Positions 1 to 64,000 of a DNA stretch of 64,000 nt are shown piece after piece. Origin of the DNA: Parvularcula dongshanensis (GTDB taxonomy: Bacteria > Pseudomonadota > Alphaproteobacteria > Caulobacterales > Parvularculaceae); assembly GCF_014199615.1 (NCBI RefSeq), contig NZ_JACHOB010000002.1, positions 186,001-250,000 of the forward strand, in the 5' to 3' direction. How positions within the stretch are numbered: position 1 is the first letter of the stretch; every line of letters begins with the position of its first letter. The notes under the pieces were generated by a model that saw only the letters and a program-made list of their open reading frames with translations, was not told the origin of the DNA and made no database searches. A program made the position numbers and the translations under genes.

Positions 1-419
1 TCGAGGCCCTTCCGGACCCAGCCCCGGCCCGGCCACAAGAACACGTTCTTCGCCGTCTGTTGGGAAAGCGTCGACGCGCCGCGCATGCGCCGGCCGGCCT
101 TCGCCTCTTCGATCGCCTTCTTGATGTTCTCGACGTCGAAGCCGGGATGCGCGCAGAACTTCGTGTCCTCAGCCGCGATGACCGCCGTGACCAGGTAGGG
201 CGAGACGTCCTCGATCCGGACCCATCGCCGTTCGATCGTCTGGCCCTGATGGGCACGGAGCATCATCAACGAGGTCGGGCCGACGGGGATGAACGCGTGC
301 GCGGCGACCCACAGGACCGACAGGACGATCGCGGCGACGCCGAAGAGCAGAACGCCCTTCAGAACCCGCCAGACGGGCGACCCTCGGCGCCCGCGCCGCC
401 CCCTGCCCCGCTTCGCCAA
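1..419 (-). CDS. mtgA: Monofunctional biosynthetic peptidoglycan transglycosylase, 5' part (cut by window edge)
   Basis: This GT51 enzyme polymerises lipid II into glycan strands at the outer face of the inner membrane. The visible part starts with a basic stretch rich in Arg and Lys, then one membrane helix (VLLFGVAAIVLSVLWVAAHAF), then the GT51 start: the EDTKFCAHPGFD motif holding the catalytic Glu, and GASTLSQQTAKNVFLWPGR. The rest lies beyond the left edge. No ATG or GTG fits near the beginning; I chose TTG at 419, which lies 4 bases after the glyQ stop, so the gene is probably co-transcribed with glyQ. The frame stays open upstream into glyQ, so the exact start is uncertain. The identity is firm because the motif set is specific to GT51. 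Confidence 0.88.
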   Translation of the reverse strand, partial: MAKRGRGRRGRRGSPVWRVLKGVLLFGVAAIVLSVLWVAAHAFIPVGPTSLMMLRAHQGQTIERRWVRIEDVSPYLVTAVIAAEDTKFCAHPGFDVENIKKAIEEAKAGRRMRGASTLSQQTAKNVFLWPGRGWVRKGL

Positions 420-423
420 TGGC

Positions 424-1359
424 TCAGCCCGCCTCGGCGTGCGCGATGCCGGCATTGGGGCCCCGGCCCTGCGGGCTGTCGAGCCACGCCTCGCAGCACA
501 TCCTGGCGAGCTTGCGTACGCGCAGAATGTAGGACTGCCGCTCGGCGACCGAGATCACGCCGCGGGCGTCGAGCAGGTTGAAGAGGTGGGAAGCCTTGAT
601 GCACTGGTCGTAGGCCGGAAGCGCGAAGCTGCGACCCTCGTCGCGTCCGCGCTGCAGGATCGCGGCGCAGGCGGCCTCCGCCTCGCGGAACTGGTCCAGC
701 AGCACGTCCGTGTCGGCGAGCTCGAAGTTGAACCCCGAGAACTCGACTTCCTGCTGGTGGAAGACGTCGCCATAGGTCACGCCCTGCCCGTTGTAGTCGA
801 GATCGTAACCGTTGTCCGTGCCCTGAACGTACATGGCGAGGCGCTCTAGGCCGTAGGTCAGCTCGCCCGTGACGGGCTTGCAGTCGAAGCCGCCGACCTG
901 CTGGAAGTAGGTGAACTGCGTCACCTCCATGCCGTCGCACCAGACCTCCCAGCCAAGGCCCCAGGCGCCGAGCGTCGGGCTCTCCCAGTCGTCCTCGACG
1001 AAGCGGATGTCGTGGAGCTTCCTGTCGATGCCGATGGCATCGAGGCTGCCGAGGTAGAGGTCCTGGATGTCCTCGGGGCTCGGCTTCAGGACGACCTGGA
1101 ACTGGTAGTAGTGCTGGAAGCGGTTGGGGTTCGCGCCGTAACGGCCGTCGCCCGGCCGCCTGCAAGGCTGGACGTAGGCCGCGCGCCAGGGCTTCTCGCC
1201 CAAGGACCGCAGCGTCGTCGCGGGGTGGAACGTCCCCGCGCCCATCTCGAGGTCGTAGGGCTGCAGGACGACGCATCCCTGGTCGGCCCAATAGCGCTGA
1301 AGGCGCAAGATCAGCTCTTGGAAGGAGGGGGCCGCCGGCGTCTTTGGGGTCGTGCTCAT
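424..1359 (-). CDS. glyQ: Glycine--tRNA ligase alpha subunit
   Basis: The alpha subunit of the alpha2-beta2 bacterial glycyl-tRNA synthetase binds ATP and glycine and forms glycyl-adenylate. The protein is 311 residues, normal for GlyQ (about 300). Typical segments are [24 protein letters not shown] near the N terminus, [28 protein letters not shown] and [21 protein letters not shown]. The ATG at 1359 begins [11 protein letters not shown] directly before the conserved start; the frame is open further upstream but that part has no family similarity. It follows a secreted-protein gene by 11 bases and precedes mtgA by 4. The beta subunit glyS, often adjacent, is not in the visible neighbourhood and may lie elsewhere. 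Confidence 0.97.
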
Positions 1360-1370
1360 GACGAGGGCGG

Positions 1371-2060
1371 TTAGCGGCGGGGCCCGCCACCGGCAAGCTG
1401 GGCCGGACGGCCCGGCTCGCCGACGCGCTCCTTGATCAGGGCGCGGGCCCGCGTGACCAAGGGGTCGGGCGCGAAGGCCTCGAGCCGGGCGAGGAGGCCG
1501 TCCGCCTCGGAGAGGTTTCCGGCGACCGCCCGGCAGAAGGCGACCATCCGGAAGGCGTCGAGCGCCCAAGCGTCGACCTCGAGCCGCGCCTCCGCCGCCG
1601 TGCAGGCCTTCTTGTCGATCGCCTGGCCGCCGAGCGATTCGAGGGCCGAGGCGAGGGTCACCGGCGGTCCCTCGGCGGCGAGACGTCCGAGGGCGGCGTC
1701 GAGCGCGCCCACGGTGTCGGCGGGGGCGGCGTGAACCTCGCGAAGGTCGAGGTCGAAGCAGAGCGATTGCGGACCGCACAGCGTGGCTTCGACGGCGCGG
1801 GGCGGCGTCCGGGTCTCGATGTCGAGGCGAGACCCGCTCCTTTCAGCCGTGACGCTGATCCGCCGAAGCGAGGAAGGATCGTCCTCAAAGTCCACGCTCA
1901 GAGAGTCGTCGACGCCCGTCAGCAGAAAGCCGCCATCCGCTGCGGGCTCGGCGCTGCAGGGCGCGCTGCAGACGAGAACCACTCTGGCGATGCCGTCCTC
2001 CGTGCCGACGCGGATGTCGGCCAACGGCGCCGTCGCAGCGAGGAGGAGCGCGGCGATCAT
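1371..2060 (-). CDS. Secreted protein of unknown function, six cysteines
   Basis: I do not recognise the family. The 229-residue product starts with a short hydrophobic leader ([14 protein letters not shown]), which reads as a signal peptide, followed by an N-terminal half rich in beta-like segments ([21 protein letters not shown]) and a C-terminal Ala/Leu-rich helical half that could be repeat-like. Six cysteines in the mature part could form disulfides in the periplasm. The start at 2060 was chosen because the signal peptide begins there; the open frame extends to 2168 but that extension is Arg-rich and unlike a leader. It sits 11 bases before glyQ on the same strand and is divergent from the HAD gene at 2218. 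Confidence 0.7.
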
Positions 2061-2217
2061 GCGGTCTTGGTCCCCCGCTCCTGGCGCTTCGCGCGCGTCT
2101 CGCCTGTCACTAGCGTTCCCGTCCCTGCCCGGGCGGCGGCCATAGCATGCGCCGGGGGCGGGCCGCACCCCCTTCCGCGCGCTTGCCGCGATGTTTGAGA
2201 GTCCCTAACGGGCGAGC

Positions 2218-3075
2218 ATGAGCCAAACCCGCGTGATCGAAGGCCTGTCGGAGGCCGAGGCCGGCTACGATGCCCTGTTCTGCGACGCCTGGGGCGTGAT
2301 CCACAACGGTCACGACCTCTTTCCCGGCGCTGCCGACGCGCTGAGCCGGTGGCGTGACGAGCGCGGACCGGTGGTCATCATCACCAACGCGCCCCGCCTG
2401 TCCGACGTCATTCCGGCCCAGCTCGACCGGCTGGGCCTGCCCCGAAGCGCCTACGACGCCATCGTCACTTCCGGCGATGCGACCCGCGCCGAGGTCGAGC
2501 GGCGCGCGGACCTGCCCTTCTTCCGGCTCGGCCCGGCCAAGGATGACGGCCTGTTCGACGCGGTGCGCGCCGACTTCGTGTCCTTCGAAGAGGCGGGCGC
2601 GATCCTGTGCACCGGGCCGATGGACGACCTCAACGAGACGCCCGAAGACTATCGCGGCATGCTCGAGAAGGCCGCGTCGCGAAAGCTGCCCATGGTCTGC
2701 GCGAACCCCGACAAGGTCGTCCGCTACGGCGACCGCCTGATCTACTGCGCCGGCGCGCTCGGCGACCTCTATGAGAGCCTCGGCGGCGAGGTGATCCTCG
2801 CGGGCAAGCCGCACGCGCCGATCTACCGGATGGCGCGCGAGGCAGCGCTCGCTTCGGGCCGCGCGGCGGACCGCCCGCTCGTCGTCGGCGACGGGCCCGA
2901 GACGGACCTTCGCGGCGCGAACCGAGAGGGCCTCGACGCCGTCTTCGTCGCCGACGGCATCTTCTCGGAGGAGGCGCGAGGCCGGAACGGCAAGCTCGAC
3001 GAGGGCCGCCTCGCGGCCATCCTCGACGCGCACGACGTGACCGCCGCCTACGGCATGGACGGACTTCGCTGGTGA
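2218..3075 (+). CDS. HAD-superfamily class IIA hydrolase (TIGR01459 type)
   Basis: The 285-residue protein is a haloacid dehalogenase-type phosphatase of the NagD-like class. The first HAD motif is present as CDAWGVIHNG, where the usual DxDG-type pair is DxWGV; the second motif is VVIITNAP; the Lys motif is ILAGKPHAPIYRMA; and the last acidic motif is VVGDGPETDLRGANREG. The alphaproteobacterial family TIGR01459 carries exactly this N-terminal motif. The true substrate is not known; a phosphosugar or nucleotide is possible. The stop codon overlaps the ribF GTG start by 4 bases (GTGA), which suggests translational coupling with ribF. Confidence 0.88.
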   Translation: MSQTRVIEGLSEAEAGYDALFCDAWGVIHNGHDLFPGAADALSRWRDERGPVVIITNAPRLSDVIPAQLDRLGLPRSAYDAIVTSGDATRAEVERRADLPFFRLGPAKDDGLFDAVRADFVSFEEAGAILCTGPMDDLNETPEDYRGMLEKAASRKLPMVCANPDKVVRYGDRLIYCAGALGDLYESLGGEVILAGKPHAPIYRMAREAALASGRAADRPLVVGDGPETDLRGANREGLDAVFVADGIFSEEARGRNGKLDEGRLAAILDAHDVTAAYGMDGLRW

Positions 3076-4019
3076 GCGAGAACGGGCGCCTCCTGCGAGC
3101 GCCGCTCGCCTGCGCCCTTTCGCCCGAGAACCGCGGCTACGTCGCGGTGCTGGGGAACCTCGACGGCGTGCACAAGGGACACCAAGCGCTGCTCGCCAGC
3201 GCCGAGGGCTTGGCGAAGGCTGCCGGCGCGCCCCTCGCCGCGGTCACCTTCGAGCCGCACCCCCGCCGGGTCTTCCAGCCCGACGCGCCGCCCTTCCTCC
3301 TGACGACGCTCGCGCAGAAGTCGGACATCCTCGCGGCGCTCGGCTGCGAGCGCGTGTTCGCCCTGCCGTTCAACGAAGCCCTGCGGTCCCTCTCGCCCGA
3401 GGCGTTCGTCGACGAGGTCCTCGCGGGCGTTCTCGGCCTTCGCGGCGTCGTGGTCGGCGAGGACTTCCGCTTCGGCGCGAAGCGGGCGGGCGATGCCGCC
3501 CTCCTCGCCGAGCGCGGGGCGGCGGCGGGCCTCCTCGTCGAGACCATCGGCCTTCGCGGCGAGGACGCCGTGAAGTGGTCCTCGACCGCCGCGCGAAAGG
3601 CGCTGCGCGACGGCGACCCCGAAGGCGCGCAGGCCGTGATGGGCCGCCCCTTCGCCGTGCGGGGCACCGTCCTCGAAGGACGGCGGCTGGCGCGGGAACT
3701 CGGCTTTCCGACCTTGAACCTCGAGCTCGGCGACGTGGTCCGCCCCGCCTACGGCGCCTACGCCGTCACGGCAGCGGTGGACGGCGCGGCCTATGACGGG
3801 GTCGCCAACATCGGCGTTCGTCCGACCGTGGACGGACAAACCGAGCGGCTGGAAGCGCACCTCTTCGGCTTCGAAGGCGACCTTTACGGGCGGACGGTCG
3901 AGGTCGCGCTTCGCGCCTTCCTTCGTCCGGAGCGGCCCTTCGACGGTGTCGAAGCCCTCAAGGCGCAGATCGCGTCGGACGCGGACGCGGCGAAGAAGGC
4001 GCTCGGCGAGGCGCGTTAA
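3072..4019 (+). CDS. ribF: Bifunctional riboflavin kinase / FAD synthetase
   Basis: RibF phosphorylates riboflavin to FMN and adenylates FMN to FAD in the cytoplasm. The 315-residue protein has the normal two-domain layout: an N-terminal nucleotidyltransferase domain with GNLDGVHKGHQALL and the VVGEDFRFG segment, then a C-terminal riboflavin kinase domain with GRRLARELGFPTLNLE, GAYAV and GVANIGVRPTVDG. It starts with GTG overlapping the stop of the preceding HAD gene. It is followed by a small secreted-protein gene and then ileS and lspA. ribF-ileS-lspA is a widespread bacterial arrangement, here with the extra gene inserted. Confidence 0.97.
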   Translation: MSENGRLLRAPLACALSPENRGYVAVLGNLDGVHKGHQALLASAEGLAKAAGAPLAAVTFEPHPRRVFQPDAPPFLLTTLAQKSDILAALGCERVFALPFNEALRSLSPEAFVDEVLAGVLGLRGVVVGEDFRFGAKRAGDAALLAERGAAAGLLVETIGLRGEDAVKWSSTAARKALRDGDPEGAQAVMGRPFAVRGTVLEGRRLARELGFPTLNLELGDVVRPAYGAYAVTAAVDGAAYDGVANIGVRPTVDGQTERLEAHLFGFEGDLYGRTVEVALRAFLRPERPFDGVEALKAQIASDADAAKKALGEAR

Positions 4020-4092
4020 CGCGACCTTAAATACGTTTCTCCCAACTGACGCCCCATTCGCGTGTCATGCCTCCGGGGCAGGGAGGACTATC

Positions 4093-4449
4093 ATGGGCAG
4101 GACTTATCCGATCGCGGCCGCGGTCATCGGCGCAGGCTTGATGCTCGCCGCCAACGCCGTCGCGGCGCCGGCGGTCACCGCCGTCTCGTCGGGCTACGCC
4201 GTCCCCGAGGCCGCGGTGAAGGACGGGCGCAGCTCGGCCGTCGAGACCTGCTTCGCGCGCGTGCAGGACCGCCTGACGGGCAAGGGCGCCGACAGCGTCA
4301 CGCTCGGCTCGGTCAACCGGGCCTGGCCGGGCAGCGAGGGCTGGATCGTGGACCTGACCGTCGAGATCGCCCGCGGCGCGCGCTCGCCCCGCCTGCGCGA
4401 CTACACCTGCCGCGAGGGGCGGCACGGGCTCCACCTCGCCCGCTACTAG
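4093..4449 (+). CDS. Small secreted protein of unknown function, two cysteines
   Basis: This 118-residue protein is not a family I recognise. It has a clear signal peptide (positive MGR start, hydrophobic IAAAVIGAGLMLAANAVA, then APA). The mature part of about 95 residues contains only two cysteines (in VETCFARV and DYTCREG), well placed for one disulfide, and ends in a basic HGLHLARY tail. The start at 4093 has GGGAGG at 4081-4086 with 6 bases of spacing, a good ribosome binding site. The open frame extends upstream within ribF but that part is a shadow. It separates ribF from ileS, which are usually neighbours. Confidence 0.75.
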   Translation: MGRTYPIAAAVIGAGLMLAANAVAAPAVTAVSSGYAVPEAAVKDGRSSAVETCFARVQDRLTGKGADSVTLGSVNRAWPGSEGWIVDLTVEIARGARSPRLRDYTCREGRHGLHLARY

Positions 4450-4531
4450 GCGGCAAGGTTCGCCCGCGCGTCTAGGAACGCCGGGCGGTTGCGTATAGAC
4501 GGGCCGTTCGACACGGACCCTAGCGCTTCTC

Positions 4532-7411
4532 ATGCCCGACGACACCGCCACGCCAGACTACCGCGACACGCTCTTCCTGCCGCAGACGGACTTCCCCATG
4601 CGGGCCGGCCTGCCGAAGAAGGAGCCTGAGATCCTCGCGCGCTGGCGCGAGATGAAGCTGTATGAGCGCCTGCGCGAGGACGCCAAGGGCCAGCCGACCT
4701 TCACCCTCCATGACGGCCCCCCTTACGCGAACGGCCACCTTCACATGGGCCACGCGCTCAACAAGGTGCTCAAGGACATCGTCGTGCGCTCCCGCCAGAT
4801 GTCGGGGTTCGACGCGCCTTACGTGCCCGGCTGGGACTGCCACGGCCTGCCGATCGAGTGGCAGGTCGAGAAGGCGTTCAAGGAGCGCGGGCGGACCAAG
4901 GCGGAGGTGCCCTCCTCGGAGTTCCGCACGGCCTGCCGCGACTACGCGCGCGAGTGGGTCGGCATCCAGTCCGAGGAGTTCCGCCGCCTCGGCATCGAGG
5001 GCGATTGGGGCGATCCCTACACGACCATGGCGTTCTCCTCGGAGGCGGCGATCGTCGCCGAGTTCCTGCGCTTCGCCGAGAAGGGGCAGGTCTATAGAGG
5101 CTCGAAGCCCGTCATGTGGTCGCCGGTCGAGCAGACCGCGCTCGCAGAGGCCGAGATCGAGTATCACGAGCACACCTCGACGACGATCTGGGTCCGCTTC
5201 GGCTTCAGGGACGCGCCCGAGGGTCTCGAGGACGCGAAGGTCGTCATCTGGACGACGACGCCCTGGACGATCCCCGGCAACAGGGCCGTCGCCTACGGGC
5301 CGACCCTCTCCTACGGCCTCTACGAGGTCGAGAAGGTGCGCGACGACCTGGGCTTCGAGCCTTGGACGAAGGCGGGCGACAAGCTACTCCTCGCCGACGC
5401 GCTCGCCGAGGACGTCCGCGAGGCGGGCTTCATCGAGCAGTGGCGCCGCGTGCGCGACGTGCCGACGGCGCTCCTCAAGGACGCGACGCTCGACCATCCG
5501 CTCAAGGGCTTCGCGGACGCCTACGGCTTCGCCGTCCCCCTCCTGACGGGCGACCACGTCACCGACGAGGCGGGCACCGGCTTCGTCCACACCGCGCCCA
5601 GCCACGGCCAGGAGGACTACTTCTGCTGGCTCGAGCACGGCCTGCCGCTGTCGGACGTTCCCTACACGGTGGACGAGACCGGCACCTACACGGACGAAGC
5701 GCCCGGCTTCACCGGCGAGCAGGTCTTCGTCACCTCCGGCAAGAAGACGGGACGCGACGGCGGCGCGAACAAGGCGGTCATCGCCGCGCTGATGGAACGC
5801 GGCGCGCTCTTCGCGCGGGGGCGGCTCGCCCACTCCTACCCGCATAGCTGGCGGTCCAAGGCGCCGGTCCTGTTCCGCAACACGCCGCAATGGTTCATCC
5901 CGCTGGGCGCCATCGGCGAAGGCGGGCTCCGCGACCGCGCGCTCAAGGCCGTCACCGAGACCCGCTTCTTCCCTGCCTCGGGCCAGAAGCGCATCCGCGC
6001 CATGGTCGAGGGGCGGCCCGACTGGCTCGTCTCGCGCCAGCGCGCCTGGGGCGTGCCGATCACGCTCTTCGTGGATCAGGACGGCAAGCCGCTGATCGAT
6101 CCGCGCGTCAACGCGCGCGTCCTGAAGGCGATCCGCGAGCGCGGCGCCGATGCCTGGTTCGATACGCCCAAGGAGGCGTTCCTCGGCGACGCGCACGACG
6201 CCAGCGCTTACGAGAAGGTCGAGGACATCCTCGACGTCTGGTTCGACTCCGGCAGCACCCACGCCTTCGTCCTCGAAGCGCGGAAGAGCCTCTCCTGGCC
6301 GGCCGACCTCTACCTCGAAGGATCGGACCAGCACCGTGGCTGGTTCCAGTCTTCGCTTCTGGAAAGCTGCGGCACGCGCGGGCGGGCGCCCTACAACGCC
6401 GTCCTCACCCACGGCTTCGTCCTCGACGGGCAGGGCCGGAAGATGTCGAAGTCGCTCGGCAACGTCATCCTGCCCGAGGAGATCACCCAAAAGTACGGCG
6501 CGGACATCCTGCGCATCTGGGCGGCGAGCGCGGACAGCGCCGAGGACATGCGGATCTCGGACGAGATCGTCGGCTCCGCGGTCGATGCGTACCGGAAGAT
6601 GCGAAACTCGCTTCGCTACATGCTCGCAGCGCTCGACGGCTACGACGAGAGCGAGGCCCTGCCGCACGCCAAGCTGCCCGGGCTCGAGCGCTACGTCCTT
6701 CACCGCCTGGACGCGGTCGAGGCGCAGGTGCGCGAGGCCTATGAGGGCTTCGATTTCAAGGCGGCCTGGCGCGCCCTGTCGGACTTCTGCGCGCAGGACC
6801 TCTCGGCCTTCTACTTCGACGTCCGCAAGGACTCCCTTTACTGCGACGCGAAGGACGACCCCGTCCGCAGAGCCGCGCGGGGCACGATGTCCCGCCTGTT
6901 CGAGAACGTCATCCGCTGGCTCGCGCCCATCTGTCCGTTCACGGCGGAGGAAGCCTTCCTGGTACGTCACCCCGAGGAGGCGGAGGCAGGCTCGGTTCAC
7001 CTGCAGCGCTTCTTGGTCCCCGACCCCGCCTGGCGCGACGACGAGCTCGCCGAGCGGTGGGAGCGCATCCGGACGGTCCGCCGCGTCGTCAACGGCGCGC
7101 TCGAGGTCGCGCGGCGCGAGAAGAAGATCGGCGCCAGCCTGGAGGCGGCGGTGATGGTGACGGTCGAGGATCCCCAGACCCGCGCCGCGCTCGGCCATCA
7201 GGACATCGCGACGCTCTTCATCGTGTCGGACGCCGCCCTGTCGGACGGCCCCGCGCCCGCGGGCGCCTTCCGCCTCGACGAGGCCGAGGGCGTCGCCGTC
7301 TCGCTCGACACCGCCAAGGGCGAGAAGTGCGCGCGCTGCTGGCGCGTCCTCGAGGACGTCGCCCCGCCGAGCCATTTGTGCGGCCGGTGCCATGGGGTGG
7401 TCTCGCCGTGA
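4532..7411 (+). CDS. ileS: Isoleucine--tRNA ligase
   Basis: IleS charges tRNA-Ile and edits misactivated valine. The 959-residue product has the class I signatures: PPYANGHLHMGHALNK (HIGH-type, near residue 71) and KMSKSLGN (near residue 637), with the editing domain between them (WTTTPWTIPGNRAVAYGP; DEAGTGFVHTAPSHGQED). The C-terminal zinc finger is visible as CARCW and CGRCH near the end. Length and domain order are normal. The ATG at 4532 precedes MPDDTATPDYRDTLFLPQTDFPMR, which fits family N termini. The stop overlaps the lspA GTG by 4 bases. Confidence 0.98.
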   Translation: MPDDTATPDYRDTLFLPQTDFPMRAGLPKKEPEILARWREMKLYERLREDAKGQPTFTLHDGPPYANGHLHMGHALNKVLKDIVVRSRQMSGFDAPYVPGWDCHGLPIEWQVEKAFKERGRTKAEVPSSEFRTACRDYAREWVGIQSEEFRRLGIEGDWGDPYTTMAFSSEAAIVAEFLRFAEKGQVYRGSKPVMWSPVEQTALAEAEIEYHEHTSTTIWVRFGFRDAPEGLEDAKVVIWTTTPWTIPGNRAVAYGPTLSYGLYEVEKVRDDLGFEPWTKAGDKLLLADALAEDVREAGFIEQWRRVRDVPTALLKDATLDHPLKGFADAYGFAVPLLTGDHVTDEAGTGFVHTAPSHGQEDYFCWLEHGLPLSDVPYTVDETGTYTDEAPGFTGEQVFVTSGKKTGRDGGANKAVIAALMERGALFARGRLAHSYPHSWRSKAPVLFRNTPQWFIPLGAIGEGGLRDRALKAVTETRFFPASGQKRIRAMVEGRPDWLVSRQRAWGVPITLFVDQDGKPLIDPRVNARVLKAIRERGADAWFDTPKEAFLGDAHDASAYEKVEDILDVWFDSGSTHAFVLEARKSLSWPADLYLEGSDQHRGWFQSSLLESCGTRGRAPYNAVLTHGFVLDGQGRKMSKSLGNVILPEEITQKYGADILRIWAASADSAEDMRISDEIVGSAVDAYRKMRNSLRYMLAALDGYDESEALPHAKLPGLERYVLHRLDAVEAQVREAYEGFDFKAAWRALSDFCAQDLSAFYFDVRKDSLYCDAKDDPVRRAARGTMSRLFENVIRWLAPICPFTAEEAFLVRHPEEAEAGSVHLQRFLVPDPAWRDDELAERWERIRTVRRVVNGALEVARREKKIGASLEAAVMVTVEDPQTRAALGHQDIATLFIVSDAALSDGPAPAGAFRLDEAEGVAVSLDTAKGEKCARCWRVLEDVAPPSHLCGRCHGVVSP

Positions 7412-7935
7412 GGGCGTGGTGGCGGGCAGCGCGGCCGAACCCCTTCTTCCGGCTGGGGCTCCTCGTGGCCCTCGGCGTGATCGTGCTCGACCAGCTGACC
7501 AAGCACTGGATCCTCTACGGCATCCGGTTGCCCGATCGCTTCGGCAACAGGATCGAGATCAGCGGCATCTTCGACCTGACCTACGTCGAGAACACGGGCG
7601 TCAGCTTCGGCCTCTTCGCCGGCGGGCTCGCGAGCCGCGTGCTCCTCTCGGTCCTCGCGGTGGTCGTGGCTGCCTATGTCGTCCGCTGGCTCGGCACGCT
7701 GCATAGGCGCGTCGCCGCGATCGGCGGCGGGTTCATCGTCGGCGGGGCGCTCGGGAACGTCTACGACCGGGTTCTCTACGGCTACGTGGTCGACTTCCTC
7801 GACTTCTCGGGCCTGCACTTCCCGTTCGTCTTCAACGTCGCGGACGCGGCGATCAACGTCGGCGTCGCTTGCCTCGTCTACGATGCGCTCTTCGTCGCGC
7901 CGAAGCGCGAGCTTACCGAAACCACAGACGCGTGA
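7408..7935 (+). CDS. lspA: Lipoprotein signal peptidase (signal peptidase II)
   Basis: LspA cleaves the signal peptide of diacylated prolipoproteins in the inner membrane. The 175-residue protein has four hydrophobic segments and the family motifs: VLDQLTKHWI, the VENTGVSFG segment, GGALGNVYDRVLYGYVVDFLDF with one catalytic Asp, and FNVADAAINVGV with the other. I chose GTG at 7408 because it overlaps the ileS stop (GTGA) and gives a normal length. It probably processes the many lipoproteins encoded in this window, including the one directly downstream. Confidence 0.96.
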   Translation: MRAWWRAARPNPFFRLGLLVALGVIVLDQLTKHWILYGIRLPDRFGNRIEISGIFDLTYVENTGVSFGLFAGGLASRVLLSVLAVVVAAYVVRWLGTLHRRVAAIGGGFIVGGALGNVYDRVLYGYVVDFLDFSGLHFPFVFNVADAAINVGVACLVYDALFVAPKRELTETTDA

Positions 7936-7987
7936 GGGTTTCGGCGGACAAGCTCGCACGCTAGAAGCGGCCCCCGTGGAGACTCGC

Positions 7988-8548
7988 ATGACCCCTACCC
8001 TTCGCCTCGCCGCGCTTTGCCTTGGCACGCTGCTGTTCACCTCGTCCTGCGCTTCGCTCGGCAAGGCCGTCGGCGCGGGCAAGAACCCGCCCGACGAGTT
8101 CGCGATCACGACCAAGGCGCCCCTGACCGTGCCGCCGGACTACGCGCTGCGTCCGCCCAAGCCCGGCGAGACGCGGCCCGAGGAGAAGTCGACCACGGAC
8201 CGGGCGCGCGAGCTGCTGATCGGCGACGCGTCCGCCGCGCCGCCTTCGCAGGGCGAACTCGCCCTCATTCAGAACGCGGGCGCCCTCGACGTCGATTCGA
8301 ACATCCGCGCGATCCTCGCCGCCGAGAACGGGGGACGCGCGTCCAAGAACGAGAGCCTCGCCAACCAGATCCTGTTCTGGCACACCAATAAGGGCGAGAT
8401 CGACGATTCGGCCGCGCCGCTCCGCGTCGAGGACGAAGGCGCCTGGATGGCAGAACGCCGCCGTTCGATCGAGTCCGTCACGGGCGGCGGCCAGGTGACG
8501 ATCGCGAAGGACGACCGCGGCGTCCTGAACCTGCCCGGCGTCAACTAG
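7988..8548 (+). CDS. DUF3035 family outer-membrane lipoprotein (BamF-like)
   Basis: The 186-residue protein begins with a lipobox ([10 protein letters not shown]), so it should be lipidated at Cys20. The next part has the conserved alphaproteobacterial signature [27 protein letters not shown]. This motif is the one compared with BamC in work on BamF, the alphaproteobacterial accessory subunit of the beta-barrel assembly machine; from memory DUF3035 proteins are annotated as BamF in some genomes. The C terminus is acidic and Asn-rich without clear domains. It lies 52 bases after lspA and its stop overlaps the mutL GTG by one base. The BamF role is inference. Confidence 0.8.
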
Positions 8549-10398
8549 TGACGGCGCGGGCGGAAGCGGCCCGCGCCCGCCGCCCGGTCATCCGCAGGCT
8601 TCCCCCCGGCGCGGTCAACCGCATCGCCGCCGGCGAGGTGGTCGAGCGGCCCGCGAGCGCCCTCAAGGAGCTGGTCGAGAACGCGCTCGATGCCGGGGCG
8701 ACCCGGATCGAGGTCGCGATCGAGGATGGCGGCCGATCCCTGATCCGCGTTACCGACGATGGCTGCGGCATGGACCGCGAGGCCCTGGCCCTGTCGATCG
8801 AACGGCACGCGACGTCCAAGCTGACGCCCGACGACGCGGGCGACTACGACCTTCTCTGCATCGACACGCTCGGCTTTCGCGGCGAGGCGTTGCCGTCCAT
8901 CGCCTCGGTCGCACGGCTGTCGATCACGACGCGCGCCGCGGGCGAGGACGCCTGGACCCTGCGCTGCGACGGCGGCGAGGCGCGCCCGCCCTCGCCCGCC
9001 CCCTTCCCCGGGACGGGCACGACGGTCGAGGTCCGCGACCTCTTCTACGCGACGCCCGCGCGCCTGAACTTCCTCAAGGGCGAGCGCGCCGAGACGACGG
9101 CGGCGCAGGACGTCCTCAAGCGCCTCGCCATGGCGCGCCCAGACGTCGCCTTCGCGCTCGAGGCGGACGGGCGGCGACGCTTCGCCTACGCCGCCGAGCC
9201 GCCGGGCGAGGAGGGCCACCTTCGCAGGCTCGCCGCGATCATGGGCGCGGAGTTCGGCCGCAACGCGGTCACGCTCGATGCGCCGAGGGAAGACGCGCGG
9301 CTTACGGGCTTCGCGGGGCTCCCGACCTTCAACCGCGGCCTGCCCGACCGGCAGTACTTGTTCGTCAACGGACGGCCCGTCCGTGACAAGCTGATCGTCG
9401 GCGCGGTCAGGGGCGCCTATGCCGACTTCTTGGCGCGGGACAGGCACCCCATGGTCGCGCTCTTCTTGGACCTGCCCGCCCGCGCGGTCGACGTGAACGT
9501 CCACCCGGCCAAGACCGAGGTGCGGTTCCGGGACTCTGGCGCCGTCAGAGGCCTCCTCGTCTCCGCCCTCAAGCACGCCCTCGCAGAAGCCGGGCACAGG
9601 GCGTCCACGACGGTCGCGAGCGCCGCACTGGGCGCCGCCCGGCCCGAGGGCAGCTCGGCGCCCTACGCCTACCGTCCGCAGACGGTGGACCGGTCCTTCG
9701 TCAGGCGGGGGACGCCGGAACAGTTCGCCGAAGTACAGTCGGCCTTCGCGCCATCGGACGCCGCCGCGCCGACGGCGAGGACCGAACGCGAGCCCGAGGC
9801 GCAGAGCCCGCCGCCCGACTACCCCCTCGGCGCGGCGCGGGCGCAGGTTCACGAGACCTACATCGTCGCGCAGACGCGGGACGGCCTCGTCATCGTCGAT
9901 CAGCACGCGGCGCATGAACGCCTCGTCTACGAGCGGATGAAGACCGCGATGGCGGCGGGCGGCGTGCCGCGCCAAGGCCTCTTGATCCCCGAGGTCGTCG
10001 ACCTCGCCCAGGACGAGGTCGAAGCGCTGTCGCAGCGCGCCGAGGAGCTGGCCGAGATGGGCCTCCTCCTCGAGGCCTTCGGCGAGGGGGCGGTCCTCGT
10101 CCGCGAGACGCCCGCGCTCTTGGGCGATTGCGACGTACAAGGCCTCGTCCGCGACCTCGCCGCCGACATTACCGGCCTAGAGGAGTCGCTGACGCTGAAA
10201 GAGCGCCTCGGCGAGGTCTGCGGCAACATGGCCTGCCGGGGCTCGGTCCGCGCGGGGCGGCGCCTGAACGGCGAGGAGATGAACGCCCTTCTTCGCCAGA
10301 TGGAGGCGACGCCCCACTCCGGCCAATGCAATCACGGCCGCCCGACCTATGTCGAGCTCAAGCTCTCCGACATCGAACGGCTGTTCGGCCGCCGCTAG
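8548..10398 (+). CDS. mutL: DNA mismatch repair protein MutL (endonuclease type)
   Basis: MutL couples mismatch recognition by MutS to strand incision. The 616-residue protein has the GHKL ATPase N terminus ([48 protein letters not shown]), a Pro/Ala-rich linker around residues 350-420, and the C-terminal dimer domain. That domain carries [12 protein letters not shown], matching the DQHA(x)2E(x)4E metal motif of incising MutL proteins, plus [16 protein letters not shown] and a terminal FGRR. This fits a lineage without MutH. It starts with GTG at 8548, sharing one base with the upstream stop. Its stop overlaps the gltX stop on the other strand. Confidence 0.97.
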
Positions 10399-11747
10399 GC
10401 GGCCTCGCCAGAGAGCCGGGCTTTCGCCTTCTCGGAGCCGATGAGGGGAAAGAGGTCGGCCATCTCGGGGCCCGAGCTCCTGCCCGTCAGCGCCTTCCTC
10501 AGCGGCATGAAGAGCCCCTTGCCCTTCCGGCCCGTCGCCCCCTTCACGGCGCCGACGAAGGCGGACCAGTCCTCGGCCGTAAGGTCGCCCGCGGGCACGT
10601 GCTCGGCCGCAGCGGCGCAGAACTCACGGTCCTCCTCGGCGATGTCGGGCGTGATTTGGCCTTCGGTGACGTCCTTCCAGCCAGCTGCATCCGCCAGCGT
10701 CTCGAGGTTGCCGCGCACGACCGTCCAGAGGGCTTCGGAGACGCCCATTCCTTCGAGGCGCTCCTGCTCCCGCTCATAGGGCATCAGATGCAGCACCTTG
10801 GCGTTGACCGCGCGCAGCTCGTCCATGTCGAAACGGGCCGGCGCCCGGCCGATGCGGTCCACGTCGAAGCCCTGCGCGAGCACTTCCATGTCGATCACCG
10901 GCTCGACCGGGTCGGAGGTCCCGAGGCGCGCAAGGAGGCTCGTGATCGCCTGCGGCTCGATCCCGTCCTCGCGCATCTGCCCGATGGCGAGGGAGCCGAG
11001 GCGCTTGGACAGCCCCTCCCCGTCCTTGCCGACGAGGAGCGAGTGGTGGCCGAAGACCGGCATCTCGCCGCCGCCCCTCACCTCGTGGATGGCGCGGAAG
11101 ACCTCAATCTGAGCTGCGGTGTTGGTGACGTGGTCCTCGCCCCGGATGATGTGCGTCACTTCGAAGTCGACGTCGTCGATGCAGGAGGGCAGCGTGTAGA
11201 GGTACTGGCCGTCCTCCCGGATCAGGACGGGATCTGAGATCGTCGCCGTGTCGAGCGTGACCTGGCCGCGGATCATGTCGTCCCATGCGACCGGCGCCTG
11301 CGCCAGCTTGAAGCGCCAATGGGGCGTCCGGCCCTCGTCCTCCAGGCGCTTCATCTCGGTCTCGGTGAGGTTCAGCGCGGCGCGGTCGTAGACCGGCGGC
11401 AGGCCGCGGGCCCGCTGAAGCTTGCGCTTGCGGTCCAGCTCCTCCGCCGTCTCGTAGCAGGGGTAGAGGAGCCCGCGCTCCTTGAGGCCTTCGGAGACAG
11501 CATCGTAGACCGAGAAGCGCTCGGACTGCCGCGCGAACTCGTCATGAGTCAGGCCGAGCCAGGCGAGGTCCTCCTGGATCGCATCCTCGAACGCCTTGGT
11601 GCTGCGCTCGAGGTCGGTGTCGTCCGAGCGCAGGAGGAACTTGCCGCCCTCCTTGTGCGCGAAGAGCCAGTTGAAGAGCGCCGCGCGGACGTTGCCGACG
11701 TGGAGGCGGCCGGTCGGAGACGGAGCGAAGCGGACGAGGACGGACAT
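10395..11747 (-). CDS. gltX: Glutamate--tRNA ligase
   Basis: This class I synthetase charges tRNA-Glu, and in organisms using the amidotransferase route it may also charge tRNA-Gln. The 450-residue protein has [22 protein letters not shown] (HIGH type) and [10 protein letters not shown] (KMSKS type). Length is normal for a bacterial GltX. Alphaproteobacteria often encode two GltX paralogues; the SKRLGS motif and the [10 protein letters not shown] segment resemble what I remember of one of these, but I cannot decide which from this window. No zinc-binding SWIM-type cysteines are seen. It is tail-to-tail with mutL and the two stop codons share the sequence CTAG. Confidence 0.96.
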
Positions 11748-11956
11748 GGAGCGCTCTTGCGGTTGGAACAGCGCCTGCCTTTAGGAGCGCGAAGAGCGAA
11801 CGGTCAAATGAGCGCCGGCCTCTTCGGCCGAGCCGGGACGCCGATCGCGAACGCTTGACTGCGCACATGCCCGCCCCTTCCTCAGGTTGTGTGGATTCTT
11901 TGTTGCAACCTTCGGTTCGTGCCGCTGGGGCACGGTGAGAACCAAGGATGACGACC

Positions 11957-12586
11957 ATGAAGAAGATCCTGACCGCCACGGCGGCGGTGTGCGGAATGAT
12001 CGGTATGGCGCAGGCAGCGGAGGTCACGCTCAAGCTCGACCTCGGTATCCTGACGATCGACGATAGCCAGTTCGCCAACACGGCGGCCTTCGTCGGATCG
12101 GACAGGGACGCTTCCGACGTCGTCGATCTCGACCTGACGACGTCCGAACCGGTCTACCCGGGCACCGACTTGTCCGTCGGCTTCACGGACAACGTGCTCT
12201 TCAACGGCGATGGCTACGACCTCCTCGTCTTCGAAGAGTTCGTCTTCGTCGACGATGGTTTGTCGATCCTGCCCGAACGCATGTCGGCAACGGTCGGCGG
12301 ACAGACGCAAGCCGGCGACTTTCTCGGCCTCGCGCTCGGGGTGGGGGTGATCGACCTCGCGACGACCTACGTCTACGGCTTCGACCTCTCCGACTTCGGC
12401 ATCGGTCCGGGTACGACCGTGTTCGGGGACGTCCTTCTGTCCTCGCTCGGGCTCTCGCCCGACGTCACCGAGGTGCTGGCGCTGAACAGCTTCGATGCGA
12501 GCGCGGTGCCTGTCCCTGCGGCGGCCCTGCTCTTCGCCCCGGTCGCCCTGGGCGGCATGGCGCTCCGCCGGAAGAAAGCCGTGTAA
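11957..12586 (+). CDS. Secreted protein with VPLPA-type C-terminal sorting signal
   Basis: The protein has a signal peptide (MKKILTATAAVCGMIGMAQA), an acidic beta-rich body rich in Asp, Leu, Phe and Thr without cysteines or basic residues, and a C-terminal tripartite tail: VPVPAAALLF, a hydrophobic helix and RRKKAV. That is the VPLPA-CTERM/PEP-CTERM layout, in which an exosortase-like transpeptidase processes the protein for surface display or release. No exosortase gene is in the window. I chose ATG at 11957 because AAGGA lies 8 bases upstream; an ATG at 11948 is also in frame. The body is not a family I recognise. Confidence 0.82.
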   Translation: MKKILTATAAVCGMIGMAQAAEVTLKLDLGILTIDDSQFANTAAFVGSDRDASDVVDLDLTTSEPVYPGTDLSVGFTDNVLFNGDGYDLLVFEEFVFVDDGLSILPERMSATVGGQTQAGDFLGLALGVGVIDLATTYVYGFDLSDFGIGPGTTVFGDVLLSSLGLSPDVTEVLALNSFDASAVPVPAAALLFAPVALGGMALRRKKAV

Positions 12587-12593
12587 GGCGAAA

Positions 12594-12624
12594 GAGGCCC
12601 CTCCGACTGTCGCGGAGGGGCCTC
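12594..12624. terminator. Bidirectional terminator hairpin
   Basis: A perfect 12-bp inverted repeat, GAGGCCCCTCCG and CGGAGGGGCCTC, encloses a 7-base loop. It lies between two convergent genes (VPLPA protein ending at 12586, phospholipase D-type gene ending at 12634). The minus-strand copy is followed by CTTT, the plus-strand copy has no T-run, so it may work better for the minus gene. Confidence 0.8.
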
Positions 12625-12633
12625 GACCTCGGG

Positions 12634-13866
12634 TCAGACCTCGTGCCGGATGATCCGCGAGGCGACCTCGCGGGCCTTGCGCAGCGCGCCGCGCCGCCGC
12701 CAGTGGTAAAGGTCCAGGGGCGCGCAGTGCTCCAGGTCCCGCTCGAAGATCGCGTCGGCTTCCGCCGTGAAGTCGTCGTCGAGCACGTTCAGCGCCAACT
12801 CGTCGTCCTTGAACTGCGAGCGCATGTTGAAGTTCGCCGAGCCTATCGAGGCGAGCCGACCGTCGATGGTGACGAGCTTATGGTGGAACATGGTCGGCTG
12901 GTACCGCCAGAGCTTCGCCCCCGCCGCCAAGAGGCGGCTGATGGCGCTCGCCGAAGCGAGTTCGGACACCCGCTTGTCGATGTGCGGGCCCGGCATGATG
13001 ACCTCGACCTCGACGCCGCGCTTGAGCGCCTCGACCAGACGCTGGGTCTCCGCCTCGCGCGGCGCGAAGTACGGGGTCGCGATCCGGATGCGCTTCTCCG
13101 CGAGCAGGACCATCCCTTCGTGCAGGCGCGCGATCGCCGACCACCCGATCGTCGCGGTCGACACGACGGACTGCACGAGGAGCGGTCCCGCCTCGGGATG
13201 AGGCGTCGCGAGGTGGGTCGTCAGCGGCTCGATGCTGAGCGCGCTGTCGATCCAGTTGTCGAAGAAGGCGGCGCGCAGCGAGAGGACGGCGGGACCCTCG
13301 ACTCGGTAGTGGTTGTCGCGCCACTCGCCCGGGTTCCTGGCATCGCCCTCCCACTCCTCGGCGATGCCGACGCCGCCGGTGAAGCCGACCGTGCCGTCGA
13401 CGATCAGGAGCTTTCGGTGCGTCCGGTTGTCCGTACGCCAGACGTGCCAGGTCGCGAGCGGCCGGAACCAGCGGACCTCGATCCCTTCGTCCTTCATCTT
13501 CTCGATGAGGTCGCCGCGGATCAGCCTTCCGCCGAAGCCGTCCAGCATGACGAGGACTTCGACCCCCGCCCTCTTGCGTTCGATGAACGCCTCGACGAAC
13601 GCCTCGGCGATGTCGCCCTGCCAGTAGACGAAGGTCAGGAACTCGATGCGTTCGCGCGCGTGCCGAATCGCATCGAGCATGGCGGGGAAGATCTCGTCCC
13701 CGTTCACCAGCGTCTCGATCCGGGTACCGGGAACGAAGGGGGTTCCCACCACCGTCTCGAGACCGATGCGCAGGCGGTCGGTCGCCCCGGCGGGGGCGGA
13801 CGGCGCGCGAGCGCCGTCGAGCGCGCTTCGCGGCGCCCGTTCGGGAAGGACCGCCTCCCCCGTCAC
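12634..13866 (-). CDS. Phospholipase D-family protein, cardiolipin synthase-like
   Basis: The 410-residue protein has two phospholipase D HKD motifs: HRKLLIVDG in the first half and HHKLVTIDGRLASIGSANFNMRS in the second. This is the layout of cardiolipin synthases and related phosphatidyltransferases that condense phospholipids at the inner membrane. It lacks the two N-terminal membrane helices of E. coli ClsA, which resembles the ClsB/ClsC type. I chose GTG at 13866, which overlaps the ppa stop by 4 bases (GTGA) and so is probably coupled to it. The frame is open into ppa but that part is a shadow. Confidence 0.85.
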   Translation of the reverse strand: MTGEAVLPERAPRSALDGARAPSAPAGATDRLRIGLETVVGTPFVPGTRIETLVNGDEIFPAMLDAIRHARERIEFLTFVYWQGDIAEAFVEAFIERKRAGVEVLVMLDGFGGRLIRGDLIEKMKDEGIEVRWFRPLATWHVWRTDNRTHRKLLIVDGTVGFTGGVGIAEEWEGDARNPGEWRDNHYRVEGPAVLSLRAAFFDNWIDSALSIEPLTTHLATPHPEAGPLLVQSVVSTATIGWSAIARLHEGMVLLAEKRIRIATPYFAPREAETQRLVEALKRGVEVEVIMPGPHIDKRVSELASASAISRLLAAGAKLWRYQPTMFHHKLVTIDGRLASIGSANFNMRSQFKDDELALNVLDDDFTAEADAIFERDLEHCAPLDLYHWRRRGALRKAREVASRIIRHEV

Positions 13867-14393
13867 CCGCGCTTGCAGGCCTCTACGCTCTCGCGGATCA
13901 GGCGCTCCGCGACGTCCTTGCCCTGCCACTCGACGACCTTGACCCACTTGTTGGGTTCGAGGTCCTTGTAGTGATCGAAGAAGTGCCAGATCCGCTCGAG
14001 CAGGATGGGCTGGACGTTCTCGTAGGTGTCGATGTTGTCGTAGTAGCGCGTCAGCTTGGGGTGCGGCGCGGCGAGGATCTTCTCGTCGAGGCCCGCTTCG
14101 TCCTCCATGATCAGGACGCCGATCGGACGGCAGCGGAGCACCGCGCCGGGAACGAGGGGACGGTTGCCCAGGCACATCACGTCCATCGGATCGCCGTCGC
14201 CCGCCAGCGTGTGCGGCACGTAGCCGTAGTTACAGGGGTAGCGCATGGCGGTGTAGAGGAAGCGGTCCACGAACATCGCGCCCGACGCTTTGTCGACCTC
14301 GTACTTGATCGGCTCACCGCCGAGGGGAACCTCGATGATGACGTTGATGTCGGTGGGCACGTCGCGGCCCGCAGGGATGGCGTCGATGTTCAT
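13863..14393 (-). CDS. ppa: Inorganic pyrophosphatase
   Basis: This family I soluble enzyme hydrolyses pyrophosphate to two phosphates and pulls biosynthetic reactions forward. The 176-residue protein matches bacterial length. Visible signatures are IIEVPLGGEPIKYEVDKASGAMFVDRFL, PCNYGYVPHTLAGDGDPMDVMCLG (with the metal-binding acidic cluster) and the later NIDTYENVQPILLERIWHFFDHYKDLE with KWVKV. The start at 14393 gives MNIDAIPAGRDVPTDINV, as in homologues. Its stop overlaps the start of the cardiolipin synthase-like gene. It lies downstream of tRNA-Gly on the same strand, 113 bases away. Confidence 0.97.
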   Translation of the reverse strand: MNIDAIPAGRDVPTDINVIIEVPLGGEPIKYEVDKASGAMFVDRFLYTAMRYPCNYGYVPHTLAGDGDPMDVMCLGNRPLVPGAVLRCRPIGVLIMEDEAGLDEKILAAPHPKLTRYYDNIDTYENVQPILLERIWHFFDHYKDLEPNKWVKVVEWQGKDVAERLIRESVEACKRG

Positions 14394-14467
14394 TCTTCGT
14401 CTCGTGCGTGAAAACGGGGCGTGTCTGCTACGCCGCACCCCTTGCGGCAGCAAGAGCCGTACCGCCA

Positions 14468-14480
14468 CCCCCAGTGGGGG
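14468..14480 (-). terminator. Short GC hairpin after tRNA-Gly (weak terminator candidate)
   Basis: CCCCC and GGGGG arms with a 3-base loop lie about 27 bases after the 3' end of tRNA-Gly. No T-run follows on the minus strand, so termination is uncertain and ppa may be reached by read-through. Confidence 0.3.
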
Positions 14481-14506
14481 AGTGTATCCTGCACGTGAAG
14501 GAAAAA

Positions 14507-14581
14507 TGGAGCGGGCGAGGCGATTCGAACGCCCGACCCTCACCTTGGCAAGGTGATGCTCTACCCCTGAGCTACGCCCGC
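14507..14581 (-). tRNA. tRNA-Gly (anticodon GCC), CCA encoded
   Basis: The minus strand reads as a complete cloverleaf. The acceptor stem is GCGGGCG paired with CGCCCGC; the D arm is in the TAGCTCAGGGGTAGAGC part; the anticodon stem-loop is CACCT-TGCCAAG-type with loop TTGCCAA, giving anticodon GCC; the T arm contains GTTCGAATC. The 3' CCA is encoded (14507-14509). Ten bases at the 5' end overlap the 3' end of the MATE gene on the same strand. Confidence 0.97.
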
Positions 14582-15987
14582 TCACGCCGTAACGGCGAGG
14601 CCGCTTTCAAGCGCATCGGAACGAGCCGCGCAAGGGGGAATTTGTCCTCGCAGCCCCCGGACGCGCGAGCGAGCGAAACGAACCAGACGGCGAGGCCGGA
14701 GACGACGTTCGCGGCGGCGATGGCGGCGAAGACGAACCAGGCCGGGCCAAGCAGAGCGGCGAGGCCTGCGAGCGGCACGTAGAGCACGGCCGAGCGCAGC
14801 AGGGTGAAGACCAGCCCGCCCCTCGCCCGGTCGGTCGCGTTGTAGGCGGCGCTCGCCGTGATCACGACGCCGTAGCCGAACAGGGACAGGCCGACGATGC
14901 GAAGGTAGGAGGCCGCGCTGTCCTGTACCGGGCCGCTCTCCCCGAACACCGAGACGATCGGTCCTGCCGCCGTCCAGAAGACGGCGGCGACGACGGCCGC
15001 CCAGAGGCAGGAAAAGGCGTAGGAGAGCTGCATCGAGCGGCGCGTCCGGTCCTTGCGCCCCTTGCCCCAGTTCTGCCCCGCGACCGGTCCGATCGAACCT
15101 GACAGCGCCAGAAGCGGGATCGAAGCGAGCGACTCGATCCGCGTCGCCACGCCGAAGGCTGCGACCACCTCGTTGCCGTAGCCCGCGAGGAAGGCGGTGA
15201 CGACGGAGATGCCCAGCGGGTTCACGACGTTGGAAAGGGACGCGGGGCCCGCGACCTTCAGGATGCTACGCCAAGAGGCGAGAAGGTTCCGGCCGATCGG
15301 CAGCGAGAAGGTGAGCAGGCGTTCGCGGAACCTGAGAACCAGGAGGGTCGCGACGGTGCCGACGATCCGGGCCGCGAGGCTCGCCCATCCTGCGCCTTCG
15401 ACGCCGAGTTCCGGTGCGGGCCCGAGGCCGAAGATGAGGATCGGATCGAGCGCGAGGTTGAGGACCGCGATGGTGATCATGATCGCGCTCGGCGCGACCG
15501 CGTCGCCGTTCGCGCGCAGAATGCCGCTCGCCACGATCGGCACGGCGAGGAAGGGCAGGCTCGCGTACCAGACCCGCATGTAAGGGATGAGCGCGGCCAA
15601 GACTTCGCCATCGGCGCCGAGGAGGCGGAAGACCGGCTCGACCGTGACGAAGCCGATCACGCCCGCAGGCAGGATGACGAGGAGCGCGAGCAAGAGCGCG
15701 TCGGTGGCGAGGCGCGCTGCGTCCGCCTCCCCCCGCCCCGCGCCGATCGCCCGGCTGAGGACGGAGGCGGCGCCTGCCGACAGGCCGATGGCGAGGCTCG
15801 TCACCGTCAGGACGACGGGAAAGGTGAAGCTGATCGCCGCCAGCGCCGCCGTGCCGAGGCGGCCGAGGAAGTAGGCGTCCGCGAGGCTGACGGAGAGCGT
15901 CGCGCCTACCCCGAGAACCATCGGCAGGGCGAGCCGCGCGAGGCCGGACGCGACGGGACCGGAGGTCAGGTCTCGATTGCTCGCCAT
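14572..15987 (-). CDS. MATE-family multidrug/Na+ antiporter
   Basis: The 471-residue protein is very hydrophobic with about 12 membrane segments in two similar halves, the normal MATE size. Characteristic pieces are GLARLALPMVLGVGATLSVSLADAYFLGRLGTAALAAISFTFP near the N terminus, and GSIGPVAGQNWGKG in the second half. MATE proteins export drugs and cationic compounds using Na+ or H+ gradients. ATG at 15987 (MASNRDLTSGPV) has GAGG upstream. The stop codon TAG (14574-14572) lies inside the 5' end of tRNA-Gly, so the coding sequence overlaps the tRNA by 10 bases on the same strand. Confidence 0.93.
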   Translation of the reverse strand: MASNRDLTSGPVASGLARLALPMVLGVGATLSVSLADAYFLGRLGTAALAAISFTFPVVLTVTSLAIGLSAGAASVLSRAIGAGRGEADAARLATDALLLALLVILPAGVIGFVTVEPVFRLLGADGEVLAALIPYMRVWYASLPFLAVPIVASGILRANGDAVAPSAIMITIAVLNLALDPILIFGLGPAPELGVEGAGWASLAARIVGTVATLLVLRFRERLLTFSLPIGRNLLASWRSILKVAGPASLSNVVNPLGISVVTAFLAGYGNEVVAAFGVATRIESLASIPLLALSGSIGPVAGQNWGKGRKDRTRRSMQLSYAFSCLWAAVVAAVFWTAAGPIVSVFGESGPVQDSAASYLRIVGLSLFGYGVVITASAAYNATDRARGGLVFTLLRSAVLYVPLAGLAALLGPAWFVFAAIAAANVVSGLAVWFVSLARASGGCEDKFPLARLVPMRLKAASPLRRERA

Positions 15988-16064
15988 CAACCGCCTCGCA
16001 AAAGGCCAGTCAGGCCGCACAAGAGCCAGCTAGGGCGCAGCGCGCCTTCGTCGAACCGAGTTCG

Positions 16065-16349
16065 CTACTCTGTCTTCCCGCCCGCGGCATCGTCGGGGAG
16101 GACGCCCGACTCCTCGTCGATGCCGCTTCGCGCGGAGTGGAAGCTGACCGCCATGAGCGCGGCGGCGAGCACGATCGTCGCGACCATGCCGAGGATCAGA
16201 AGCCCCTTCACCCGAAACCGGAAGTCGAACCAGTCGAGGTGAACGAAGAGCGGAAAGACGATCAGCACGAGGAGCAGGAGGCCCGCGCTGATCAGCGCGG
16301 CGCGCCACCCGAGCCGCCGCGAGTCCGCCCGGCGCTCCTCCTCGCTCAT
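16065..16349 (-). CDS. Small two-helix membrane protein of unknown function
   Basis: The 94-residue product starts with a charged segment (MSEEERRADSRRLGWR), followed by two hydrophobic helices (AALISAGLLLLVLIVFPLFV and GLLILGMVATIVLAAALMAV) and a hydrophilic tail. I do not recognise the family. The ATG overlaps the stop of the glutaminyl cyclase gene by 4 bases (ATGA), so the two are probably translated together, which suggests but does not prove a shared role. Confidence 0.72.
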   Translation of the reverse strand: MSEEERRADSRRLGWRAALISAGLLLLVLIVFPLFVHLDWFDFRFRVKGLLILGMVATIVLAAALMAVSFHSARSGIDEESGVLPDDAAGGKTE

Positions 16350-17215
16350 GAACGGGGCTCCAGCGTGACCTCGAAGATGTCCGGCCAACGCTTGCCGGTC
16401 AGGAACAGGCGGCCCGTTCGGGGCTCGTAGGCGATGCCGTTGGGGACGTCGTCATAGGGCTCTGCGCGCCGGTTCGCCGGGAAGAGTGGCTGAACGTCGA
16501 TCAGCCCCGTGACGATGCCGGTCTCGGGGTCGATGCGGACGATCACGTCCTGCTGCCAGACGTTCGCCCAGACCTCGCCGTCCACCCATTCGAGCTCGTT
16601 GAGGTCGGCGACGGGGCGGCCCCCGAGACTGACCGCGCGGCGGCCCGTCTCCTCGTAGGTCTCGGGGTCGAGGAAGCGCAGCTCCGGCGTCCCGTCGCTG
16701 AGGATGAGGCGGTCCGTGTCGGGATCATAGGTCAGCCCCCACCCCTCCCCCTCGATCGCGAAGGTCGCCGTTCGCTTCAACGTTTCGAGGTCGTGGACGA
16801 AACCCTGGCCGGCGCGCCAGGTGAGGCTGACGATCCGGTCGCCGACGACGGTCGCGCCTTCGCCGAAGACCTCGTCGGGCAGCGCCGCCTCGGCGACCGC
16901 CTTGCCGGTCTTGAGGTTGAGGCGTTTGATGCGCGAGGCGCCCTTCTGCCCGGTGCTCTCGTAGAGCGTGCCGTTGGCGAAGAAGAGGCCCTGCGTGAAG
17001 GCGTTCGTGTCGTGTGGATAGCGCCGCACGACGGTCACGTCGTAGAGGTCCGGCCGTTGCTGCGGAGCGGGCGCGGCGCTCTCCGAGGCCTCGGAAGGCG
17101 CCTGCACCTGCGCTTGCCCCTGCGCGGCAGGAGAGGCGCCCGGCTCGGCGCAGGCGAGGAGGAGGAAGAGCAGCGGAATCACGGGCGTCACGCTCGCATA
17201 TCCGGCTCTTCTCAC
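16346..17215 (-). CDS. Glutaminyl-peptide cyclotransferase (bacterial glutamine cyclotransferase), lipoprotein
   Basis: This beta-propeller enzyme (PF05096 type) converts N-terminal glutamine of peptides to pyroglutamate. Diagnostic segments are YPHDTNAFTQGLFFANGTLYESTGQKG, EGEGWGLTYD, LNELEWVDGEVWANVW and VPNGIAYEPRTGRLFLTGKRWP. The N terminus has a lipobox (LLFLLLAC), so the enzyme is probably anchored to a membrane and faces the periplasm. A linker of Ala, Gln, Pro and Ser (residues about 28-55) separates anchor and domain. The start is uncertain: TTG at 17218, GTG at 17215 and GTG at 17191 are all in frame; I chose 17215. Confidence 0.88.
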   Translation of the reverse strand: MRRAGYASVTPVIPLLFLLLACAEPGASPAAQGQAQVQAPSEASESAAPAPQQRPDLYDVTVVRRYPHDTNAFTQGLFFANGTLYESTGQKGASRIKRLNLKTGKAVAEAALPDEVFGEGATVVGDRIVSLTWRAGQGFVHDLETLKRTATFAIEGEGWGLTYDPDTDRLILSDGTPELRFLDPETYEETGRRAVSLGGRPVADLNELEWVDGEVWANVWQQDVIVRIDPETGIVTGLIDVQPLFPANRRAEPYDDVPNGIAYEPRTGRLFLTGKRWPDIFEVTLEPRS

Positions 17216-17225
17216 CAAGACACGC

Positions 17226-18161
17226 TTACTGGGCTTCGTAGGCGGGCTCGCCGACGTAGGGTTCGAGCGCCTGTAGGTCCTCGGCGCTCATGTCGAGGTA
17301 GCGGCCGCCGTCGCCCTCGGCGACCTTCACGGCGCCGAAGGGCACGATGCGGGAGTCGCCATTGTACTCGACGGCGATGTTCTGCGCCGTACCGTTCTCT
17401 CCCATGATGACGTCGGCGACGGCGATCGCGTCGGGCTCGTCGCCAAGGGCGATCGGTTGTTCGAGAAGCTCGGAGACCAGGATCGCGTTTTGCGACAGCG
17501 CGTCCTCGTCGAACTCGCTCGGCTCTCCGGTCACCTCGGCGCGCAGGCGCGGGTCACGCGCCGGGTCGGTGGTGAAGCTGACCGCGTCCGCGCCGTAGGC
17601 GTCGCCGCCGATGACCAGGCGGTCGAAGCGGCCGTCCTCGGACAGGACGAGGTCGTCGATCTCGCCCTCGGCCTCGCCGTCCTGACCGTAGGCATCCTCG
17701 CCGATCAGGCCACTGGCGTTGACGCCCGAGTAGGCGAGGTAGCTGCGGCCGTCATAGGAGACGATCGGCCCCGTCGCCTGCTCTCTGGCCGCCTCGAGGT
17801 CGGCACGCTGCCCTTGGGGCGCATCCAGGCCCATCGCCTCGTACTCCGAAGCGAGCATCATGTCCTTGCCGCCCGGCTCCTCATTGCCCGGCTCGATCGG
17901 GTTGCGGGTCATCTCCTCGCCGGTCTCGGGGTAGTCTTCGGCCCGAAGCTCGCCGGGCTGGACCTGGCCGGGCCCTTCCTGCGCGGGCTGACCGATGTCG
18001 TCCGCGCTCGCGATCTGCTCGGCCTCGGGCCGCGCTTCGGTGGCGTTCTGCGCCTCGATCGCGTCGAAGTCCGTGTCGGAGCCGGTGCCGCCATCGGTGA
18101 CCTGACCGCCGCAAGCGGCGAGCGCGAAGAGGGCGGCGGCGGAGAGAAGCTGGGTCTTCAT
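17226..18161 (-). CDS. PRC-barrel-like lipoprotein
   Basis: The 311-residue protein has a lipobox (LLSAAALFALAAC), a long acidic low-complexity region rich in Asp, Glu, Gly and Gln (residues about 20-130), and a C-terminal half with PRC-barrel features. One repeat is near ASGLIGEDAYG with GEIDDLVLSEDGRFDRLVIGG, and a second with IAVADVIMGENGTAQNIAVEYNGDSRIVPFGAVKV. PRC-barrel proteins are often found in envelope or stress contexts in alphaproteobacteria. The start at 18161 matches the signal peptide; a longer reading to 18206 gives a poor leader. The partner is unknown. Confidence 0.75.
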   Translation of the reverse strand: MKTQLLSAAALFALAACGGQVTDGGTGSDTDFDAIEAQNATEARPEAEQIASADDIGQPAQEGPGQVQPGELRAEDYPETGEEMTRNPIEPGNEEPGGKDMMLASEYEAMGLDAPQGQRADLEAAREQATGPIVSYDGRSYLAYSGVNASGLIGEDAYGQDGEAEGEIDDLVLSEDGRFDRLVIGGDAYGADAVSFTTDPARDPRLRAEVTGEPSEFDEDALSQNAILVSELLEQPIALGDEPDAIAVADVIMGENGTAQNIAVEYNGDSRIVPFGAVKVAEGDGGRYLDMSAEDLQALEPYVGEPAYEAQ

Positions 18162-18249
18162 GAGAGCCTCGTTCGTGTGGAATCCGTAATCGGACAACAC
18201 GTACAAGGCCCTGAGCGTTCGGCCCGCCGCTGCGGGCGGGCCGCTTACC

Positions 18250-18858
18250 TCACGCGGAGGCGAGGTTCGCCTCGGCGAACTCGTAGTTCGCGAGCTTGTC
18301 CAGGAAGTTCGAGACGTAGCCCGGCCGCGCGTTGCGGAAGTCGAGGTAGTAGGCGTGCTCCCACACGTCGAGGCCGAGGATCGGCGTGCCCTCGCCGGTC
18401 GCGACGGGGTTCGAGCCGTTCGGCGTCTTCGTGGTCTTGAGCTTGCCGTCGGACCCGACGATCAGCCACGCCCAGCCGGAGCCGAACTGCGCCGCCGCGT
18501 CCTTCGAGAAGCTGTCGCGGAAGGCCTCGACGCTACCGAAGTCCTCTTCGATCTTGGACTTGAGCTTGTCCGGCATGGTGCCGCCCGACGGGCTCAGCGC
18601 CTGCCAGAAGTGGATGTGGTTCCAGTGCTGGCCGGCATTGTTGAAGACGCCGGCGCGCGACGCGTCGTCCTTGGACCACAGGATGATCTCTTCGAGCGAC
18701 TTGCCCTTCAGCTCGTCGTTCTCGTCCACGAAGCCGTTGAGCTTGTCGACATAGGCTTTGTGGTGCTTGCCGTGGTGAAGCTCGAGGGTCTCCTGGCACA
18801 TGCCGCGGTCGGCGAGCGCGCCTTCGCTGTAAGGAAGGCTCGGCAGGGTGAAGCTCAT
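18250..18858 (-). CDS. sodB: Superoxide dismutase, Fe type (or cambialistic)
   Basis: The 202-residue enzyme converts superoxide to oxygen and hydrogen peroxide. Metal ligands are visible in LELHHGKHHKAYVDKLN, GQHWNHIHFW and DVWEHAYYLDF. The NNAGQHWNH segment and FGSGWAWLIVGSDGKLKTTKTPN fit Fe-SOD better than Mn-SOD, but metal use cannot be settled by eye. The ATG at 18858 starts MSFTLPSLPYSEGAL, the standard Fe-SOD N terminus; the longer open frame upstream is not family-like. There is no signal peptide, so it is cytoplasmic. Confidence 0.96.
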   Translation of the reverse strand: MSFTLPSLPYSEGALADRGMCQETLELHHGKHHKAYVDKLNGFVDENDELKGKSLEEIILWSKDDASRAGVFNNAGQHWNHIHFWQALSPSGGTMPDKLKSKIEEDFGSVEAFRDSFSKDAAAQFGSGWAWLIVGSDGKLKTTKTPNGSNPVATGEGTPILGLDVWEHAYYLDFRNARPGYVSNFLDKLANYEFAEANLASA

Positions 18859-19007
18859 GGAAATTCTCCTTCTTGCGGGCGCCGGAAGCCGCGCATCAGG
18901 CGCGCCCGGCGCGGGGGTAGCACCGGCACGCGGCCTCGTCGCCTGCGCCCGGCACTTCGGGAACAGACGCGAAGAAGGATCGTTTCGTTTGGGGCTGCGC
19001 CGGACGC

Positions 19008-19340
19008 TCAGGCCGTGCGCAGGCGGGGCATCGGCCCTTTGAAGTAGGCGGTGTAGAGGTGCCGCGCATTGCCGAGCACCGTGCGGTCCAGAAGGTCGTT
19101 GGGCTCCTCGGCGCCGAGGGCGATGCGCCGCGCCATGCGGACGACCAGGAAGGCCCAGTCGAGGAGCAGCCACAAGAACAGACCGAGCGCGAACGGTAGA
19201 ACCGCCGCCTGTCCTGCGACGAAGAAGAAGCCGCCGCCCGCGAACGCCGCCGGGATGGCGAGCGAGCGCAGGATCGCGAGGTTGCTGGCCAGCCAGAACC
19301 GGGTATCCGTCGTCACGTAGGAGATAAAAGTCTGTTCCAT
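19008..19340 (-). CDS. Small membrane protein of unknown function
   Basis: The 110-residue protein has two hydrophobic stretches (SLAIPAAFAGGGFFFVAGQAAVLPFALGLFLWLLLDWAFLVV may form two or three helices) and a hydrophilic C terminus. I see no family motif. The initiating ATG is at 19340. It is divergent from the DUF4126 gene, and the region between holds two short palindromes. Confidence 0.65.
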   Translation of the reverse strand: MEQTFISYVTTDTRFWLASNLAILRSLAIPAAFAGGGFFFVAGQAAVLPFALGLFLWLLLDWAFLVVRMARRIALGAEEPNDLLDRTVLGNARHLYTAYFKGPMPRLRTA

Positions 19341-19362
19341 GACACGCTCTTCGCAGGTGCAC

Positions 19363-19403
19363 CCTCACACCGATGTGAGGCGACTTCGTCCCATGACGGG
19401 ACG
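19363..19403. promoter_or_regulatory. Two short palindromes in the divergent 19341-19581 interval
   Basis: CCTCACA-CCGA-TGTGAGG (19363-19380) and CGTCCC-ATGAC-GGGACG (19387-19403) lie side by side just upstream of the small membrane gene, on the side facing DUF4126. They look like operator half-sites but no known regulator motif matches. The rest of the interval up to 19581 shows no gene. Confidence 0.35.
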
Positions 19404-19581
19404 GTGACAAGTACGAGGTGCAGTGATCTTCACCGCCAACGGTTAACGCTTCCTCACCGTGACTGCGCTGCAACGGCCGGACGTTCACCTTTTCGCAGCG
19501 GCAGTGGCCGGAAAGCGCAGGACGCGTTGCCCCATGAGGGCTGGCCTGCTTCTCTTCGTCGCGGATCCCTAGGAGCGCGGA

Positions 19582-20196
19582 ATGGACGTGCTGACCGTCG
19601 CCTGCATCGGCCTCGCCATCGCCGCGGCGTCCGGATTTCGCGCCTTCCTGCCGCTCGCGGGCCTCGCGCTTCTCCAGCGAAGCGGCCTCGCCTTGCCGAT
19701 GAGCGAGTCGTACGATTGGCTGGCTTCGGACACGGCGCTGTGGATCCTCGGGACGGCCTGTCTATTGGAGATCCTCGCCGACAAGGTGCCGCTCATCGAC
19801 AACGTGCTCGACGCTGTCGGCCTCGTCGTCCGTCCGGCGGCCGGTGCGCTGGCGGTGCTCGCCGCGACGAGCGGGCTCGGCCCTGAGTTCAGCCTCCTGG
19901 CCGCCGTCCTCGCCGTGCCCGTGACGGGCTCGATCGCGGCGACCAAGGCGGCGGCGCGCGGCGCGTCCACTGCAAGCACGGGGGGCGTCGCGAACCCCGT
20001 CCTGTCTTTGCAGGAGGACGCGTTCGCGGGCACGACGCTCGTTCTCGCCGCGCTCGTACCCCTCCTGGTGCCGGTCTTCCTCGTCCTTCTCTTCCTCTTC
20101 CTCCGGCGGCTCTTCAGACGGCTGAAGGCAGCGGGCGGCGTCAGAGCTGCGCTGCGCCGCCGCCTCCGCAGGCCTTCCGGGACGGTGCGACCCTGA
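19582..20196 (+). CDS. DUF4126 family membrane protein
   Basis: The 204-residue protein has several hydrophobic helices. The N terminus CIGLAIAAASGFRAFLPLAGLALLQR is the recognisable DUF4126 signature (ASG(F/L)RAFLPL). Later helices are near LWILGTACLLEILADKVPLIDNVLD and LVPLLVPVFLVLLFLFLRRLF, and the C terminus is very basic (RRRLRRPSG). Function is not known for the family. The ATG at 19582 has AGGAGCG upstream. Confidence 0.82.
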   Translation: MDVLTVACIGLAIAAASGFRAFLPLAGLALLQRSGLALPMSESYDWLASDTALWILGTACLLEILADKVPLIDNVLDAVGLVVRPAAGALAVLAATSGLGPEFSLLAAVLAVPVTGSIAATKAAARGASTASTGGVANPVLSLQEDAFAGTTLVLAALVPLLVPVFLVLLFLFLRRLFRRLKAAGGVRAALRRRLRRPSGTVRP

Positions 20197-20213
20197 CGGC
20201 GCCCTAGCCATCG

Positions 20214-20231
20214 TATAAACGGCTGTTTATA
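20214..20231. promoter_or_regulatory. Palindromic operator candidate upstream of the metH module
   Basis: TATAAAC-GGCT-GTTTATA is a perfect 7-bp inverted repeat in an A/T-rich patch between DUF4126 and the homocysteine methyltransferase gene, 26 bases before its start. ArsR-type and other regulators control methionine genes in alphaproteobacteria, but I cannot assign the site to a named regulator. Confidence 0.5.
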
Positions 20232-20256
20232 TCACCGGCCAAACCGGAGCCTCGTC

Positions 20257-21321
20257 ATGTCCCCTGCCCCCACCGACCGCGAAGCCGCCCTGCGCACGGC
20301 GCTCGGCGAGCGTATCCTGATCCTCGACGGCGCCGCGGGGACGATGATCCAGAAGCACAAGCTCGGCGAGGCGGACTATCGCGGCGAGCGGTTCGCGGAT
20401 TGGCCGCAGGACGTCGGCGGCAACAACGACCTCCTGAACCTGACGCGGCCCGACGTGATCACGGGCATCCACGAGGCCTACCTGGAGGCGGGCGCCGACA
20501 TCATCGAGACGAACACGTTCAGTTCGACGACGATCGCGCAGGCCGACTACGGCATGGAGACGCTGGCGGTCGAGATGAACCGCGAAGGCGCGCGGCTGGC
20601 GCGGGAGGCGGCGGACCGGCACGCGACGCCCGAGAAGCCGCGCTTCGTCGCCGGCGCGATCGGCCCTACGAACCGCACGGCCTCGATCAGCCCGGACGTG
20701 AACGACCCCGGCGCGCGCAACACGACGTTCGAGGACCTGGCCGCGGCCTATCGCGAGGCGGCCGAAGCCCTGATCGAGGGGGGCGTCGACGCGCTTCTCA
20801 TCGAGACGATCTTCGACACGCTGAACGCCAAGGCCGCCCTCTTCGGCATCGAGGACGCCTTCGAGGGCGCGGGCCGCCGCGTGCCAATCATGCTGTCGGT
20901 GACGATCACGGACCAATCGGGCCGCACGCTGTCCGGCCAGACGGCGGCGGCCTTCTGGCACTCCGTCAGGCATGCGAAGCCGCTCTCGGTCGGCGTCAAC
21001 TGCGCGCTCGGCCCGGACCTGATGCGGCCTTACGTCGAGGAGCTGTCCCGGATCTGCGACGTGTACGTCTCGGCCTATCCGAACGCGGGCCTGCCCAACG
21101 CCTTCGGCGAGTACGACGAGACGCCGGAGAGCATGACCGCCCCCTTGCGCGAGTGGGCCGAGAGCGGCCTCGTCAACGTGCTCGGCGGGTGCTGCGGCAC
21201 GACGCCGGACCACATCCGCGCCTACGCCGAGGCGACGAAGGGCATGGCACCGCGGCAGGTGCCGGAGATCGAGCCCGCCATGCGCCTGTCGGGACTCGAA
21301 CCCTTCGTGATGGCCGGCTAG
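20257..21321 (+). CDS. metH: Homocysteine S-methyltransferase module of split methionine synthase
   Basis: The 354-residue protein is only the N-terminal homocysteine-binding barrel of cobalamin-dependent methionine synthase. It has [46 protein letters not shown], and the zinc ligands Cys249 (VNCALGPD) and Cys312/Cys313 (GGCCGTTP). The folate, cobalamin and reactivation domains of full-length MetH (about 1,200 residues) are absent. Split MetH is known in alphaproteobacteria such as Caulobacter, usually with the second gene adjacent. Here the next gene is galE on the other strand, so the partner must be elsewhere. A betaine- or S-methylmethionine-type methyltransferase is less likely given the [13 protein letters not shown] match to MetH. 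Confidence 0.9.
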
Positions 21322-22313
21322 CGGCGCTCGGCAGCCAGCTTTCGCTCCCAGGCCATGGCGCTGCGCGCCATCTCTTCGAGGTCGTCGTGCTTCGGCGTCC
21401 AGTCGAGCGTGTCGTGGATGCGGCTGACGTCCGCCACGAGCGCGGGCGCGTCGCCGGGGCGGCGGGGCGCGATCTCGACGTTAAGCTTCTCGTTGGTGCA
21501 CCGCTCGACCGCGCGGATGACCTCTTTCACCGATGAGCCGCGGCCGTAGCCGCAGTTCATCGTCACCTGGCCGGGGTTCGCGAGGACGTGCTCGAGCGCG
21601 AGGACGTGGGCTTCTGCGAGGTCGGTGACGTGGATGTAGTCGCGCACGCAGGTGCCGTCCGGGGTCGGATAGTCGTCGCCGAAGAGCTGCATCTTGTCGC
21701 GCTGGCCGACGGCGACCTGCGAAGCGATCTTGATGAGGTGCGTCGCGTCAGGCGTCGACTGGCCCGTGCGGCCCTCGGGGTCGGCCCCCGCGACGTTGAA
21801 GTAGCGCAGGATCGCGGCCGACAGGCCATGCGCGCGGCCGACGTCGCGCATCATCGCCTCGGTCATCAGCTTGGACTGGCCGTAGGGGCTGAGCGGCACC
21901 TTGGGCGCGTCCTCGGCGAGCGGCGCGCCGTCCTCGCGCGGCTCGTACACGGCGGCGGTCGAGGAGAAGAGCATGGCCTCGGTGCCAGCCTCGACGAGCT
22001 GCGCCAAGAGGCCGAGCGTCGCGCAGGTGTTCTGGCGGTAGTACTTGATCGGGTCCGCGACGCTCTCGGGCACGACGATGCGGCCGGCGAAGTGCATGAC
22101 CGCGCGCGGCTTGTGGTCCTTCAGGACGCGGGCGACCAGCGCCTCGTCCGCGACGTCGCCAAGGACCAGCTCGGCCCCGTCCGGCACCGAGGCCTCGCGC
22201 CCCGTCGAGAGGTCGTCGAGGACGACGAGCTTGTAGCCACGGTCCGCGCAGGCCCAGGCGGCGTGGCTGCCGATGTAGCCGGCGCCGCCGGTAATCAGGA
22301 TGGTGTCGGTCAT
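21318..22313 (-). CDS. galE: UDP-glucose 4-epimerase
   Basis: GalE interconverts UDP-glucose and UDP-galactose for surface polysaccharides or galactose use. The 331-residue protein has the Rossmann NAD site [11 protein letters not shown], the catalytic Ser in [10 protein letters not shown], the YGQSK pair, [18 protein letters not shown] and the [18 protein letters not shown] motif specific to GalE. Its length is normal. It is tail-to-tail with the metH module; both stops share CTAG at 21318-21321. Confidence 0.95.
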
Positions 22314-22368
22314 CGGTCCTCCTCGCGCGGTGCTACCGATTGCAAGCCCGCTGCCGCAAGCCGTCTTC

Positions 22369-23781
22369 TCAGGCGGGGCGGAGCGGGCTGCGCCGGTAGC
22401 CGTAGGCGAGGTAAACCACCGCGCCGATCGCCGACCAGACGACGAAGCGGATCCAGGTCGCCGGCGGCAGGCTGACCATCAGGTAGAGGCAGGCGAGCGC
22501 CGCGAGCGGACCCGTCACCCATACGAGCGGCGTTCGGAAGGGCCGGTTCAGGTCGGGCCGCGTCCGCCGCAGGACCATGACGCCGACGGAGACCGCCACG
22601 AAGGCGAAGAGCGTGCCGATGTTCGACAGCTCTGCGATCGCGCCCAGCGGGAAGAAGCCCGCGACGAAGGCGACCGCGCAACCGGTGATCAGCGTCGCGG
22701 TGCGCGGCGCCCCGGAACGCGGGTCGATCTTCGCGAGCCAGCCCGGCAGGAGGCCGTCCCGCGCCATGACGAAGAAGATCCGTGCCTGGCCGAAGATGAG
22801 GACCAGAAGCACGGTGGTGATGCCCGCGATCGCGCCGACCGCGACGACCGCGGCGCCGAAGCCGTAGCCGATCTCCCGAAGCGCGAAGGCCACCGGCTCC
22901 TTCACGTTGAGGGCCGTGTAGGGAACGACGCCTGTCAGGACGGCCGCCACGGCGAGGTAGGCGAGCGTGCAGACGCCGAGGGAGACGAGGATGCCGATCG
23001 GCAGGTTGCGCTGGGGATCCCGCGTCTCCTCGGCCGCCGTCGCGACCGCGTCGAAGCCGATATAGGCGAAGAAGATGATCGCTGCGCCGGTCGCGATCCC
23101 CTGCCAGCCGAAGGGGGCGAAGGGGTGCCACAGCGCAGGATCGACCTTCGGGCCCGCCAAGACGAGGAAGAGGAAGATCGCGCAGAGCTTCACGCCGACG
23201 AGGACGGCGTTGAACCGCGCGCCGTGGCGCACGCCGCTCGCGAGGAGGAAGGTGACGAAGAGCGCGATCGCGACGGCCGGAAGGTCGATCAGGCCGCCCT
23301 CCGAAGGCACGCTCTGCAGGCGCTCTGGCACGTCCAGCCCCACCTGCCCCAGGATGCCGGTGACGTAGCCGGACCATCCTGCGGCCACGGCGCCCGCGCT
23401 GACCGCGTATTCGAGGATGAGGTTCCAGCCCACCATCCAGGCCGCCGCCTCGCCCATGGTGGCGGAGGTGTAGGTGTAGGCGCTGCCCGCCACCGGCACC
23501 ATCGCGGCCAGCTCGGCGTAGACGAGGGCCGCAAGGCCGCAGGCCGTGCCCGCGAGGATGAACGACACGATGAGGGCAGGCCCTGCGTAGAGCGCCGCCG
23601 CGACGCCCGTCAGGACGAAGACACCCGTGCCGATGATGCAGCCGATCCCGAGGAGGGAGAGGTCGAGGGCGCCGAGGCTGCGCGGAAGCTTCTCCTCCTC
23701 CGTGCCGCCGAGCTGCTCGACCGTCCTGATGCGGAGGCGTGAGAGGCGGACCGGCGCGGCGCCGACGTCGATTTCACTCAC
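22369..23781 (-). CDS. APC-superfamily amino acid permease
   Basis: The 470-residue protein has about 12-14 membrane helices. The first carries LSLLGIGCIIGTGVFVLTGVAA, the GxGIGTGIF-type substrate site of the APC family; later pieces are MVPVAGSAYTYTSATMGE and FFAYIGFDAVATAAEETRDPQRNLPIG, typical of the cationic amino acid transporter/YfnA branch. It probably imports amino acids by proton symport; the substrate cannot be told. It lies 55 bases upstream of galE on the same strand. Confidence 0.9.
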   Translation of the reverse strand: MSEIDVGAAPVRLSRLRIRTVEQLGGTEEEKLPRSLGALDLSLLGIGCIIGTGVFVLTGVAAALYAGPALIVSFILAGTACGLAALVYAELAAMVPVAGSAYTYTSATMGEAAAWMVGWNLILEYAVSAGAVAAGWSGYVTGILGQVGLDVPERLQSVPSEGGLIDLPAVAIALFVTFLLASGVRHGARFNAVLVGVKLCAIFLFLVLAGPKVDPALWHPFAPFGWQGIATGAAIIFFAYIGFDAVATAAEETRDPQRNLPIGILVSLGVCTLAYLAVAAVLTGVVPYTALNVKEPVAFALREIGYGFGAAVVAVGAIAGITTVLLVLIFGQARIFFVMARDGLLPGWLAKIDPRSGAPRTATLITGCAVAFVAGFFPLGAIAELSNIGTLFAFVAVSVGVMVLRRTRPDLNRPFRTPLVWVTGPLAALACLYLMVSLPPATWIRFVVWSAIGAVVYLAYGYRRSPLRPA

Positions 23782-23932
23782 GAAGCGGCGCCCCGGCGGG
23801 GCGTGCGGGCGTTCGGCATGCGCAGGGAGCCTTCGGAAGGGCGCTGACGCCGTCGCGCGAAGCCGGTGCTGCCGCGTGCGCCTTCGGCCGTGACAATGCG
23901 CCTTCCGTGCTGCGGCGCAAGACGTCTTTTCG

Positions 23933-24607
23933 TCAGCCCGTCTCGGCCGCGAGCTGACGGATGGCGTCCAGCATCTGCGCGCGCGGCAGGGCGCCTTCGA
24001 AGCCGGCCTCTTCGTTGACGATGAAGGCGGGCACGCCGCCGACCCCGCCGGCGCGGAAGGCGGCCGCCTCCTCCGCGACGTCGGTGCGGTCTTCCTGGGT
24101 CTCGAGGCGGGCCGCGACCTCGTCCGCGTCCATGCCTGCGCGCCCCGCGAGCCGGGACAGCACGGTCCGGTCGCCGATGTCCTCGCCGCGCTGCCAGTAG
24201 GCCTCGAAGATCGCGCCCGCCACGTCGCGCTGGAGGTTGTCCTCGTGCGCCCAGCGGATGACGCGATGCGCGTCGAGCGTGTCGGGCAGCCACTCCGGCC
24301 GGTCGGGGTCGAAGCTGACGCCCGCGTCGCGCATCGCTTCCTTCAAGGCCTCGGTCATCGCGGCGCGCTGGCCTGCGTCGGGCACCTTCCGCTTGAGCGC
24401 CGCCTTGCGGTCCATGCCGCCCGGCGGCGTGTCGGGCGCGAGCCGGTAGGGCCGGTAGCGCAGCGCGACCGGTCCCTCCATCGACAGCGCTATGAGCGGC
24501 CAGCCGAGCGCGACGTGGCCGACATAGCACCACGGGCAGACGGGGTCCGTGACGAGGTCGATCGTCAGGACGGCTTCGTCCGCGTCGTCAGTGTCCGTAT
24601 CGCTCAT
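23933..24607 (-). CDS. DsbA-family oxidoreductase, FrnE-like
   Basis: The 224-residue protein is a thioredoxin-fold protein with CPWC at the start of the fold (DLVTDPVCPWCYVGH) and a helical insertion in the middle. The cis-proline loop is GGVGGVPAFIVNEE. This pattern and the lack of a signal peptide fit the cytoplasmic FrnE/2-hydroxychromene isomerase-like branch. I chose ATG at 24607 (MSDTDTDD), with GAGG 6 bases upstream. It lies directly after the GST gene, 22 bases away, so the two may form a thiol-related unit. Confidence 0.87.
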   Translation of the reverse strand: MSDTDTDDADEAVLTIDLVTDPVCPWCYVGHVALGWPLIALSMEGPVALRYRPYRLAPDTPPGGMDRKAALKRKVPDAGQRAAMTEALKEAMRDAGVSFDPDRPEWLPDTLDAHRVIRWAHEDNLQRDVAGAIFEAYWQRGEDIGDRTVLSRLAGRAGMDADEVAARLETQEDRTDVAEEAAAFRAGGVGGVPAFIVNEEAGFEGALPRAQMLDAIRQLAAETG

Positions 24608-24629
24608 CGGCAACCTCGTTCTCGGCGGT

Positions 24630-25268
24630 TCAGCGCGGGTACCAGCCCGCTTCGATCTCTTTCGCCGCGCCGGCGCGCCACTCGGTCACCGCCGGGCAGG
24701 TCCAGACGGTTTCGAGGTAGTCCTCGCATGCCTTCGGCATGGCGACGGGACCGTAAGTCTTTATGCGCGTGACGACCGGCGCGAACATCGCGTCGGCGCC
24801 GCAGAACTCGCCGTACAGGAACGGCCCCGCCGAACGCGAAAGCGCTTCGGACCAGAGCGTGAAGATCCGGGCGAGGTCGCGGCGCACGCCGAAGGGCACG
24901 GCGAGCCGCGCGCCCTCCGTCGTCAGGTCCATCGGCCAGGTTCCGCGCAGGCTCGAAAAGCCCGAATGCATCTCCGCGCTGGCGCAGCGGGCGTGGACGC
25001 GCAGCGCCCCATCCTCCGGCCAGACGCCGCCACGAGTATCGTTCAGGTATTCGAGGATGGCGAGGCTGTCCCAGACCGTCGTGCCGTCCTCCTCGATCAG
25101 GCAAGGCACGAGGCCCGACGGGCTTTCATCCTTGATCGACGCGCGGGTCTCCGGCTCGTCGAGGCGGATCAGGCGCTCGTCGAAGGTGAGGCCGAGCGTC
25201 CGCATCATCACCCAGGGCCGCATGGACCAGGAGCTGAGCGCTTTGTTGCCGATGACAAGCGTGGTCAT
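24630..25268 (-). CDS. Glutathione S-transferase family protein
   Basis: The 212-residue protein has the two-domain GST fold: an N-terminal thioredoxin-like domain with LVIGNKALSSWSMRPWVMMR and SPSGLVPCLIEEDGTTVWDSLAILEYLND (the glutathione-binding loop with cis-Pro and Asp-Ser) and an alpha-helical C-terminal domain. The Ser-rich N-terminal motif suggests a catalytic Ser type. The substrate is unknown. It is divergent from the enoyl-CoA hydratase gene. Confidence 0.9.
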   Translation of the reverse strand: MTTLVIGNKALSSWSMRPWVMMRTLGLTFDERLIRLDEPETRASIKDESPSGLVPCLIEEDGTTVWDSLAILEYLNDTRGGVWPEDGALRVHARCASAEMHSGFSSLRGTWPMDLTTEGARLAVPFGVRRDLARIFTLWSEALSRSAGPFLYGEFCGADAMFAPVVTRIKTYGPVAMPKACEDYLETVWTCPAVTEWRAGAAKEIEAGWYPR

Positions 25269-25333
25269 GCCGCCTCCTGATTGCGTCTTCCGTCTGTCCG
25301 GGCTTGGCTAGCGTAAAACGGGAGGATCCGGCC

Positions 25334-26077
25334 ATGGCCGAACACATCGAGACCCACAAGGAGGGCGCGGTCCTGCGCGTCGCCTTCGCGCGCCCCGAGA
25401 AGAAGAACGCGATCACGGGCGCGATGTACGGCGCGCTCGTCGAGGCGTTCGAGGCGTATGCGGCGGATGACGGCCTCCGAGCGCTCGTCCTTCACGGCGA
25501 GGGCGGCAGCTTCACGGCCGGCAACGACCTTCGCGACTTCCTGGGCGCGGGGTCGTTCGAGGGAGACCCGCCCGCCTTCGCCTTCATCAAGGCGATCCAC
25601 GCCGCGGAGAAGCCGGTCATCGTCGCGGTCGAAGGCTGGGCCGTCGGGATCGGCGCGACGATCCTGCTTCATGCCGACCTCGTCTTCATGGCGCGCTCGG
25701 CGACGCTGCGCATGCCCTTCACCGAGCTCGGCGTCGTGCCGGAGGCCGGCGCGAGCCGCCTCCTGCCCCGCCGTCACGGGCGGCAAGTCGCGAGCGAACT
25801 CTTCTTCCTGCAAGGGGGGATGAGCGCGCAACGCGCCTACGAAGTCGGCCTGTGCAACGCGGTGACCGACGATGGGGGCGCCCTGCCCCGCGCGCTCGAA
25901 GCCGCAGAGCAGATCGCCCGCCTGTCGCCGGACGTCGTCAAGCGGACGAAGCGGCTGATGCGCGAGCCGGACGACCTGATGGCGCACATGACCGAGGAGG
26001 TGCGCCAGTTCGGCGAGTGCCTGCGATCCGACGAGATGCAGGCGAAGCTCGCCTTCATGACCGGGGCGAAAGGCTGA
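25334..26077 (+). CDS. Enoyl-CoA hydratase/isomerase family protein
   Basis: The 247-residue crotonase-fold protein has RVAFARPEKKNAITGAMY, the oxyanion-hole loop GGSFTAGNDLRDF, the second oxyanion segment EGWAVGIGATILLHADLVFMA and ELGVVPEAGAS with the catalytic Glu position. It may hydrate or isomerise an acyl-CoA; the exact substrate cannot be read. The ATG at 25334 has GGAGG at 25321-25325. It ends 3 bases before the convergent SIMPL gene. Confidence 0.9.
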   Translation: MAEHIETHKEGAVLRVAFARPEKKNAITGAMYGALVEAFEAYAADDGLRALVLHGEGGSFTAGNDLRDFLGAGSFEGDPPAFAFIKAIHAAEKPVIVAVEGWAVGIGATILLHADLVFMARSATLRMPFTELGVVPEAGASRLLPRRHGRQVASELFFLQGGMSAQRAYEVGLCNAVTDDGGALPRALEAAEQIARLSPDVVKRTKRLMREPDDLMAHMTEEVRQFGECLRSDEMQAKLAFMTGAKG

Positions 26078-26080
26078 CGC

Positions 26081-26788
26081 TCAGCGCAGCTCGTAGGTGA
26101 TCTGGACGCTCGCGGTCACCGCCTGCTCGCCCGCCTCGACCGGTGTCGGCGCAGCTTCGGCCTGCATGCGCATCATCCGCCCGTCATAGTAGGGCTGCGG
26201 CCCGCCCCCGCCCCCCGCCTCGGTCAGCGTCAGCACGCGGCCCAGCGAGACGCCCGCCTCCTCGGCGAGGAGCTCCGCCTTCGCGCGGGCGTCGCGCACG
26301 GCGTCGCGCCGCGCGTCGTCCTGAAGCGAATCAGCGTTCTGAAAGCCGAAGGACAGGGAATCGAGCCCGTTCGCACCGGCCTGTACGGCGGCGTCGATGA
26401 CATCGCCCGCCCCTTCCGTCCCGCGAAGGCGTATGGTGAGACCGTTCGCCGCCTCATAGCCTGCGATCACTGCGCGGTCGAAGCGGCCATTGTCGTTCTG
26501 CTCGTAGTAGGGCGACAGCGACAGACCGGACGTCTGCATGTCGCGCGGCTCGATGTTGAGGGTCCGCAGACGGTCCCGTACCGCCGTCATCTTCTGAGCG
26601 TTGGCGGCGAGTGCCTCCGCCGCGGTGGCCGCCCTGCTCGTCGCGGAGAAACGCAAGGTCGCCATGTCCGGCGTCCCCGTCGCCTCGCCCAAGCCCGAAA
26701 CGGAGAGGGTTCTCGGTGCCGGCTCTTGCGCGTGCGCGGCGAGCGGCAGGCATAGCAGCAAAGGAATGAGGGGAATCGCGCGCTTCAT
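26081..26788 (-). CDS. SIMPL domain-containing periplasmic protein
   Basis: The 235-residue product has a signal peptide (MKRAIPLIPLLLCLPLAAHAQ), then the SIMPL/DUF541 domain: RTLSVSGLGEATGTPDMATLRFSA, NIEPRDMQTSGLSLSPYYE and a central ARAKAELLAEEAGVSLGRVLTL segment, which is very typical. Family members affect oxidative stress resistance and are periplasmic or outer-membrane associated. The ATG at 26788 matches the signal peptide. It follows the anti-sigma-like gene, so it may belong to the stress operon. Confidence 0.9.
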   Translation of the reverse strand: MKRAIPLIPLLLCLPLAAHAQEPAPRTLSVSGLGEATGTPDMATLRFSATSRAATAAEALAANAQKMTAVRDRLRTLNIEPRDMQTSGLSLSPYYEQNDNGRFDRAVIAGYEAANGLTIRLRGTEGAGDVIDAAVQAGANGLDSLSFGFQNADSLQDDARRDAVRDARAKAELLAEEAGVSLGRVLTLTEAGGGGGPQPYYDGRMMRMQAEAAPTPVEAGEQAVTASVQITYELR

Positions 26789-26877
26789 AAGTCTGCTCCA
26801 GAGACGAACCGGTGCAGAATGGCGAGCGGCCGGAGGGGGAGCAATGCCCACGGCAAGGCCAGCAGGCCATCGCTCGA

Positions 26878-27171
26878 TCAACTCGACGAGCGAGACTTCT
26901 CCAGCGGCGCCGCGCCCTCTTCGCCCGTCTTGGCCCGGCGACGGGCCAGCAGGGCTTCGACCTCGCCGCGAAGCGCGTCGTCGGCGTAGATCTCCCGCTT
27001 CAGGCTGCGCAGGTCGAAGGTCGTGCGGAGGTAGGTGACCGCCTGAGCCAGAGAGAGGTGGCGGTCGGCAAGGAAAGCCTCGACCGCGCGACGACGCGCG
27101 GGCGTCAGCTCGTCATCCACATAGGCGTGAATGTCCTGCTCGGTGATCAGATGAACCATGCGCTCTTCCAT
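26878..27171 (-). CDS. Short soluble anti-sigma factor-like protein
   Basis: The 97-residue protein carries ITEQDIHAYVDDELTPARRRAVEAFLADR, close to the N-terminal helix pattern of anti-sigma domain proteins (DLHAYVDGxLDPARRAEVEAxL). It has no cysteine, so no zinc site, and no membrane helix; the protein ends in a charged, Ser-rich tail. It is just downstream of an ECF sigma gene (gap 102 bases), the usual place for a cognate anti-sigma. No match to NepR was seen. ATG at 27171 or, with GGAAGAG upstream, ATG at 27159. Confidence 0.65.
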   Translation of the reverse strand: MEERMVHLITEQDIHAYVDDELTPARRRAVEAFLADRHLSLAQAVTYLRTTFDLRSLKREIYADDALRGEVEALLARRRAKTGEEGAAPLEKSRSSS

Positions 27172-27273
27172 GTCCCAACCGACACGTCTGAGGCGTAGGA
27201 GTTCCGCGCCACAATCGCTGCGGCGCGGAAGAGATCGGAAAGGACCCGGCCTGTGTCGGCCGAGCCACGGCGA

Positions 27274-27792
27274 TCAGGCCGACAGGCGCTCTTCCTGAAC
27301 GGCGCCTTGTTCCAGCGCCTCGCGCAGGCGGCTGCGGGCCCTGGAAAGACGCGAGCGGACCGTCCCGACCGGCACGTCCAGAAGCTCGGCGGCCTCCTCG
27401 TACTTCAGGCCTTCGATCGCCACGAGCGAGAGAACGACCTTGTCGTTGTGCGGCAGGTCACGGAAGCCTTCGACCACATCCTGATAGTGCATCTTTTCCT
27501 CCTGTGCTGCGTCGATCGAGAGTTTGGCCTGGGGGGCGTCGTCCATGTCCACGGGCGTGCCCCGGACCTTGTCGCGCCGAATTTGGTTCAGGAACACGCG
27601 GCGGCAGACCGTGAACATCCAGGAACGGAGGTTCTGGCCGTCGAACAGATGCTGCTTGCGCAGGCAGCGCTCGACGCAGTCTTGCACGAGGTCGTTCGCA
27701 CGGTCCTCGTTACGGGTGAGCGTGAAGGCGAAACGGTGAAGTGCCGGCAAGCACTCGTTCAGTTCGGTCGTCGTGATCGCACCGGTGGTCAT
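27274..27792 (-). CDS. ECF sigma factor, probably the general stress sigma (EcfG-like)
   Basis: The 172-residue protein has sigma-70 region 2 (LTRNEDRANDLVQDCVERCLRKQHLFDGQNLRSWMFTVCRRVFLNQIRR) and region 4 with a helix-turn-helix (EGLKYEEAAELLDVPVGTVRSRLSRARSRLREAL), the minimal ECF layout. Its own promoter region has GGAAC-N16-CGTT, the consensus of EcfG-dependent promoters, and phyR with an HWE kinase lie upstream. I therefore infer it is an EcfG-type regulator that activates itself. The sigma domain alone does not prove this. Confidence 0.85.
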   Translation of the reverse strand: MTTGAITTTELNECLPALHRFAFTLTRNEDRANDLVQDCVERCLRKQHLFDGQNLRSWMFTVCRRVFLNQIRRDKVRGTPVDMDDAPQAKLSIDAAQEEKMHYQDVVEGFRDLPHNDKVVLSLVAIEGLKYEEAAELLDVPVGTVRSRLSRARSRLREALEQGAVQEERLSA

Positions 27793-27871
27793 ATGATCCT
27801 CCGTCGAGTTCGGTGCGCTTTCGTTAAGCGTCTAAAAACAGAGGGTCAAAGTTTTTAGTATGAAGCTTGGG

Positions 27872-27896
27872 AACGATGCCGTTATCAGCGTGTTCC
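27872..27896 (-). promoter_or_regulatory. GSR-type promoter upstream of the ECF sigma gene
   Basis: On the minus strand, GGAAC (27896-27892) is followed after exactly 16 bases by CGTT (27875-27872). This matches the known EcfG promoter consensus GGAAC-N16/17-CGTT. Transcription would start about 70 bases upstream of the sigma gene. Confidence 0.7.
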
Positions 27897-27980
27897 TACG
27901 CGATCTACTCCACAGTACTATATCACTCTACCAACTACTCATGACTGCTATACCTATGAGGAGGGATAGGAGTGACATGA

Positions 27981-28000
27981 GTGTGTCGCCGAGGACACAC
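27981..28000. repeat. Hairpin in the 27793-28044 intergenic region
   Basis: GTGTGTC-GCCGAG-GACACAC is a perfect 7-bp inverted repeat downstream of the two-helix membrane gene and upstream of the sigma promoter. It could end the upstream transcript, but no T-run follows. The rest of the 252-base interval, which is more A/T-rich than its surroundings, holds only the sigma promoter. Confidence 0.45.
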
Positions 28001-28044
28001 CCGTGCCGCTCGGTGGCATCCGTCTAAAATGCAGTTTGAGGAGG

Positions 28045-28512
28045 TTAGCGAGGGGGCGGCGAGCGCCGACGCATCGCGCCGACCAGCGTGATGGCGGCGC
28101 CGACCGCCAGGGCGGCGCCGATGGTGCGGCCCGGTCTGATGGTGAGCTGGCGCGCGACGACGCCCGCGACGACTTCCTTCGCGCCGTTGGGCAGGAGGCC
28201 GCTAGCGGCTGACAATCCGCCGGCGAGGCTCGCGGGCGGGGCCTGCGGCACGGGACCACTGGCAACAGCTGCGGCGGGGGTCGCGAGCCCACGCCGAGGG
28301 CGACCCACGATCGCAACGAGGATGCCGAGAAAGACGAGGAAGCCGGCGCCCGAAAGAAGACCCGCGACGAGGCCGTAGCGGGCCGCAACCGCCACGACCC
28401 CCGCCGCGATCAGCAGCGCGAGCGCCCCTCCGAAGAGGAGGCCGACGGCCGTGCCGAAAGCGGCCCGGCGCAAGATCAGACGCAGGCGGAGCGCGAAGCC
28501 GCTAAGACCCAT
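28045..28512 (-). CDS. Two-helix membrane protein, holin-like (YqjE-like)
   Basis: The 155-residue product has an N-terminal basic segment and two long membrane helices (AAFGTAVGLLFGGALALLIAAGVVAVAARYG and LVAGLLSGAGFLVFLGILVAIV), followed by a Pro/Ala-rich tail with a third weak hydrophobic segment near IGAALAVGAAITLVG. It resembles phage-holin-superfamily proteins encoded next to DUF883 proteins (YqjD/YqjE pairs). ATG at 28512 is preferred over GTG at 28515. It follows the DUF883 gene by 6 bases. Confidence 0.65.
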   Translation of the reverse strand: MGLSGFALRLRLILRRAAFGTAVGLLFGGALALLIAAGVVAVAARYGLVAGLLSGAGFLVFLGILVAIVGRPRRGLATPAAAVASGPVPQAPPASLAGGLSAASGLLPNGAKEVVAGVVARQLTIRPGRTIGAALAVGAAITLVGAMRRRSPPPR

Positions 28513-28518
28513 CACCGA

Positions 28519-28857
28519 TCAGTCGCGACGGAAGAGGTGTCCGAGGAGCATGCCGCCCAGCACGGCGATGCCGATCGTCGTGTAGGGATTGCGCTGGACC
28601 TGTGCCTGCAGGTCCGCCGCGATGGCGGCGACGTCGTCCTCGACCGTCTGGACGGTCCGCGAGAAGCTGTCCCGGGCCGTGTCAGCGGCGCCCTGCGCCG
28701 TTTCCTGCGCCGTCCGCAGCGAGCTGCGGCCCAGCGAGACCCCATCCGATTTGAGCGTCATCACGTCGGACTTCAGCGTGGCGAGGTCCTGGCGCAGCTC
28801 GCGCAGAACGGATGCGACCTCGTTGTCGACCTCGCGTTCCTTCTTCGTCGTGCTCAT
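28519..28857 (-). CDS. DUF883 (YqjD/ElaB) family protein
   Basis: The 112-residue protein has a charged N terminus (MSTTKKEREVDNEVASVLRELRQDLATLKSDVM), a long amphipathic helix or coiled coil, and a C-terminal membrane anchor (PYTTIGIAVLGGMLLGHLFRR). That matches YqjD/ElaB-type proteins, which tether ribosomes to the inner membrane in stationary phase in E. coli. It is within the stress gene cluster, 29 bases after the kinase. Confidence 0.85.
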   Translation of the reverse strand: MSTTKKEREVDNEVASVLRELRQDLATLKSDVMTLKSDGVSLGRSSLRTAQETAQGAADTARDSFSRTVQTVEDDVAAIAADLQAQVQRNPYTTIGIAVLGGMLLGHLFRRD

Positions 28858-28886
28858 CCGTCGCTCCTTGGGTTGGCGCTCGCAGG

Positions 28887-30047
28887 CTAGTCCGCGGCTG
28901 CATGAATGGTGACGATGAGGCCTTCGTCCGTCGGAGTCCAATCCGTGCGGCCATTGAGGTAGTTGGTCGAGAAGGCCCGCACGATCGACAGGCCGAACCG
29001 CTCCTCCGCCTCTGCCGGCGGGTTGGCGCCGCCCTCGGTCCATCGAATGCGATAACCGTCCTCCGTCCGGTCGAAGGCGACCTCCAACCAGCCCCCGGGC
29101 GCGGTCAGCGTGCCGTGGCGGCGCGCGTTGGTCGCGAGCTCGTGCAGGATGAGCCCGATCGCGGTCGCCTGACCGGGCGTGACGGCGATGTCGGTGTCGT
29201 GGATCGTCACGCCGGCTTGCTCGTCGCCGACGATCGCGCGGCAAAGCGCGCCGAGCGATACCTCCGTCTGGTAGCGGTGAGGTTCGTGCGGGTTGGCCCC
29301 GGTCAAAGAGTAGGCCTTGTCGAGAGCGCCGATCCGCGCGAGCGTCGCGGCGGCGAACGCGCCCACATTGTCAGCGTGAGGCGCGGACAGGCTGATCAGC
29401 GCGGTGATGACCGACATGGCGTTGCGGATGCGGTGGTTGAGCTCCCTCACCGCCTGATCGGCCCGATCCGAGGCCGCGCGCTGCGCCGTCTCGTCGATCA
29501 GACAAAAGAGAACCCGCTCCGCCGGAAGCGCCTCGAGTACCAAGCTCGCATGCCAGGGCCGCGGCTCGTCATGGCCGCTCAGGCGGACCGTCTGCGGTCC
29601 TTGATCGACGGTCCCCAACGCCGCCTCGATCATCGGCGCCGAGTCGGGAGAGATAGCCTGAAGGTTGCGCCGGCGCACGACGTCCTTCCCGGCCGTCAGG
29701 ATCCGGCCGTCGCGAGCCGCGATGCCGATCGGCAGCGGCATGCGGCTGAGCAGGGTCGAGGACGGGAGGGCCGAGTTCGCAACCCAGGCCACGCCCCGAA
29801 AACCGCCCTCCTTACGATCGACCCGCGCGGCGTAGCTCGTTCCGGCCCGCACGAAGCGAACGTCGAAGGGGCCCTGACGGGGGCTTCGAAGGGCTACGGC
29901 CAAGGAGGCCCGAGCGGCTGGTTCGAGGCCGCGCATGAGGGTCAGCAAGCCGAAGCGGTCCGGCAGGCCCGGCAGCCCCGGACGGAGAACCGTCCGCCCG
30001 CCCTCGGTGTCGAGCGCGGAGAAGCCGAGGCCCTCTGCGGCGTCCAT
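28887..30047 (-). CDS. Sensor histidine kinase of the HWE/HisKA_2 type, probable GSR kinase
   Basis: The 386-residue protein has no membrane helix. The N-terminal half (about residues 1-185) looks like one or two PAS-type sensing domains (PIGIAARDGRILTAG). The kinase part has the phosphoacceptor box ELNHRIRNAMSVITALISL (His205) and the N-box GLILHELATNARRHGTL (Asn307), typical of HWE/HisKA_2 kinases that phosphorylate PhyR. It ends with a normal ATP-lid region (ERFGLSIVRAF). Its position between phyR and the ECF sigma supports a PhyR-kinase role. The signal is unknown. Confidence 0.85.
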   Translation of the reverse strand: MDAAEGLGFSALDTEGGRTVLRPGLPGLPDRFGLLTLMRGLEPAARASLAVALRSPRQGPFDVRFVRAGTSYAARVDRKEGGFRGVAWVANSALPSSTLLSRMPLPIGIAARDGRILTAGKDVVRRRNLQAISPDSAPMIEAALGTVDQGPQTVRLSGHDEPRPWHASLVLEALPAERVLFCLIDETAQRAASDRADQAVRELNHRIRNAMSVITALISLSAPHADNVGAFAAATLARIGALDKAYSLTGANPHEPHRYQTEVSLGALCRAIVGDEQAGVTIHDTDIAVTPGQATAIGLILHELATNARRHGTLTAPGGWLEVAFDRTEDGYRIRWTEGGANPPAEAEERFGLSIVRAFSTNYLNGRTDWTPTDEGLIVTIHAAAD

Positions 30048-30051
30048 GCGC

Positions 30052-30258
30052 CTACTCCGTCCGAAGCCGCACGAGCTCTTCGGAGGCGTCCTCGGCGTGC
30101 CGCTCGGAGTAGAGGAGGCCGAGGGCGATCAACTCGCGGACGGCAGAGGAGCGGTTGTCCGCACGGTTGTCGAAGCGCCAGTCATCGATGTTCGTCAGCT
30201 CAGAATCCGTGACCAGGATCTGAAGCTTCGAGAGACGTTTCTCGTTCGACGATGCCAT
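30052..30258 (-). CDS. Small ribbon-helix-helix-like protein
   Basis: The 68-residue protein reads as a ribbon-helix-helix DNA-binding fold: basic start MASSNEKRLSK, beta strand KLQILVTDSE, helix LTNIDDWRFDN, then helix SSAVRELIALGLLYSE. The protein occupies the slot where NepR often sits in GSR loci, but the core NepR pattern is not visible. It stops 4 bases before the kinase start, so the two are co-translated. A regulator, or an anti-sigma adaptor of unknown type, are both possible. ATG at 30258 begins the strand-helix core; the longer frame is not family-like. Confidence 0.65.
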   Translation of the reverse strand: MASSNEKRLSKLQILVTDSELTNIDDWRFDNRADNRSSAVRELIALGLLYSERHAEDASEELVRLRTE

Positions 30259-30333
30259 GAGGCGCTCTAATCCCGTCCTTGCTTGTCCTGCCGCCCGTTC
30301 GCAGGGCACCGGCTAAGGGCCCGGCTTGTGTTC

Positions 30334-31092
30334 CTACGCCCGGCGGGCGTCAAGGCAATGCACGACCGCAGCCCTAACGTTGTCCGGTGTGTAAGGCTTT
30401 GAAATAACGAAGTCCGGCTCGATTTCCTCGCCCTGGAGGACGCGATCCGGATAGCCGGTGATGAAGATGACCGGGCAGTCGTGTTCTTGGTGGATTCGAA
30501 GCACGGCATCGATGCCGGTCGCCCGCCCGTCGAGGTTGTAATCGGCGAGGATGACGGCGGGGAGCGCTGCCCGCGCCGCCCGGACCGCCTCGTCCGCCGA
30601 CCTGGCTTCGCCCGCGACATCGACGCCCATCCGCTCCAGGATGCCGCGCAGATCGGCTGCGATGAGCGGTTCGTCCTCGACGATTACCGCCCTCGGCGCA
30701 CCGTGCACCACGAGCGCCTCCCGCGCGCGGCGGAGCGCCTCGGCGGGCGCGGCGATGCCGACGATGCGTCCCGCCTCGGCCACGGAGAACCCCATGACGT
30801 CGACGAGCAGCAGCACGAGCCGGTCGTCGTCCGGCGGCGTCGGCAGTGCGTTCAGAAGCGCGCTGTCGGTGAACGGACGGCCGCCACTCGCCGCGGCCTT
30901 GCGGGCGAGCGCCCGCCAACCGGCGAGGAAGATGCTCATGAGGTCGGTGACCGAGGCGCTCGAAGCGCGCGGATCGACATCGACCCGCGCCATGGTGAGG
31001 CGCATCATCTCGTCGCCGATCAGCCGGTCCGCGAACACGGCACGGGAGAACTGGCGAAGAACGCCGAGGGGTGGGCGGGTCGCGATGCTCAC
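30334..31092 (-). CDS. phyR: PhyR-type response regulator with ECF sigma-like domain
   Basis: The 252-residue protein joins an N-terminal sigma-like domain (residues about 1-130, LGVLRQFSRAVFADRLIGDEMMRLTMARVDVDP) to a C-terminal receiver domain. The receiver has VIVEDEPLIAADL, the phosphoacceptor Asp184 (ILADYNLDG), Thr212 (IFITGYP) and Lys232 (ISKPY), close to the FAT-GUY type of PhyR receivers. Phosphorylated PhyR normally sequesters NepR to release EcfG. GTG at 31092 has AAGAGG upstream and gives the family N terminus. The gene heads the stress cluster on the minus strand. Confidence 0.9.
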   Translation of the reverse strand: MSIATRPPLGVLRQFSRAVFADRLIGDEMMRLTMARVDVDPRASSASVTDLMSIFLAGWRALARKAAASGGRPFTDSALLNALPTPPDDDRLVLLLVDVMGFSVAEAGRIVGIAAPAEALRRAREALVVHGAPRAVIVEDEPLIAADLRGILERMGVDVAGEARSADEAVRAARAALPAVILADYNLDGRATGIDAVLRIHQEHDCPVIFITGYPDRVLQGEEIEPDFVISKPYTPDNVRAAVVHCLDARRA

Positions 31093-31218
31093 GCGGGGGC
31101 CTCTTCTAGTCGCCGAGTTGAGATAGACACGCGGCTCAAAGAGCAAAACATGCGGCTGACAGGGGGCAGCGCAGAGAGCCGCCTACGGCTTCCGCCCCTT
31201 CCCTCGCAGCGTCCTTGT

Positions 31219-31284
31219 CGACTCAGCATCATAGTTCACTTCGCTGAGTCGAGTGGGCTCGACAAGTGCCTGTTCAAAAGAACA
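31219..31284. promoter_or_regulatory. Cluster of inverted repeats upstream of phyR
   Basis: Three inverted repeats sit between the Crp/Fnr gene and phyR: CGACTCAGC-N15-GCTGAGTCG (31219-31251), GTCGAG-TGGG-CTCGAC (31249-31264) and TGTTC-AAAA-GAACA (31271-31284). They may end the crp transcript or regulate phyR. No GSR promoter was seen here. Confidence 0.45.
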
Positions 31285-31310
31285 GTCGAGGGCGTCATGA
31301 TTCGATCACC

Positions 31311-32045
31311 TCAGCCAAGTTTTGCTGTCCGTTCCCACGCGTCGAGGTAGAGGGTGGAAAAGTCGCACAGTGCTTGCAACGCCGGCCGGTCGACGAGCCT
31401 GACCTGCATGCGCTGCCGTTCGATGAGGCCGCTGCGTTCGAGTTGGCTGAGCACCCTGCTGACGTGAACGTAGGACAGGCCGAGCGCGTCAGCGAGGCTG
31501 GACTGGCCGATCGGCAGGACGAAGGCATCGTCGCTCGCCCGCCCCGTGACCCGCAGCCGCTCGTACAGCTCGAGAAGAAGGTGGGCGACCCGTTCGCGTG
31601 CCGAGCGCCGCCCGTTGCGCACGATCTGCTCTCGCAGGATCGCCTCCTCCTGCACGGCGGCCCACCAGAAGGCGAGCGCCAGCGGCGAGGCACCTCGGAA
31701 GAGGTTCAGCATCTCGGTCTTGTCTAGCTGCGCCGTCGTCAGCGGCGTCAGCGCCGTGACCGTATGGTCGGCGGGGCGGCCGGTGAAGACTTGAAGGTCG
31801 AAGAGGTCGCCGGGCAGCATGAAGTTGACGATCTGCCGCCGGCCGTCGGACAGGCTGATCGACCGGCTCGCCCAGCCATCGACGACGACGAAGGCGCCGC
31901 GCGCCGGCGCCCCTCGCTCGACCACGACCTCGCCGGCTTCGTGACGCTCCACCGACGTGGCGATTCCGGCCAACGCCGCGCCGGCCGCATCATCGAGCAA
32001 GGCGCCGCTGACCAGGCGAGAGAACAAAGCGTCGGTCGGGCTCAC
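31311..32045 (-). CDS. Crp/Fnr-family transcriptional regulator
   Basis: The 244-residue protein has an N-terminal cyclic nucleotide-binding-like barrel (EAGEVVVERGAPARGAFVVVDGWASRSISLSDGRRQIVNFMLPGDLFDLQVFTG) and a C-terminal winged helix (LPIGQSSLADALGLSYVHVSRVLSQLERSGLIERQ). No Cys cluster for an Fe-S centre is visible, so it is unlikely to be a classical Fnr. GTG at 32045 has GAGGA upstream. It is divergent from cysD across 303 bases that contain a strong palindrome. Confidence 0.88.
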   Translation of the reverse strand: MSPTDALFSRLVSGALLDDAAGAALAGIATSVERHEAGEVVVERGAPARGAFVVVDGWASRSISLSDGRRQIVNFMLPGDLFDLQVFTGRPADHTVTALTPLTTAQLDKTEMLNLFRGASPLALAFWWAAVQEEAILREQIVRNGRRSARERVAHLLLELYERLRVTGRASDDAFVLPIGQSSLADALGLSYVHVSRVLSQLERSGLIERQRMQVRLVDRPALQALCDFSTLYLDAWERTAKLG

Positions 32046-32092
32046 GCGGCGTCCTCGCTCCGATTGGCTGAAAGCAGGCGGTCCGCCCCGAA

Positions 32093-32115
32093 CGGGGCAA
32101 TGCCGAATTGCCCCG
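32093..32115. promoter_or_regulatory. Palindromic operator candidate between the Crp/Fnr gene and cysD
   Basis: CGGGGCAAT-GCCGA-ATTGCCCCG is a perfect 9-bp inverted repeat, 48 bases upstream of the Crp/Fnr start. GCCCCG-AA-CGGGGC overlaps its left arm. The 32046-32348 interval holds no gene that I can support; the remainder shows no clear feature. It may be autoregulatory. Confidence 0.5.
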
Positions 32116-32348
32116 AACCTCGCTTCTACGTCAACAGCTTGGCCCCCCTCGCCGACCGTCTTTGGCGAGTCCGGCGCCCCGACGGCACAGGTCACGATCC
32201 CGCGTTCCGCGCCCACCCTACCCGGCGCGCCGCCTTGTCACGCCGTGAGAGCAGGCCTTAAGGCGCCCTCGCCTTCGCGCTTGCGGCACGCATCATGAAT
32301 GCTGTCGGGTGAGCCTACGATCAACTTCCCCTCGTGAGACCCTTTACT

Positions 32349-33254
32349 ATGTCGGATCGATCCCTGACCCACCTCGACCGCCTGGAGGCGGAGAGCATCC
32401 ACATCTTCCGCGAGGTCGCAGCAGAGGTCGACAAGCCCGTCTTCCTCTACTCGGTCGGCAAGGACAGCTCGGTCATGCTGCACCTCGCGCGCAAGGCGTT
32501 CTATCCGAGCGTGCCGCCCTTCCCCTTCATGCATGTCGATACGACCTGGAAGTTCCAGGAGATGGTGCGGTTCCGGGACGAGACGGCCAAGAAGCTCGGC
32601 CTCGACCTGATCGTGCACATCAACGAGGAGGGCCGGAGCCAAGGCGTCGGCCCGTTCACGCACGGCTCCGCCTACCACACGGACGTCATGAAGACGCAGG
32701 CGCTGAAGCAAGCGCTCGACAAGCACGGCTTCCAGGCGGCCTTCGGCGGCGCGCGGCGCGACGAGGAGAAGTCCCGCGCAAAGGAACGCATCTTTTCCTT
32801 CCGCGCGCCCGGCCACCGCTGGGATCCCAAGAACCAGCGCCCCGAGCTCTGGAACATCTACAACACGCGGATCCACAAGGGCGAGACCATCCGGGTCTTC
32901 CCGCTGTCGAACTGGACCGAGCTCGACATCTGGCAGTACATCTTCCGCGAGAACATCGAGATCCCCGGCCTCTACTTCGCGGCCGAGCGTCCCGTCGTGA
33001 ACATGGACGGCACGCTGATCATGGTCGACGACGACCGGATGCCGCTCGAAGGCATGAACGTCGAGACCAAGTCCGTCCGCTTCCGCACGCTCGGCTGCTA
33101 CCCGCTGACGGGCGCGGTCGAGAGCAAGGCCGCGACCCTGCCCGAGATCATTCAGGAAACACTCCTCGCCACCTCATCCGAGCGCCAAGGCCGCGTCATC
33201 GACAGTGACCAAGCCGCTTCGATGGAGAAGAAGAAACAGGAAGGCTACTTCTAA
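32349..33254 (+). CDS. cysD: Sulfate adenylyltransferase subunit 2
   Basis: CysD is the adenylyl-transferring subunit of ATP sulfurylase and works with the GTPase CysN to make APS. The 301-residue protein has [40 protein letters not shown] with the PP-loop (SVGKDSS), [28 protein letters not shown] and the C-terminal [26 protein letters not shown], all family standard. ATG at 32349. Its stop shares one base with the cysNC start (TAATG). Confidence 0.97.
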
Positions 33255-35164
33255 TGGCCCTCACCGACCAGGACCGCGCGCTGATCGACGAGGACGTCGT
33301 CGCCTACCTGCAGCGCCACGAAGAGAAGTCCCTCCTCCGCTTCATCACCTGCGGCTCGGTGGACGACGGCAAGTCCACCTTGATCGGGCGCCTGCTCTAC
33401 GACGCGCAGATGCTCTACGAGGACCAGATCGCCGGCCTCGACGCGGACTCGAAGAAGCACGGCACGCAAGGGCAGAACATCGACTTCGCCCTCCTCGTCG
33501 ACGGCCTCGCCGCCGAGCGCGAGCAGGGCATCACGATCGACGTCGCCTACAGGTTCTTCTCGACCGAGCGGCGCAAGTTCATCGTCGCGGACACGCCCGG
33601 CCACGAGCAGTACACGCGCAACATGGCGACCGGCGCCTCGACGGCGGACCTCGCCATCCTGCTGGTCGACGCGCGCGCAGGGCTGATGCCGCAGACCAAG
33701 CGGCACAGCTTCATCTGCTCGCTGCTCGGCATCCGGAACGTCGTCCTCGCGGTCAACAAGATGGACCTCGTGGACTACTCCGAGGACCGGTTCCAAGAGA
33801 TCGAGCGGGACTACCGCGAGTTCTCGAAGAACCTCGGCTTCGGCGAGATCCTCTGCGTGCCGCTCTCCGCGCTCGCGGGCGACAACGTCACCGAGCGCTC
33901 GAAGAACACGCCCTATTATGACGGTCCCGCCCTCCTCGAGCACCTCGAGACGGTGAGCACCGAGGTCGACACCCAAGCCCCCTTCCGCCTGCCCGTCCAG
34001 TGGGTGAACCGGCCGAACCTCGACTTCCGCGGCTTCTCCGGCACGATCGCCTCTGGCAGCGTGAGGCCGGGCGATCCCATCATCGCCGTGCCGTCTGGCC
34101 GCCGCTCGACCGTCGCGCGCGTCGTGACCATGGACGGCGACCTCGAAGAGGGGATCAAGCGGCAGGCCGTCACCCTGACGCTGACCGACGAGATCGACGT
34201 CAGCCGCGGCGACATGATCTGCGGCAAGGACTCGCCCGCCGAGCAGTCGGACCAGTTCCAGGCCAAGATGATCTGGATGGCGGACGACGAGATGCTGCCG
34301 GGCCGTCAGTACGTCTTCAAGACGGCGAACCGGACGCTGCCCGGCGTCGTCTCGGCGCTGAAGAACAAGATCGACGTCAACACGCTCGAAGAGCGCCCCG
34401 GCAAGACGCTGGCGCTCAACGAGATCGGCGAGGTGAACCTCAACCTCTCCGCGCCGATCGCCTTCGATCCGTACCGGGAGAACCGCCAGACCGGCAGCTT
34501 CGTCGTCATCGACAAGCAGACCAACGCCACGGTCGGCGCGGGCATGATCGACTACTCGCTGCGCAGAGCCGCCAACGTGCACTGGCAGGCGCTCGAGGTC
34601 GGAAAGGCCGAGCGCGCCGCGATCAAGCACCAGAAGCCCGCCGTCCTCTGGTTCACGGGCCTGTCGGGCTCGGGCAAGTCGACGATCGCGAACCTGGTCG
34701 AGAAGCGGCTCCACGACATGGGTCGCCACACGCTGATCCTCGACGGGGACAATGTGCGGCACGGCCTGAACAAGGACCTCGGCTTCACCGATGCCGACCG
34801 GGTCGAGAACATCCGCCGCGTGGCCGAGACCGCGAAGCTGATGCTCGACGCTGGCCTCCTCGTGATGACGTCGTTCATCTCGCCCTTCCGGGACGAGCGC
34901 CAGATGGCGCGCGACCTGATGGGCGAAGGCGAGTTCATCGAGGTGCACGTCGACACGCCGCTCGAGGTCGCGGAAAGCCGCGACGTCAAAGGGCTCTACG
35001 CCAAGGCGCGCTCGGGTCAGCTGAAGAACTTCACCGGCATCGACTCCGAGTACCAGACGCCCCGCAACGCGGAGCTGACGATCAACACGGTCGACATGAC
35101 GGCCGAGGAAGCCGCCGAGAAGATCGTCGGCTACCTCGACGAGAACGGCTACCTCACGGGCTGA
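33254..35164 (+). CDS. cysNC: Fused sulfate adenylyltransferase subunit 1 / adenylylsulfate kinase
   Basis: The 636-residue protein joins CysN (residues about 1-440) to CysC (about 450-636). The GTPase half has [17 protein letters not shown] (P-loop), [12 protein letters not shown] and NKMD. The kinase half starts at [20 protein letters not shown], with [16 protein letters not shown] and [13 protein letters not shown]. Together they convert sulfate to PAPS. This fusion, seen in NodQ-type proteins, is common in alphaproteobacteria. The C terminus overlaps the convergent histidine kinase by 16 bases. Confidence 0.97.
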
Positions 35165-36441
35165 TTCACCGGCAGGCGAAGGGCGGCGGAGAATCCGCCG
35201 CCCGGCCTGTTCGTCAGGGTCAGCGTCCCGCCATGGACCTCCGCCACCCGCCGGGCGATGGCGAGGCCCAGCCCCGTGCCGCCCGTCGAGCGACTTCTCG
35301 AGCCCTCCCCTCGTAAGAAGGCCGTGCCGGCGCCGGCCAGAAAACCGTCCGGAAGGCCGGGGCCGTCGTCGGTGACGGTCAGCACCGCCTCGTCCTTCTC
35401 CTGACGGAGTTCGACGCGGCCGCCATTCGCGTAGCGATGCGCGTTGCCGACGAGGTTCTGAAGAGCCCGGCGGACCAGGACGGGATGGACGGCCGCACGA
35501 ACGCTCGGCAGCACGCCCAACGTGACCCGCTCGCCCGCGGCCCGCGCCGTGTCCGCCGTCTCCTTCGCGAGCGCCGCGAGGTCGGTCTCCTCGGCATCGC
35601 CGCTCGGCGCGCCGAAACGCGCGAGCGTCAGCACGTCCTCGAGCATGGCCTCGGTGTCGCGCAGGCTCGCGATCATCTTTCCCCGCAGGCGCTCGTCCTG
35701 AACCTGCTCGGCCCGCAGGCGCAGGGCCGTGATCGGCGTCCTGAGGTCGTGGCCGATCGCGCCCAGCATGGCGTCCCGCTCGGCGAAGAGCGCGGCGATG
35801 CGCGCCTGCATGGCGGTGAAGGCCGCGGTCAGCTGCCGGACGTCCTCAGGACCTTGCTCCGGCAGATCCGGCGGCGGCGCGCCCACTCGATGCGTGCGGG
35901 CGGCCTCGGTCAGCGCGGCGAGCGGCCGGGCGATCCTGCGCGCGAGCCATAAGACCGGCAGAAGCACGATGAGGTAGAGGAGCCCCGTTTGAAGAAGGAG
36001 CGGCGCGATCGCGACGTCGTCACGCCGGCGCAGGGGCACGCTGGCATGAACCCAGCCGCCATCACCCTCGACGGCGACGGACACGCCGCGCCGGGTCTCT
36101 CCGCGCCACTCGATCGGCGTCCGCACGACGCGCACGGCCCGCGCGTCGCCGTCCTCAGACAAGGTGTCCTCCGCGACCCGTTCGAGGCGCTCCCGGCGTT
36201 TTCCCTCCGGTCCGGCCCCCGCCTGGACGAACCGGCCCCGCCACCGGCTGCGCAGGCTCGGTCTGTCCTCGTCGAGGCGCCGGGCGAGGACGCTCGCGGC
36301 GAGGGTCGTCGCCTGCACCTCGGCGGCGTAGCGCCGGCTCGCCGCCAGCAGGCCGAGGTTCACCGCCTGCGCGGCGAAGAGCGCGAGCGCGAGGAGAACG
36401 GCGAGTTGAACGCCGAGCCTTCTCGGCCAGAGCCTCCTCAC
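35149..36441 (-). CDS. Sensor histidine kinase of an OmpR-type two-component system
   Basis: The 430-residue protein has two membrane helices (about residues 11-35 and 143-168) around a periplasmic domain of about 105 residues, a HAMP-like linker, and the kinase core with [16 protein letters not shown] (His231), [13 protein letters not shown] (N-box) and DDGPGLPDG plus [10 protein letters not shown]. The GHDLRTP motif is typical of EnvZ-like kinases. It starts with GTG overlapping the regulator stop (GTGA). The periplasmic domain has no obvious metal-binding motif. It follows the regulator and an EF-hand gene. Confidence 0.9.
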
Positions 36442-37142
36442 CGCCTGACGACGCTGGCGGCTAGCGTGTAGCCGCCACCGCGCACCGTCTTGATGATCCG
36501 CGGCTCCTTCGGATCGGGCTCGATCTTGCGGCGAAGGCGGCTGACCTGGTTGTCGACCGCTCGGTCGAAGGCATGGGTCTCGCGCCCCTGGGTCGCGGCC
36601 AGGAGGTCGTCGCGGCCGACCACGCGCGGGGCGGCCTCGGCCAGGACCTGAAGGAGCGAGAACTCGCCGCCCGTGAGGTCCACCGCCTCGCCGTCCGGCG
36701 CGACGAGACGGCGCTCCGCGACGTGCATGACGAAGCCCGCGAAGTCGTAGCGCCTCGCCGCGCCGTGCGGCGCGCCCCGGCGCAGGACGGTTCGAATGCG
36801 CGCGAGGAGTTCACGCGGCTCGAACGGCTTGGCCATGTAGTCGTCGGCCCCGACCTCGAGCCCGACGACCTTGTCCATCGGGTCGCCGCGCGCGGTCAGG
36901 AGGATCACCGGCAGGGACCCGTTCGCGCGTATCCACCGGGTCAGCGACAGGCCGTCCTCCCCCGGCATCATCAGGTCGAGGACGGCCAGGTCGAAGCTCT
37001 CCTTCGCGATGAGCGCCCGCGCCTCCGCGGCGCCCGGCGCGGTCGAAACCCGGAACCCCTGGCCGAGAAGGTACTCGGCCAGGGGTTCCAGGATCGAGGG
37101 CTCGTCGTCGACGACGAGCAAGGAGGAGCTCGCCTCCGTCAA
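36438..37142 (-). CDS. OmpR-family response regulator
   Basis: The 234-residue protein has a receiver domain (VVDDEPSILEPL; phosphoacceptor Asp56 in LAVLDLMMPG; LLTARGDP; Lys105 in DYMAKPFEPRELLAR) and a C-terminal winged helix (LTGGEFSLLQVLAEAAPRVVGRDDLL; DRAVDNQVSRLRRKIEPDPKEPRIIKTVRGGGYTL). No ATG lies near the start; TTG at 37142 is used, two bases after the EF-hand stop, which implies coupling. Its partner kinase follows with a 4-base overlap. Confidence 0.92.
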   Translation of the reverse strand: MTEASSSLLVVDDEPSILEPLAEYLLGQGFRVSTAPGAAEARALIAKESFDLAVLDLMMPGEDGLSLTRWIRANGSLPVILLTARGDPMDKVVGLEVGADDYMAKPFEPRELLARIRTVLRRGAPHGAARRYDFAGFVMHVAERRLVAPDGEAVDLTGGEFSLLQVLAEAAPRVVGRDDLLAATQGRETHAFDRAVDNQVSRLRRKIEPDPKEPRIIKTVRGGGYTLAASVVRR

Positions 37143-37144
37143 GG

Positions 37145-37639
37145 TCAGTCGCGCTTTCCGCGGTGCGGTCGCGCTGCACGCATCTCCTCGCGGGTGACGA
37201 GGCCGTCGCCGTCCGCATCCATCTTGGAAAAGCGCTCCGCCGTCCGCGCGCGCGTCTCTTCGAGCGAGACGAACCCGTCATCGTTCTCGTCGAGGCGGGC
37301 CATGAAGCCCTCGCCGCCCCGGCCCTTACGCTTGCCTTCCCACTCCTGCGCGCGCTCGTCGAAGCGTTCGGCCGCCTCCTGGCCCCGCTTCTCGGCGATC
37401 CGCTCGCGCATCTTCGCCTTCATTCGAGCGTGCGTCTCCTCGCGCTCCTGAGCCGAGACGTAGCCGTCCGCATTCGCATCCACCTTCGCGAAGCGCGCCT
37501 CGGCGGCCGCCTGCATCTCGGCGAGCGAGAAGGCGCCGTCACCGTCCGTGTCGATCTTCGCCCCGTGCCCGTGCTGCCCCGCGAGCGCCGTCCCGGCGAG
37601 GAGGAGAGTGGCGATAGTCCCTGCGATCATCGTCTTCAT
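37145..37639 (-). CDS. Secreted EF-hand calcium-binding protein
   Basis: The 164-residue protein has a signal peptide (MKTMIAGTIATLLLAGTALA) and four EF-hand loops: DTDGDGAFSLAE, DANADGYVSAQE, DENDDGFVSLEE and DADGDGLVTREE. Between loops 2 and 3 is a charged helix rich in Arg, Glu and Lys. It is probably periplasmic and binds Ca2+. It is the first gene of an operon with an OmpR-type regulator and kinase, which suggests it contributes to Ca2+ sensing or responds to it. Confidence 0.92.
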   Translation of the reverse strand: MKTMIAGTIATLLLAGTALAGQHGHGAKIDTDGDGAFSLAEMQAAAEARFAKVDANADGYVSAQEREETHARMKAKMRERIAEKRGQEAAERFDERAQEWEGKRKGRGGEGFMARLDENDDGFVSLEETRARTAERFSKMDADGDGLVTREEMRAARPHRGKRD

Positions 37640-37841
37640 CGAGCGATCCTTTCCGGTTCGACTGTAAGGAACGATCTAACCGGCGTCCTTCGCAGCCGAA
37701 TGCCGATGCGGCGTCTTCGGGTCGCGAAGTGTAACCGGAAGACGCCGCGTGGCGAGCGGAATGATCGGCCTTCGTCCCGGCCGCCGCTTGATGGCGGCCG
37801 GGACGAGCGGGGTTCCTAGCGCCAGGCCCCTTAGCTCACAC

Positions 37842-38552
37842 CTACTGACCCCAGACCGTGACGTTCGCGCTGCCGCTGCTGCCGTAGCCCTCGGTAGCGA
37901 GGGTCTGGTAGCGCCAGGTCGAGCCGAGCGGCAGACCGGCCGCGGCCCAAGCGGTCGCGTGGTTGTTGAAGGTGATCGTTCGGTTCTGACCGGTGGAGAC
38001 CTTGTTCCGGCGTATGCTCCAGTACTGGTAGAAGGTCTGATTGGGACCGACGATGCTGTCCGCGTTCACGCGCTGATTGCGGTAGACATCGTACCAGGCG
38101 CCGTCGCTGTAGACCTCGCCGACGCGCGTGCCCTGGGTCGGGCGCCACTCGCCCCAGGTGTCGACGACGTAGTACTCGACGAGCGGGTTTTCGGTCCAAC
38201 CGTAGAGCGCGAGCCAGCCGTTTCCGGGGTTCCACGAGCCGAGGTTGTAGCCGACCGTGCGGTAGCGGCTGCCCGTCGCCCAGCCCTTGCCGCCGACGAA
38301 GTCGCCGCGCTCCCCGACCGGCCCGGTGGACTGAAGGCTCCAGCTCGCGCCGTAGTTTCCGCCGCCGTACTGGTCCGTCATGTTCAGGCAGGCGCTGCCT
38401 TTGCGGTAGTAGGTCGAGTAGAAGAAGCCGCTATTCGTGCCCGTCGCGTCGGCGTCGCAGACTTGTTGGGTCTGCGCGTAGGCAGGCGCGCCGAGCAGCA
38501 AGAGCGATGGAGCGACGGTCGCCGCGACGAGGGTCGATAGTCTTTTCAGCAT
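37842..38552 (-). CDS. GH11 endo-1,4-beta-xylanase, secreted
   Basis: This 236-residue secreted enzyme cleaves xylan. It has a signal peptide (to about residue 26, [14 protein letters not shown]) and one GH11 jelly-roll domain. The catalytic Glu126 is in [13 protein letters not shown] and Glu221 in [17 protein letters not shown], both in conserved GH11 positions. Two cysteines ([16 protein letters not shown]) may form a disulfide. No carbohydrate-binding module is attached. ATG at 38552 has GGGAGGAAACC upstream. A LacI/XylR-like operator lies about 165 bases upstream. Confidence 0.96.
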
Positions 38553-38644
38553 GGTTTCCTCCCTTTTGCTGTTATCACCGCACTGTTTTCAGCACGGGCC
38601 GCACGAAGTTTATCGTGTTCAAGAGCAATAGAGAGAATACGCGC

Positions 38645-38659
38645 GGACGATGCTCGTCC
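38645..38659. repeat. Hairpin in the xylanase leader
   Basis: GGACGA-TGC-TCGTCC lies about 95 bases upstream of the xylanase start. If transcription begins near the operator at 38714, the hairpin is in the 5' untranslated region. Confidence 0.35.
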
Positions 38660-38713
38660 GACCGCCGGTCCTTTCGACGTTTCCTGCCACTTCTTCTTCG
38701 TTCGACTTTCAAG

Positions 38714-38727
38714 TGCTAGCGCTAACA
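38714..38727. promoter_or_regulatory. LacI/XylR-like operator upstream of the xylanase
   Basis: TGCTAGCGCTAACA is nearly palindromic with a TAGCGCTA core and central CG, as in LacI-family operators. It resembles the XylR operator of the Caulobacter xylose regulon as I remember it. Its location upstream of a GH11 xylanase supports the reading. A TTGACC-like element lies just upstream on the minus strand. The 38553-38914 interval holds this site, a hairpin and the tRNA promoter; I see no gene there. Confidence 0.6.
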
Positions 38728-38874
38728 ACTTTTTGGGTCAAAGGTCGGCCGCAGTTCGCGCGAACGAAAAGACACCTCACCCTTGCGGATGACGCATGCA
38801 GGCGGCCGGCCGCATAACCGTCCTCCTCCTACGGCCGGCTGAGCAGCCGGCGTTCACTTGGGCGAAGACACGCG

Positions 38875-38904
38875 TTGACAATCGCGCCCTGCCTTCGGCA
38901 TAGC
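38875..38904 (+). promoter_or_regulatory. Promoter of tRNA-Met
   Basis: TTGACA (38875-38880) is a perfect -35 box; with 17-18 bases of spacing, GCATAG or CATAGC near 38898-38904 acts as the -10. The start point would be a few bases before the tRNA. Confidence 0.6.
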
Positions 38905-38914
38905 GGTGCCCTTC

Positions 38915-38991
38915 GGCGGAGTAGCTCAGCTGGTTAGAGCAGCGGAATCATAATCCGCGTGTCGGGGGTTCAAGTCCCTCCTCCGCTACCA
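38915..38991 (+). tRNA. tRNA-Met (anticodon CAT), CCA encoded
   Basis: The sequence folds into a cloverleaf with acceptor GGCGGAG paired to CTCCGCT, D arm GCTCAGCTGGTTAGAGC, anticodon stem GCGGA/TCCGC with loop ATCATAA (anticodon CAT), and T arm GGGGGTTCAAGTCCCTC. CCA is encoded at 38989-38991. An elongator Met identity is likely; Ile-CAT read with lysidine cannot be excluded by eye. Confidence 0.95.
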
Positions 38992-39037
38992 TCCCCCTCG
39001 CTACTTTCCGCTTACGAAACCGGGCTAGGACGGACCC

Positions 39038-40063
39038 ATGTCCGAAACGCTCGACACCCTCGGCGCGACCAGCGCGCCACCGCACTGCCCTCGCACCGGC
39101 CTGATCGAGGGGTTCGCCGTGGACGCCCGCGGCGTCGCCACCCCTCTCTCCCGCCAGGAGCTGATCGACGGCGATGGCGTCACGCCCCCCGAGGGCGGCT
39201 ACCTGTGGCTGCACTTCGCCCTCGAATGCGCCCGCAGTTGGCTTCCCGGTCACCTGGACCTCGACGAGGCGACGCTTCGCCTCCTCCTGGCCGAGGAGAC
39301 GCGGCCGAGCTGCGTTCAGCACGAGGACGGCTTGCTCATGAACCTGCGCGGCGTGAACCTGAACGAAGGCCGCTCGCCCGAAGACATGCTGAGCATCCGC
39401 ATCCACCTCGCGCCCGGTCGCCTCATCACCGTCCGCAAGCAGCGGTCGCGGGCGATCGAGGATATCCGGCACGAACTGCGCAAGGGGGCCGCGCCGCGCG
39501 ATGCCGGCTCTCTTCTTCTCCGCCTGATCGGGGGGCTGACCGACCGGCTGGAACCGGTCGTCGACGCTCTTTCCGACCGGGTGGACGCGCTCGAGGAGCT
39601 CTCGCTGCGGGCCGACACCGAGGACCTTCGCGGAGAGCTGTCGGCCATGCGGCACGACGCCATCGTCTTTCGCCGCTACGTCGCACCGCAACGCGAGGCG
39701 GTCACGCGCTTCTCGATGAACGAGGCGGGGCTCCTTTCCAAGAAGACGCTCCAAAGCGTGCGCGACGAGGCCGAACGCGTCACCCGCGTGGTCGAAGAAC
39801 TCGACATCACCCGCGAGCGGGCGGGCGTGATCTACGAGCAGATCGCCGCCCGCCGGGCCGACGAGATGAATCGGAACATGATGATCATCTCGGTCGTCTC
39901 GGCCGTCTTCCTGCCCTTGAGCTTCGTCACCGGGCTTCTCGGCATCAACGTCGGCGGCATGCCGGGGGCGCAGTCCGACGCCGCGTTCTGGCTCGTCTGC
40001 CTTCTCTGTGCGGCGCTCGGCGTCGCGCTGCTGCTCGTGTTCCGCCGCATGGGCTGGTTGTAG
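39038..40063 (+). CDS. zntB: ZntB/CorA-family zinc or magnesium transporter
   Basis: The 341-residue protein has the CorA/ZntB layout: a large cytoplasmic N-terminal domain (LEECxR-like and QHEDGLLMNLRGVNLNEG segments), a long helix, and two C-terminal membrane helices with the GIN motif (FVTGLLGINVGG). ZntB-type proteins move Zn2+ or other divalent ions. The QHEDGLLMNLRG sequence fits ZntB better than CorA. ATG at 39038 follows tRNA-Met by 46 bases. Confidence 0.9.
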   Translation: MSETLDTLGATSAPPHCPRTGLIEGFAVDARGVATPLSRQELIDGDGVTPPEGGYLWLHFALECARSWLPGHLDLDEATLRLLLAEETRPSCVQHEDGLLMNLRGVNLNEGRSPEDMLSIRIHLAPGRLITVRKQRSRAIEDIRHELRKGAAPRDAGSLLLRLIGGLTDRLEPVVDALSDRVDALEELSLRADTEDLRGELSAMRHDAIVFRRYVAPQREAVTRFSMNEAGLLSKKTLQSVRDEAERVTRVVEELDITRERAGVIYEQIAARRADEMNRNMMIISVVSAVFLPLSFVTGLLGINVGGMPGAQSDAAFWLVCLLCAALGVALLLVFRRMGWL

Positions 40064-40171
40064 CCGTTAAGCTGTGAACAACTTTCCCCGCGACGGCGTT
40101 ACGGCACGCCGCTTGCGAAGCTAGACTTCGTTCAGTCCTGTGCCCCGGCCTTGCACTCTCCGAGGGCATCG

Positions 40172-40198
40172 GGGGCCCGTCCGAACCGGACGGGCCCC
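40172..40198. repeat. GC-rich hairpin between zntB and the TerC-family gene
   Basis: GGGGCCCGTCC-GAACC-GGACGGGCCCC is a perfect 11-bp stem. It lacks a T-run, so it may be a terminator of zntB or part of a structured leader before the TerC gene (218-base gap). Confidence 0.55.
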
Positions 40199-40281
40199 GA
40201 GGCTGAACCATCGCGACAGCAAACGAGCCTAGACAAGCCGGTGCGAACCGGAACACTCCTTCGGACGATCTGGAGGACGTA

Positions 40282-41133
40282 ATGGCCGACATCTTCAGCC
40301 TGGACGGGCTGTTCACCCTCTCAAACCTCTTCACGCTGTTGATGCTGGTCCTGCTCCAAGCCGTCCTCGGCTTCGACAACCTGCTCTACATCACCATCGA
40401 GAGCCGGCGCGTCCCCGCAGAGAGACAGCGCTTCGTCCGGCGGGTCGGGATCGGGCTCGCCGTCCTGTTCCGGCTCGTCCTGTTGTTCGTCATCCTGCTC
40501 GTCTTCCAGCAGCTCCAAGATCCGCTCTTCTCGATCGAGACGCACCCCTTCACGGCCGCCTTCACCGTAAGGGTGCTGATCACCTTGTTCGGGGGCGCCT
40601 TCATCATCTGGACCGCTATGAAGGAGATCTTCCACCTCCTCTCGGTCGACCATCTCGAGCACGAAGAGACGACGGCGAAGCGGACGGTGGGCGGCGCGCT
40701 GTTCTGGATCGTCACGATGAACCTGATCTTCAGCTTCGACAGCCTCCTCTCCGCGATCGCGCTGTCGGAGGTCTTCGTCGTCCTCGGGATCGCGATCGTC
40801 GCGGGCGGCGCGCTCATGGTCTGGCTATCCGATCACGTCGCCGCCTTCTTGGAGAAGAACCGTGCCTACGAGGTGCTGGGGCTCTTCATCCTCTTGGTCG
40901 TAGGCGTCCTCCTCCTGTCCGACGCCGGCCACTTGGCACACATGTCGTTCTTCGGCTTCGAGGTGCAGGCGATGTCGAAGGCGACGTTCTACTTCGTCAT
41001 CTTCGTCATGGTGTGCGTCTCGGTCGTTCAGAGCCGTTACCGCACCAAGCTCCTCTCCCAGCGCTCGGAGGCCGCGCGGATGGGCGTGCCGACGACCGAA
41101 CCGAACGTCGGGATCAGCGCAGCGAAGGGCTGA
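40282..41133 (+). CDS. TerC-family integral membrane protein
   Basis: The 283-residue protein has about seven membrane helices and the TerC signature acids: GFDNLLYITIESRRVP in helix 1-2 and MNLIFSFDSLLSAIALS in the middle. TerC/Alx proteins export Mn2+ or support exoenzyme metallation. The substrate is not known here. ATG at 40282 has GGAGG upstream. Its stop TGA directly abuts the stop of the convergent GH5 gene. Confidence 0.9.
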   Translation: MADIFSLDGLFTLSNLFTLLMLVLLQAVLGFDNLLYITIESRRVPAERQRFVRRVGIGLAVLFRLVLLFVILLVFQQLQDPLFSIETHPFTAAFTVRVLITLFGGAFIIWTAMKEIFHLLSVDHLEHEETTAKRTVGGALFWIVTMNLIFSFDSLLSAIALSEVFVVLGIAIVAGGALMVWLSDHVAAFLEKNRAYEVLGLFILLVVGVLLLSDAGHLAHMSFFGFEVQAMSKATFYFVIFVMVCVSVVQSRYRTKLLSQRSEAARMGVPTTEPNVGISAAKG

Positions 41134-42144
41134 TCAGTCGGCGGCCGCGCAGGCCGTCTGCCAGTCCGCGAGGATGCTCTTCACCAATCGGCCGGACGGC
41201 GTGAGCGCTTCGTCCGGCCAAGGCCCCTCGGCGGGCGTGCCGGGGCGGAACAGGGCCGCGCCCTCCTGCTTGTCCGAGACGGACCAGTTCGCGTGCGAGA
41301 GGCAGTTCTCGCGCATGAAACCGACCCAGTCGCGCGTGGAGGCGGTGTCCGGCGCCCCGTCGCCATCGGCGTTCACGGTCCCCCACTCGGTCACGAAGAT
41401 CGGCAGCCCACCGTCAATCGCCGCCTGCGCGCGCGCCCGCAGGCTCTCCTTGTGCGACCCGGCGTAGAAGTGAAGCGTGTAGAGGACGTTCTCCTGCCCC
41501 TCGATCGGGTCGGCGGCGGCATCGTCGACGTCTTGCGACCAGGTCGGCGTGCCGACGACGATCGGGTTGTCAGGGTCGACGGCACGAATCGCGCCGATGA
41601 CGCGCTCGGCGTAGGGCTTGATCGTGGCCGACCAATCCGCGTCGTCGAGCGGCTCGTTGTAGACCTCGTAGATAAGGTTCGGCGCGTCGCCGTAGCGCTT
41701 CGCCATGTCGGTGAAGAAGGCGACCGCTTCGTCCGGATGATCCTCGGCATGGTGCGAGTGCCAGTCGAGAACGACGTAGACGCCGGCGTCGATCGCCCCC
41801 TCGATCACAGCCTCGGCGCGCGCGCGGTTGCCTTCGGGATCATCGATCAGCCCCCCGCCCGCATCTACGCCGATCGCGGCGCGGACGAGGGACACCCCCC
41901 AGTCCTCGGCGAAGCGTTCGACGACCGCCGGATCGTAGAACCGCTCCTGCGCCCAACCGGTGTTCGACCAGAAGAAGCTCACCCCGGCGAGGGAGACGGG
42001 GTCGCCTTTCTCGTCCACGAGCCCGCCGTCCTCGACCGAGAGAGCCCCGTGCCGCTCGACCGGGGTCCGCGCCTCCTGTGCGAGGGCAGCGGGCGCCGCG
42101 GCGGCGGCGAGCAAGGACGGAAGGGCGCGCAAGAGAAGAGACAT
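41134..42144 (-). CDS. GH5 endoglucanase/cellulase, secreted
   Basis: The 336-residue protein has a signal peptide (LLRALPSLLAAAAAPAALA) and a GH5 barrel. The acid/base Glu164 is in YEVYNEP and the nucleophile Glu253 in PIFVTEWG; other pieces are SLVRAAIG, VVLDWHSHHAEDHP and YTLHFYAGSHKE. It hydrolyses beta-1,4-glucans and probably acts outside the cell or in the periplasm. No binding module is attached. The gene stands alone on the minus strand between the TerC gene and the small protein at 42207. Confidence 0.94.
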   Translation of the reverse strand: MSLLLRALPSLLAAAAAPAALAQEARTPVERHGALSVEDGGLVDEKGDPVSLAGVSFFWSNTGWAQERFYDPAVVERFAEDWGVSLVRAAIGVDAGGGLIDDPEGNRARAEAVIEGAIDAGVYVVLDWHSHHAEDHPDEAVAFFTDMAKRYGDAPNLIYEVYNEPLDDADWSATIKPYAERVIGAIRAVDPDNPIVVGTPTWSQDVDDAAADPIEGQENVLYTLHFYAGSHKESLRARAQAAIDGGLPIFVTEWGTVNADGDGAPDTASTRDWVGFMRENCLSHANWSVSDKQEGAALFRPGTPAEGPWPDEALTPSGRLVKSILADWQTACAAAD

Positions 42145-42206
42145 AGGCAGGCTCCGATCGGAACCGTCCCCTTACTCAGGACGGAGGCGGACCGCGAGTG
42201 CCGAGG

Positions 42207-42518
42207 TCAGTCTTCGAGGTCCGCCCACCAGGCCGCATAGGGCGTGTTCTTCGGCGCCCGGCGGCTGTAGTCGGGCGCGCCGTCGCGCCACCACACCGGC
42301 CCTCGTTCTCCGAGCGCCACCTTGGCCTTCTGGACGGCGGCACGAGCGGCGGCGGTCTCGTCGCTCGTCTGCGCGTCGCGCACGGCACGGCGAGCCCGCA
42401 TGAGCGCGCCGACTTGCGCCTTTCGTGTCTCTTCGGGGAGGTTCGGGTCGGTCCGCCGCCAGAGCACGCCCTTCGCGACGAAGTAGCGGCCGTCGGGCGT
42501 CACGGGAAAGTCGCTCAT
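42207..42518 (-). CDS. Conserved small cytoplasmic protein of unknown function
   Basis: The 103-residue protein has a Trp- and charge-rich pattern: MSDFPVTPDGRYFVAKGVLWRRTDPNLPE at the N terminus, a helical middle (QVGALMRARRAVRDAQ) and ERGPVWWRDGAPDYSRRAPKNTPYAAWW at the end. I recall similar proteins in many proteobacteria but no function. It lies 38 bases downstream of ctpA on the same strand. Confidence 0.8.
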   Translation of the reverse strand: MSDFPVTPDGRYFVAKGVLWRRTDPNLPEETRKAQVGALMRARRAVRDAQTSDETAAARAAVQKAKVALGERGPVWWRDGAPDYSRRAPKNTPYAAWWADLED

Positions 42519-42556
42519 AGAGAAAGGGCGGCCCGTGGGCCGCCCTCTTCGTTCCG

Positions 42557-44038
42557 TCAGTGGCGCTCGATCAGGCCCGCATCGGCGAGCAGCTGGTCGT
42601 AGCGGGTCTGATCCTCGAGGATGTCGAGGGCACGATTGAGCTGGCAGTCTTCCTCTGCCGGGCACTCGACCGCTTCGACGAAGAGCGCGGTGGCGTTCTC
42701 CTCGGCCTGCTCTTGCTTCTTCAGCTCGGCCTGGCCGTCCAGGAGGATCTGCTGGCTGGTCGTCAGCGTGTCGCCGCCGATCTGATCGTCCGTCGCGGTG
42801 GTCTCGTCCGGAATGGCGCTCGGCACGTCGAGGGCGCCGCGCAGGTCCGCTTCGGAACGTCGCTCGGCGGGGCCGTCCTGGCCGGGCCTGGTGATCGGCA
42901 TGACGATGTCGGGCACGATCCCGAGCGCTTGGATCGAACGGCCGGAGGGCGTGTAGTAGCGGGCCGTCGTCAGCCGCAGCGCGCCGTTCATGCCGTTGGC
43001 GAGCGGCAGCACGGTCTGGACCGATCCCTTGCCGAAGGTCTTGGTGCCGAGCAGCAGGGCGCGGTTGCGGTCCTGGAGCGCGCCGGCGACGATCTCGGAG
43101 GCCGAGGCGGAGCCGCCATTGACGAGCACGACGATCGGCTTGCCCCGAAGCTGGTCCCCTGGGGTGCCGAGTTCGCGCATGGAGTCCTTGGCCCTGCGGC
43201 CGCGGGTCGAGACGATCTCGCCGCCGTCGAGGAAGGCGTCGGAGACGGCGACCGCCTGGTCGAGCAGGCCGCCCGGATTGTTGCGCAGGTCGATGACCAG
43301 GCCTTTGACCCCGCCCGACTCCTTGTTCATGTCCTCCAGCGCCGCCAGCAGCTTGGCTTCGGACTGCGCGGTGAAGCTCGCGAGGCGGAGGTAGCCGAAC
43401 TTTCCGCGCTCGACCCGGCTGACGACCGGGTTCACCGTGACGACGTCTCGGACGAGCGAGAACTCGAGCGGCTCCGGCTCGGTTTCGCGAACGACCTTGA
43501 GGTCGACCGAGGTGCCCTTGGGCCCCTTCATCAGGTTGATCGCCTCGGTCAGCGTCATGCCGAAGACGGTCTCGCCGTCGATCTCGTAGATGAGGTCGTT
43601 CGGCTCGAGCCCGGCGCGGGCCGCCGGCGTGTCGTCGATCGGGCTGATCACCTTGACGAGGCCGCGCCCCGGATCCTCGGTCTCGAGCGTCACTTGGATG
43701 CCGAGGCCGGCGAAGGAGCCGCGCGTCTGCTCCTGCATCGAGTCGAAGTCGTCGCGCGGAAGGTAGCTCGAGTGCGGATCGAGGCTGGTCAGCATGCCGG
43801 AGATCGCGCCTTCGATCAGCTGCTCGTCCTCCGGATCCTCGACGTAGTTCTCGTGGACCTGCTCGAAGACCTCGCCGAAGAGGTCGAGCTGGCGGAACGT
43901 GTCCGCGTCGAAGCCCGAGCGCGCGAAGCCCGTCGTCAGGAGGGCTGCCGTCACAGCGCCGCCCATGACGGCCGAGACCGCCAAGGCCGGCACCGAGGCA
44001 CCGCGCTGCATCGAAGACTTGGAGGCGGACTTTCTCAT
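42557..44038 (-). CDS. ctpA: Carboxy-terminal processing protease (S41A)
   Basis: The 493-residue periplasmic protease has an N-terminal anchor (residues about 15-38), a PDZ domain (GLGIQVTLETEDPGRGLVKVISPIDDTPAARAGLEPNDLIYEIDG) and the S41 domain with Ser312 in NGGSASASEIVAGAL and Lys337 in TFGKGSVQTV. It trims C termini of envelope proteins or peptidoglycan hydrolases. ATG at 44038 (MRKSASKSS) begins the protein; the longer frame is not leader-like. It follows envC, as in many alphaproteobacteria. Confidence 0.96.
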   Translation of the reverse strand: MRKSASKSSMQRGASVPALAVSAVMGGAVTAALLTTGFARSGFDADTFRQLDLFGEVFEQVHENYVEDPEDEQLIEGAISGMLTSLDPHSSYLPRDDFDSMQEQTRGSFAGLGIQVTLETEDPGRGLVKVISPIDDTPAARAGLEPNDLIYEIDGETVFGMTLTEAINLMKGPKGTSVDLKVVRETEPEPLEFSLVRDVVTVNPVVSRVERGKFGYLRLASFTAQSEAKLLAALEDMNKESGGVKGLVIDLRNNPGGLLDQAVAVSDAFLDGGEIVSTRGRRAKDSMRELGTPGDQLRGKPIVVLVNGGSASASEIVAGALQDRNRALLLGTKTFGKGSVQTVLPLANGMNGALRLTTARYYTPSGRSIQALGIVPDIVMPITRPGQDGPAERRSEADLRGALDVPSAIPDETTATDDQIGGDTLTTSQQILLDGQAELKKQEQAEENATALFVEAVECPAEEDCQLNRALDILEDQTRYDQLLADAGLIERH

Positions 44039-44194
44039 CTGGGCTGTCCCCGGCTTTCTTCGTAGATAATGTGGCATGGCATACGGACCTTAGCAAAGGG
44101 TGGGCCGCGCCGACCGACGTGAAACTCGTGTCACGGAAGCGAGATCGAACGCCCGCTTGGTTAACGAGGCCTTACCGACAGCGTTAACAAAGCC

Positions 44195-45367
44195 TTAGCC
44201 GCCGCCCGGCCGCAGCCAAGGTTCGGGGTCGAGGACCTGTCCGGCCCGCCGCAAGTGCAAGCGCAGCGTGCCCCCCGCCGGCGGCATGTAGCCGAGGGGT
44301 TCGCCCGGCCGCACCCGGTCGTCGCGCCGCACGGTGAACTCGCCGAGGCCGATCAGGACGAGGGTGTAGCCGTCGCCGACGTCGAGGATGACGATGTTGC
44401 CGAGGGCACCGTAGGGTTTGGCCCATTTCACGACGCCGCCGAAGGGCGCTGTCACGACCGCCCCGCCCCGGGTCACCAAGCTCAGTTCCTGAGCCCGACC
44501 GCCGCCGCGCAAGGTATCGCCGAAGCGCTGCACGATCCGTCCCGACGCGGGAAGCGGCAGGCGCTCGCGCGCGTCCGCGAAGCGGTCCGGCAAGCCCGCG
44601 TAGATCTCGGGGGGCGGCAGGTCGGTCGGCGCCGGCCGGAGCGACGGGGCCGCCGGTACGGGACGCCCCTCGTCCCGCCGGCTGATGCCTTCGATCAGCC
44701 CCTGGAGCGTCGTCGCCTCGGCGGCGAGCGCGGCGTCCTCCCGCTCGATCCGGCGAAGGCGGGTCACGTCGGCGGCCTGTCGCCGCTCCCGGTCGGCGAG
44801 CTGTTCCTCGAGGAGGCGCCGCCGCTCCGTCAGCGCGGCCTCCGCCCCGGCCAGCGCACGCTGCTCACGCTGGGCACGGGCACGGATCTCCTCGATGCGT
44901 GCCAAGTCGGTCTTGAGCGCCTCGATCTCGTCCGTGAGTTCCGGCGTCACTGCGGAGAGGGCGATCGCAGCCATCGCGGCGCGGTTCGCGTCGTCGGGAG
45001 AGACGGCGAGCGCAGGCGGTCGCGTCCGCTCGAGGTTCTGAAGCGCTGCCAGGACCTCCGACACGGCGCGGCGCCGTCCAGCGAGCCGTTCGGCGACCTC
45101 GGCGCGCTCGCGCTCGGTTCGCGCGAGCGCCACCTCGGCAGCGGTCGCCGCGGCCTCGGCCTCCTGAAGGCTCTCGGCGGTCCGGACCAGGTTCGCCTGA
45201 AGCTGCCTGAGCGCTTCGGCCGCCGCGGCGGTTCGCGCCCGCAGCGCCTCGGCGTCCTTCGCCTTCTCCTCGCGCAGCTGCTCGATCTCGCGGAGCCGCT
45301 CGGCCTCGTTCGCGTCCTGAGCGAAAGCGGGGCTGAGAAGAAGGAGGAGGACGAGCAGGAAGCGCAC
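44195..45367 (-). CDS. envC: EnvC-like murein hydrolase activator (degenerate M23 domain)
   Basis: The protein has a signal peptide (VRFLLVLLLLLSPAFAQ), two long Ala/Arg/Glu-rich coiled coils (about residues 20-240) and a C-terminal LytM/M23-type domain (GRIVQRFGDTLRGGGRAQELSLVTRGGAVVTAPFGGVV to WLRPGGG). The first catalytic His and the Asp of LytM (HxGxDxxAP) are missing (AQELSLVTRGGAVVTAP), so it is probably an amidase activator like EnvC. I chose GTG at 45367 because the leader starts there; TTG at 45412 abuts the rlmH stop. Confidence 0.88.
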   Translation of the reverse strand: MRFLLVLLLLLSPAFAQDANEAERLREIEQLREEKAKDAEALRARTAAAAEALRQLQANLVRTAESLQEAEAAATAAEVALARTERERAEVAERLAGRRRAVSEVLAALQNLERTRPPALAVSPDDANRAAMAAIALSAVTPELTDEIEALKTDLARIEEIRARAQREQRALAGAEAALTERRRLLEEQLADRERRQAADVTRLRRIEREDAALAAEATTLQGLIEGISRRDEGRPVPAAPSLRPAPTDLPPPEIYAGLPDRFADARERLPLPASGRIVQRFGDTLRGGGRAQELSLVTRGGAVVTAPFGGVVKWAKPYGALGNIVILDVGDGYTLVLIGLGEFTVRRDDRVRPGEPLGYMPPAGGTLRLHLRRAGQVLDPEPWLRPGGG

Positions 45368-45412
45368 CGCCGCCCTGCCTAGCTTGGGCCGGGGCGCCGC
45401 CTCAATGCCCAA

Positions 45413-45901
45413 TCAGTCGCGATGATAAGGATGGCCCGAAAGAATCGTCGTCGCGCGGTAGAGCTGCTCGGCCAGCATCAGCCGGACGAGCATGTGCGGC
45501 CAAGTCGCGCGTCCGAAGGCGACCCGCGCCGCGACCCGAGAGCCGAGGCTGTCGAGCAGCGACGAATCGAACCCGTCCGCTCCGCCGACGAGGAAGGCGA
45601 GAGAGGCCGCCCCCGCCTCCCGCTCCCGTCCGATCAGGTTGGCGAAGGCGCGGCTGCCGACGTCCTTTCCGCGTTCGTCGAGAAGAACGACGCGGGCCTT
45701 CTCGGGCAGGACATCGAGCAGGAGTTGGGCCTCGCGGGCCTGACGCGCAGGCCCCGAGAGCGCACGCGGCGCCTCGATGGTTTTCAGGATGGGCCCCGTC
45801 AGGCCGAGCTGCCGTCCGGTCGCTTCGGCACGGGCGAGGTAGTCCGCCGTCGCGCCCTCGAACGGATCACGTCGTCCGGCCGCGACGAGAAGGATCTGCA
45901 C
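45413..45901 (-). CDS. rlmH: 23S rRNA (pseudouridine1915-N3)-methyltransferase
   Basis: RlmH methylates pseudouridine 1915 of 23S rRNA on the assembled 70S ribosome. The 162-residue SPOUT protein has VVLLDERGKDVGSRAFANLI, AFLVGGADGFD and the C-terminal knot WPHMLVRLMLAEQLYRATTILSGHPYHRD, all diagnostic. Its neighbours rsfS and nadD support the call. The gap to rsfS is 18 bases. Confidence 0.97.
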   Translation of the reverse strand: MQILLVAAGRRDPFEGATADYLARAEATGRQLGLTGPILKTIEAPRALSGPARQAREAQLLLDVLPEKARVVLLDERGKDVGSRAFANLIGREREAGAASLAFLVGGADGFDSSLLDSLGSRVAARVAFGRATWPHMLVRLMLAEQLYRATTILSGHPYHRD

Positions 45902-45919
45902 CTCGAAGAAACCTTCGCG

Positions 45920-46315
45920 TCAGTGCGGAAGGCCGGTGTCCTCACCCGCATCGGTCGACGGCGCGCCGGGTCCGTCCGCCGCGGCGTCGCTGCTGGCGGG
46001 CTCGTAGCGTTCGGGCGCCCAGATGCGTTCGAGACGGTAGAAGTCGCGGACCTCCGGACGGAACAGGTGCACGACCACGTCGCCCGCATCGATCAGGACC
46101 CAGTCGCAGGCCGGCAGCCCTTCCGCCGGAACGGTGCCGTATCCCGCGTCCTTGAGGTCGCGAAGGATCTTGTCGGCGAGCGCGCCGACGTGGCGTTGAG
46201 AGCGGCCGGAGGCGATGATCATCGCATCGGCGATGTCGGACTTGCCGGTGAGGTTGATGGAGACGACGTCCTGCGCCTGATCCTCGTCGAGCCGCGACAA
46301 GATGATCGGCAGCAT
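45920..46315 (-). CDS. rsfS: Ribosome silencing factor RsfS
   Basis: RsfS binds ribosomal protein L14 and blocks subunit joining when nutrients are low. The core is visible as LDEDQAQDVVSINLTGKSDIADAMIIASGRSQRHVGALADKILRDLKDAGY and EGLPACDWVLIDAGDVVVHLFRPEVRDFYRLERIWAP. The start is unclear: ATG at 46315 gives 131 residues; GTG at 46357 and a CTG at 46411, the last with GGAG at good spacing, would add an N-terminal extension. The C terminus is acidic and low-complexity. Confidence 0.9.
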   Translation of the reverse strand: MLPIILSRLDEDQAQDVVSINLTGKSDIADAMIIASGRSQRHVGALADKILRDLKDAGYGTVPAEGLPACDWVLIDAGDVVVHLFRPEVRDFYRLERIWAPERYEPASSDAAADGPGAPSTDAGEDTGLPH

Positions 46316-46499
46316 CGGGGCCTTGTCGGCGGCGGCGTCCAGCCCTGCATCCGCCACGAGGCGGAGGGGCGCGTCATTGGCGGCCTTGTGGGCCCGGGGG
46401 GAAGCGATCAGGGATCTCTCCAGTCGTAACGCCGCCGAAGCTTGGCGACCTCTCCAAGATAACAGCCAAGACGGCCGAAAAGAAGGGGTCTTGCCGAGA

Positions 46500-46537
46500 G
46501 TTGAGAAAAGACGCCCTAGTGCCCTTTTCTTCTCAAC
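46500..46537 (-). repeat. Imperfect hairpin at the nadD-rsfS junction
   Basis: GTTGAGAA and TTCTCAAC form an 8-bp stem with further A/T-rich pairing (GAAAAG/CTTTTC). It overlaps the nadD stop codon. It could reduce read-through into rsfS, but there is no T-run. Confidence 0.4.
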
Positions 46538-47141
46538 AGCTTGAAGCTTCGCGGCGGCGAATCTCGGTGGCGCTGCGGGCGTCGTGCACGGCCGGAAGGT
46601 AGGCCCAGGCGGGGGGCCGGCAGCGCGGGAGCGAGGCGACGTCTGCTTCGCGAAGGCGATACTGGCGCAATGCGTGGGCCGAAGGGCTCGTGAGCGCCGG
46701 CATCGCCTGGCCCGGGCGGCTGACGACCAGGAGCGGAAGCGTGTTCGCGATTCGCCGCCAGTGCCGCCAGCGGTGAAAGCTCGCCAGGCTGTCCGCTCCC
46801 ATGATCCAGACGAATCGCACCCCGGGATGGCGCCCCGCGAGCGCGGCAACGGTGTCGACGGTGTAGCGGGTCCCGAGGCGGGCCTCGGCATCCGAGGCGA
46901 TCATCGCCGGTCGCCCCTTCGTCATGGCCCGAACGCGGGCGGTGCGTTCTGGCAGCGACAAGTAGCCCGCCTGCGCCTTCAGCGGGTTTCCCGGGCTGAC
47001 CAGCCAGACCACGGCGCGGAGGTTACAGGCACGGCGCGCGGCCTCCGCGACGGCGAGGTGACCGCCATGGGCTGGGTTGAACGACCCCCCGAAGAGGCCG
47101 ACCGCGTCTTCGGGTGCGAAGCGGGGCAAGCCGTCGGTCAC
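46533..47141 (-). CDS. nadD: Nicotinate-nucleotide adenylyltransferase
   Basis: NadD converts nicotinate mononucleotide to deamido-NAD in NAD synthesis. The 202-residue protein has VGLFGGSFNPAHGGHLAVAEAA (nucleotidyl-transferase H-x-G-H), LVSPGNPLK, RYTVDTVAAL, FVWIMGADSLASFHRWRHW and SATEIRRR near the C terminus. I chose GTG at 47141. It precedes rsfS as in many bacteria. Its promoter would be in the short gap shared with the divergent epimerase gene. Confidence 0.95.
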   Translation of the reverse strand: MTDGLPRFAPEDAVGLFGGSFNPAHGGHLAVAEAARRACNLRAVVWLVSPGNPLKAQAGYLSLPERTARVRAMTKGRPAMIASDAEARLGTRYTVDTVAALAGRHPGVRFVWIMGADSLASFHRWRHWRRIANTLPLLVVSRPGQAMPALTSPSAHALRQYRLREADVASLPRCRPPAWAYLPAVHDARSATEIRRREASSC

Positions 47142-47219
47142 GCCGCCGCCCCCTGCCCGTTTGACCGCGCCCCGCCCCTGGGCTTGATAGGCTCTTCTCC
47201 GAAGCTGCGCGGTTCTTCC

Positions 47220-48185
47220 ATGTCGATCCTCGTCACCGGTGCGGCAGGCTTCATCGGCGCCGCCGTCTGCCGGGCGCTGCTCGACCGCGGCGACGAGGTG
47301 ATCGGCCTCGATTCGCTCAACGCCTACTACGATCCGGCCGTGAAGCGCGCCCGCCTTGCCACGTTCGAGGATCGGGCGGGCTTCCGCTTCGTCAAGGCCG
47401 ACCTCGCCGAGCCCGGTGTGCTCGCCGGGTTGCCGGACGGGATCGACCGGGTGGTCCACCTCGCGGCTCAAGCGGGCGTGCGCTACTCGCTCGAGGACCC
47501 CCTCGCCTACGTCCGGGCGAACCTGACCGGCCATGCCCAGGTCTTGGAGTTCGCGCGGCACCGGCAGGTCCGGCACACCGTCTACGCCTCATCCTCCTCG
47601 GTCTACGGCGCCAACGAAAAGGTGCCCTTCGCCGAGGACGACCGCACCGACGATCAGGTCAGCTTCTACGGGGCGACCAAGAAGTCGGACGAGCTTCTCT
47701 CTCAATCCTACGCCCGTCTCTATCGACTGCCGCTGACGGGCTTGCGCTTCTTCACCGTCTACGGACCGGAGGGCCGGCCCGACATGGCGGCTTGGATCTT
47801 CGCCGAGGCGATCTTGAAGGGCGCGCCGATCCGCCTCTTCAACGAGGGGCGCATGGCGCGCGACTTCACCTACATCGACGACGTGGTAACGGGAATCCTG
47901 GCGGCCCTCGGACGCGAGACGGGTGCGCACGGACCCGTCCCGCACCGCGTTTACAACATCGGCAACGACCGGCCGCAGGATCTTGGCGAGATGGTTCGCC
48001 TTCTCGAACAGGCACTTGGGCGGAAGGCGCAGATCGAGCTCGCCCCGATGCAGCCCGGCGACGTCGAGCGGACCTGGGCGGACATCACTCGGGCCCGCAC
48101 GGAGCTCGGCTACGACCCCGTGACGCCGCTTGACGAGGGTCTGGCCCGTTTCGCCGACTGGTTCGCGGCGCGGACGCAATCGTGA
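47220..48185 (+). CDS. NAD-dependent UDP-sugar epimerase (UDP-glucuronate epimerase-like)
   Basis: The 321-residue SDR enzyme has ILVTGAAGFIGAAVCRALL, AAQAGVRYSLEDP, SSSSVYGANEKVPFAEDD, YGATKKS (catalytic Tyr and Lys) and TGLRFFTVYGPEGRPDMA. The last is characteristic of UDP-glucuronate 4-epimerases (LpsL/CapI type), which make UDP-galacturonate for envelope polysaccharide. The exact sugar is inference. It is divergent from nadD and upstream of egtB. Confidence 0.9.
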   Translation: MSILVTGAAGFIGAAVCRALLDRGDEVIGLDSLNAYYDPAVKRARLATFEDRAGFRFVKADLAEPGVLAGLPDGIDRVVHLAAQAGVRYSLEDPLAYVRANLTGHAQVLEFARHRQVRHTVYASSSSVYGANEKVPFAEDDRTDDQVSFYGATKKSDELLSQSYARLYRLPLTGLRFFTVYGPEGRPDMAAWIFAEAILKGAPIRLFNEGRMARDFTYIDDVVTGILAALGRETGAHGPVPHRVYNIGNDRPQDLGEMVRLLEQALGRKAQIELAPMQPGDVERTWADITRARTELGYDPVTPLDEGLARFADWFAARTQS

Positions 48186-48249
48186 CCGGCAGGAATTTGC
48201 TCTGAGCGCCGGGCGCTGCAACTCTCCTTGCGCTATAGGAGGATGACGC

Positions 48250-49509
48250 TTGCCCTCGACGCCGCGCAAGGCCCCCGCCTCGCCTGCTTCCGAGCCGGCT
48301 GACGCACTCGCCCGATTCAACGCCGTGCGTGCCGCGAGCTTGAGGCTCGCAGAACCGCTCTCCGACGCCGACGCGACGGTTCAGTCGATGCCCGACGCGA
48401 GCCCGGCCAAGTGGCACCTCGCGCACACGACCTGGTTCTTCGAGACGTTCTTCCTGAAGGACCGTCTCGGCTACGCGCTCTTCGACGAGCGTTTCCCCTT
48501 TCTCTTCAACTCCTACTACGAGGCGCTCGGCCCCCGTCACGCGCGTGACCGTCGCGGCATGATCACGCGGCCGACGCTGGACGAGGTTCGCGCCTACCGA
48601 GCCCATGTCGACGAGGCGATGGTGGCCACCATCGAGGCAGGCGAGGTGGATGAAGACCTCCTGGCGCTGGGCCTCGCCCATGAGGAACAGCATCAGGAAC
48701 TCCTCCTGACGGACATCCTCCACCTCTTCTCGTGCAATCCCCTGGAGCCCGCTTACCGGTCGCCACAGCCGCTCGCGGTCGCTCGGCCCGACGGGGAAGC
48801 GGGCTGGACGCGCTTCGAGGGCGGTATCGTTCGGATCGGGGCGGAGAACGGCTTCGCCTTCGACTGCGAGGGCCCCTCGCACGAGGTCCTATTGCGGCCC
48901 TTCGAGCTCTGCGAGCGCGCCGTGACCTGCGGGCAGTACCGAGCGTTCATCGAGGACGGCGGCTACGACCAGCCGCGCCTGTGGCTCTCCGATGGGTGGG
49001 CGACGCGGCAATGCGAGGGCTGGAACGCGCCCCTCTACTGGCAGCGCGAAGCGGATGGCTTCAGCGTGATGACTCTGCGCGGGCGCCAGCCGATCGACGA
49101 GGACGCGCCCGTTTGCCACCTCAGCTACTACGAGGCCGACGCCTTCGCGACCTGGGCGGGCGGGCGCCTGCCGACGGAGGCCGAGTGGGAGACCGCGGCC
49201 CGGACGGTTCGCGTCCAAGGCAACGACGCGGGCACGGGCCGACTTCGTCCGGCCCCGCAGACCGGGCTCGACTCCCTGTTCGGCGACGTGTGGGAATGGA
49301 CCGCGAGCGCCTTCCTGCCCTACCCCGGCTTCCGTGCCCCGGAGGGCGCGGTCGGCGAGTACAACGGCAAGTTCATGTCGGGGCAGATGGTGCTGCGCGG
49401 CGGCTCTTGCGCGACTCCGCCCGGCCACGTCCGGGCGAGCTACCGCAACTTCTTCTCACCCGATAAGCGGTGGCAGTTCTCGGGCCTCCGCCTGGCCCGC
49501 GACGTATAA
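48250..49509 (+). CDS. egtB: Ergothioneine biosynthesis sulfoxide synthase EgtB
   Basis: EgtB joins hercynine to a thiol donor with oxygen to make the ergothioneine sulfoxide precursor. The 419-residue protein has a DinB-like N-terminal domain whose Fe ligands are His56 or His59 (HLAHTTW) and His144/His148 (AHEEQHQE), then a formylglycine-enzyme-like domain ([38 protein letters not shown]). TTG at 48250 is used because AGGAGG lies 7 bases upstream; no ATG is nearby in frame. egtD follows after 8 bases. Confidence 0.95.
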
Positions 49510-49517
49510 GGGACGAC

Positions 49518-50435
49518 ATGGACACGACGTTCCGGGACGAGGTCCTGGCGGGCCTCGCCCGTGCCCAGAAGACGCTCAGTCCGAAGTGGCTTTATGACGA
49601 TCGGGGCTGCGTCCTCTTCGAGGACATCACAAGCCTCGACGCCTACTACCCCACCCGCACCGAGGCAGCGATCTTCGACGCGGCTCTGCCCGAGGTCGGC
49701 GAGCGCCTGCCAGGCGCGGCGGTGGCCGAGTTCGGAAGCGGCGCGAGCGTGAAGTCCGTCCGCCTGATCGAGGCGGTCGACCCTGTCCTCTACGTCCCGA
49801 TCGACATCGCCGAAGACTTCATGTCCGAGGCTGCGGAGAGCCTACGGGCGAAGTTCCCCAAGCTCGAAGTGCTGCCGGTCGCCGCCGACTTCACCGAGCC
49901 CGCGGCGCTGCCCGAAGCGTTCCTCGGTGCCGAGCCGCGCTTGGGGTTCTTTCCGGGTTCCACCATCGGCAACTTCGATGCAGGCGGCGCCGAAGCCTTC
50001 CTTCGCCGCAGCCGCGAGACGCTCGGACCCGGCGCCTTCTTCCTCGTCAGCGCGGACCTCGTGAAGTCGGAGGACGTTCTCGTCCGCGCCTATGACGACG
50101 AGGAGGGCGTCACCGCCGCCTTCAACCTCAACCTCCTGACCCGGATGAACCGGGAACTCGCCGCCGGCTTCGATCCGCAGCACTTCCGTCACGAGGCGCG
50201 CTGGAATGGGGACGCCTCGCGGATCGAGATGCACCTCGTCTCCGCCCTGCCCCAGACCGTGACGGTGGCAGGTGAGCGCTTCGACTTCGCCGAGGGCGAA
50301 AGCATCCACACCGAGAACAGCCACAAGTACACGCAGGACGGCTTCGCCGCCCTAGCGGACCGTGCGGGATGGCGGACGGAACGGATCTGGACCGACGAGC
50401 GGGACTGGTTCGGCGTTTTTCTCCTTCGGAGCTAG
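49518..50435 (+). CDS. egtD: L-histidine N-alpha-methyltransferase EgtD
   Basis: EgtD trimethylates histidine to hercynine using SAM. The 305-residue protein has SPKWLYDDRGCVLFEDITSLDAYYPTRTEAAIF, AEFGSGASVKSVRLIEA (SAM site), PGSTIGNFDAGGAEAFLRR and a C-terminal ESIHTENSHKYTQDGFAALA. It forms a compact pair with egtB. No egtA or egtC lies nearby, so this is the two-gene type of pathway. Confidence 0.95.
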   Translation: MDTTFRDEVLAGLARAQKTLSPKWLYDDRGCVLFEDITSLDAYYPTRTEAAIFDAALPEVGERLPGAAVAEFGSGASVKSVRLIEAVDPVLYVPIDIAEDFMSEAAESLRAKFPKLEVLPVAADFTEPAALPEAFLGAEPRLGFFPGSTIGNFDAGGAEAFLRRSRETLGPGAFFLVSADLVKSEDVLVRAYDDEEGVTAAFNLNLLTRMNRELAAGFDPQHFRHEARWNGDASRIEMHLVSALPQTVTVAGERFDFAEGESIHTENSHKYTQDGFAALADRAGWRTERIWTDERDWFGVFLLRS

Positions 50436-50480
50436 CGCCGGACAAGAAACCGTCACTCGAATCGCGAAAGCCCTGCGGGG

Positions 50481-51242
50481 ATGAACGCCCCCTCCCGCCG
50501 CTACCGGACGATCTTCATCTCCGACCTGCACCTCGGCAGCCGAGGCTGCCAGGCCGAAGCGCTCGCCAGGTTCCTGAAGGCGAACACGGCCGAGCGGCTC
50601 GTCCTGGTCGGCGACGTGGTCGACGGTTGGCGTCTTCGCGCGAAGTGGTTCTGGCCGCAGAGCCACACCAACGTCGTCCGCCGCATCCTGACCGCGGCGA
50701 AGCGCGATACCGAGGTCACCTACATCGTCGGCAACCACGACGAGGTGCTGCGCGGCTTCCTACGCTACCGCGTCTCCTTCGGCCGCATCCGGCTTTGCAA
50801 CCGCATCGTCCACGAGGGCGCGGACGGGAAGCGCTACCTCGTCTTGCACGGCGACCTCTTCGACCGGCACATGTTGGCCGACGGGAAGCTCCTGAAGACC
50901 CTAGGCGACAACGTCTACGACCTCGCCGTCTGGTTGAACGTGAAGCTGAACCGCGTCCGTAAGCGGTTCGGCCTGCCCTATTGGTCGCTGTCGCGGCACC
51001 TTCGCGACAACTCGAAGCGTGCCGCCGCCTATGTCGAGCGCTACGAAGGGCACGTGGCCGAGTATGCGCATCGAAAGGGCTTCGACGGCGTGATCTGCGG
51101 GCACATCCACGTCGCCGCGATCAAGGCGCTTTCGGGCGTCGTCTACATGAACGACGGCGATTGGGTGGAGAGCTGCACGGCCCTGGTCGAGCACCATGAC
51201 GGACGCTGGGAACTCGTGTCGGAACCCGCCGTCCACGCGTGA
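50481..51242 (+). CDS. UDP-2,3-diacylglucosamine diphosphatase-like metallophosphoesterase
   Basis: The 253-residue protein has the metallophosphoesterase motifs FISDLHLGSRG, LVGDVVDGW, VGNHDEVLR, LHGDLFD and GHIHVAAIK, and matches the LpxH/LpxH2 group in lipid A synthesis (cleavage of UDP-2,3-diacylglucosamine). The DGWRLRAKWFWP insert is common in the alphaproteobacterial LpxH-like branch. It is 45 bases after egtD on the same strand. Confidence 0.87.
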   Translation: MNAPSRRYRTIFISDLHLGSRGCQAEALARFLKANTAERLVLVGDVVDGWRLRAKWFWPQSHTNVVRRILTAAKRDTEVTYIVGNHDEVLRGFLRYRVSFGRIRLCNRIVHEGADGKRYLVLHGDLFDRHMLADGKLLKTLGDNVYDLAVWLNVKLNRVRKRFGLPYWSLSRHLRDNSKRAAAYVERYEGHVAEYAHRKGFDGVICGHIHVAAIKALSGVVYMNDGDWVESCTALVEHHDGRWELVSEPAVHA

Positions 51243-51247
51243 GGCCG

Positions 51248-52306
51248 TCAGCCTTCCAGCACCAGATCGTCCCGGTGTACGACGATCTTCGCCTCCCCTG
51301 AGCGAACCGTCTCCTCGCTGCAGCTCGCAAGACCGAAGGCGACCGGACCGTCCGGACCCTCGATCCGCAGCAGATCGCCCGCCTCGAAGCCGCCCGTCGC
51401 GTCCCTGACCCCGACCGCGAGGAGGCTCGCTCCGCGGCGGAGCGCAGCCGCAGCGCCAGCATCGACATGGACGCGTCCCGCCATGTGCGCCCGGCTCGAT
51501 AGCCAGCGTCGCCGGGCGGGCGCGCGCTCGTCCCTCGCCTCGAACACGGTGCACCGGGCGTCGCCGCGCAGGAGGTCGCCGATCGGGGAATCGCTTCGCC
51601 CCGAGGCGATGACGACCCTGACGCCCCACCCGGACGCGAGCGCCGCCGCCCTGACCTTCGAACCCATGCCGCCCGTGCCGACGCCGGACCGGCTGACCAT
51701 GCGCGCCGTGTCGTAGCCGCCTAGCGATTCGCGGGAAACGAAGGGCACGTGCGCGGCGCCCGCTTCCGACGGATCGCGGTCGTAGAGCCCGTCCACGTCG
51801 GACAGGAGAACGAGCGTGTCCGCGCCGATCAGGCCGGCCGTCTGCGCGGCGAGGCGGTCATTGTCACCAGAGCGCAGCTCCTCGGTCGCGACCGCGTCGT
51901 TCTCGTTGACGATCGGGATCGCGCCCATCGCATGCACTGCCCGCAGCGCGGCGCGCGCGTTCAGGTAGCGGGCGCGGTCCTCGGTCACGTCCGGCGTCAA
52001 AAGGATCTGCGCGACCTCCCGTCCGGTCTCGGCGAACGCGTCCTGCCAGAGGCGCATCAGCCGGGGCTGGCCGATCGCCGACAGGGCCTGCCGGGCGGGA
52101 AGGTCGGAAGCCGAGCGACCGGTCCTGCCGCGCCCGAGCGCGACGGCGCCCGAGGAGACGAGCGTGGCTTCCGCGTCGAGCGCCGCGAGGTCGCGCGCGA
52201 GGCCGGGCAGGCTCGCGCCGCGACCCGATGGCGGGGCCACCAGGGACGAGCCGAGTTTGACGACCAGTCGGCGGGACGATTCGAGGATGGGGCGCAGACC
52301 GCTCAT
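51248..52306 (-). CDS. proB: Glutamate 5-kinase with PUA domain
   Basis: ProB phosphorylates glutamate in the first step of proline synthesis. The 352-residue protein has the amino acid kinase domain (RLVVKLGSSLV; LVSSGAVALGRGR; IPIVNENDAVATEELRSGDNDRLAA; VGTGGMGSKVRAA) and a C-terminal PUA domain (RRGASLLAVGVRDATGGFEAGDLLRI). ATG at 52306 begins MSGLRPILESSRR. proA is not adjacent. The gene is convergent with the LpxH-like gene, 5 bases apart. Confidence 0.96.
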   Translation of the reverse strand: MSGLRPILESSRRLVVKLGSSLVAPPSGRGASLPGLARDLAALDAEATLVSSGAVALGRGRTGRSASDLPARQALSAIGQPRLMRLWQDAFAETGREVAQILLTPDVTEDRARYLNARAALRAVHAMGAIPIVNENDAVATEELRSGDNDRLAAQTAGLIGADTLVLLSDVDGLYDRDPSEAGAAHVPFVSRESLGGYDTARMVSRSGVGTGGMGSKVRAAALASGWGVRVVIASGRSDSPIGDLLRGDARCTVFEARDERAPARRRWLSSRAHMAGRVHVDAGAAAALRRGASLLAVGVRDATGGFEAGDLLRIEGPDGPVAFGLASCSEETVRSGEAKIVVHRDDLVLEG

Positions 52307-52488
52307 CGCGGCTCCGTAGCACGCAAGTGACGACGGCGAACGACCTGCGCCGTGGTATTTTTGCGACGAATCAGTCACGGTTGCAGCATCGGTTAGCAAT
52401 TACTTGCGTCACCCCATTGCGCCGCACAATCACATGACAGTATCGTATCACGGCCTCGCGAGTCAGATAGAGGGTTAAGGAGATCGCA

Positions 52489-53880
52489 ATGCGACAACTC
52501 AGGAAGGCGGGGATCGTCTTCGCTACCACCGGGACGGGAGCGTTGATCGCGTCCTCAGCCGCAGCGCAGGAGGCTGCGGTCGACACGCAGTACATATTGA
52601 ACAGCTTCCTGTTCCTGGTCGGCGGCTTCCTCGTCATGTTCATGGCGGCGGGCTTCTGCATGCTCGAAGCGGGCCTCGTCCGGTCCAAGAACGTGGCGGA
52701 CATCTGCCTCAAGAACATCGCGCTCTACGCGATCGCCGGAATCATGTACTATCTGGTCGGCTACGACCTCATGTATGACGGGGTCGAGAAGTGGTTCGGC
52801 ACGTTCAGCATCTGGAACGCCGCGCAAGGCGCGCCCGGTGGGGCCGACATCGTCGGTGAAGCCGGCGGCTACGCCGATCACTCCGATTGGTTCTTCCAGA
52901 TGGTCTTCGTCGCGACCGCGGCTTCGATCGTCTCGGGCGCCATGGCCGAACGCGTGAAGCTCTTTCCCTTCTTCGCCTTCGTCGTGATCCTCACCGGCCT
53001 GATCTACCCGATCTCCGGCGCGTGGAAGTGGGGCGGCGGCTGGCTCGACCAGCTGAACTTCCAGGACTTCGCCGGCTCGACCATCGTCCACTCGGTCGGC
53101 GGCTGGGCGGCGTTGACGGGCTGCCTCATCCTCGGTCCGCGCCTCGGCAAGTACGTCGACGGCAAGACCCGGCCGATGCCGGGCTCGAACCTGCCGCTCG
53201 CCACGCTCGGCACGTTCATCCTCTGGCTCGGCTGGTTCGGCTTCAACGGCGCTTCCCAGCTCGCGCTCGGCACGGTCAGCGACGCCGTCGCGGTCAGCCG
53301 GATCTTCGCCAACACCAACATGGCCGCTGCCGGCGGTGCGGTCGCGGCGCTGATCCTGACCAAAGCGCTCTACAAGAAGGTCGACCTCACCCTCGTCCTG
53401 AACGGCGCGCTCGCCGGCCTGGTCTCAATCACGGCCGAACCGCTGACGCCGTCGGTCGGCGCGGCGATCCTGATCGGTGCCGTCGGCGCCATCATCGTCA
53501 CCCTGGTGATCCCGCTCCTCGACAAGGTGAAGCTCGATGACGTCGTCGGCGCCATCCCGGTCCACCTCGTCGCCGGCATCTTCGGTACGCTCGTCGTACC
53601 GGTGACGAACCCGGATGCGGGCTTCGGCGCGCAGGCGATCGGCGTCCTCGCGGTCGCGGCCTGGGTCGTTCCGACCTCCGCCATCGTCTGGTTCGTCCTC
53701 AAGCTGACCGTCGGCATCCGCCTCTCCGAAGAGGAAGAGCTGATCGGCGGCGACGCGGCCGAACTCGGCCTCGAGGCCTACCCCGAGTTCGTCGATGGCG
53801 TGCCCGATGGCGGCCGGGGCGTGGCGGCGGGCTCTTCGGCCTACGCGGGGAGCACTCAACCCGTCGGCAGCACGGTCTGA
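52489..53880 (+). CDS. amtB: Ammonium transporter
   Basis: The 463-residue protein has a cleavable leader (to about residue 26) and 11 membrane helices. Family pieces are AAGFCMLEAGLVRSKN, FVATAASIVSGAMAERVK, GGSTIVHSVGGWAAL-like (DFAGSTIVHSVGGWAAL), GWFGFNGAS and IPVHLVAGIFGTL, where the pore His residues lie. ATG at 52489 has TAAGGAG upstream. glnK, often adjacent, is not present. It is followed by a TorF-family gene, a pair seen in alphaproteobacteria. Confidence 0.97.
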   Translation: MRQLRKAGIVFATTGTGALIASSAAAQEAAVDTQYILNSFLFLVGGFLVMFMAAGFCMLEAGLVRSKNVADICLKNIALYAIAGIMYYLVGYDLMYDGVEKWFGTFSIWNAAQGAPGGADIVGEAGGYADHSDWFFQMVFVATAASIVSGAMAERVKLFPFFAFVVILTGLIYPISGAWKWGGGWLDQLNFQDFAGSTIVHSVGGWAALTGCLILGPRLGKYVDGKTRPMPGSNLPLATLGTFILWLGWFGFNGASQLALGTVSDAVAVSRIFANTNMAAAGGAVAALILTKALYKKVDLTLVLNGALAGLVSITAEPLTPSVGAAILIGAVGAIIVTLVIPLLDKVKLDDVVGAIPVHLVAGIFGTLVVPVTNPDAGFGAQAIGVLAVAAWVVPTSAIVWFVLKLTVGIRLSEEEELIGGDAAELGLEAYPEFVDGVPDGGRGVAAGSSAYAGSTQPVGSTV

Positions 53881-53888
53881 CGACGCCT

Positions 53889-53914
53889 GCCGCGCCCCTG
53901 TCCTGGGGCGCGGC
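53889..53914 (+). terminator. Terminator-like hairpin after amtB
   Basis: GCCGCGCCCC-TGTCCT-GGGGCGCGGC is a perfect 10-bp stem with a 6-base loop, 8 bases after the amtB stop. No T-run follows, so it may be partial and allow read-through into the TorF gene. Confidence 0.6.
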
Positions 53915-54010
53915 GAAGGGCCCGCGGCGGCGTCCGCGGCTCGGGGGACTTTCTTCTCGTGACGGGCTCGGGGCGCTCGTCACCACTTCACTTCAACCTG
54001 GGACAGTCAC

Positions 54011-54796
54011 ATGAAAATCAAGCTTGCTCTTCTTGCCGCGGCAGCGACCCTGAGCGGAAGCGCTGCCCTCGCGCAGGAGGCCCCCTGGGGCATCAGCGCC
54101 AACGTCGCCTACACGAGCGACTATCGCTTCCGGGGCGTCTCCTACTCGAACGGTGGCCTCGCGATCCAAGGCGGCTTCGACCTCACCCATGAGAACGGCC
54201 TCTATGTCGGCACGTGGATGTCGTCGATCGACGCCTACCTTCCCGCGATCGTCGTCGGTGCCGACGGTAGCGCCGAGATCGATCAAAGCTCGGAGACCGA
54301 ACTCGACCTCTATGGCGGCTACGCCTTCGACGTCGGTAGCGCGGCCATCGATGTCGGTGTCCTGTACTACCAATACCCGGGCGCCTCGAACGACGACTAC
54401 GTAGAACTCTACGGCTCGGTCGCCGGGGACGCCGGCGTGGTCAGCCTGACGGCGGGCGCGGCGTACGTTCCCGACCAGGACAATGCCGGAGGGGACAACC
54501 TCTACCTCTACGGCTCGGGGAGCGTGCCGCTCGGCGACAGCCCCTTCGAGGCTTTCGCCCAGATCGGATATACGGACGGCTCGTTCGTCTTCTCGGGCAG
54601 CGATCAGTTCGACTGGCAGCTCGGCGTCTCCACGGCCTTCGCCGGACTGGACGTCTCGGTCGCCTATGTCGATACTGACGCGGACACCGACTTCGGCGAT
54701 TCCGGCCTTCCCGCCGAGCGGATCGACGTTCTCGAAGATCGCGCCAAGGACATCTACGGCGCGACCGTCGTACTGACGGTCGGAAAAACCTTCTAA
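54011..54796 (+). CDS. TorF family putative porin
   Basis: The 261-residue protein has a signal peptide (MKIKLALLAAAATLSGSAALAQ) and many alternating beta strands ending in TVVLTVGKTF, with a terminal Phe as in outer-membrane beta barrels. The start of the mature part, WGISANVAYTSDYRFRGVSYSNGGLAIQGGFDLTHENGLYVGTWMSS, is the TorF/TIGR02001 signature. Family members are often encoded beside amtB. Its substrate is unknown. Confidence 0.88.
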   Translation: MKIKLALLAAAATLSGSAALAQEAPWGISANVAYTSDYRFRGVSYSNGGLAIQGGFDLTHENGLYVGTWMSSIDAYLPAIVVGADGSAEIDQSSETELDLYGGYAFDVGSAAIDVGVLYYQYPGASNDDYVELYGSVAGDAGVVSLTAGAAYVPDQDNAGGDNLYLYGSGSVPLGDSPFEAFAQIGYTDGSFVFSGSDQFDWQLGVSTAFAGLDVSVAYVDTDADTDFGDSGLPAERIDVLEDRAKDIYGATVVLTVGKTF

Positions 54797-54916
54797 CGAC
54801 GCTGCCACCCCGCCTTCGGGCGCGACATTCTGCCAAACTGGTACGCCCGCGTGGACATTACGTCCTCGCGGGCGTATCCGTTCCGGGCTCCAGTCAGTTC
54901 CATCGAGGTTCCCGCC

Positions 54917-56413
54917 ATGTCCGACATGCTGCGCTTCGTCAGCTTGCCGCGCCAGACGCCCGACAAAAGGGCGCCCGAGCTGCGCCGCGAGGACTTCGAG
55001 GAGATCTACCAAGGCTTTCAGGAACGCCAGGCCGAGGCCCAGGCGTCGCGGTGCTCGCAGTGCGGCGTGCCCTTCTGCACCTCGGGCTGCCCGCTCGGTA
55101 ACCACATTCCCGACTGGCTGCGGCTCGCGGCCGAAGGCGATCTTCGCGAAGCTTGGGAGATGTCCGCCGCGACCTCGAACATGCCCGAGGTCTGCGGGCG
55201 CATCTGTCCGCAGGACCGGCTGTGCGAGGGGTCGTGCGTGATCGAGCAGTCCGGGCACGGCACGGTGACGATCGGCGCTGTCGAGCAGTACATCACCGAC
55301 AATGCGTGGAAGAACGGCTGGATCAAGCCGATCAAGCCGAAGCGCGAACGGCCGCAATCGGTCGGCATCATCGGTGCGGGCCCGGCGGGCCTCTCCGCCG
55401 CCGACCAGCTGCGCCACCTCGGCTACAAGGTCACCGTCTACGACCGGTACGACCGGGCGGGCGGCCTGATGATCTACGGCATCCCGAGCTTCAAGCTAGA
55501 GAAGGACGTGGTCGCGCGCCGCGTCCAGCGCCTCATCGATTCGGGCGTGACCTTCGTCCAGAACGCCGATGTCGGCGGCGCCCTCCCCTTCGCGGAGGTC
55601 CGCGAGAAGCACGACGCGGTGCTGATCGCGACGGGCGTCTACAAGGCGCGCGATCTCTCCGTGCCGGGCGTCGGCAATAACGGCGTCGTCAGCGCCCTCG
55701 ACTACCTGACCGCGTCGAACCGCAAGGGCCTCGGCGATCGCGTGCCCGCCTTCGACGAGGGCTACATGAACGCCAAGGGCAAGCGCGTCGTCGTCGTCGG
55801 CGGCGGCGACACGGCGATGGACTGCGTCCGTACGGCGATCCGTCAGGACGCGACCTCGGTCACCTGCCTCTACCGCAGGGACCGCGAGAACATGCCGGGC
55901 TCGGCGCGCGAGGTCCTGAACGCGGAGGAAGAGGGCATCGAGTTCCGCTGGCTCTCCAACCCCAAGCTTCTCCTCGGAGAGCCGGAGGCCCTGTCAGGCG
56001 TGCGCGTCGCGAAGATGCGCCTGGGCGCACCCGACCAGTCGGGCCGTCAGTCGCCGGAGGAAGTGCCGGGCGAGGAGGTGGACCTCGACGCGGACCTCGT
56101 CATCAAGGCGCTCGGATTCAGCCCCGAAGACCTGCCGGGCGCCTTCGGGGAGCCCGACCTCGCGCTGACCCGCTGGGGCACGATCAAGGCGGACCCGTCG
56201 AGCTTCGAGACCTCCCTCCCCGGCGTCTTCGGCGCGGGCGACATCGTGCGCGGCGCGAGCCTCGTCGTGTGGGCGATCCACGACGGGCGCAAGGCCGCCG
56301 CCGGCATCCACGACTACCTCCGCAGAGGCGAGCTGCCGCACGGCACGAATACGGTCGGCAAGCAGCTCGAAGAGTACGACCCCCGCGCCTACGAACCCGT
56401 GGCCGCGAAGTGA
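54917..56413 (+). CDS. gltD: Glutamate synthase small subunit
   Basis: GltD supplies electrons from NADPH to GltB. The 498-residue protein has Fe-S cysteines near the N terminus (RCSQCGVPFCTSGCPLGNHIPDW and CGRICPQDRLCEGSC), an FAD-binding fold (GIIGAGPAGLSAADQL) and an NADPH fold (VVVVGGGDTAMDCVRTAIRQ). ATG at 54917 begins MSDMLRFVSLPRQTPDKRAP. It overlaps a lipoprotein gene by 4 bases at its end and lies upstream of gltB. Confidence 0.97.
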   Translation: MSDMLRFVSLPRQTPDKRAPELRREDFEEIYQGFQERQAEAQASRCSQCGVPFCTSGCPLGNHIPDWLRLAAEGDLREAWEMSAATSNMPEVCGRICPQDRLCEGSCVIEQSGHGTVTIGAVEQYITDNAWKNGWIKPIKPKRERPQSVGIIGAGPAGLSAADQLRHLGYKVTVYDRYDRAGGLMIYGIPSFKLEKDVVARRVQRLIDSGVTFVQNADVGGALPFAEVREKHDAVLIATGVYKARDLSVPGVGNNGVVSALDYLTASNRKGLGDRVPAFDEGYMNAKGKRVVVVGGGDTAMDCVRTAIRQDATSVTCLYRRDRENMPGSAREVLNAEEEGIEFRWLSNPKLLLGEPEALSGVRVAKMRLGAPDQSGRQSPEEVPGEEVDLDADLVIKALGFSPEDLPGAFGEPDLALTRWGTIKADPSSFETSLPGVFGAGDIVRGASLVVWAIHDGRKAAAGIHDYLRRGELPHGTNTVGKQLEEYDPRAYEPVAAK

Positions 56414-57243
56414 CGAGGCTCAGCGCATGGTCGGCGAATCTCAGTTGTGGCCTCGCGCTCGCCCTCGCCGCATGCGCGACCCCCGGTGCGGACTCCGCAG
56501 AGCCGCAAACCGCACGCCGGACAGCTGAATTCCAGACCGAGGTCGAGAGCGCAGAGTTGCTCGGACACCTGATCTTCGATCAGGACACGGCGGCTTGGGT
56601 CGCGACCGACGCGCTTCTCGCGGACAAAGAATACGCTGAGTTGATCGGTGCAGATATACGCGGATGGGTGAGCTACGAGGACGGCGACGCGTACGAGACC
56701 GCCTTTGTCGGTTTGCGTGATGACGAACCTTCCGCTCTGTTCCGAGTCAGGTCGCGAGGTCGGCAGGTCTTGGCGGAGGAGCGCCTGCCCGACGGCTCCG
56801 CGCTGACGGCCATCGAAGCGCTAAGGTGGCGGGCGCGCACGGCCATCATGGACCAGAGCATCGAGCGGTGTAACGATTTTCCTTCGATCAACACCGCCGT
56901 CGTTCCCATTCCGGGTGATCCCGAAGGGAAGCTCTACGGGTACATCTTCTCCGCCACTCGGGTGCCAAATCTGGTCGTTCTGGGTAAGCACTATCGTTTC
57001 ACCGTGTCCCCAGATGGAAACGACGTTCTGCAGAAGAGGGACTTTTCCAAGACCTGCATCGCGGTCGCCAACCAGCCTGAAAATAACGCGGGCGCACTAT
57101 TCATCACGCACATCATGACGCCCTACCCTGAAGAACATCACGTATTCGCCTCGCTCGCACACGACGTGCCGATTTACGTAGGCACGAGCGACGAGAACGT
57201 GTGGCAGGTGCAGGACGGCAGGATTGAACGGACGAAGAAATGA
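56410..57243 (+). CDS. Lipoprotein of unknown function inserted between gltD and gltB
   Basis: The 277-residue protein starts with GTG overlapping the gltD stop (GTGA) and has a lipobox (CGLALALAAC), so it should be anchored in the envelope. The body shows no known motif: ESAELLGHLIFDQDTAAWVATDALL, RSRGRQVLAEERLPDGSA and NNAGALFITHIMTPYPEEHHVF. Its stop overlaps the gltB start (ATGA). By eye its codons are richer in A/T than those of its neighbours, which could mean acquisition. The coupling at both ends makes it part of the operon. Confidence 0.75.
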   Translation: MTRLSAWSANLSCGLALALAACATPGADSAEPQTARRTAEFQTEVESAELLGHLIFDQDTAAWVATDALLADKEYAELIGADIRGWVSYEDGDAYETAFVGLRDDEPSALFRVRSRGRQVLAEERLPDGSALTAIEALRWRARTAIMDQSIERCNDFPSINTAVVPIPGDPEGKLYGYIFSATRVPNLVVLGKHYRFTVSPDGNDVLQKRDFSKTCIAVANQPENNAGALFITHIMTPYPEEHHVFASLAHDVPIYVGTSDENVWQVQDGRIERTKK

Positions 57244-60200
57244 GCGCGCCGATCGAACTCCCCATCAATTCCGACGAAGCCAGATCGGATCTGATCATGA
57301 ACAAGGAGCGGACAATGACGGAAGTCGTTCCCTTCGGACTCTACGACCCTCGTGACGAGCACGACGCCTGCGGCGTCGGGCTGATCGCCGCCATCGACGG
57401 CAAGCCCCGGCGCGAGGTCGTCACGCGCGCCATCGACGCGCTCAAGGCCGTCTGGCACCGCGGCGCGGTCGCGTCCGACGGCAAGACCGGCGACGGTGCT
57501 GGGCTTCGCGTCGACGTGGCGCAGGACTTCTTCCGCGAGAAGGTCGCGCGCGGCGGGCACGAGCCGACGCGCGCGGACGTCTGCGTCGGCATGATCTTCC
57601 TGCCGCGCACGGACTTCTCCGGTCAGGACCGCGCCCGCGCGATCGTCGAGACCGAGATCCTGCGCTTCGGCTTTAGGCTCTACGGCTGGCGGCAGGCGCC
57701 GGTCGATTCGACCGTGATCGGCACGACGGCGAACGCCGCGCGGCCCGAGATCGAGCAGATCCTGTTCCATGACCCGCAAGGGCGCGACCTCCACGACATC
57801 GAGCGCACGCTCTACCTCGTCCGCAGACGGATCGAGAAGCAGGCCCTCGCCGAGCGGCTGCAGGACTTCTACGTCTGCTCGCTCTCCCCGCGCGACGTCA
57901 TCTACAAGGGGATGTTCCTCGCGGGCGACATCGACAGCTTCTACCTCGACCTTAAGGACGAGCGCTTCGTCTCCTCCTTCGCGATCTTTCACCAGCGCTA
58001 CTCGACCAACACCTTCCCGCAGTGGCGCCTGGCCCAGCCCTTCCGGATGCTGGCGCATAACGGCGAGATCAACACGCTGCGCGGCAACGTCGCCTGGATG
58101 CGCAGCCACGAGGTCAAGATGGCCTCGACCGCGTTCGCCGAGCATGGCGGCGACATCAAGCCGGTCATCCAGCCCGGCGGCTCGGACTCGGCCGCGCTCG
58201 ACGCCGTCTTCGAGGTGATGGTGCATGGCGGACGCTCCGCGCCGATGGCGAAGGCGCTTCTGATTCCAGAGGCTTGGTCCAAGCGCCGGGACATCATGAC
58301 GCCCGAGGTCCGCGCTCTTTACGAGTACTGCAACGCGGTCATGGAGCCGTGGGACGGCCCCGCCGCGATCTGCGCCTTCGACGGACGCTGGGCGATCGCG
58401 GGGCTCGACCGCAACGGCCTCAGGCCCCTGCGCTACGCCATCACCGAGGACGGCCTCCTCGCCGTCGGCTCGGAGAGCGGCATGTGCCCGACGGGCGACA
58501 AGAAGGTCGTCACGCGCGGCGCCGTGCCGGCGGGCGGCATGATCGCCGTCGACCTCGACGAGGGGCGCTTCTACGACCCCGCCCAGATCCTCGACCACCT
58601 GACCCAGGCGCACCCCTATGCCGAGTGGCTCGGCAACGTTCAGAACCTCGACGAGGAGATCGGGCCAGGCCCCGAGGATCGTCTCTTCGAAGAGCTCGAC
58701 CTGCGCCGCCGCCAGGTGGGGTCGGGCTACACCCAGGAAGACCTCGAGCTCATCCTTCGCCCCATGGTCACCGAGGGCAAGGAGGCGGTGGGGTCGATGG
58801 GCGACGACACGCCGCTCGCCGTTCTTTCGGACCAGTACCGTCCGCTCTCGCACTACTTCCGCCAGCGCTTCAGCCAGGTGACGAACCCGCCGATCGACCC
58901 CCTGCGCGAGGGCCGGGTCATGTCGCTGAAGACGCGGTTCAAGAACCTCGGCAACATCCTCGCCGAGGACGAGACGCAGACCAACGTCTACGTCCTCGAC
59001 GGGCCGATCCTGACCAACGGCATGTATGCCCGGATGTCGCAGAAGCTCGGCGGCGTGGTCATCGACTGCACCTTCACGGATGCCGACGGCACGGGCGAGC
59101 GTCTGCGCGCCGCCCTCGACCGCATCCGCGACGAGGCGGCGAAGGCCGTCCGCGACGGCGCGGACCACATCGTCCTGACCGACGAAGCGCAGGGTCAGGG
59201 CCGCCTGCCGATCCCGATGATCCTGGCCGCGGGCGGCGTCCACCGGCGTCTCATCGAGACGGGGCTCCGCTCGTCCTGTTCGCTGACGGTCCGCTCTGCG
59301 GAGTGCGTCGACAGCCACTACGCCGCCGTGCTGATCGGCGTCGGGGCGACGACCGTGAACCCCTACCTCGCGCTCGAGACCATCGCGAGCCGTCACGCCG
59401 CGAACAAGTATCCGGGCGTGACGATCGGCCAGGCCGTCCTCGCCTACAAGACGGCGATCGAGAACGGTCTTCTGAAGATCCTGTCCAAGATGGGGGTCTC
59501 GGTCATCTCGGCCTATAGGGGCGGATGCAACTTCGAGACGCTCGGACTCTCGCGGACCCTGCTCGCGGAGTTCTTCCCGGACGCCTCGTCGCGGATCTCC
59601 GGCATCGGCCTCGCCGGGCTCGAGGCAGGCCTTCTCGGCCTCCAGGACCGCGCTTGGCCTCAGGACGAGGACGACGCGCTGCGCCTGCCGGTCGGCAGCT
59701 TCTACCGGGTTCGCAGCCAAGGCGAGCGGCACGCCTATGAAGCGACGCTGGTCCGCGACCTTCAGACCGCGGTCCGCGAGAACGACTACGACGCCTACAA
59801 ACGGTTCTCGAAGGCCCTGAACACGCAAGGCACGATCCAGCTTCGCGACCTTCTCACCTTCAAGACGATGGGCGACGCGGTCGCGCTCGACGACGTCGAG
59901 AGCGTCAACGCGATCCGCCAGCGCTTCATCACGCCCGGCATGTCCCTCGGCGCGCTGAGCCCCGAGGCGCACGGCGCGCTCAACGTCGCGATGAACCGGA
60001 TCGGCGCGAAGTCGGTCTCCGGCGAAGGCGGGGAAGATCCGCGCCGCTACGAGCCGATGCCGAACGGCGACAACATGAACTCTGCGGTCAAGCAGATCGC
60101 GTCGGGGCGCTTCGGCGTAACGGCCGAGTACCTGAACCAGTGCCGCGAGATCGAGATCAAGGTGGCCCAAGGCGCCAAGCCCGGCGAGGGCGGGCAGCTG

Positions 60201-61793
60201 CCGGGCTTCAAGGTCAACGCCTACATCGCGAGCCTCCGGCACGCGACCCCGGGCGTGACCCTGATCTCGCCCCCGCCCCACCACGACATCTACTCGATCG
60301 AGGACCTCGCCCAGCTGATCTACGACCTCAAGCAGATCAGCCCGGAAGCACGGGTCTGCGTGAAGCTCGTGAGCTCGGCGGGCGTCGGCACGATCGCGGC
60401 GGGCGTCGCGAAGGCGAAGGCGGACGTGATCCTCATCTCGGGCCATGTCGGGGGCACGGGCGCGAGCCCGCAGACCTCGATCAAGTTCGCAGGCTCGCCC
60501 TGGGAGCTGGGGCTCGCGGAGGCGAACCAGGTGCTGACGCTGAACGACCTGCGCGAGGCGGTGACGCTGCGCACCGATGGCGGCCTCCGCACGGGCCGCG
60601 ACATCGTCATCGCGGCGATGCTCGGCGCCGAGGAGTTCGGCATCGGCACGCTCAGCCTCGTCGCCATGGGCTGCCTCATGGTGCGCCAGTGCCACTCCAA
60701 CACCTGCCCCGTCGGCGTCTGCACGCAGGACGAAGCGCTGCGGAAGAAGTTCGTCGGCACCGCCGATCAGGTCGTGAACCTGATGACCTTCATCGCGGAG
60801 GAGGTGCGCGAGATCCTGGCCTCGCTCGGCGCATCGAGCCTCGACGACGTCATCGGGCGGTCGGACCTGCTACGCCAGGTCAGCCGAGGCTCGGACACGC
60901 TCGACGACCTCGACCTCAACCCGCTTCTCGTCCGCGCCAATGAAGGGCCGCGCCCGCCCCGCTCGACGCGGGAGGGGCGCCGCGAACCCGATCCGACGCT
61001 CGACGCGCAGATCGTCGCGGACGCCGCGCCCGTCTGGCGTCGGCGCGAGAAGATGCAGCTGACCTACACGGTCAGGAACACGCATCGGGGCGTCGGCACG
61101 CGGACGAGCCACCACATCATCCGCTGGTTCGGCAAGGACGGGCTGCCCGACGGGCACCTGACCGTCCGCCTTCACGGCTCCGCCGGACAGTCGCTCGGCG
61201 CCTTCGGCGCGAAGGGCCTCCGCATCGAGGTCGAAGGCGACGCCAACGACTACGTCGGCAAGGGCCTGTCAGGCGCGGAGATCATCGTGCGCGGCTTCAA
61301 GCGCGAGCCGAGCGGCATGGTGATGGTCGGCAACACCTGCCTTTACGGCGCGACCTCCGGCGCGCTCTTCGCGGCGGGCCGGGCCGGAGAGCGCTTCGCG
61401 GTCAGGAACTCCGGCGCCACGGCCGTGGTCGAGGGCTGCGGCTCGAACGGCTGCGAGTACATGACGAACGGCGTCGTCGCGATCCTGGGCTCTGTCGGCG
61501 ACAACTTCGCCGCCGGCATGACGGGGGGACGGGCCTACGTCTACGATCGTCAGAACACGTTCGAGGCGCTGGCGAACCCCGAGCACGTGACCTGGGGCGG
61601 GCTGACCGCCGAGGCGGAGGCCGAGTGCCACGCGCTGATCGAGCGACACGTCGAGGAGACGCGGTCGCCCTACGGCGCAGAGCTGCTCGCCAATTGGGAG
61701 ACCGAGAAGGCGCACTTCCGCTTCGTGCGGCCGCACGGCGCGAAGGAGATGGCCGAAGAGGACGAGATCTCGGCCGTATCGGCTCGTCTCTAA
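57240..61793 (+). CDS. gltB: Glutamate synthase large subunit
   Basis: GltB makes two glutamates from glutamine and 2-oxoglutarate. The N-terminal nucleophile Cys44 is in EHDACGVGLIA after a propeptide of about 43 residues. The synthase domain has the FMN region and the 3Fe-4S cysteines in RQCHSNTCPVGVCTQ; the C-terminal helix domain has EGCGSNGCEYMTNGVVAILG. The ATG at 57240 overlaps the preceding stop (ATGA) and gives a normal propeptide; ATG at 57315 has AAGGAG 6 bases upstream and is an alternative with a 17-residue propeptide. Confidence 0.97.
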   Translation: MSAPIELPINSDEARSDLIMNKERTMTEVVPFGLYDPRDEHDACGVGLIAAIDGKPRREVVTRAIDALKAVWHRGAVASDGKTGDGAGLRVDVAQDFFREKVARGGHEPTRADVCVGMIFLPRTDFSGQDRARAIVETEILRFGFRLYGWRQAPVDSTVIGTTANAARPEIEQILFHDPQGRDLHDIERTLYLVRRRIEKQALAERLQDFYVCSLSPRDVIYKGMFLAGDIDSFYLDLKDERFVSSFAIFHQRYSTNTFPQWRLAQPFRMLAHNGEINTLRGNVAWMRSHEVKMASTAFAEHGGDIKPVIQPGGSDSAALDAVFEVMVHGGRSAPMAKALLIPEAWSKRRDIMTPEVRALYEYCNAVMEPWDGPAAICAFDGRWAIAGLDRNGLRPLRYAITEDGLLAVGSESGMCPTGDKKVVTRGAVPAGGMIAVDLDEGRFYDPAQILDHLTQAHPYAEWLGNVQNLDEEIGPGPEDRLFEELDLRRRQVGSGYTQEDLELILRPMVTEGKEAVGSMGDDTPLAVLSDQYRPLSHYFRQRFSQVTNPPIDPLREGRVMSLKTRFKNLGNILAEDETQTNVYVLDGPILTNGMYARMSQKLGGVVIDCTFTDADGTGERLRAALDRIRDEAAKAVRDGADHIVLTDEAQGQGRLPIPMILAAGGVHRRLIETGLRSSCSLTVRSAECVDSHYAAVLIGVGATTVNPYLALETIASRHAANKYPGVTIGQAVLAYKTAIENGLLKILSKMGVSVISAYRGGCNFETLGLSRTLLAEFFPDASSRISGIGLAGLEAGLLGLQDRAWPQDEDDALRLPVGSFYRVRSQGERHAYEATLVRDLQTAVRENDYDAYKRFSKALNTQGTIQLRDLLTFKTMGDAVALDDVESVNAIRQRFITPGMSLGALSPEAHGALNVAMNRIGAKSVSGEGGEDPRRYEPMPNGDNMNSAVKQIASGRFGVTAEYLNQCREIEIKVAQGAKPGEGGQLPGFKVNAYIASLRHATPGVTLISPPPHHDIYSIEDLAQLIYDLKQISPEARVCVKLVSSAGVGTIAAGVAKAKADVILISGHVGGTGASPQTSIKFAGSPWELGLAEANQVLTLNDLREAVTLRTDGGLRTGRDIVIAAMLGAEEFGIGTLSLVAMGCLMVRQCHSNTCPVGVCTQDEALRKKFVGTADQVVNLMTFIAEEVREILASLGASSLDDVIGRSDLLRQVSRGSDTLDDLDLNPLLVRANEGPRPPRSTREGRREPDPTLDAQIVADAAPVWRRREKMQLTYTVRNTHRGVGTRTSHHIIRWFGKDGLPDGHLTVRLHGSAGQSLGAFGAKGLRIEVEGDANDYVGKGLSGAEIIVRGFKREPSGMVMVGNTCLYGATSGALFAAGRAGERFAVRNSGATAVVEGCGSNGCEYMTNGVVAILGSVGDNFAAGMTGGRAYVYDRQNTFEALANPEHVTWGGLTAEAEAECHALIERHVEETRSPYGAELLANWETEKAHFRFVRPHGAKEMAEEDEISAVSARL

Positions 61794-61800
61794 CGAACGG

Positions 61801-61832
61801 GCGCTGAGGCGGCGGCATCGCCGCTTCAGCGC
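61801..61832 (+). terminator. Strong hairpin after gltB
   Basis: GCGCTGAGGCGGCG-GCAT-CGCCGCTTCAGCGC forms a 14-bp stem with one G-U pair, 7 bases after the gltB stop. No good T-run follows. It probably separates gltB from the ilv transcript. Confidence 0.65.
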
Positions 61833-61976
61833 TTGAGCGGCAGGGTTTGGCAGAAACGCCTAACGCTCTGGCCTCACTCCGCATCTTCGTGCCAGTTTCT
61901 GGTTGCGCGAGAGCACGCCTCTGTGTTAACCGCGCGACTATCGAGGGCTTCCCCCTCCAGCCGAACGGGTCGCACC

Positions 61977-62093
61977 GTGCCGCATCGCGACGATCTTACC
62001 GACGACGCCCGCGCGCCCAGCGACGCCGCTGCGCTGCCCGTACTCCTCGTACTCCTTATTCCCTGCAGCCCCCCGGGAGCGGCATCGGACTAG
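61977..62093 (+). CDS. Leader peptide of the ilvD attenuator (Leu/Val/Ile-rich)
   Basis: A GTG-started frame of 38 codons ends just before the attenuator and includes a run of nine codons reading LPVLLVLLI (62034-62060), eight of which are Leu, Val or Ile. The C-terminal end IPCSPPGAASD resembles that of enteric ilv leaders. Ribosome stalling at these codons when branched-chain amino acids are scarce would favour an antiterminator. The GTG start is uncertain, since the frame is open upstream, but the codon run is clear. Confidence 0.75.
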   Translation: MPHRDDLTDDARAPSDAAALPVLLVLLIPCSPPGAASD

Positions 62094-62113
62094 GCGTACC
62101 AGCCTCCGACGCG

Positions 62114-62137
62114 AAGCTCCCTCCGGGGAGCTTTTTT
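62114..62137 (+). terminator. Rho-independent attenuator terminator upstream of ilvD
   Basis: AAGCTCCC and GGGAGCTT enclose a 4-base loop (TCCG) and the run TTTTTT ends at 62137. GGGAGC at 62075-62080 is complementary to GCTCCC of the terminator (62116-62121) and could act as antiterminator. The terminator lies 35 bases before ilvD. Confidence 0.85.
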
Positions 62138-62171
62138 GTTTCTGACCTCAGACTTCGAACGACAGATCGTA

Positions 62172-63854
62172 ATGACAAAGACCAAACGCAGCGACGCGAT
62201 CACCAAAGGGCCGAGCCGGGCGGCTGCGCGCGCCATGCTGCGCGCGACCGGCATGACCGACGAAGACTTCGACAAGCCGATGGTCGCGGTCATCAACACC
62301 TACTCCTCGGTCACGCCCTGCAACATGCACCTGCGGGACCTGGCGCCCAGCGTCCTGAAGGGCGTGCGCGAGGCGGGCGGCTGGCCGGTGGAGTTCGGCG
62401 CCCTCGTCGTCTCGGACGGCATCACTATGGGCCATGAGGGCATGCGCGCGAGCCTGATGAGCCGCGAGGTCATCGCCGACTCGATCGAGCTGGCCGTGCG
62501 CGGGCACGCGCTCGACGCGGCGGTCATCATGGTCGGCTGCGACAAGACCATCCCCGCCGCCGCCATGGCGCTCGCGCGCCTCGACGTGCCCGGCGTCGTC
62601 TTCTACGGCGGCACGATCGCGGCGGGCTGCCCCGCCTCGGGCGCCAAGGCCGGACAGGACATCTCGATCCAAGACGCCTTCGAGGCGGTGGGCGCGCACG
62701 GACGCGGCGCGATCGACGATGCGGAGCTCGGCGCGATCGAGCGCGCCGCCTGCCCCGGCGCGGGCTCCTGCGGCGGTCAGTTCACGGCCAACACCATGGC
62801 GATGGCCCTCGCCTTCTTGGGGCTGGCTCCGATGGGCGCGGGCGATCCGCCCGCCGAGCATCCGGACAAGGCCGCCGAGGCCGAACGCTGCGGCCGCCTC
62901 GCGGCGGAACGCGCCTTCGCGGAAGGCGGGCGCAGCTTCGTGACGGAGACGAGCCTGCGCAACGCCGCGCTCTCGGTCGTCGCCTCGGGCGGCTCGACCA
63001 ACGCGGTCCTGCACCTCGCCGCCATCGCGGCCGAGGCGGGTACGCCCTTCTCGATCGACGCCTTCGACGCCCTCTCGCGCGAGACGCCGGTGATCGCGAA
63101 CCTCAAGCCCGGCGGCCGCTACCTCGCCCAGGACCTTCACGCCGCCGGCGGCTGCCGCCGGTTCGGCCGGGTGCTGATGGAAGGCGGCTTCCTCGAGGAC
63201 GCGCCCACCGTTTCGGGCAAGTCTCTCTTCGAAGAGTTGAAAGGCGCCGAGGAGAGCGCCGACCGCGACGTGATCCGCCCCTTGGAAAACCCGGTGAAGA
63301 AGACCGGCGGGCTGCGCGTCCTCTACGGCGACGTCGCGCCCGAGGGGGCGGTCCTGAAGACGGCGGGCTACGCCGACGCGGCCTTCGAAGGCCCCGCGCG
63401 CATCTTCGAGAGCGAGGAGGACTGCTTTGCCGCGGTCCAGCGCGGCGAGATCGTGGCGGGCGACGTCTGCGTCATCCGCTATGAGGGCCCCGCGGGCGGC
63501 CCTGGCATGCGCGAGATGCTGGCGGTGACCGCCGCGCTCGCCGGCCAAGGCCTCGCGGGCAAGGTCGCGCTGATCACGGACGGCCGGTTCTCCGGCGCTT
63601 CCCACGGCTTCGTCATCGGCCACGTCGCGCCCGAGGCCGCGCGCGGCGGACCGATCGGCCTCCTGCAGGAAGGCGACATCATCCGCATCGACGCGGAGGG
63701 ACGCAGGATCGACGCCGACATCGACTGGGACGCACGCAGAGCCGCGCACACGCCCCGCCCGCTCCGCCGCATGGGCGGCTACTTCGACAAGTTCGCAGCG
63801 CTGGTCGGCTCGGCGAGCCAAGGCGCAACAACCATCATCCGCGAGGGAAAGTAA
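62172..63854 (+). CDS. ilvD: Dihydroxy-acid dehydratase
   Basis: IlvD dehydrates dihydroxy acids in valine, leucine and isoleucine synthesis. The 560-residue protein contains [11 protein letters not shown] and [17 protein letters not shown] with the Fe-S Cys, [25 protein letters not shown], and the C-terminal [24 protein letters not shown] at 62172 starts [23 protein letters not shown]. Expression appears to be controlled by the upstream attenuator. ilvC follows 4 bases later. Confidence 0.97.
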
Positions 63855-63858
63855 GATC

Positions 63859-64000
63859 ATGGCCCAAGACCTGCGAGTCTTCACCAAGGACGACGTGAAG
63901 CCGGACACGTTCAAGGACACGACCATCGCCGTCATCGGCTATGGCAGCCAGGGGCGCTCGCACGCCCTGAACCTGCGCGATTCCGGCGTCGACGTGATCA
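63859..64000 (+). CDS. ilvC: Ketol-acid reductoisomerase, 5' part (cut by window edge)
   Basis: The visible 47 codons read [20 protein letters not shown], then [25 protein letters not shown]. The [10 protein letters not shown] Rossmann motif (NADPH site) with [10 protein letters not shown] is standard for IlvC, although the usual N terminus MRVYYD is replaced. It follows ilvD by 4 bases and shares its leader. The enzyme isomerises and reduces acetohydroxy acids before the IlvD step. Confidence 0.9.

Follow-up and report, generated by a model that had tools for sequence, protein, structure and literature searches.

The window, the whole 64,000-nucleotide stretch of Parvularcula dongshanensis DNA analysed here, belongs to a genome with a completeness of 99.98%. 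Between positions 26878 and 31092 it carries a gene set lying entirely on the minus strand, in which a phyR-type regulator, an HWE-type kinase and an ECF sigma factor fall within 4.2 kb, in agreement with the first-pass annotation that had placed the three on one strand within 5 kb. The features are given below in the direction of the minus strand.

31311-32216, minus strand: Crp/Fnr-family regulator adjoining phyR
30334-31092, minus strand: phyR variant with a diverged sigma-like domain and a receiver domain, the receiver above its Pfam cut-off; GTG start at 31092
30052-30258, minus strand: ribbon-helix-helix (RHH) protein of 68 aa, 3′ of phyR, assigned from an AlphaFold2 model and structural matches
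28887-30047, minus strand: HWE-type histidine kinase of 386 aa (PF07536, HWE_HK, 30.3 bits; cut-off 22.8)
28519-28857, minus strand: DUF883-like protein of 112 aa (weak DUF883_C match, E 0.015, under the cut-off)
28045-28515, minus strand: hydrophobic protein of 156 aa, of membrane type by eye, with no Pfam family at E ≤ 1
27970-27982, minus strand: 13-mer ACTCATGTCACTC, candidate RHH operator
Start at 27937, plus strand: additional ACTCAT hexamer
27872-27896, minus strand: promoter motif of EcfG type (GGAAC-N16-CGTT) ahead of the sigma gene
27274-27792, minus strand: ECF sigma factor of 172 aa, lying outside the clade of NepR-linked EcfGs
26878-27171, minus strand: anti-sigma-domain-type protein with no cysteine, a candidate functional NepR replacement; its start lies at 27159 or 27171

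The receiver domain of the window PhyR scores 55.6 bits with PF00072 (cut-off 30.2). The sigma-like domain reaches 12.7 bits with PF22233 (cut-off 27) and gives no match to PF22029; the same domain of three canonical PhyRs from the genus scores 65 to 88 bits. The PhyR family model NF006623 aligns over nearly the whole length (residues 26-265) at 165.6 bits, the cut-off being 240. This PhyR variant is present in 12 of the 62 genomes of the family, and in a quick tree, for which L033-L037 were counted as variant by eye, the 12 proteins form one group (SH-aLRT 93). Their alignment has a mean column identity of 60%, and the receiver motifs E-D, D-Y-x-L and K-P-Y are invariant in all 12.

The lack of a NepR-core protein, noted for the locus in the first-pass annotation, holds genome-wide. 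The profile search proposed there, with PF18557, returned no match at E ≤ 0.001; relaxed to E ≤ 10, its best value was 0.353. A widened 12-row NepR profile, run on the same genome, matched best (0.164) to a 218-aa frame, and there only in part. The annotation had named a canonical nepR at another site in the genome as evidence against its reading; this was looked for and none was found. Within the family, NepR rises above the Pfam cut-off in none of the 12 variant-PhyR genomes versus all three canonical-PhyR genomes; in an order-wide sample, PF18557 recovers NepR in 58/59 genomes with a non-variant PhyR and in 0/5 with the variant. A NepR-like ORF of 53-57 aa that escapes PF18557 is present in two Aquisalinus genomes (G064 and G105). 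Comparison of 36 NepR cores with the anti-sigma-type and RHH alignments by hhalign gave probabilities below 1%, so that neither small protein has NepR homology detectable by profile.

The window ECF exceeds the Pfam cut-offs of Sigma70_r2 and Sigma70_r4_2. In a sigma tree from which one G120 ORF was left out and published ECF groups are absent, 37 NepR-linked EcfGs lie on one side of a branch (100/100) and the window ECF lies outside. No canonical EcfG was found in the window genome, the best match being the window sigma itself at 35% identity. The exact GGAAC-N16-CGTT promoter ascribed to the ECF gene from the first reading is indeed present at 27872-27896 (minus strand), starting 104 nt upstream of the sigma gene's own start. 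Genome-wide, exact GGAAC-N16/17-CGTT occurs 67 times against 35 for the reversed pattern. Of 22 phyR/ecf genes, drawn from the window and from related loci, five have the exact motif in the 250 nt ahead of them, compared with 0.73% for random stretches; these five are the window ecf and the phyR genes of four relatives. Four other relatives carry it upstream of phyR with one mismatch, and the 250 nt upstream of the window phyR contain no such motif even at one mismatch. When 30 genome matches were read with their flanks, 16 lay inside a predicted gene and nine were followed, at a distance of 15-250 nt, by the start of a predicted gene, so that many of the genome's GGAAC promoter matches are probably due to chance.

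The protein after the sigma gene was described in the first-pass annotation as short and anti-sigma-like. Its zf-HC2 match of 22.1 bits falls at the 22.2-bit cut-off, zf-HC2 is detected at E ≤ 1 in 9 of the 11 aligned proteins, and this ecf immediately precedes all 11 family matches at E ≤ 1e-30; weaker matches lie elsewhere, for example a second copy in G114 (E 1.4e-11). The interval from ecf stop to anti-sigma gene start is 7-8 nt in seven of the eight loci measured, the window being the exception with 102 or 114 nt. Eight of the 11 proteins contain no cysteine and three contain one. The predicted structure is a four-helix model, for which the Foldseek list is topped by RslA at a weak E of 3.6 and also includes RsiW; the best VIA Z (3.3) is to an unrelated protein, and a PDB sequence search with the alignment gave no meaningful match. 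Profile and model suggest an anti-sigma-domain type, with weak structural backing. In common with the zf-HC2-like anti-sigma factors RslA and RsiW, this is a predicted helical protein right behind an ECF gene with zf-HC2 at the cut-off; unlike them, it has no zinc-binding cysteine set and no membrane stretch by eye, and the PhyR variant accompanies it in 10 of 11 genomes.

Using thresholds chosen after the matches were known, and omitting the weaker anti-sigma matches (second and third in G114, second in G015, one in G118), strong matches occur in 10/12 variant-PhyR genomes versus 1/50 others. Of the 15 genomes that carry this ECF at E < 1e-50, the anti-sigma gene is present in 10/11 with the PhyR variant and 0/4 without (Fisher, P = 0.0037). 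That count omits the partial ECF of G136, an 89% complete genome in which the ECF is cut by a contig end, the anti-sigma gene is present and the PhyR variant was not found; with G136 counted in, the figures are 10/11 versus 1/5 (P = 0.013). Collapsing close relatives to lineages gives P = 0.048, or 0.19 with G136, and the co-occurrence is fragile. Two metagenome bins (G035 and G137) keep the PhyR variant and the RHH protein, with no anti-sigma match found; in G035 a search for this kind of ECF yielded nothing at E ≤ 1e-30. RHH homologues are present in all 15 genomes with this ECF, and in the four that lack the PhyR variant the RHH gene precedes ecf in the same orientation, belonging in three to a more distant subtype. 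G045 keeps RHH, and no PhyR was found there at E ≤ 1e-20. In G050, rhh and ecf sit beside cysD, with no match between or beside them for crp, phyR, the kinase or the anti-sigma gene. The earlier suggestion that one of the two small proteins could be a divergent partner for PhyR survives in part: homology to NepR is detectable in neither by profile comparison, and co-occurrence leans towards the sigma-linked protein being the PhyR-controlled anti-sigma factor. Of the two, this anti-sigma-type protein, encoded next to the sigma gene, is the likeliest stand-in for NepR.

The small protein behind phyR resembles a regulator that binds DNA, and the ribbon-helix-helix character ascribed to it is upheld by structure prediction. 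The AlphaFold2 model (pLDDT 87.4), made from an alignment from which row L161 was omitted because it holds X, has helices at 18-31 and 36-53, preceded by a segment left unpaired in the monomer. RHH folds head both structure lists, with NikR (Z 6.2, rmsd 1.2 over 46 residues), CopG and RHH antitoxins at the top. Pfam RHH_1 matches just 2 of the 22 RHH proteins, weakly, and a PDB sequence search with the alignment gave one weak match, NikR (E 0.83). K11 is invariant and Q13 nearly invariant among the 22 aligned proteins; they align with NikR residues 3 and 5, which we take to be DNA contacts. An RHH homologue lies within about 1.5 kb of phyR in all 12 variant loci. In four of them there is a 4-nt overlap of rhh with the phyR stop codon, and the protein may therefore pair physically with PhyR.

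A generic search for palindromes in the regions ahead of phyR, ecf and rhh reached a top count of 2 in 34 sequences, a count also reached by 8 of 50 shuffles; the ACTCAT repeats were found because its pair pointed there. With that discovery pair excluded, ACTCAT/ATGAGT occurs 14 times upstream of ecf across 12 loci against 0.64 expected, the hexamer being absent in five (G111, G129, G114, G045 and G113). The window holds three in total, two of them at the ecf upstream site. Among 254 loci, the 13-mer is found exclusively upstream of ecf, in five genomes; allowing two mismatches, the window yields the exact match only, against a shuffle mean of 0.80. Co-occurrence together with these operator-like repeats favours a putative DNA-binding role for the RHH protein. 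It shares with NikR and CopG the predicted fold, the register of the strand residues and repeated short operator-like sites, and differs from them in being tied to a PhyR/ECF locus, with candidate target DNA.

We propose, with a probability of about 0.5, that the locus encodes a general-stress-response switch in which NepR and EcfG have both been replaced, with the anti-sigma-type protein as brake and the RHH protein on DNA. The anti-sigma-domain-type protein would hold the ECF sigma factor encoded directly before it. Upon stress, the HWE kinase would phosphorylate the PhyR variant, whose diverged sigma-like domain would capture the anti-sigma-type protein; the sigma factor, once free, would act at GGAAC-N16/17-CGTT promoters to transcribe stress genes as well as its own operon. 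The RHH protein would not be a brake and would instead bind ACTCAT-type repeats upstream of the sigma operon to set its transcription. Weighing against this proposal are the fragile co-occurrence, the phyR/rhh overlaps, the lack of an anti-sigma match in G035 and G137, the NepR-like ORFs of Aquisalinus, the wide ecf to anti-sigma spacing in the window, the weak structural matches of the anti-sigma-type protein and the five loci with no ACTCAT hexamer ahead of ecf. In broader terms, and a little short of even odds, PhyR partner switching may operate without NepR in this one family, the variant disarming an unrelated anti-sigma-domain-type guard of a non-EcfG sigma factor, so that sensor and brake of the stress response would be exchangeable independently over evolution.

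A different assignment has the RHH protein standing in for NepR: its DNA-binding fold would have become that of an anti-sigma factor, sequestered by PhyR, and the protein behind the sigma gene would be an additional, separate regulator. The constant proximity of rhh to phyR would fit this, as would the four stop-codon overlaps, the presence of RHH with every ECF of this kind, its place upstream of ecf where the PhyR variant is missing (in three of four cases as the distant subtype) and its persistence in G035 and G137. Conservation at positions of the DNA-contact type and the repeats at the ecf operon speak against it, however, and RHH is kept in G045, where a brake released by PhyR would lock the sigma factor off; we consider this assignment unlikely. 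Equally doubtful is a PhyR-RHH complex acting on transcription, in which PhyR would steer RHH on DNA and the ECF/anti-sigma pair would heed a separate signal. The phyR/rhh overlaps, and the separation of phyR-rhh and ecf-anti-sigma cassettes in the genomes of G064 and G105, are consistent with such a complex, but the concentration of strong anti-sigma matches in variant-PhyR genomes and the nearly full-length alignment to the PhyR family argue otherwise.

Alternatively, the circuit could be canonical, with a NepR too diverged for profiles elsewhere in the genome. The Aquisalinus ORFs illustrate such an escape, and according to PMC5830050 the R. sphaeroides phyR locus RSP_1271-1274 bears a 68-aa protein, 25% identical to NepR, in the nepR position. 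That locus resembles the window in its Crp/Fnr-family neighbour of phyR and its non-standard small protein; its protein retains identity to NepR, whereas the window's small proteins are without detectable NepR homology. A profile widened with the Aquisalinus ORFs gave no significant match in the window genome or the nine other variant genomes outside Aquisalinus, and a local profile over ORFs of at least 30 aa in the 20 kb around the locus gave nothing at E ≤ 50, which makes a hidden NepR distinctly improbable. Least probable is a decayed stress-response remnant lacking working control: the sigma-like domain does fall under the Pfam cut-offs, but the frames are intact, the receiver motifs and column identity are maintained across the 12 aligned PhyRs, and the promoter motif is in excess genome-wide.

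The proposed switch has in common with the PhyR-NepR-EcfG switch a PhyR-type protein of sigma-like and receiver domains, an HWE kinase, an ECF sigma factor and GGAAC-N16/17-CGTT motifs. It differs in that NepR and a canonical EcfG were not found and the PhyR sigma-like domain falls under Pfam cut-offs; the sigma gene is followed by the gene of an anti-sigma-type protein and phyR by that of an RHH protein, and all genes are on one strand, whereas the known switch is divergent. A literature search, with most subscription papers outside its scope, found no work linking Parvularcula, PhyR, NepR and an anti-sigma factor, and none naming Parvularcula and PhyR was on this subject by title and start of abstract. 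If the proposal is true, a clade with PhyR but no NepR or canonical EcfG would show that the PhyR sigma-mimic can switch ligand, and would offer natural replacement sets for testing what determines PhyR specificity. Beside the kinase gene, the DUF883-like protein has a relative that likewise adjoins the kinase in another genome (G135).

All of the genes that the first-pass annotation had assigned to the locus were present on the minus strand at 26878-31092, where the full order is anti-sigma-like, ECF sigma, hydrophobic, DUF883-like, HWE kinase, small ribbon-helix-helix (RHH)-like and PhyR-type. The exact GGAAC-N16-CGTT promoter motif claimed for the ECF sigma gene (ecf) was also confirmed, beginning 104 nt before the sigma start. 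Genome-wide, this motif is in excess, with 67 matches against 35 for the reversed pattern. When 30 matches were read with their flanks, 16 lay inside a predicted gene and nine stood 15-250 nt before one; a gene in the latter group encodes a 52-aa membrane-type protein, of a kind found in stress regulons. Behind the anti-sigma-type gene, the same strand encodes a protein (26081-26881) whose N-terminal part includes a segment resembling a signal peptide; a search of the related loci gave no relative of it.

The reported lack of NepR was borne out by a PF18557 profile search of the Parvularcula dongshanensis genome (99.98% complete, 16 contigs), which returned nothing at E<=0.001. With a widened 12-row profile that included diverged NepR-like proteins, the best match in the genome had an E of 0.164 and was not significant. 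The search for a canonical EcfG there was likewise negative, and matches of at least 67% identity to it occur only in G025, G030 and G050 of the 62 family genomes. An order-level sample of 100 genomes includes 64 with a PhyR match at E<=1e-20 (59 non-variant, 5 variant). PF18557 detected NepR in 58 of the 59 with non-variant PhyR and is thus sensitive enough; the exception is G036, whose match is partial. No PF18557 match was present in the five genomes with variant PhyR, and three further genomes of the sample have NepR without PhyR at E<=1e-20.

The PhyR variant without NepR is a property of a clade, not of one genome. It occurs in 12/62 family genomes, and the 12 proteins form one group in a quick tree (SH-aLRT 93), read with a slip in the row labels corrected by eye. 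None of these genomes has NepR above the cut-off, the match in G137 (a variant-PhyR bin with 6% contamination) scoring 24.9 bits against 25.7; all three family genomes with canonical PhyR have NepR.

Several further features were recorded. P. dongshanensis encodes a second PhyR-like protein, 36% identical (G000:C1:364615-365310; L064:9576-10388, minus strand). An EcfG-type motif (N17) precedes it by about 87 nt, and the surrounding 19 kb gave neither a NepR nor an RHH match. G050 has a second, diverged NepR below the Pfam cut-off (L104:14450-14644; G050:C1:846458-846577), within about 5 kb of its own second PhyR-like gene. In G035, a 1172-aa protein, CheB/CheR-like by eye (L098:2134-5652), adjoins the PhyR variant, and its end part weakly matches the HWE kinase of the window.

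Aquisalinus (G064 and G105) is an exception among the variant-PhyR genomes, carrying a NepR-like ORF beside a sigma-like ORF without receiver.

NepR-like ORFs (53-57 aa, missed by PF18557) and stand-alone sigma-like proteins (134-158 aa, no receiver) in fetched loci
L092:7986-8147, Aquisalinus NepR-like ORF
L093 about 7856-8026, Aquisalinus NepR-like ORF
L089:9987-10406, stand-alone sigma-like protein
L090:9100-9513, stand-alone sigma-like protein
L091 about 8859-9278, stand-alone sigma-like protein
L092:8161-8565, stand-alone sigma-like protein
L093 about 8027-8431, stand-alone sigma-like protein
L162:9679-10155, stand-alone sigma-like protein

The Aquisalinus ORF aligns with the NepR core free of gaps, but a profile built from canonical NepRs alone missed it at E<=50, so it remains a NepR candidate. 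The stand-alone proteins come from six genomes, where they lie in phyR or ecf loci; they score nearer the locus ECF than PhyR by profile and are possible sigma decoys. None was found in the window.

The protein behind phyR was modelled as an RHH fold with good confidence (pLDDT 87.4), the leading structures including NikR and CopG, although Pfam RHH_1 matches just 2 of 22 aligned RHH proteins, weakly. Its gene (rhh) lies near the variant phyR in 12/12 loci, with a 4-nt stop overlap in four, within 185 nt in six and at about 1.5 kb in the two Aquisalinus loci. It also lies upstream of ecf in all four genomes with a locus-type ECF and no PhyR variant, three of these RHH proteins being of a more distant subtype. 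The RHH protein is therefore as closely tied to the sigma gene as to PhyR.

The anti-sigma-type protein matches zf-HC2 at the cut-off and contains no cysteine (10 aligned relatives: none in seven, one in three). It was modelled as four helices (pLDDT 77.3), for which Foldseek gave weak matches, RslA first and RsiW seventh. All 11 family matches at E<=1e-30 lie directly behind a locus-type ecf, including those of G064 and G105, though ecf is there far from phyR. The intergenic gap is 7-8 nt in seven of eight measured loci, and 102 or 114 nt in the window. Matches at this threshold occur in 10/12 variant-PhyR genomes versus 1/50 others (G136, 89% complete). Across 15 genomes with a locus-type ECF at E<1e-50, the gene accompanies 10/11 with the PhyR variant and 0/4 without (P 0.0037). 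If G136 is included, where the contig end truncates the ECF, the counts become 10/11 versus 1/5 (P 0.013). Treating close relatives as single lineages gives P 0.048, and doing both gives P 0.19. Because P weakens in this way, the co-occurrence is a lean, not proof. G050 (2.90 Mb, one contig) retains rhh and ecf beside cysD, also a neighbour of the window locus, with no match to the other locus genes.

An ECF sigma gene followed by its own anti-sigma gene is an ordinary layout for ECF factors. In the canonical case, nepR and ecfG share one operon (PMC8103513). We consider it an even chance (about 0.5) that variant PhyR is an antagonist of the anti-sigma-type protein behind ecf, and that the RHH protein is not the brake. 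If PhyR is such an antagonist, genomes that lack the PhyR variant would be expected to lack the anti-sigma gene too, since an unreleased brake would silence the sigma factor. RHH is kept in these genomes, which speaks against its being the brake. The antagonist model is weakened, however, by several points: rhh overlaps the phyR stop in four loci, two bins with the PhyR variant (G035, G137) have no anti-sigma match, and the independent lineages are few. The portions covered of PMC5830050, PMC8103513, PMC3892343, PMC4814048 and PMC12148442 describe no PhyR system in which the anti-sigma factor is something other than NepR, the subscription literature being mostly outside this coverage.

Upstream of ecf, repeats of ACTCAT form a candidate operator. 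The window holds three copies of ACTCAT or ATGAGT, two of them upstream of ecf. With the two Aquisalinus loci in which the hexamer was first noticed set aside, the 3600 bases upstream of ecf in 12 loci contain 14 copies against 0.64 expected; 7/12 loci carry at least one (three being near relatives) and 5/12 none. In five genomes of the genus the 13-mer ACTCATGTCACTC stands upstream of ecf; the 254 loci fetched, which are mostly stress-gene surroundings, contain it nowhere else. This association, seen in sequence, would suit a DNA-binding RHH protein; the repeats could also be bound by another regulator, for example the Crp/Fnr-family protein.
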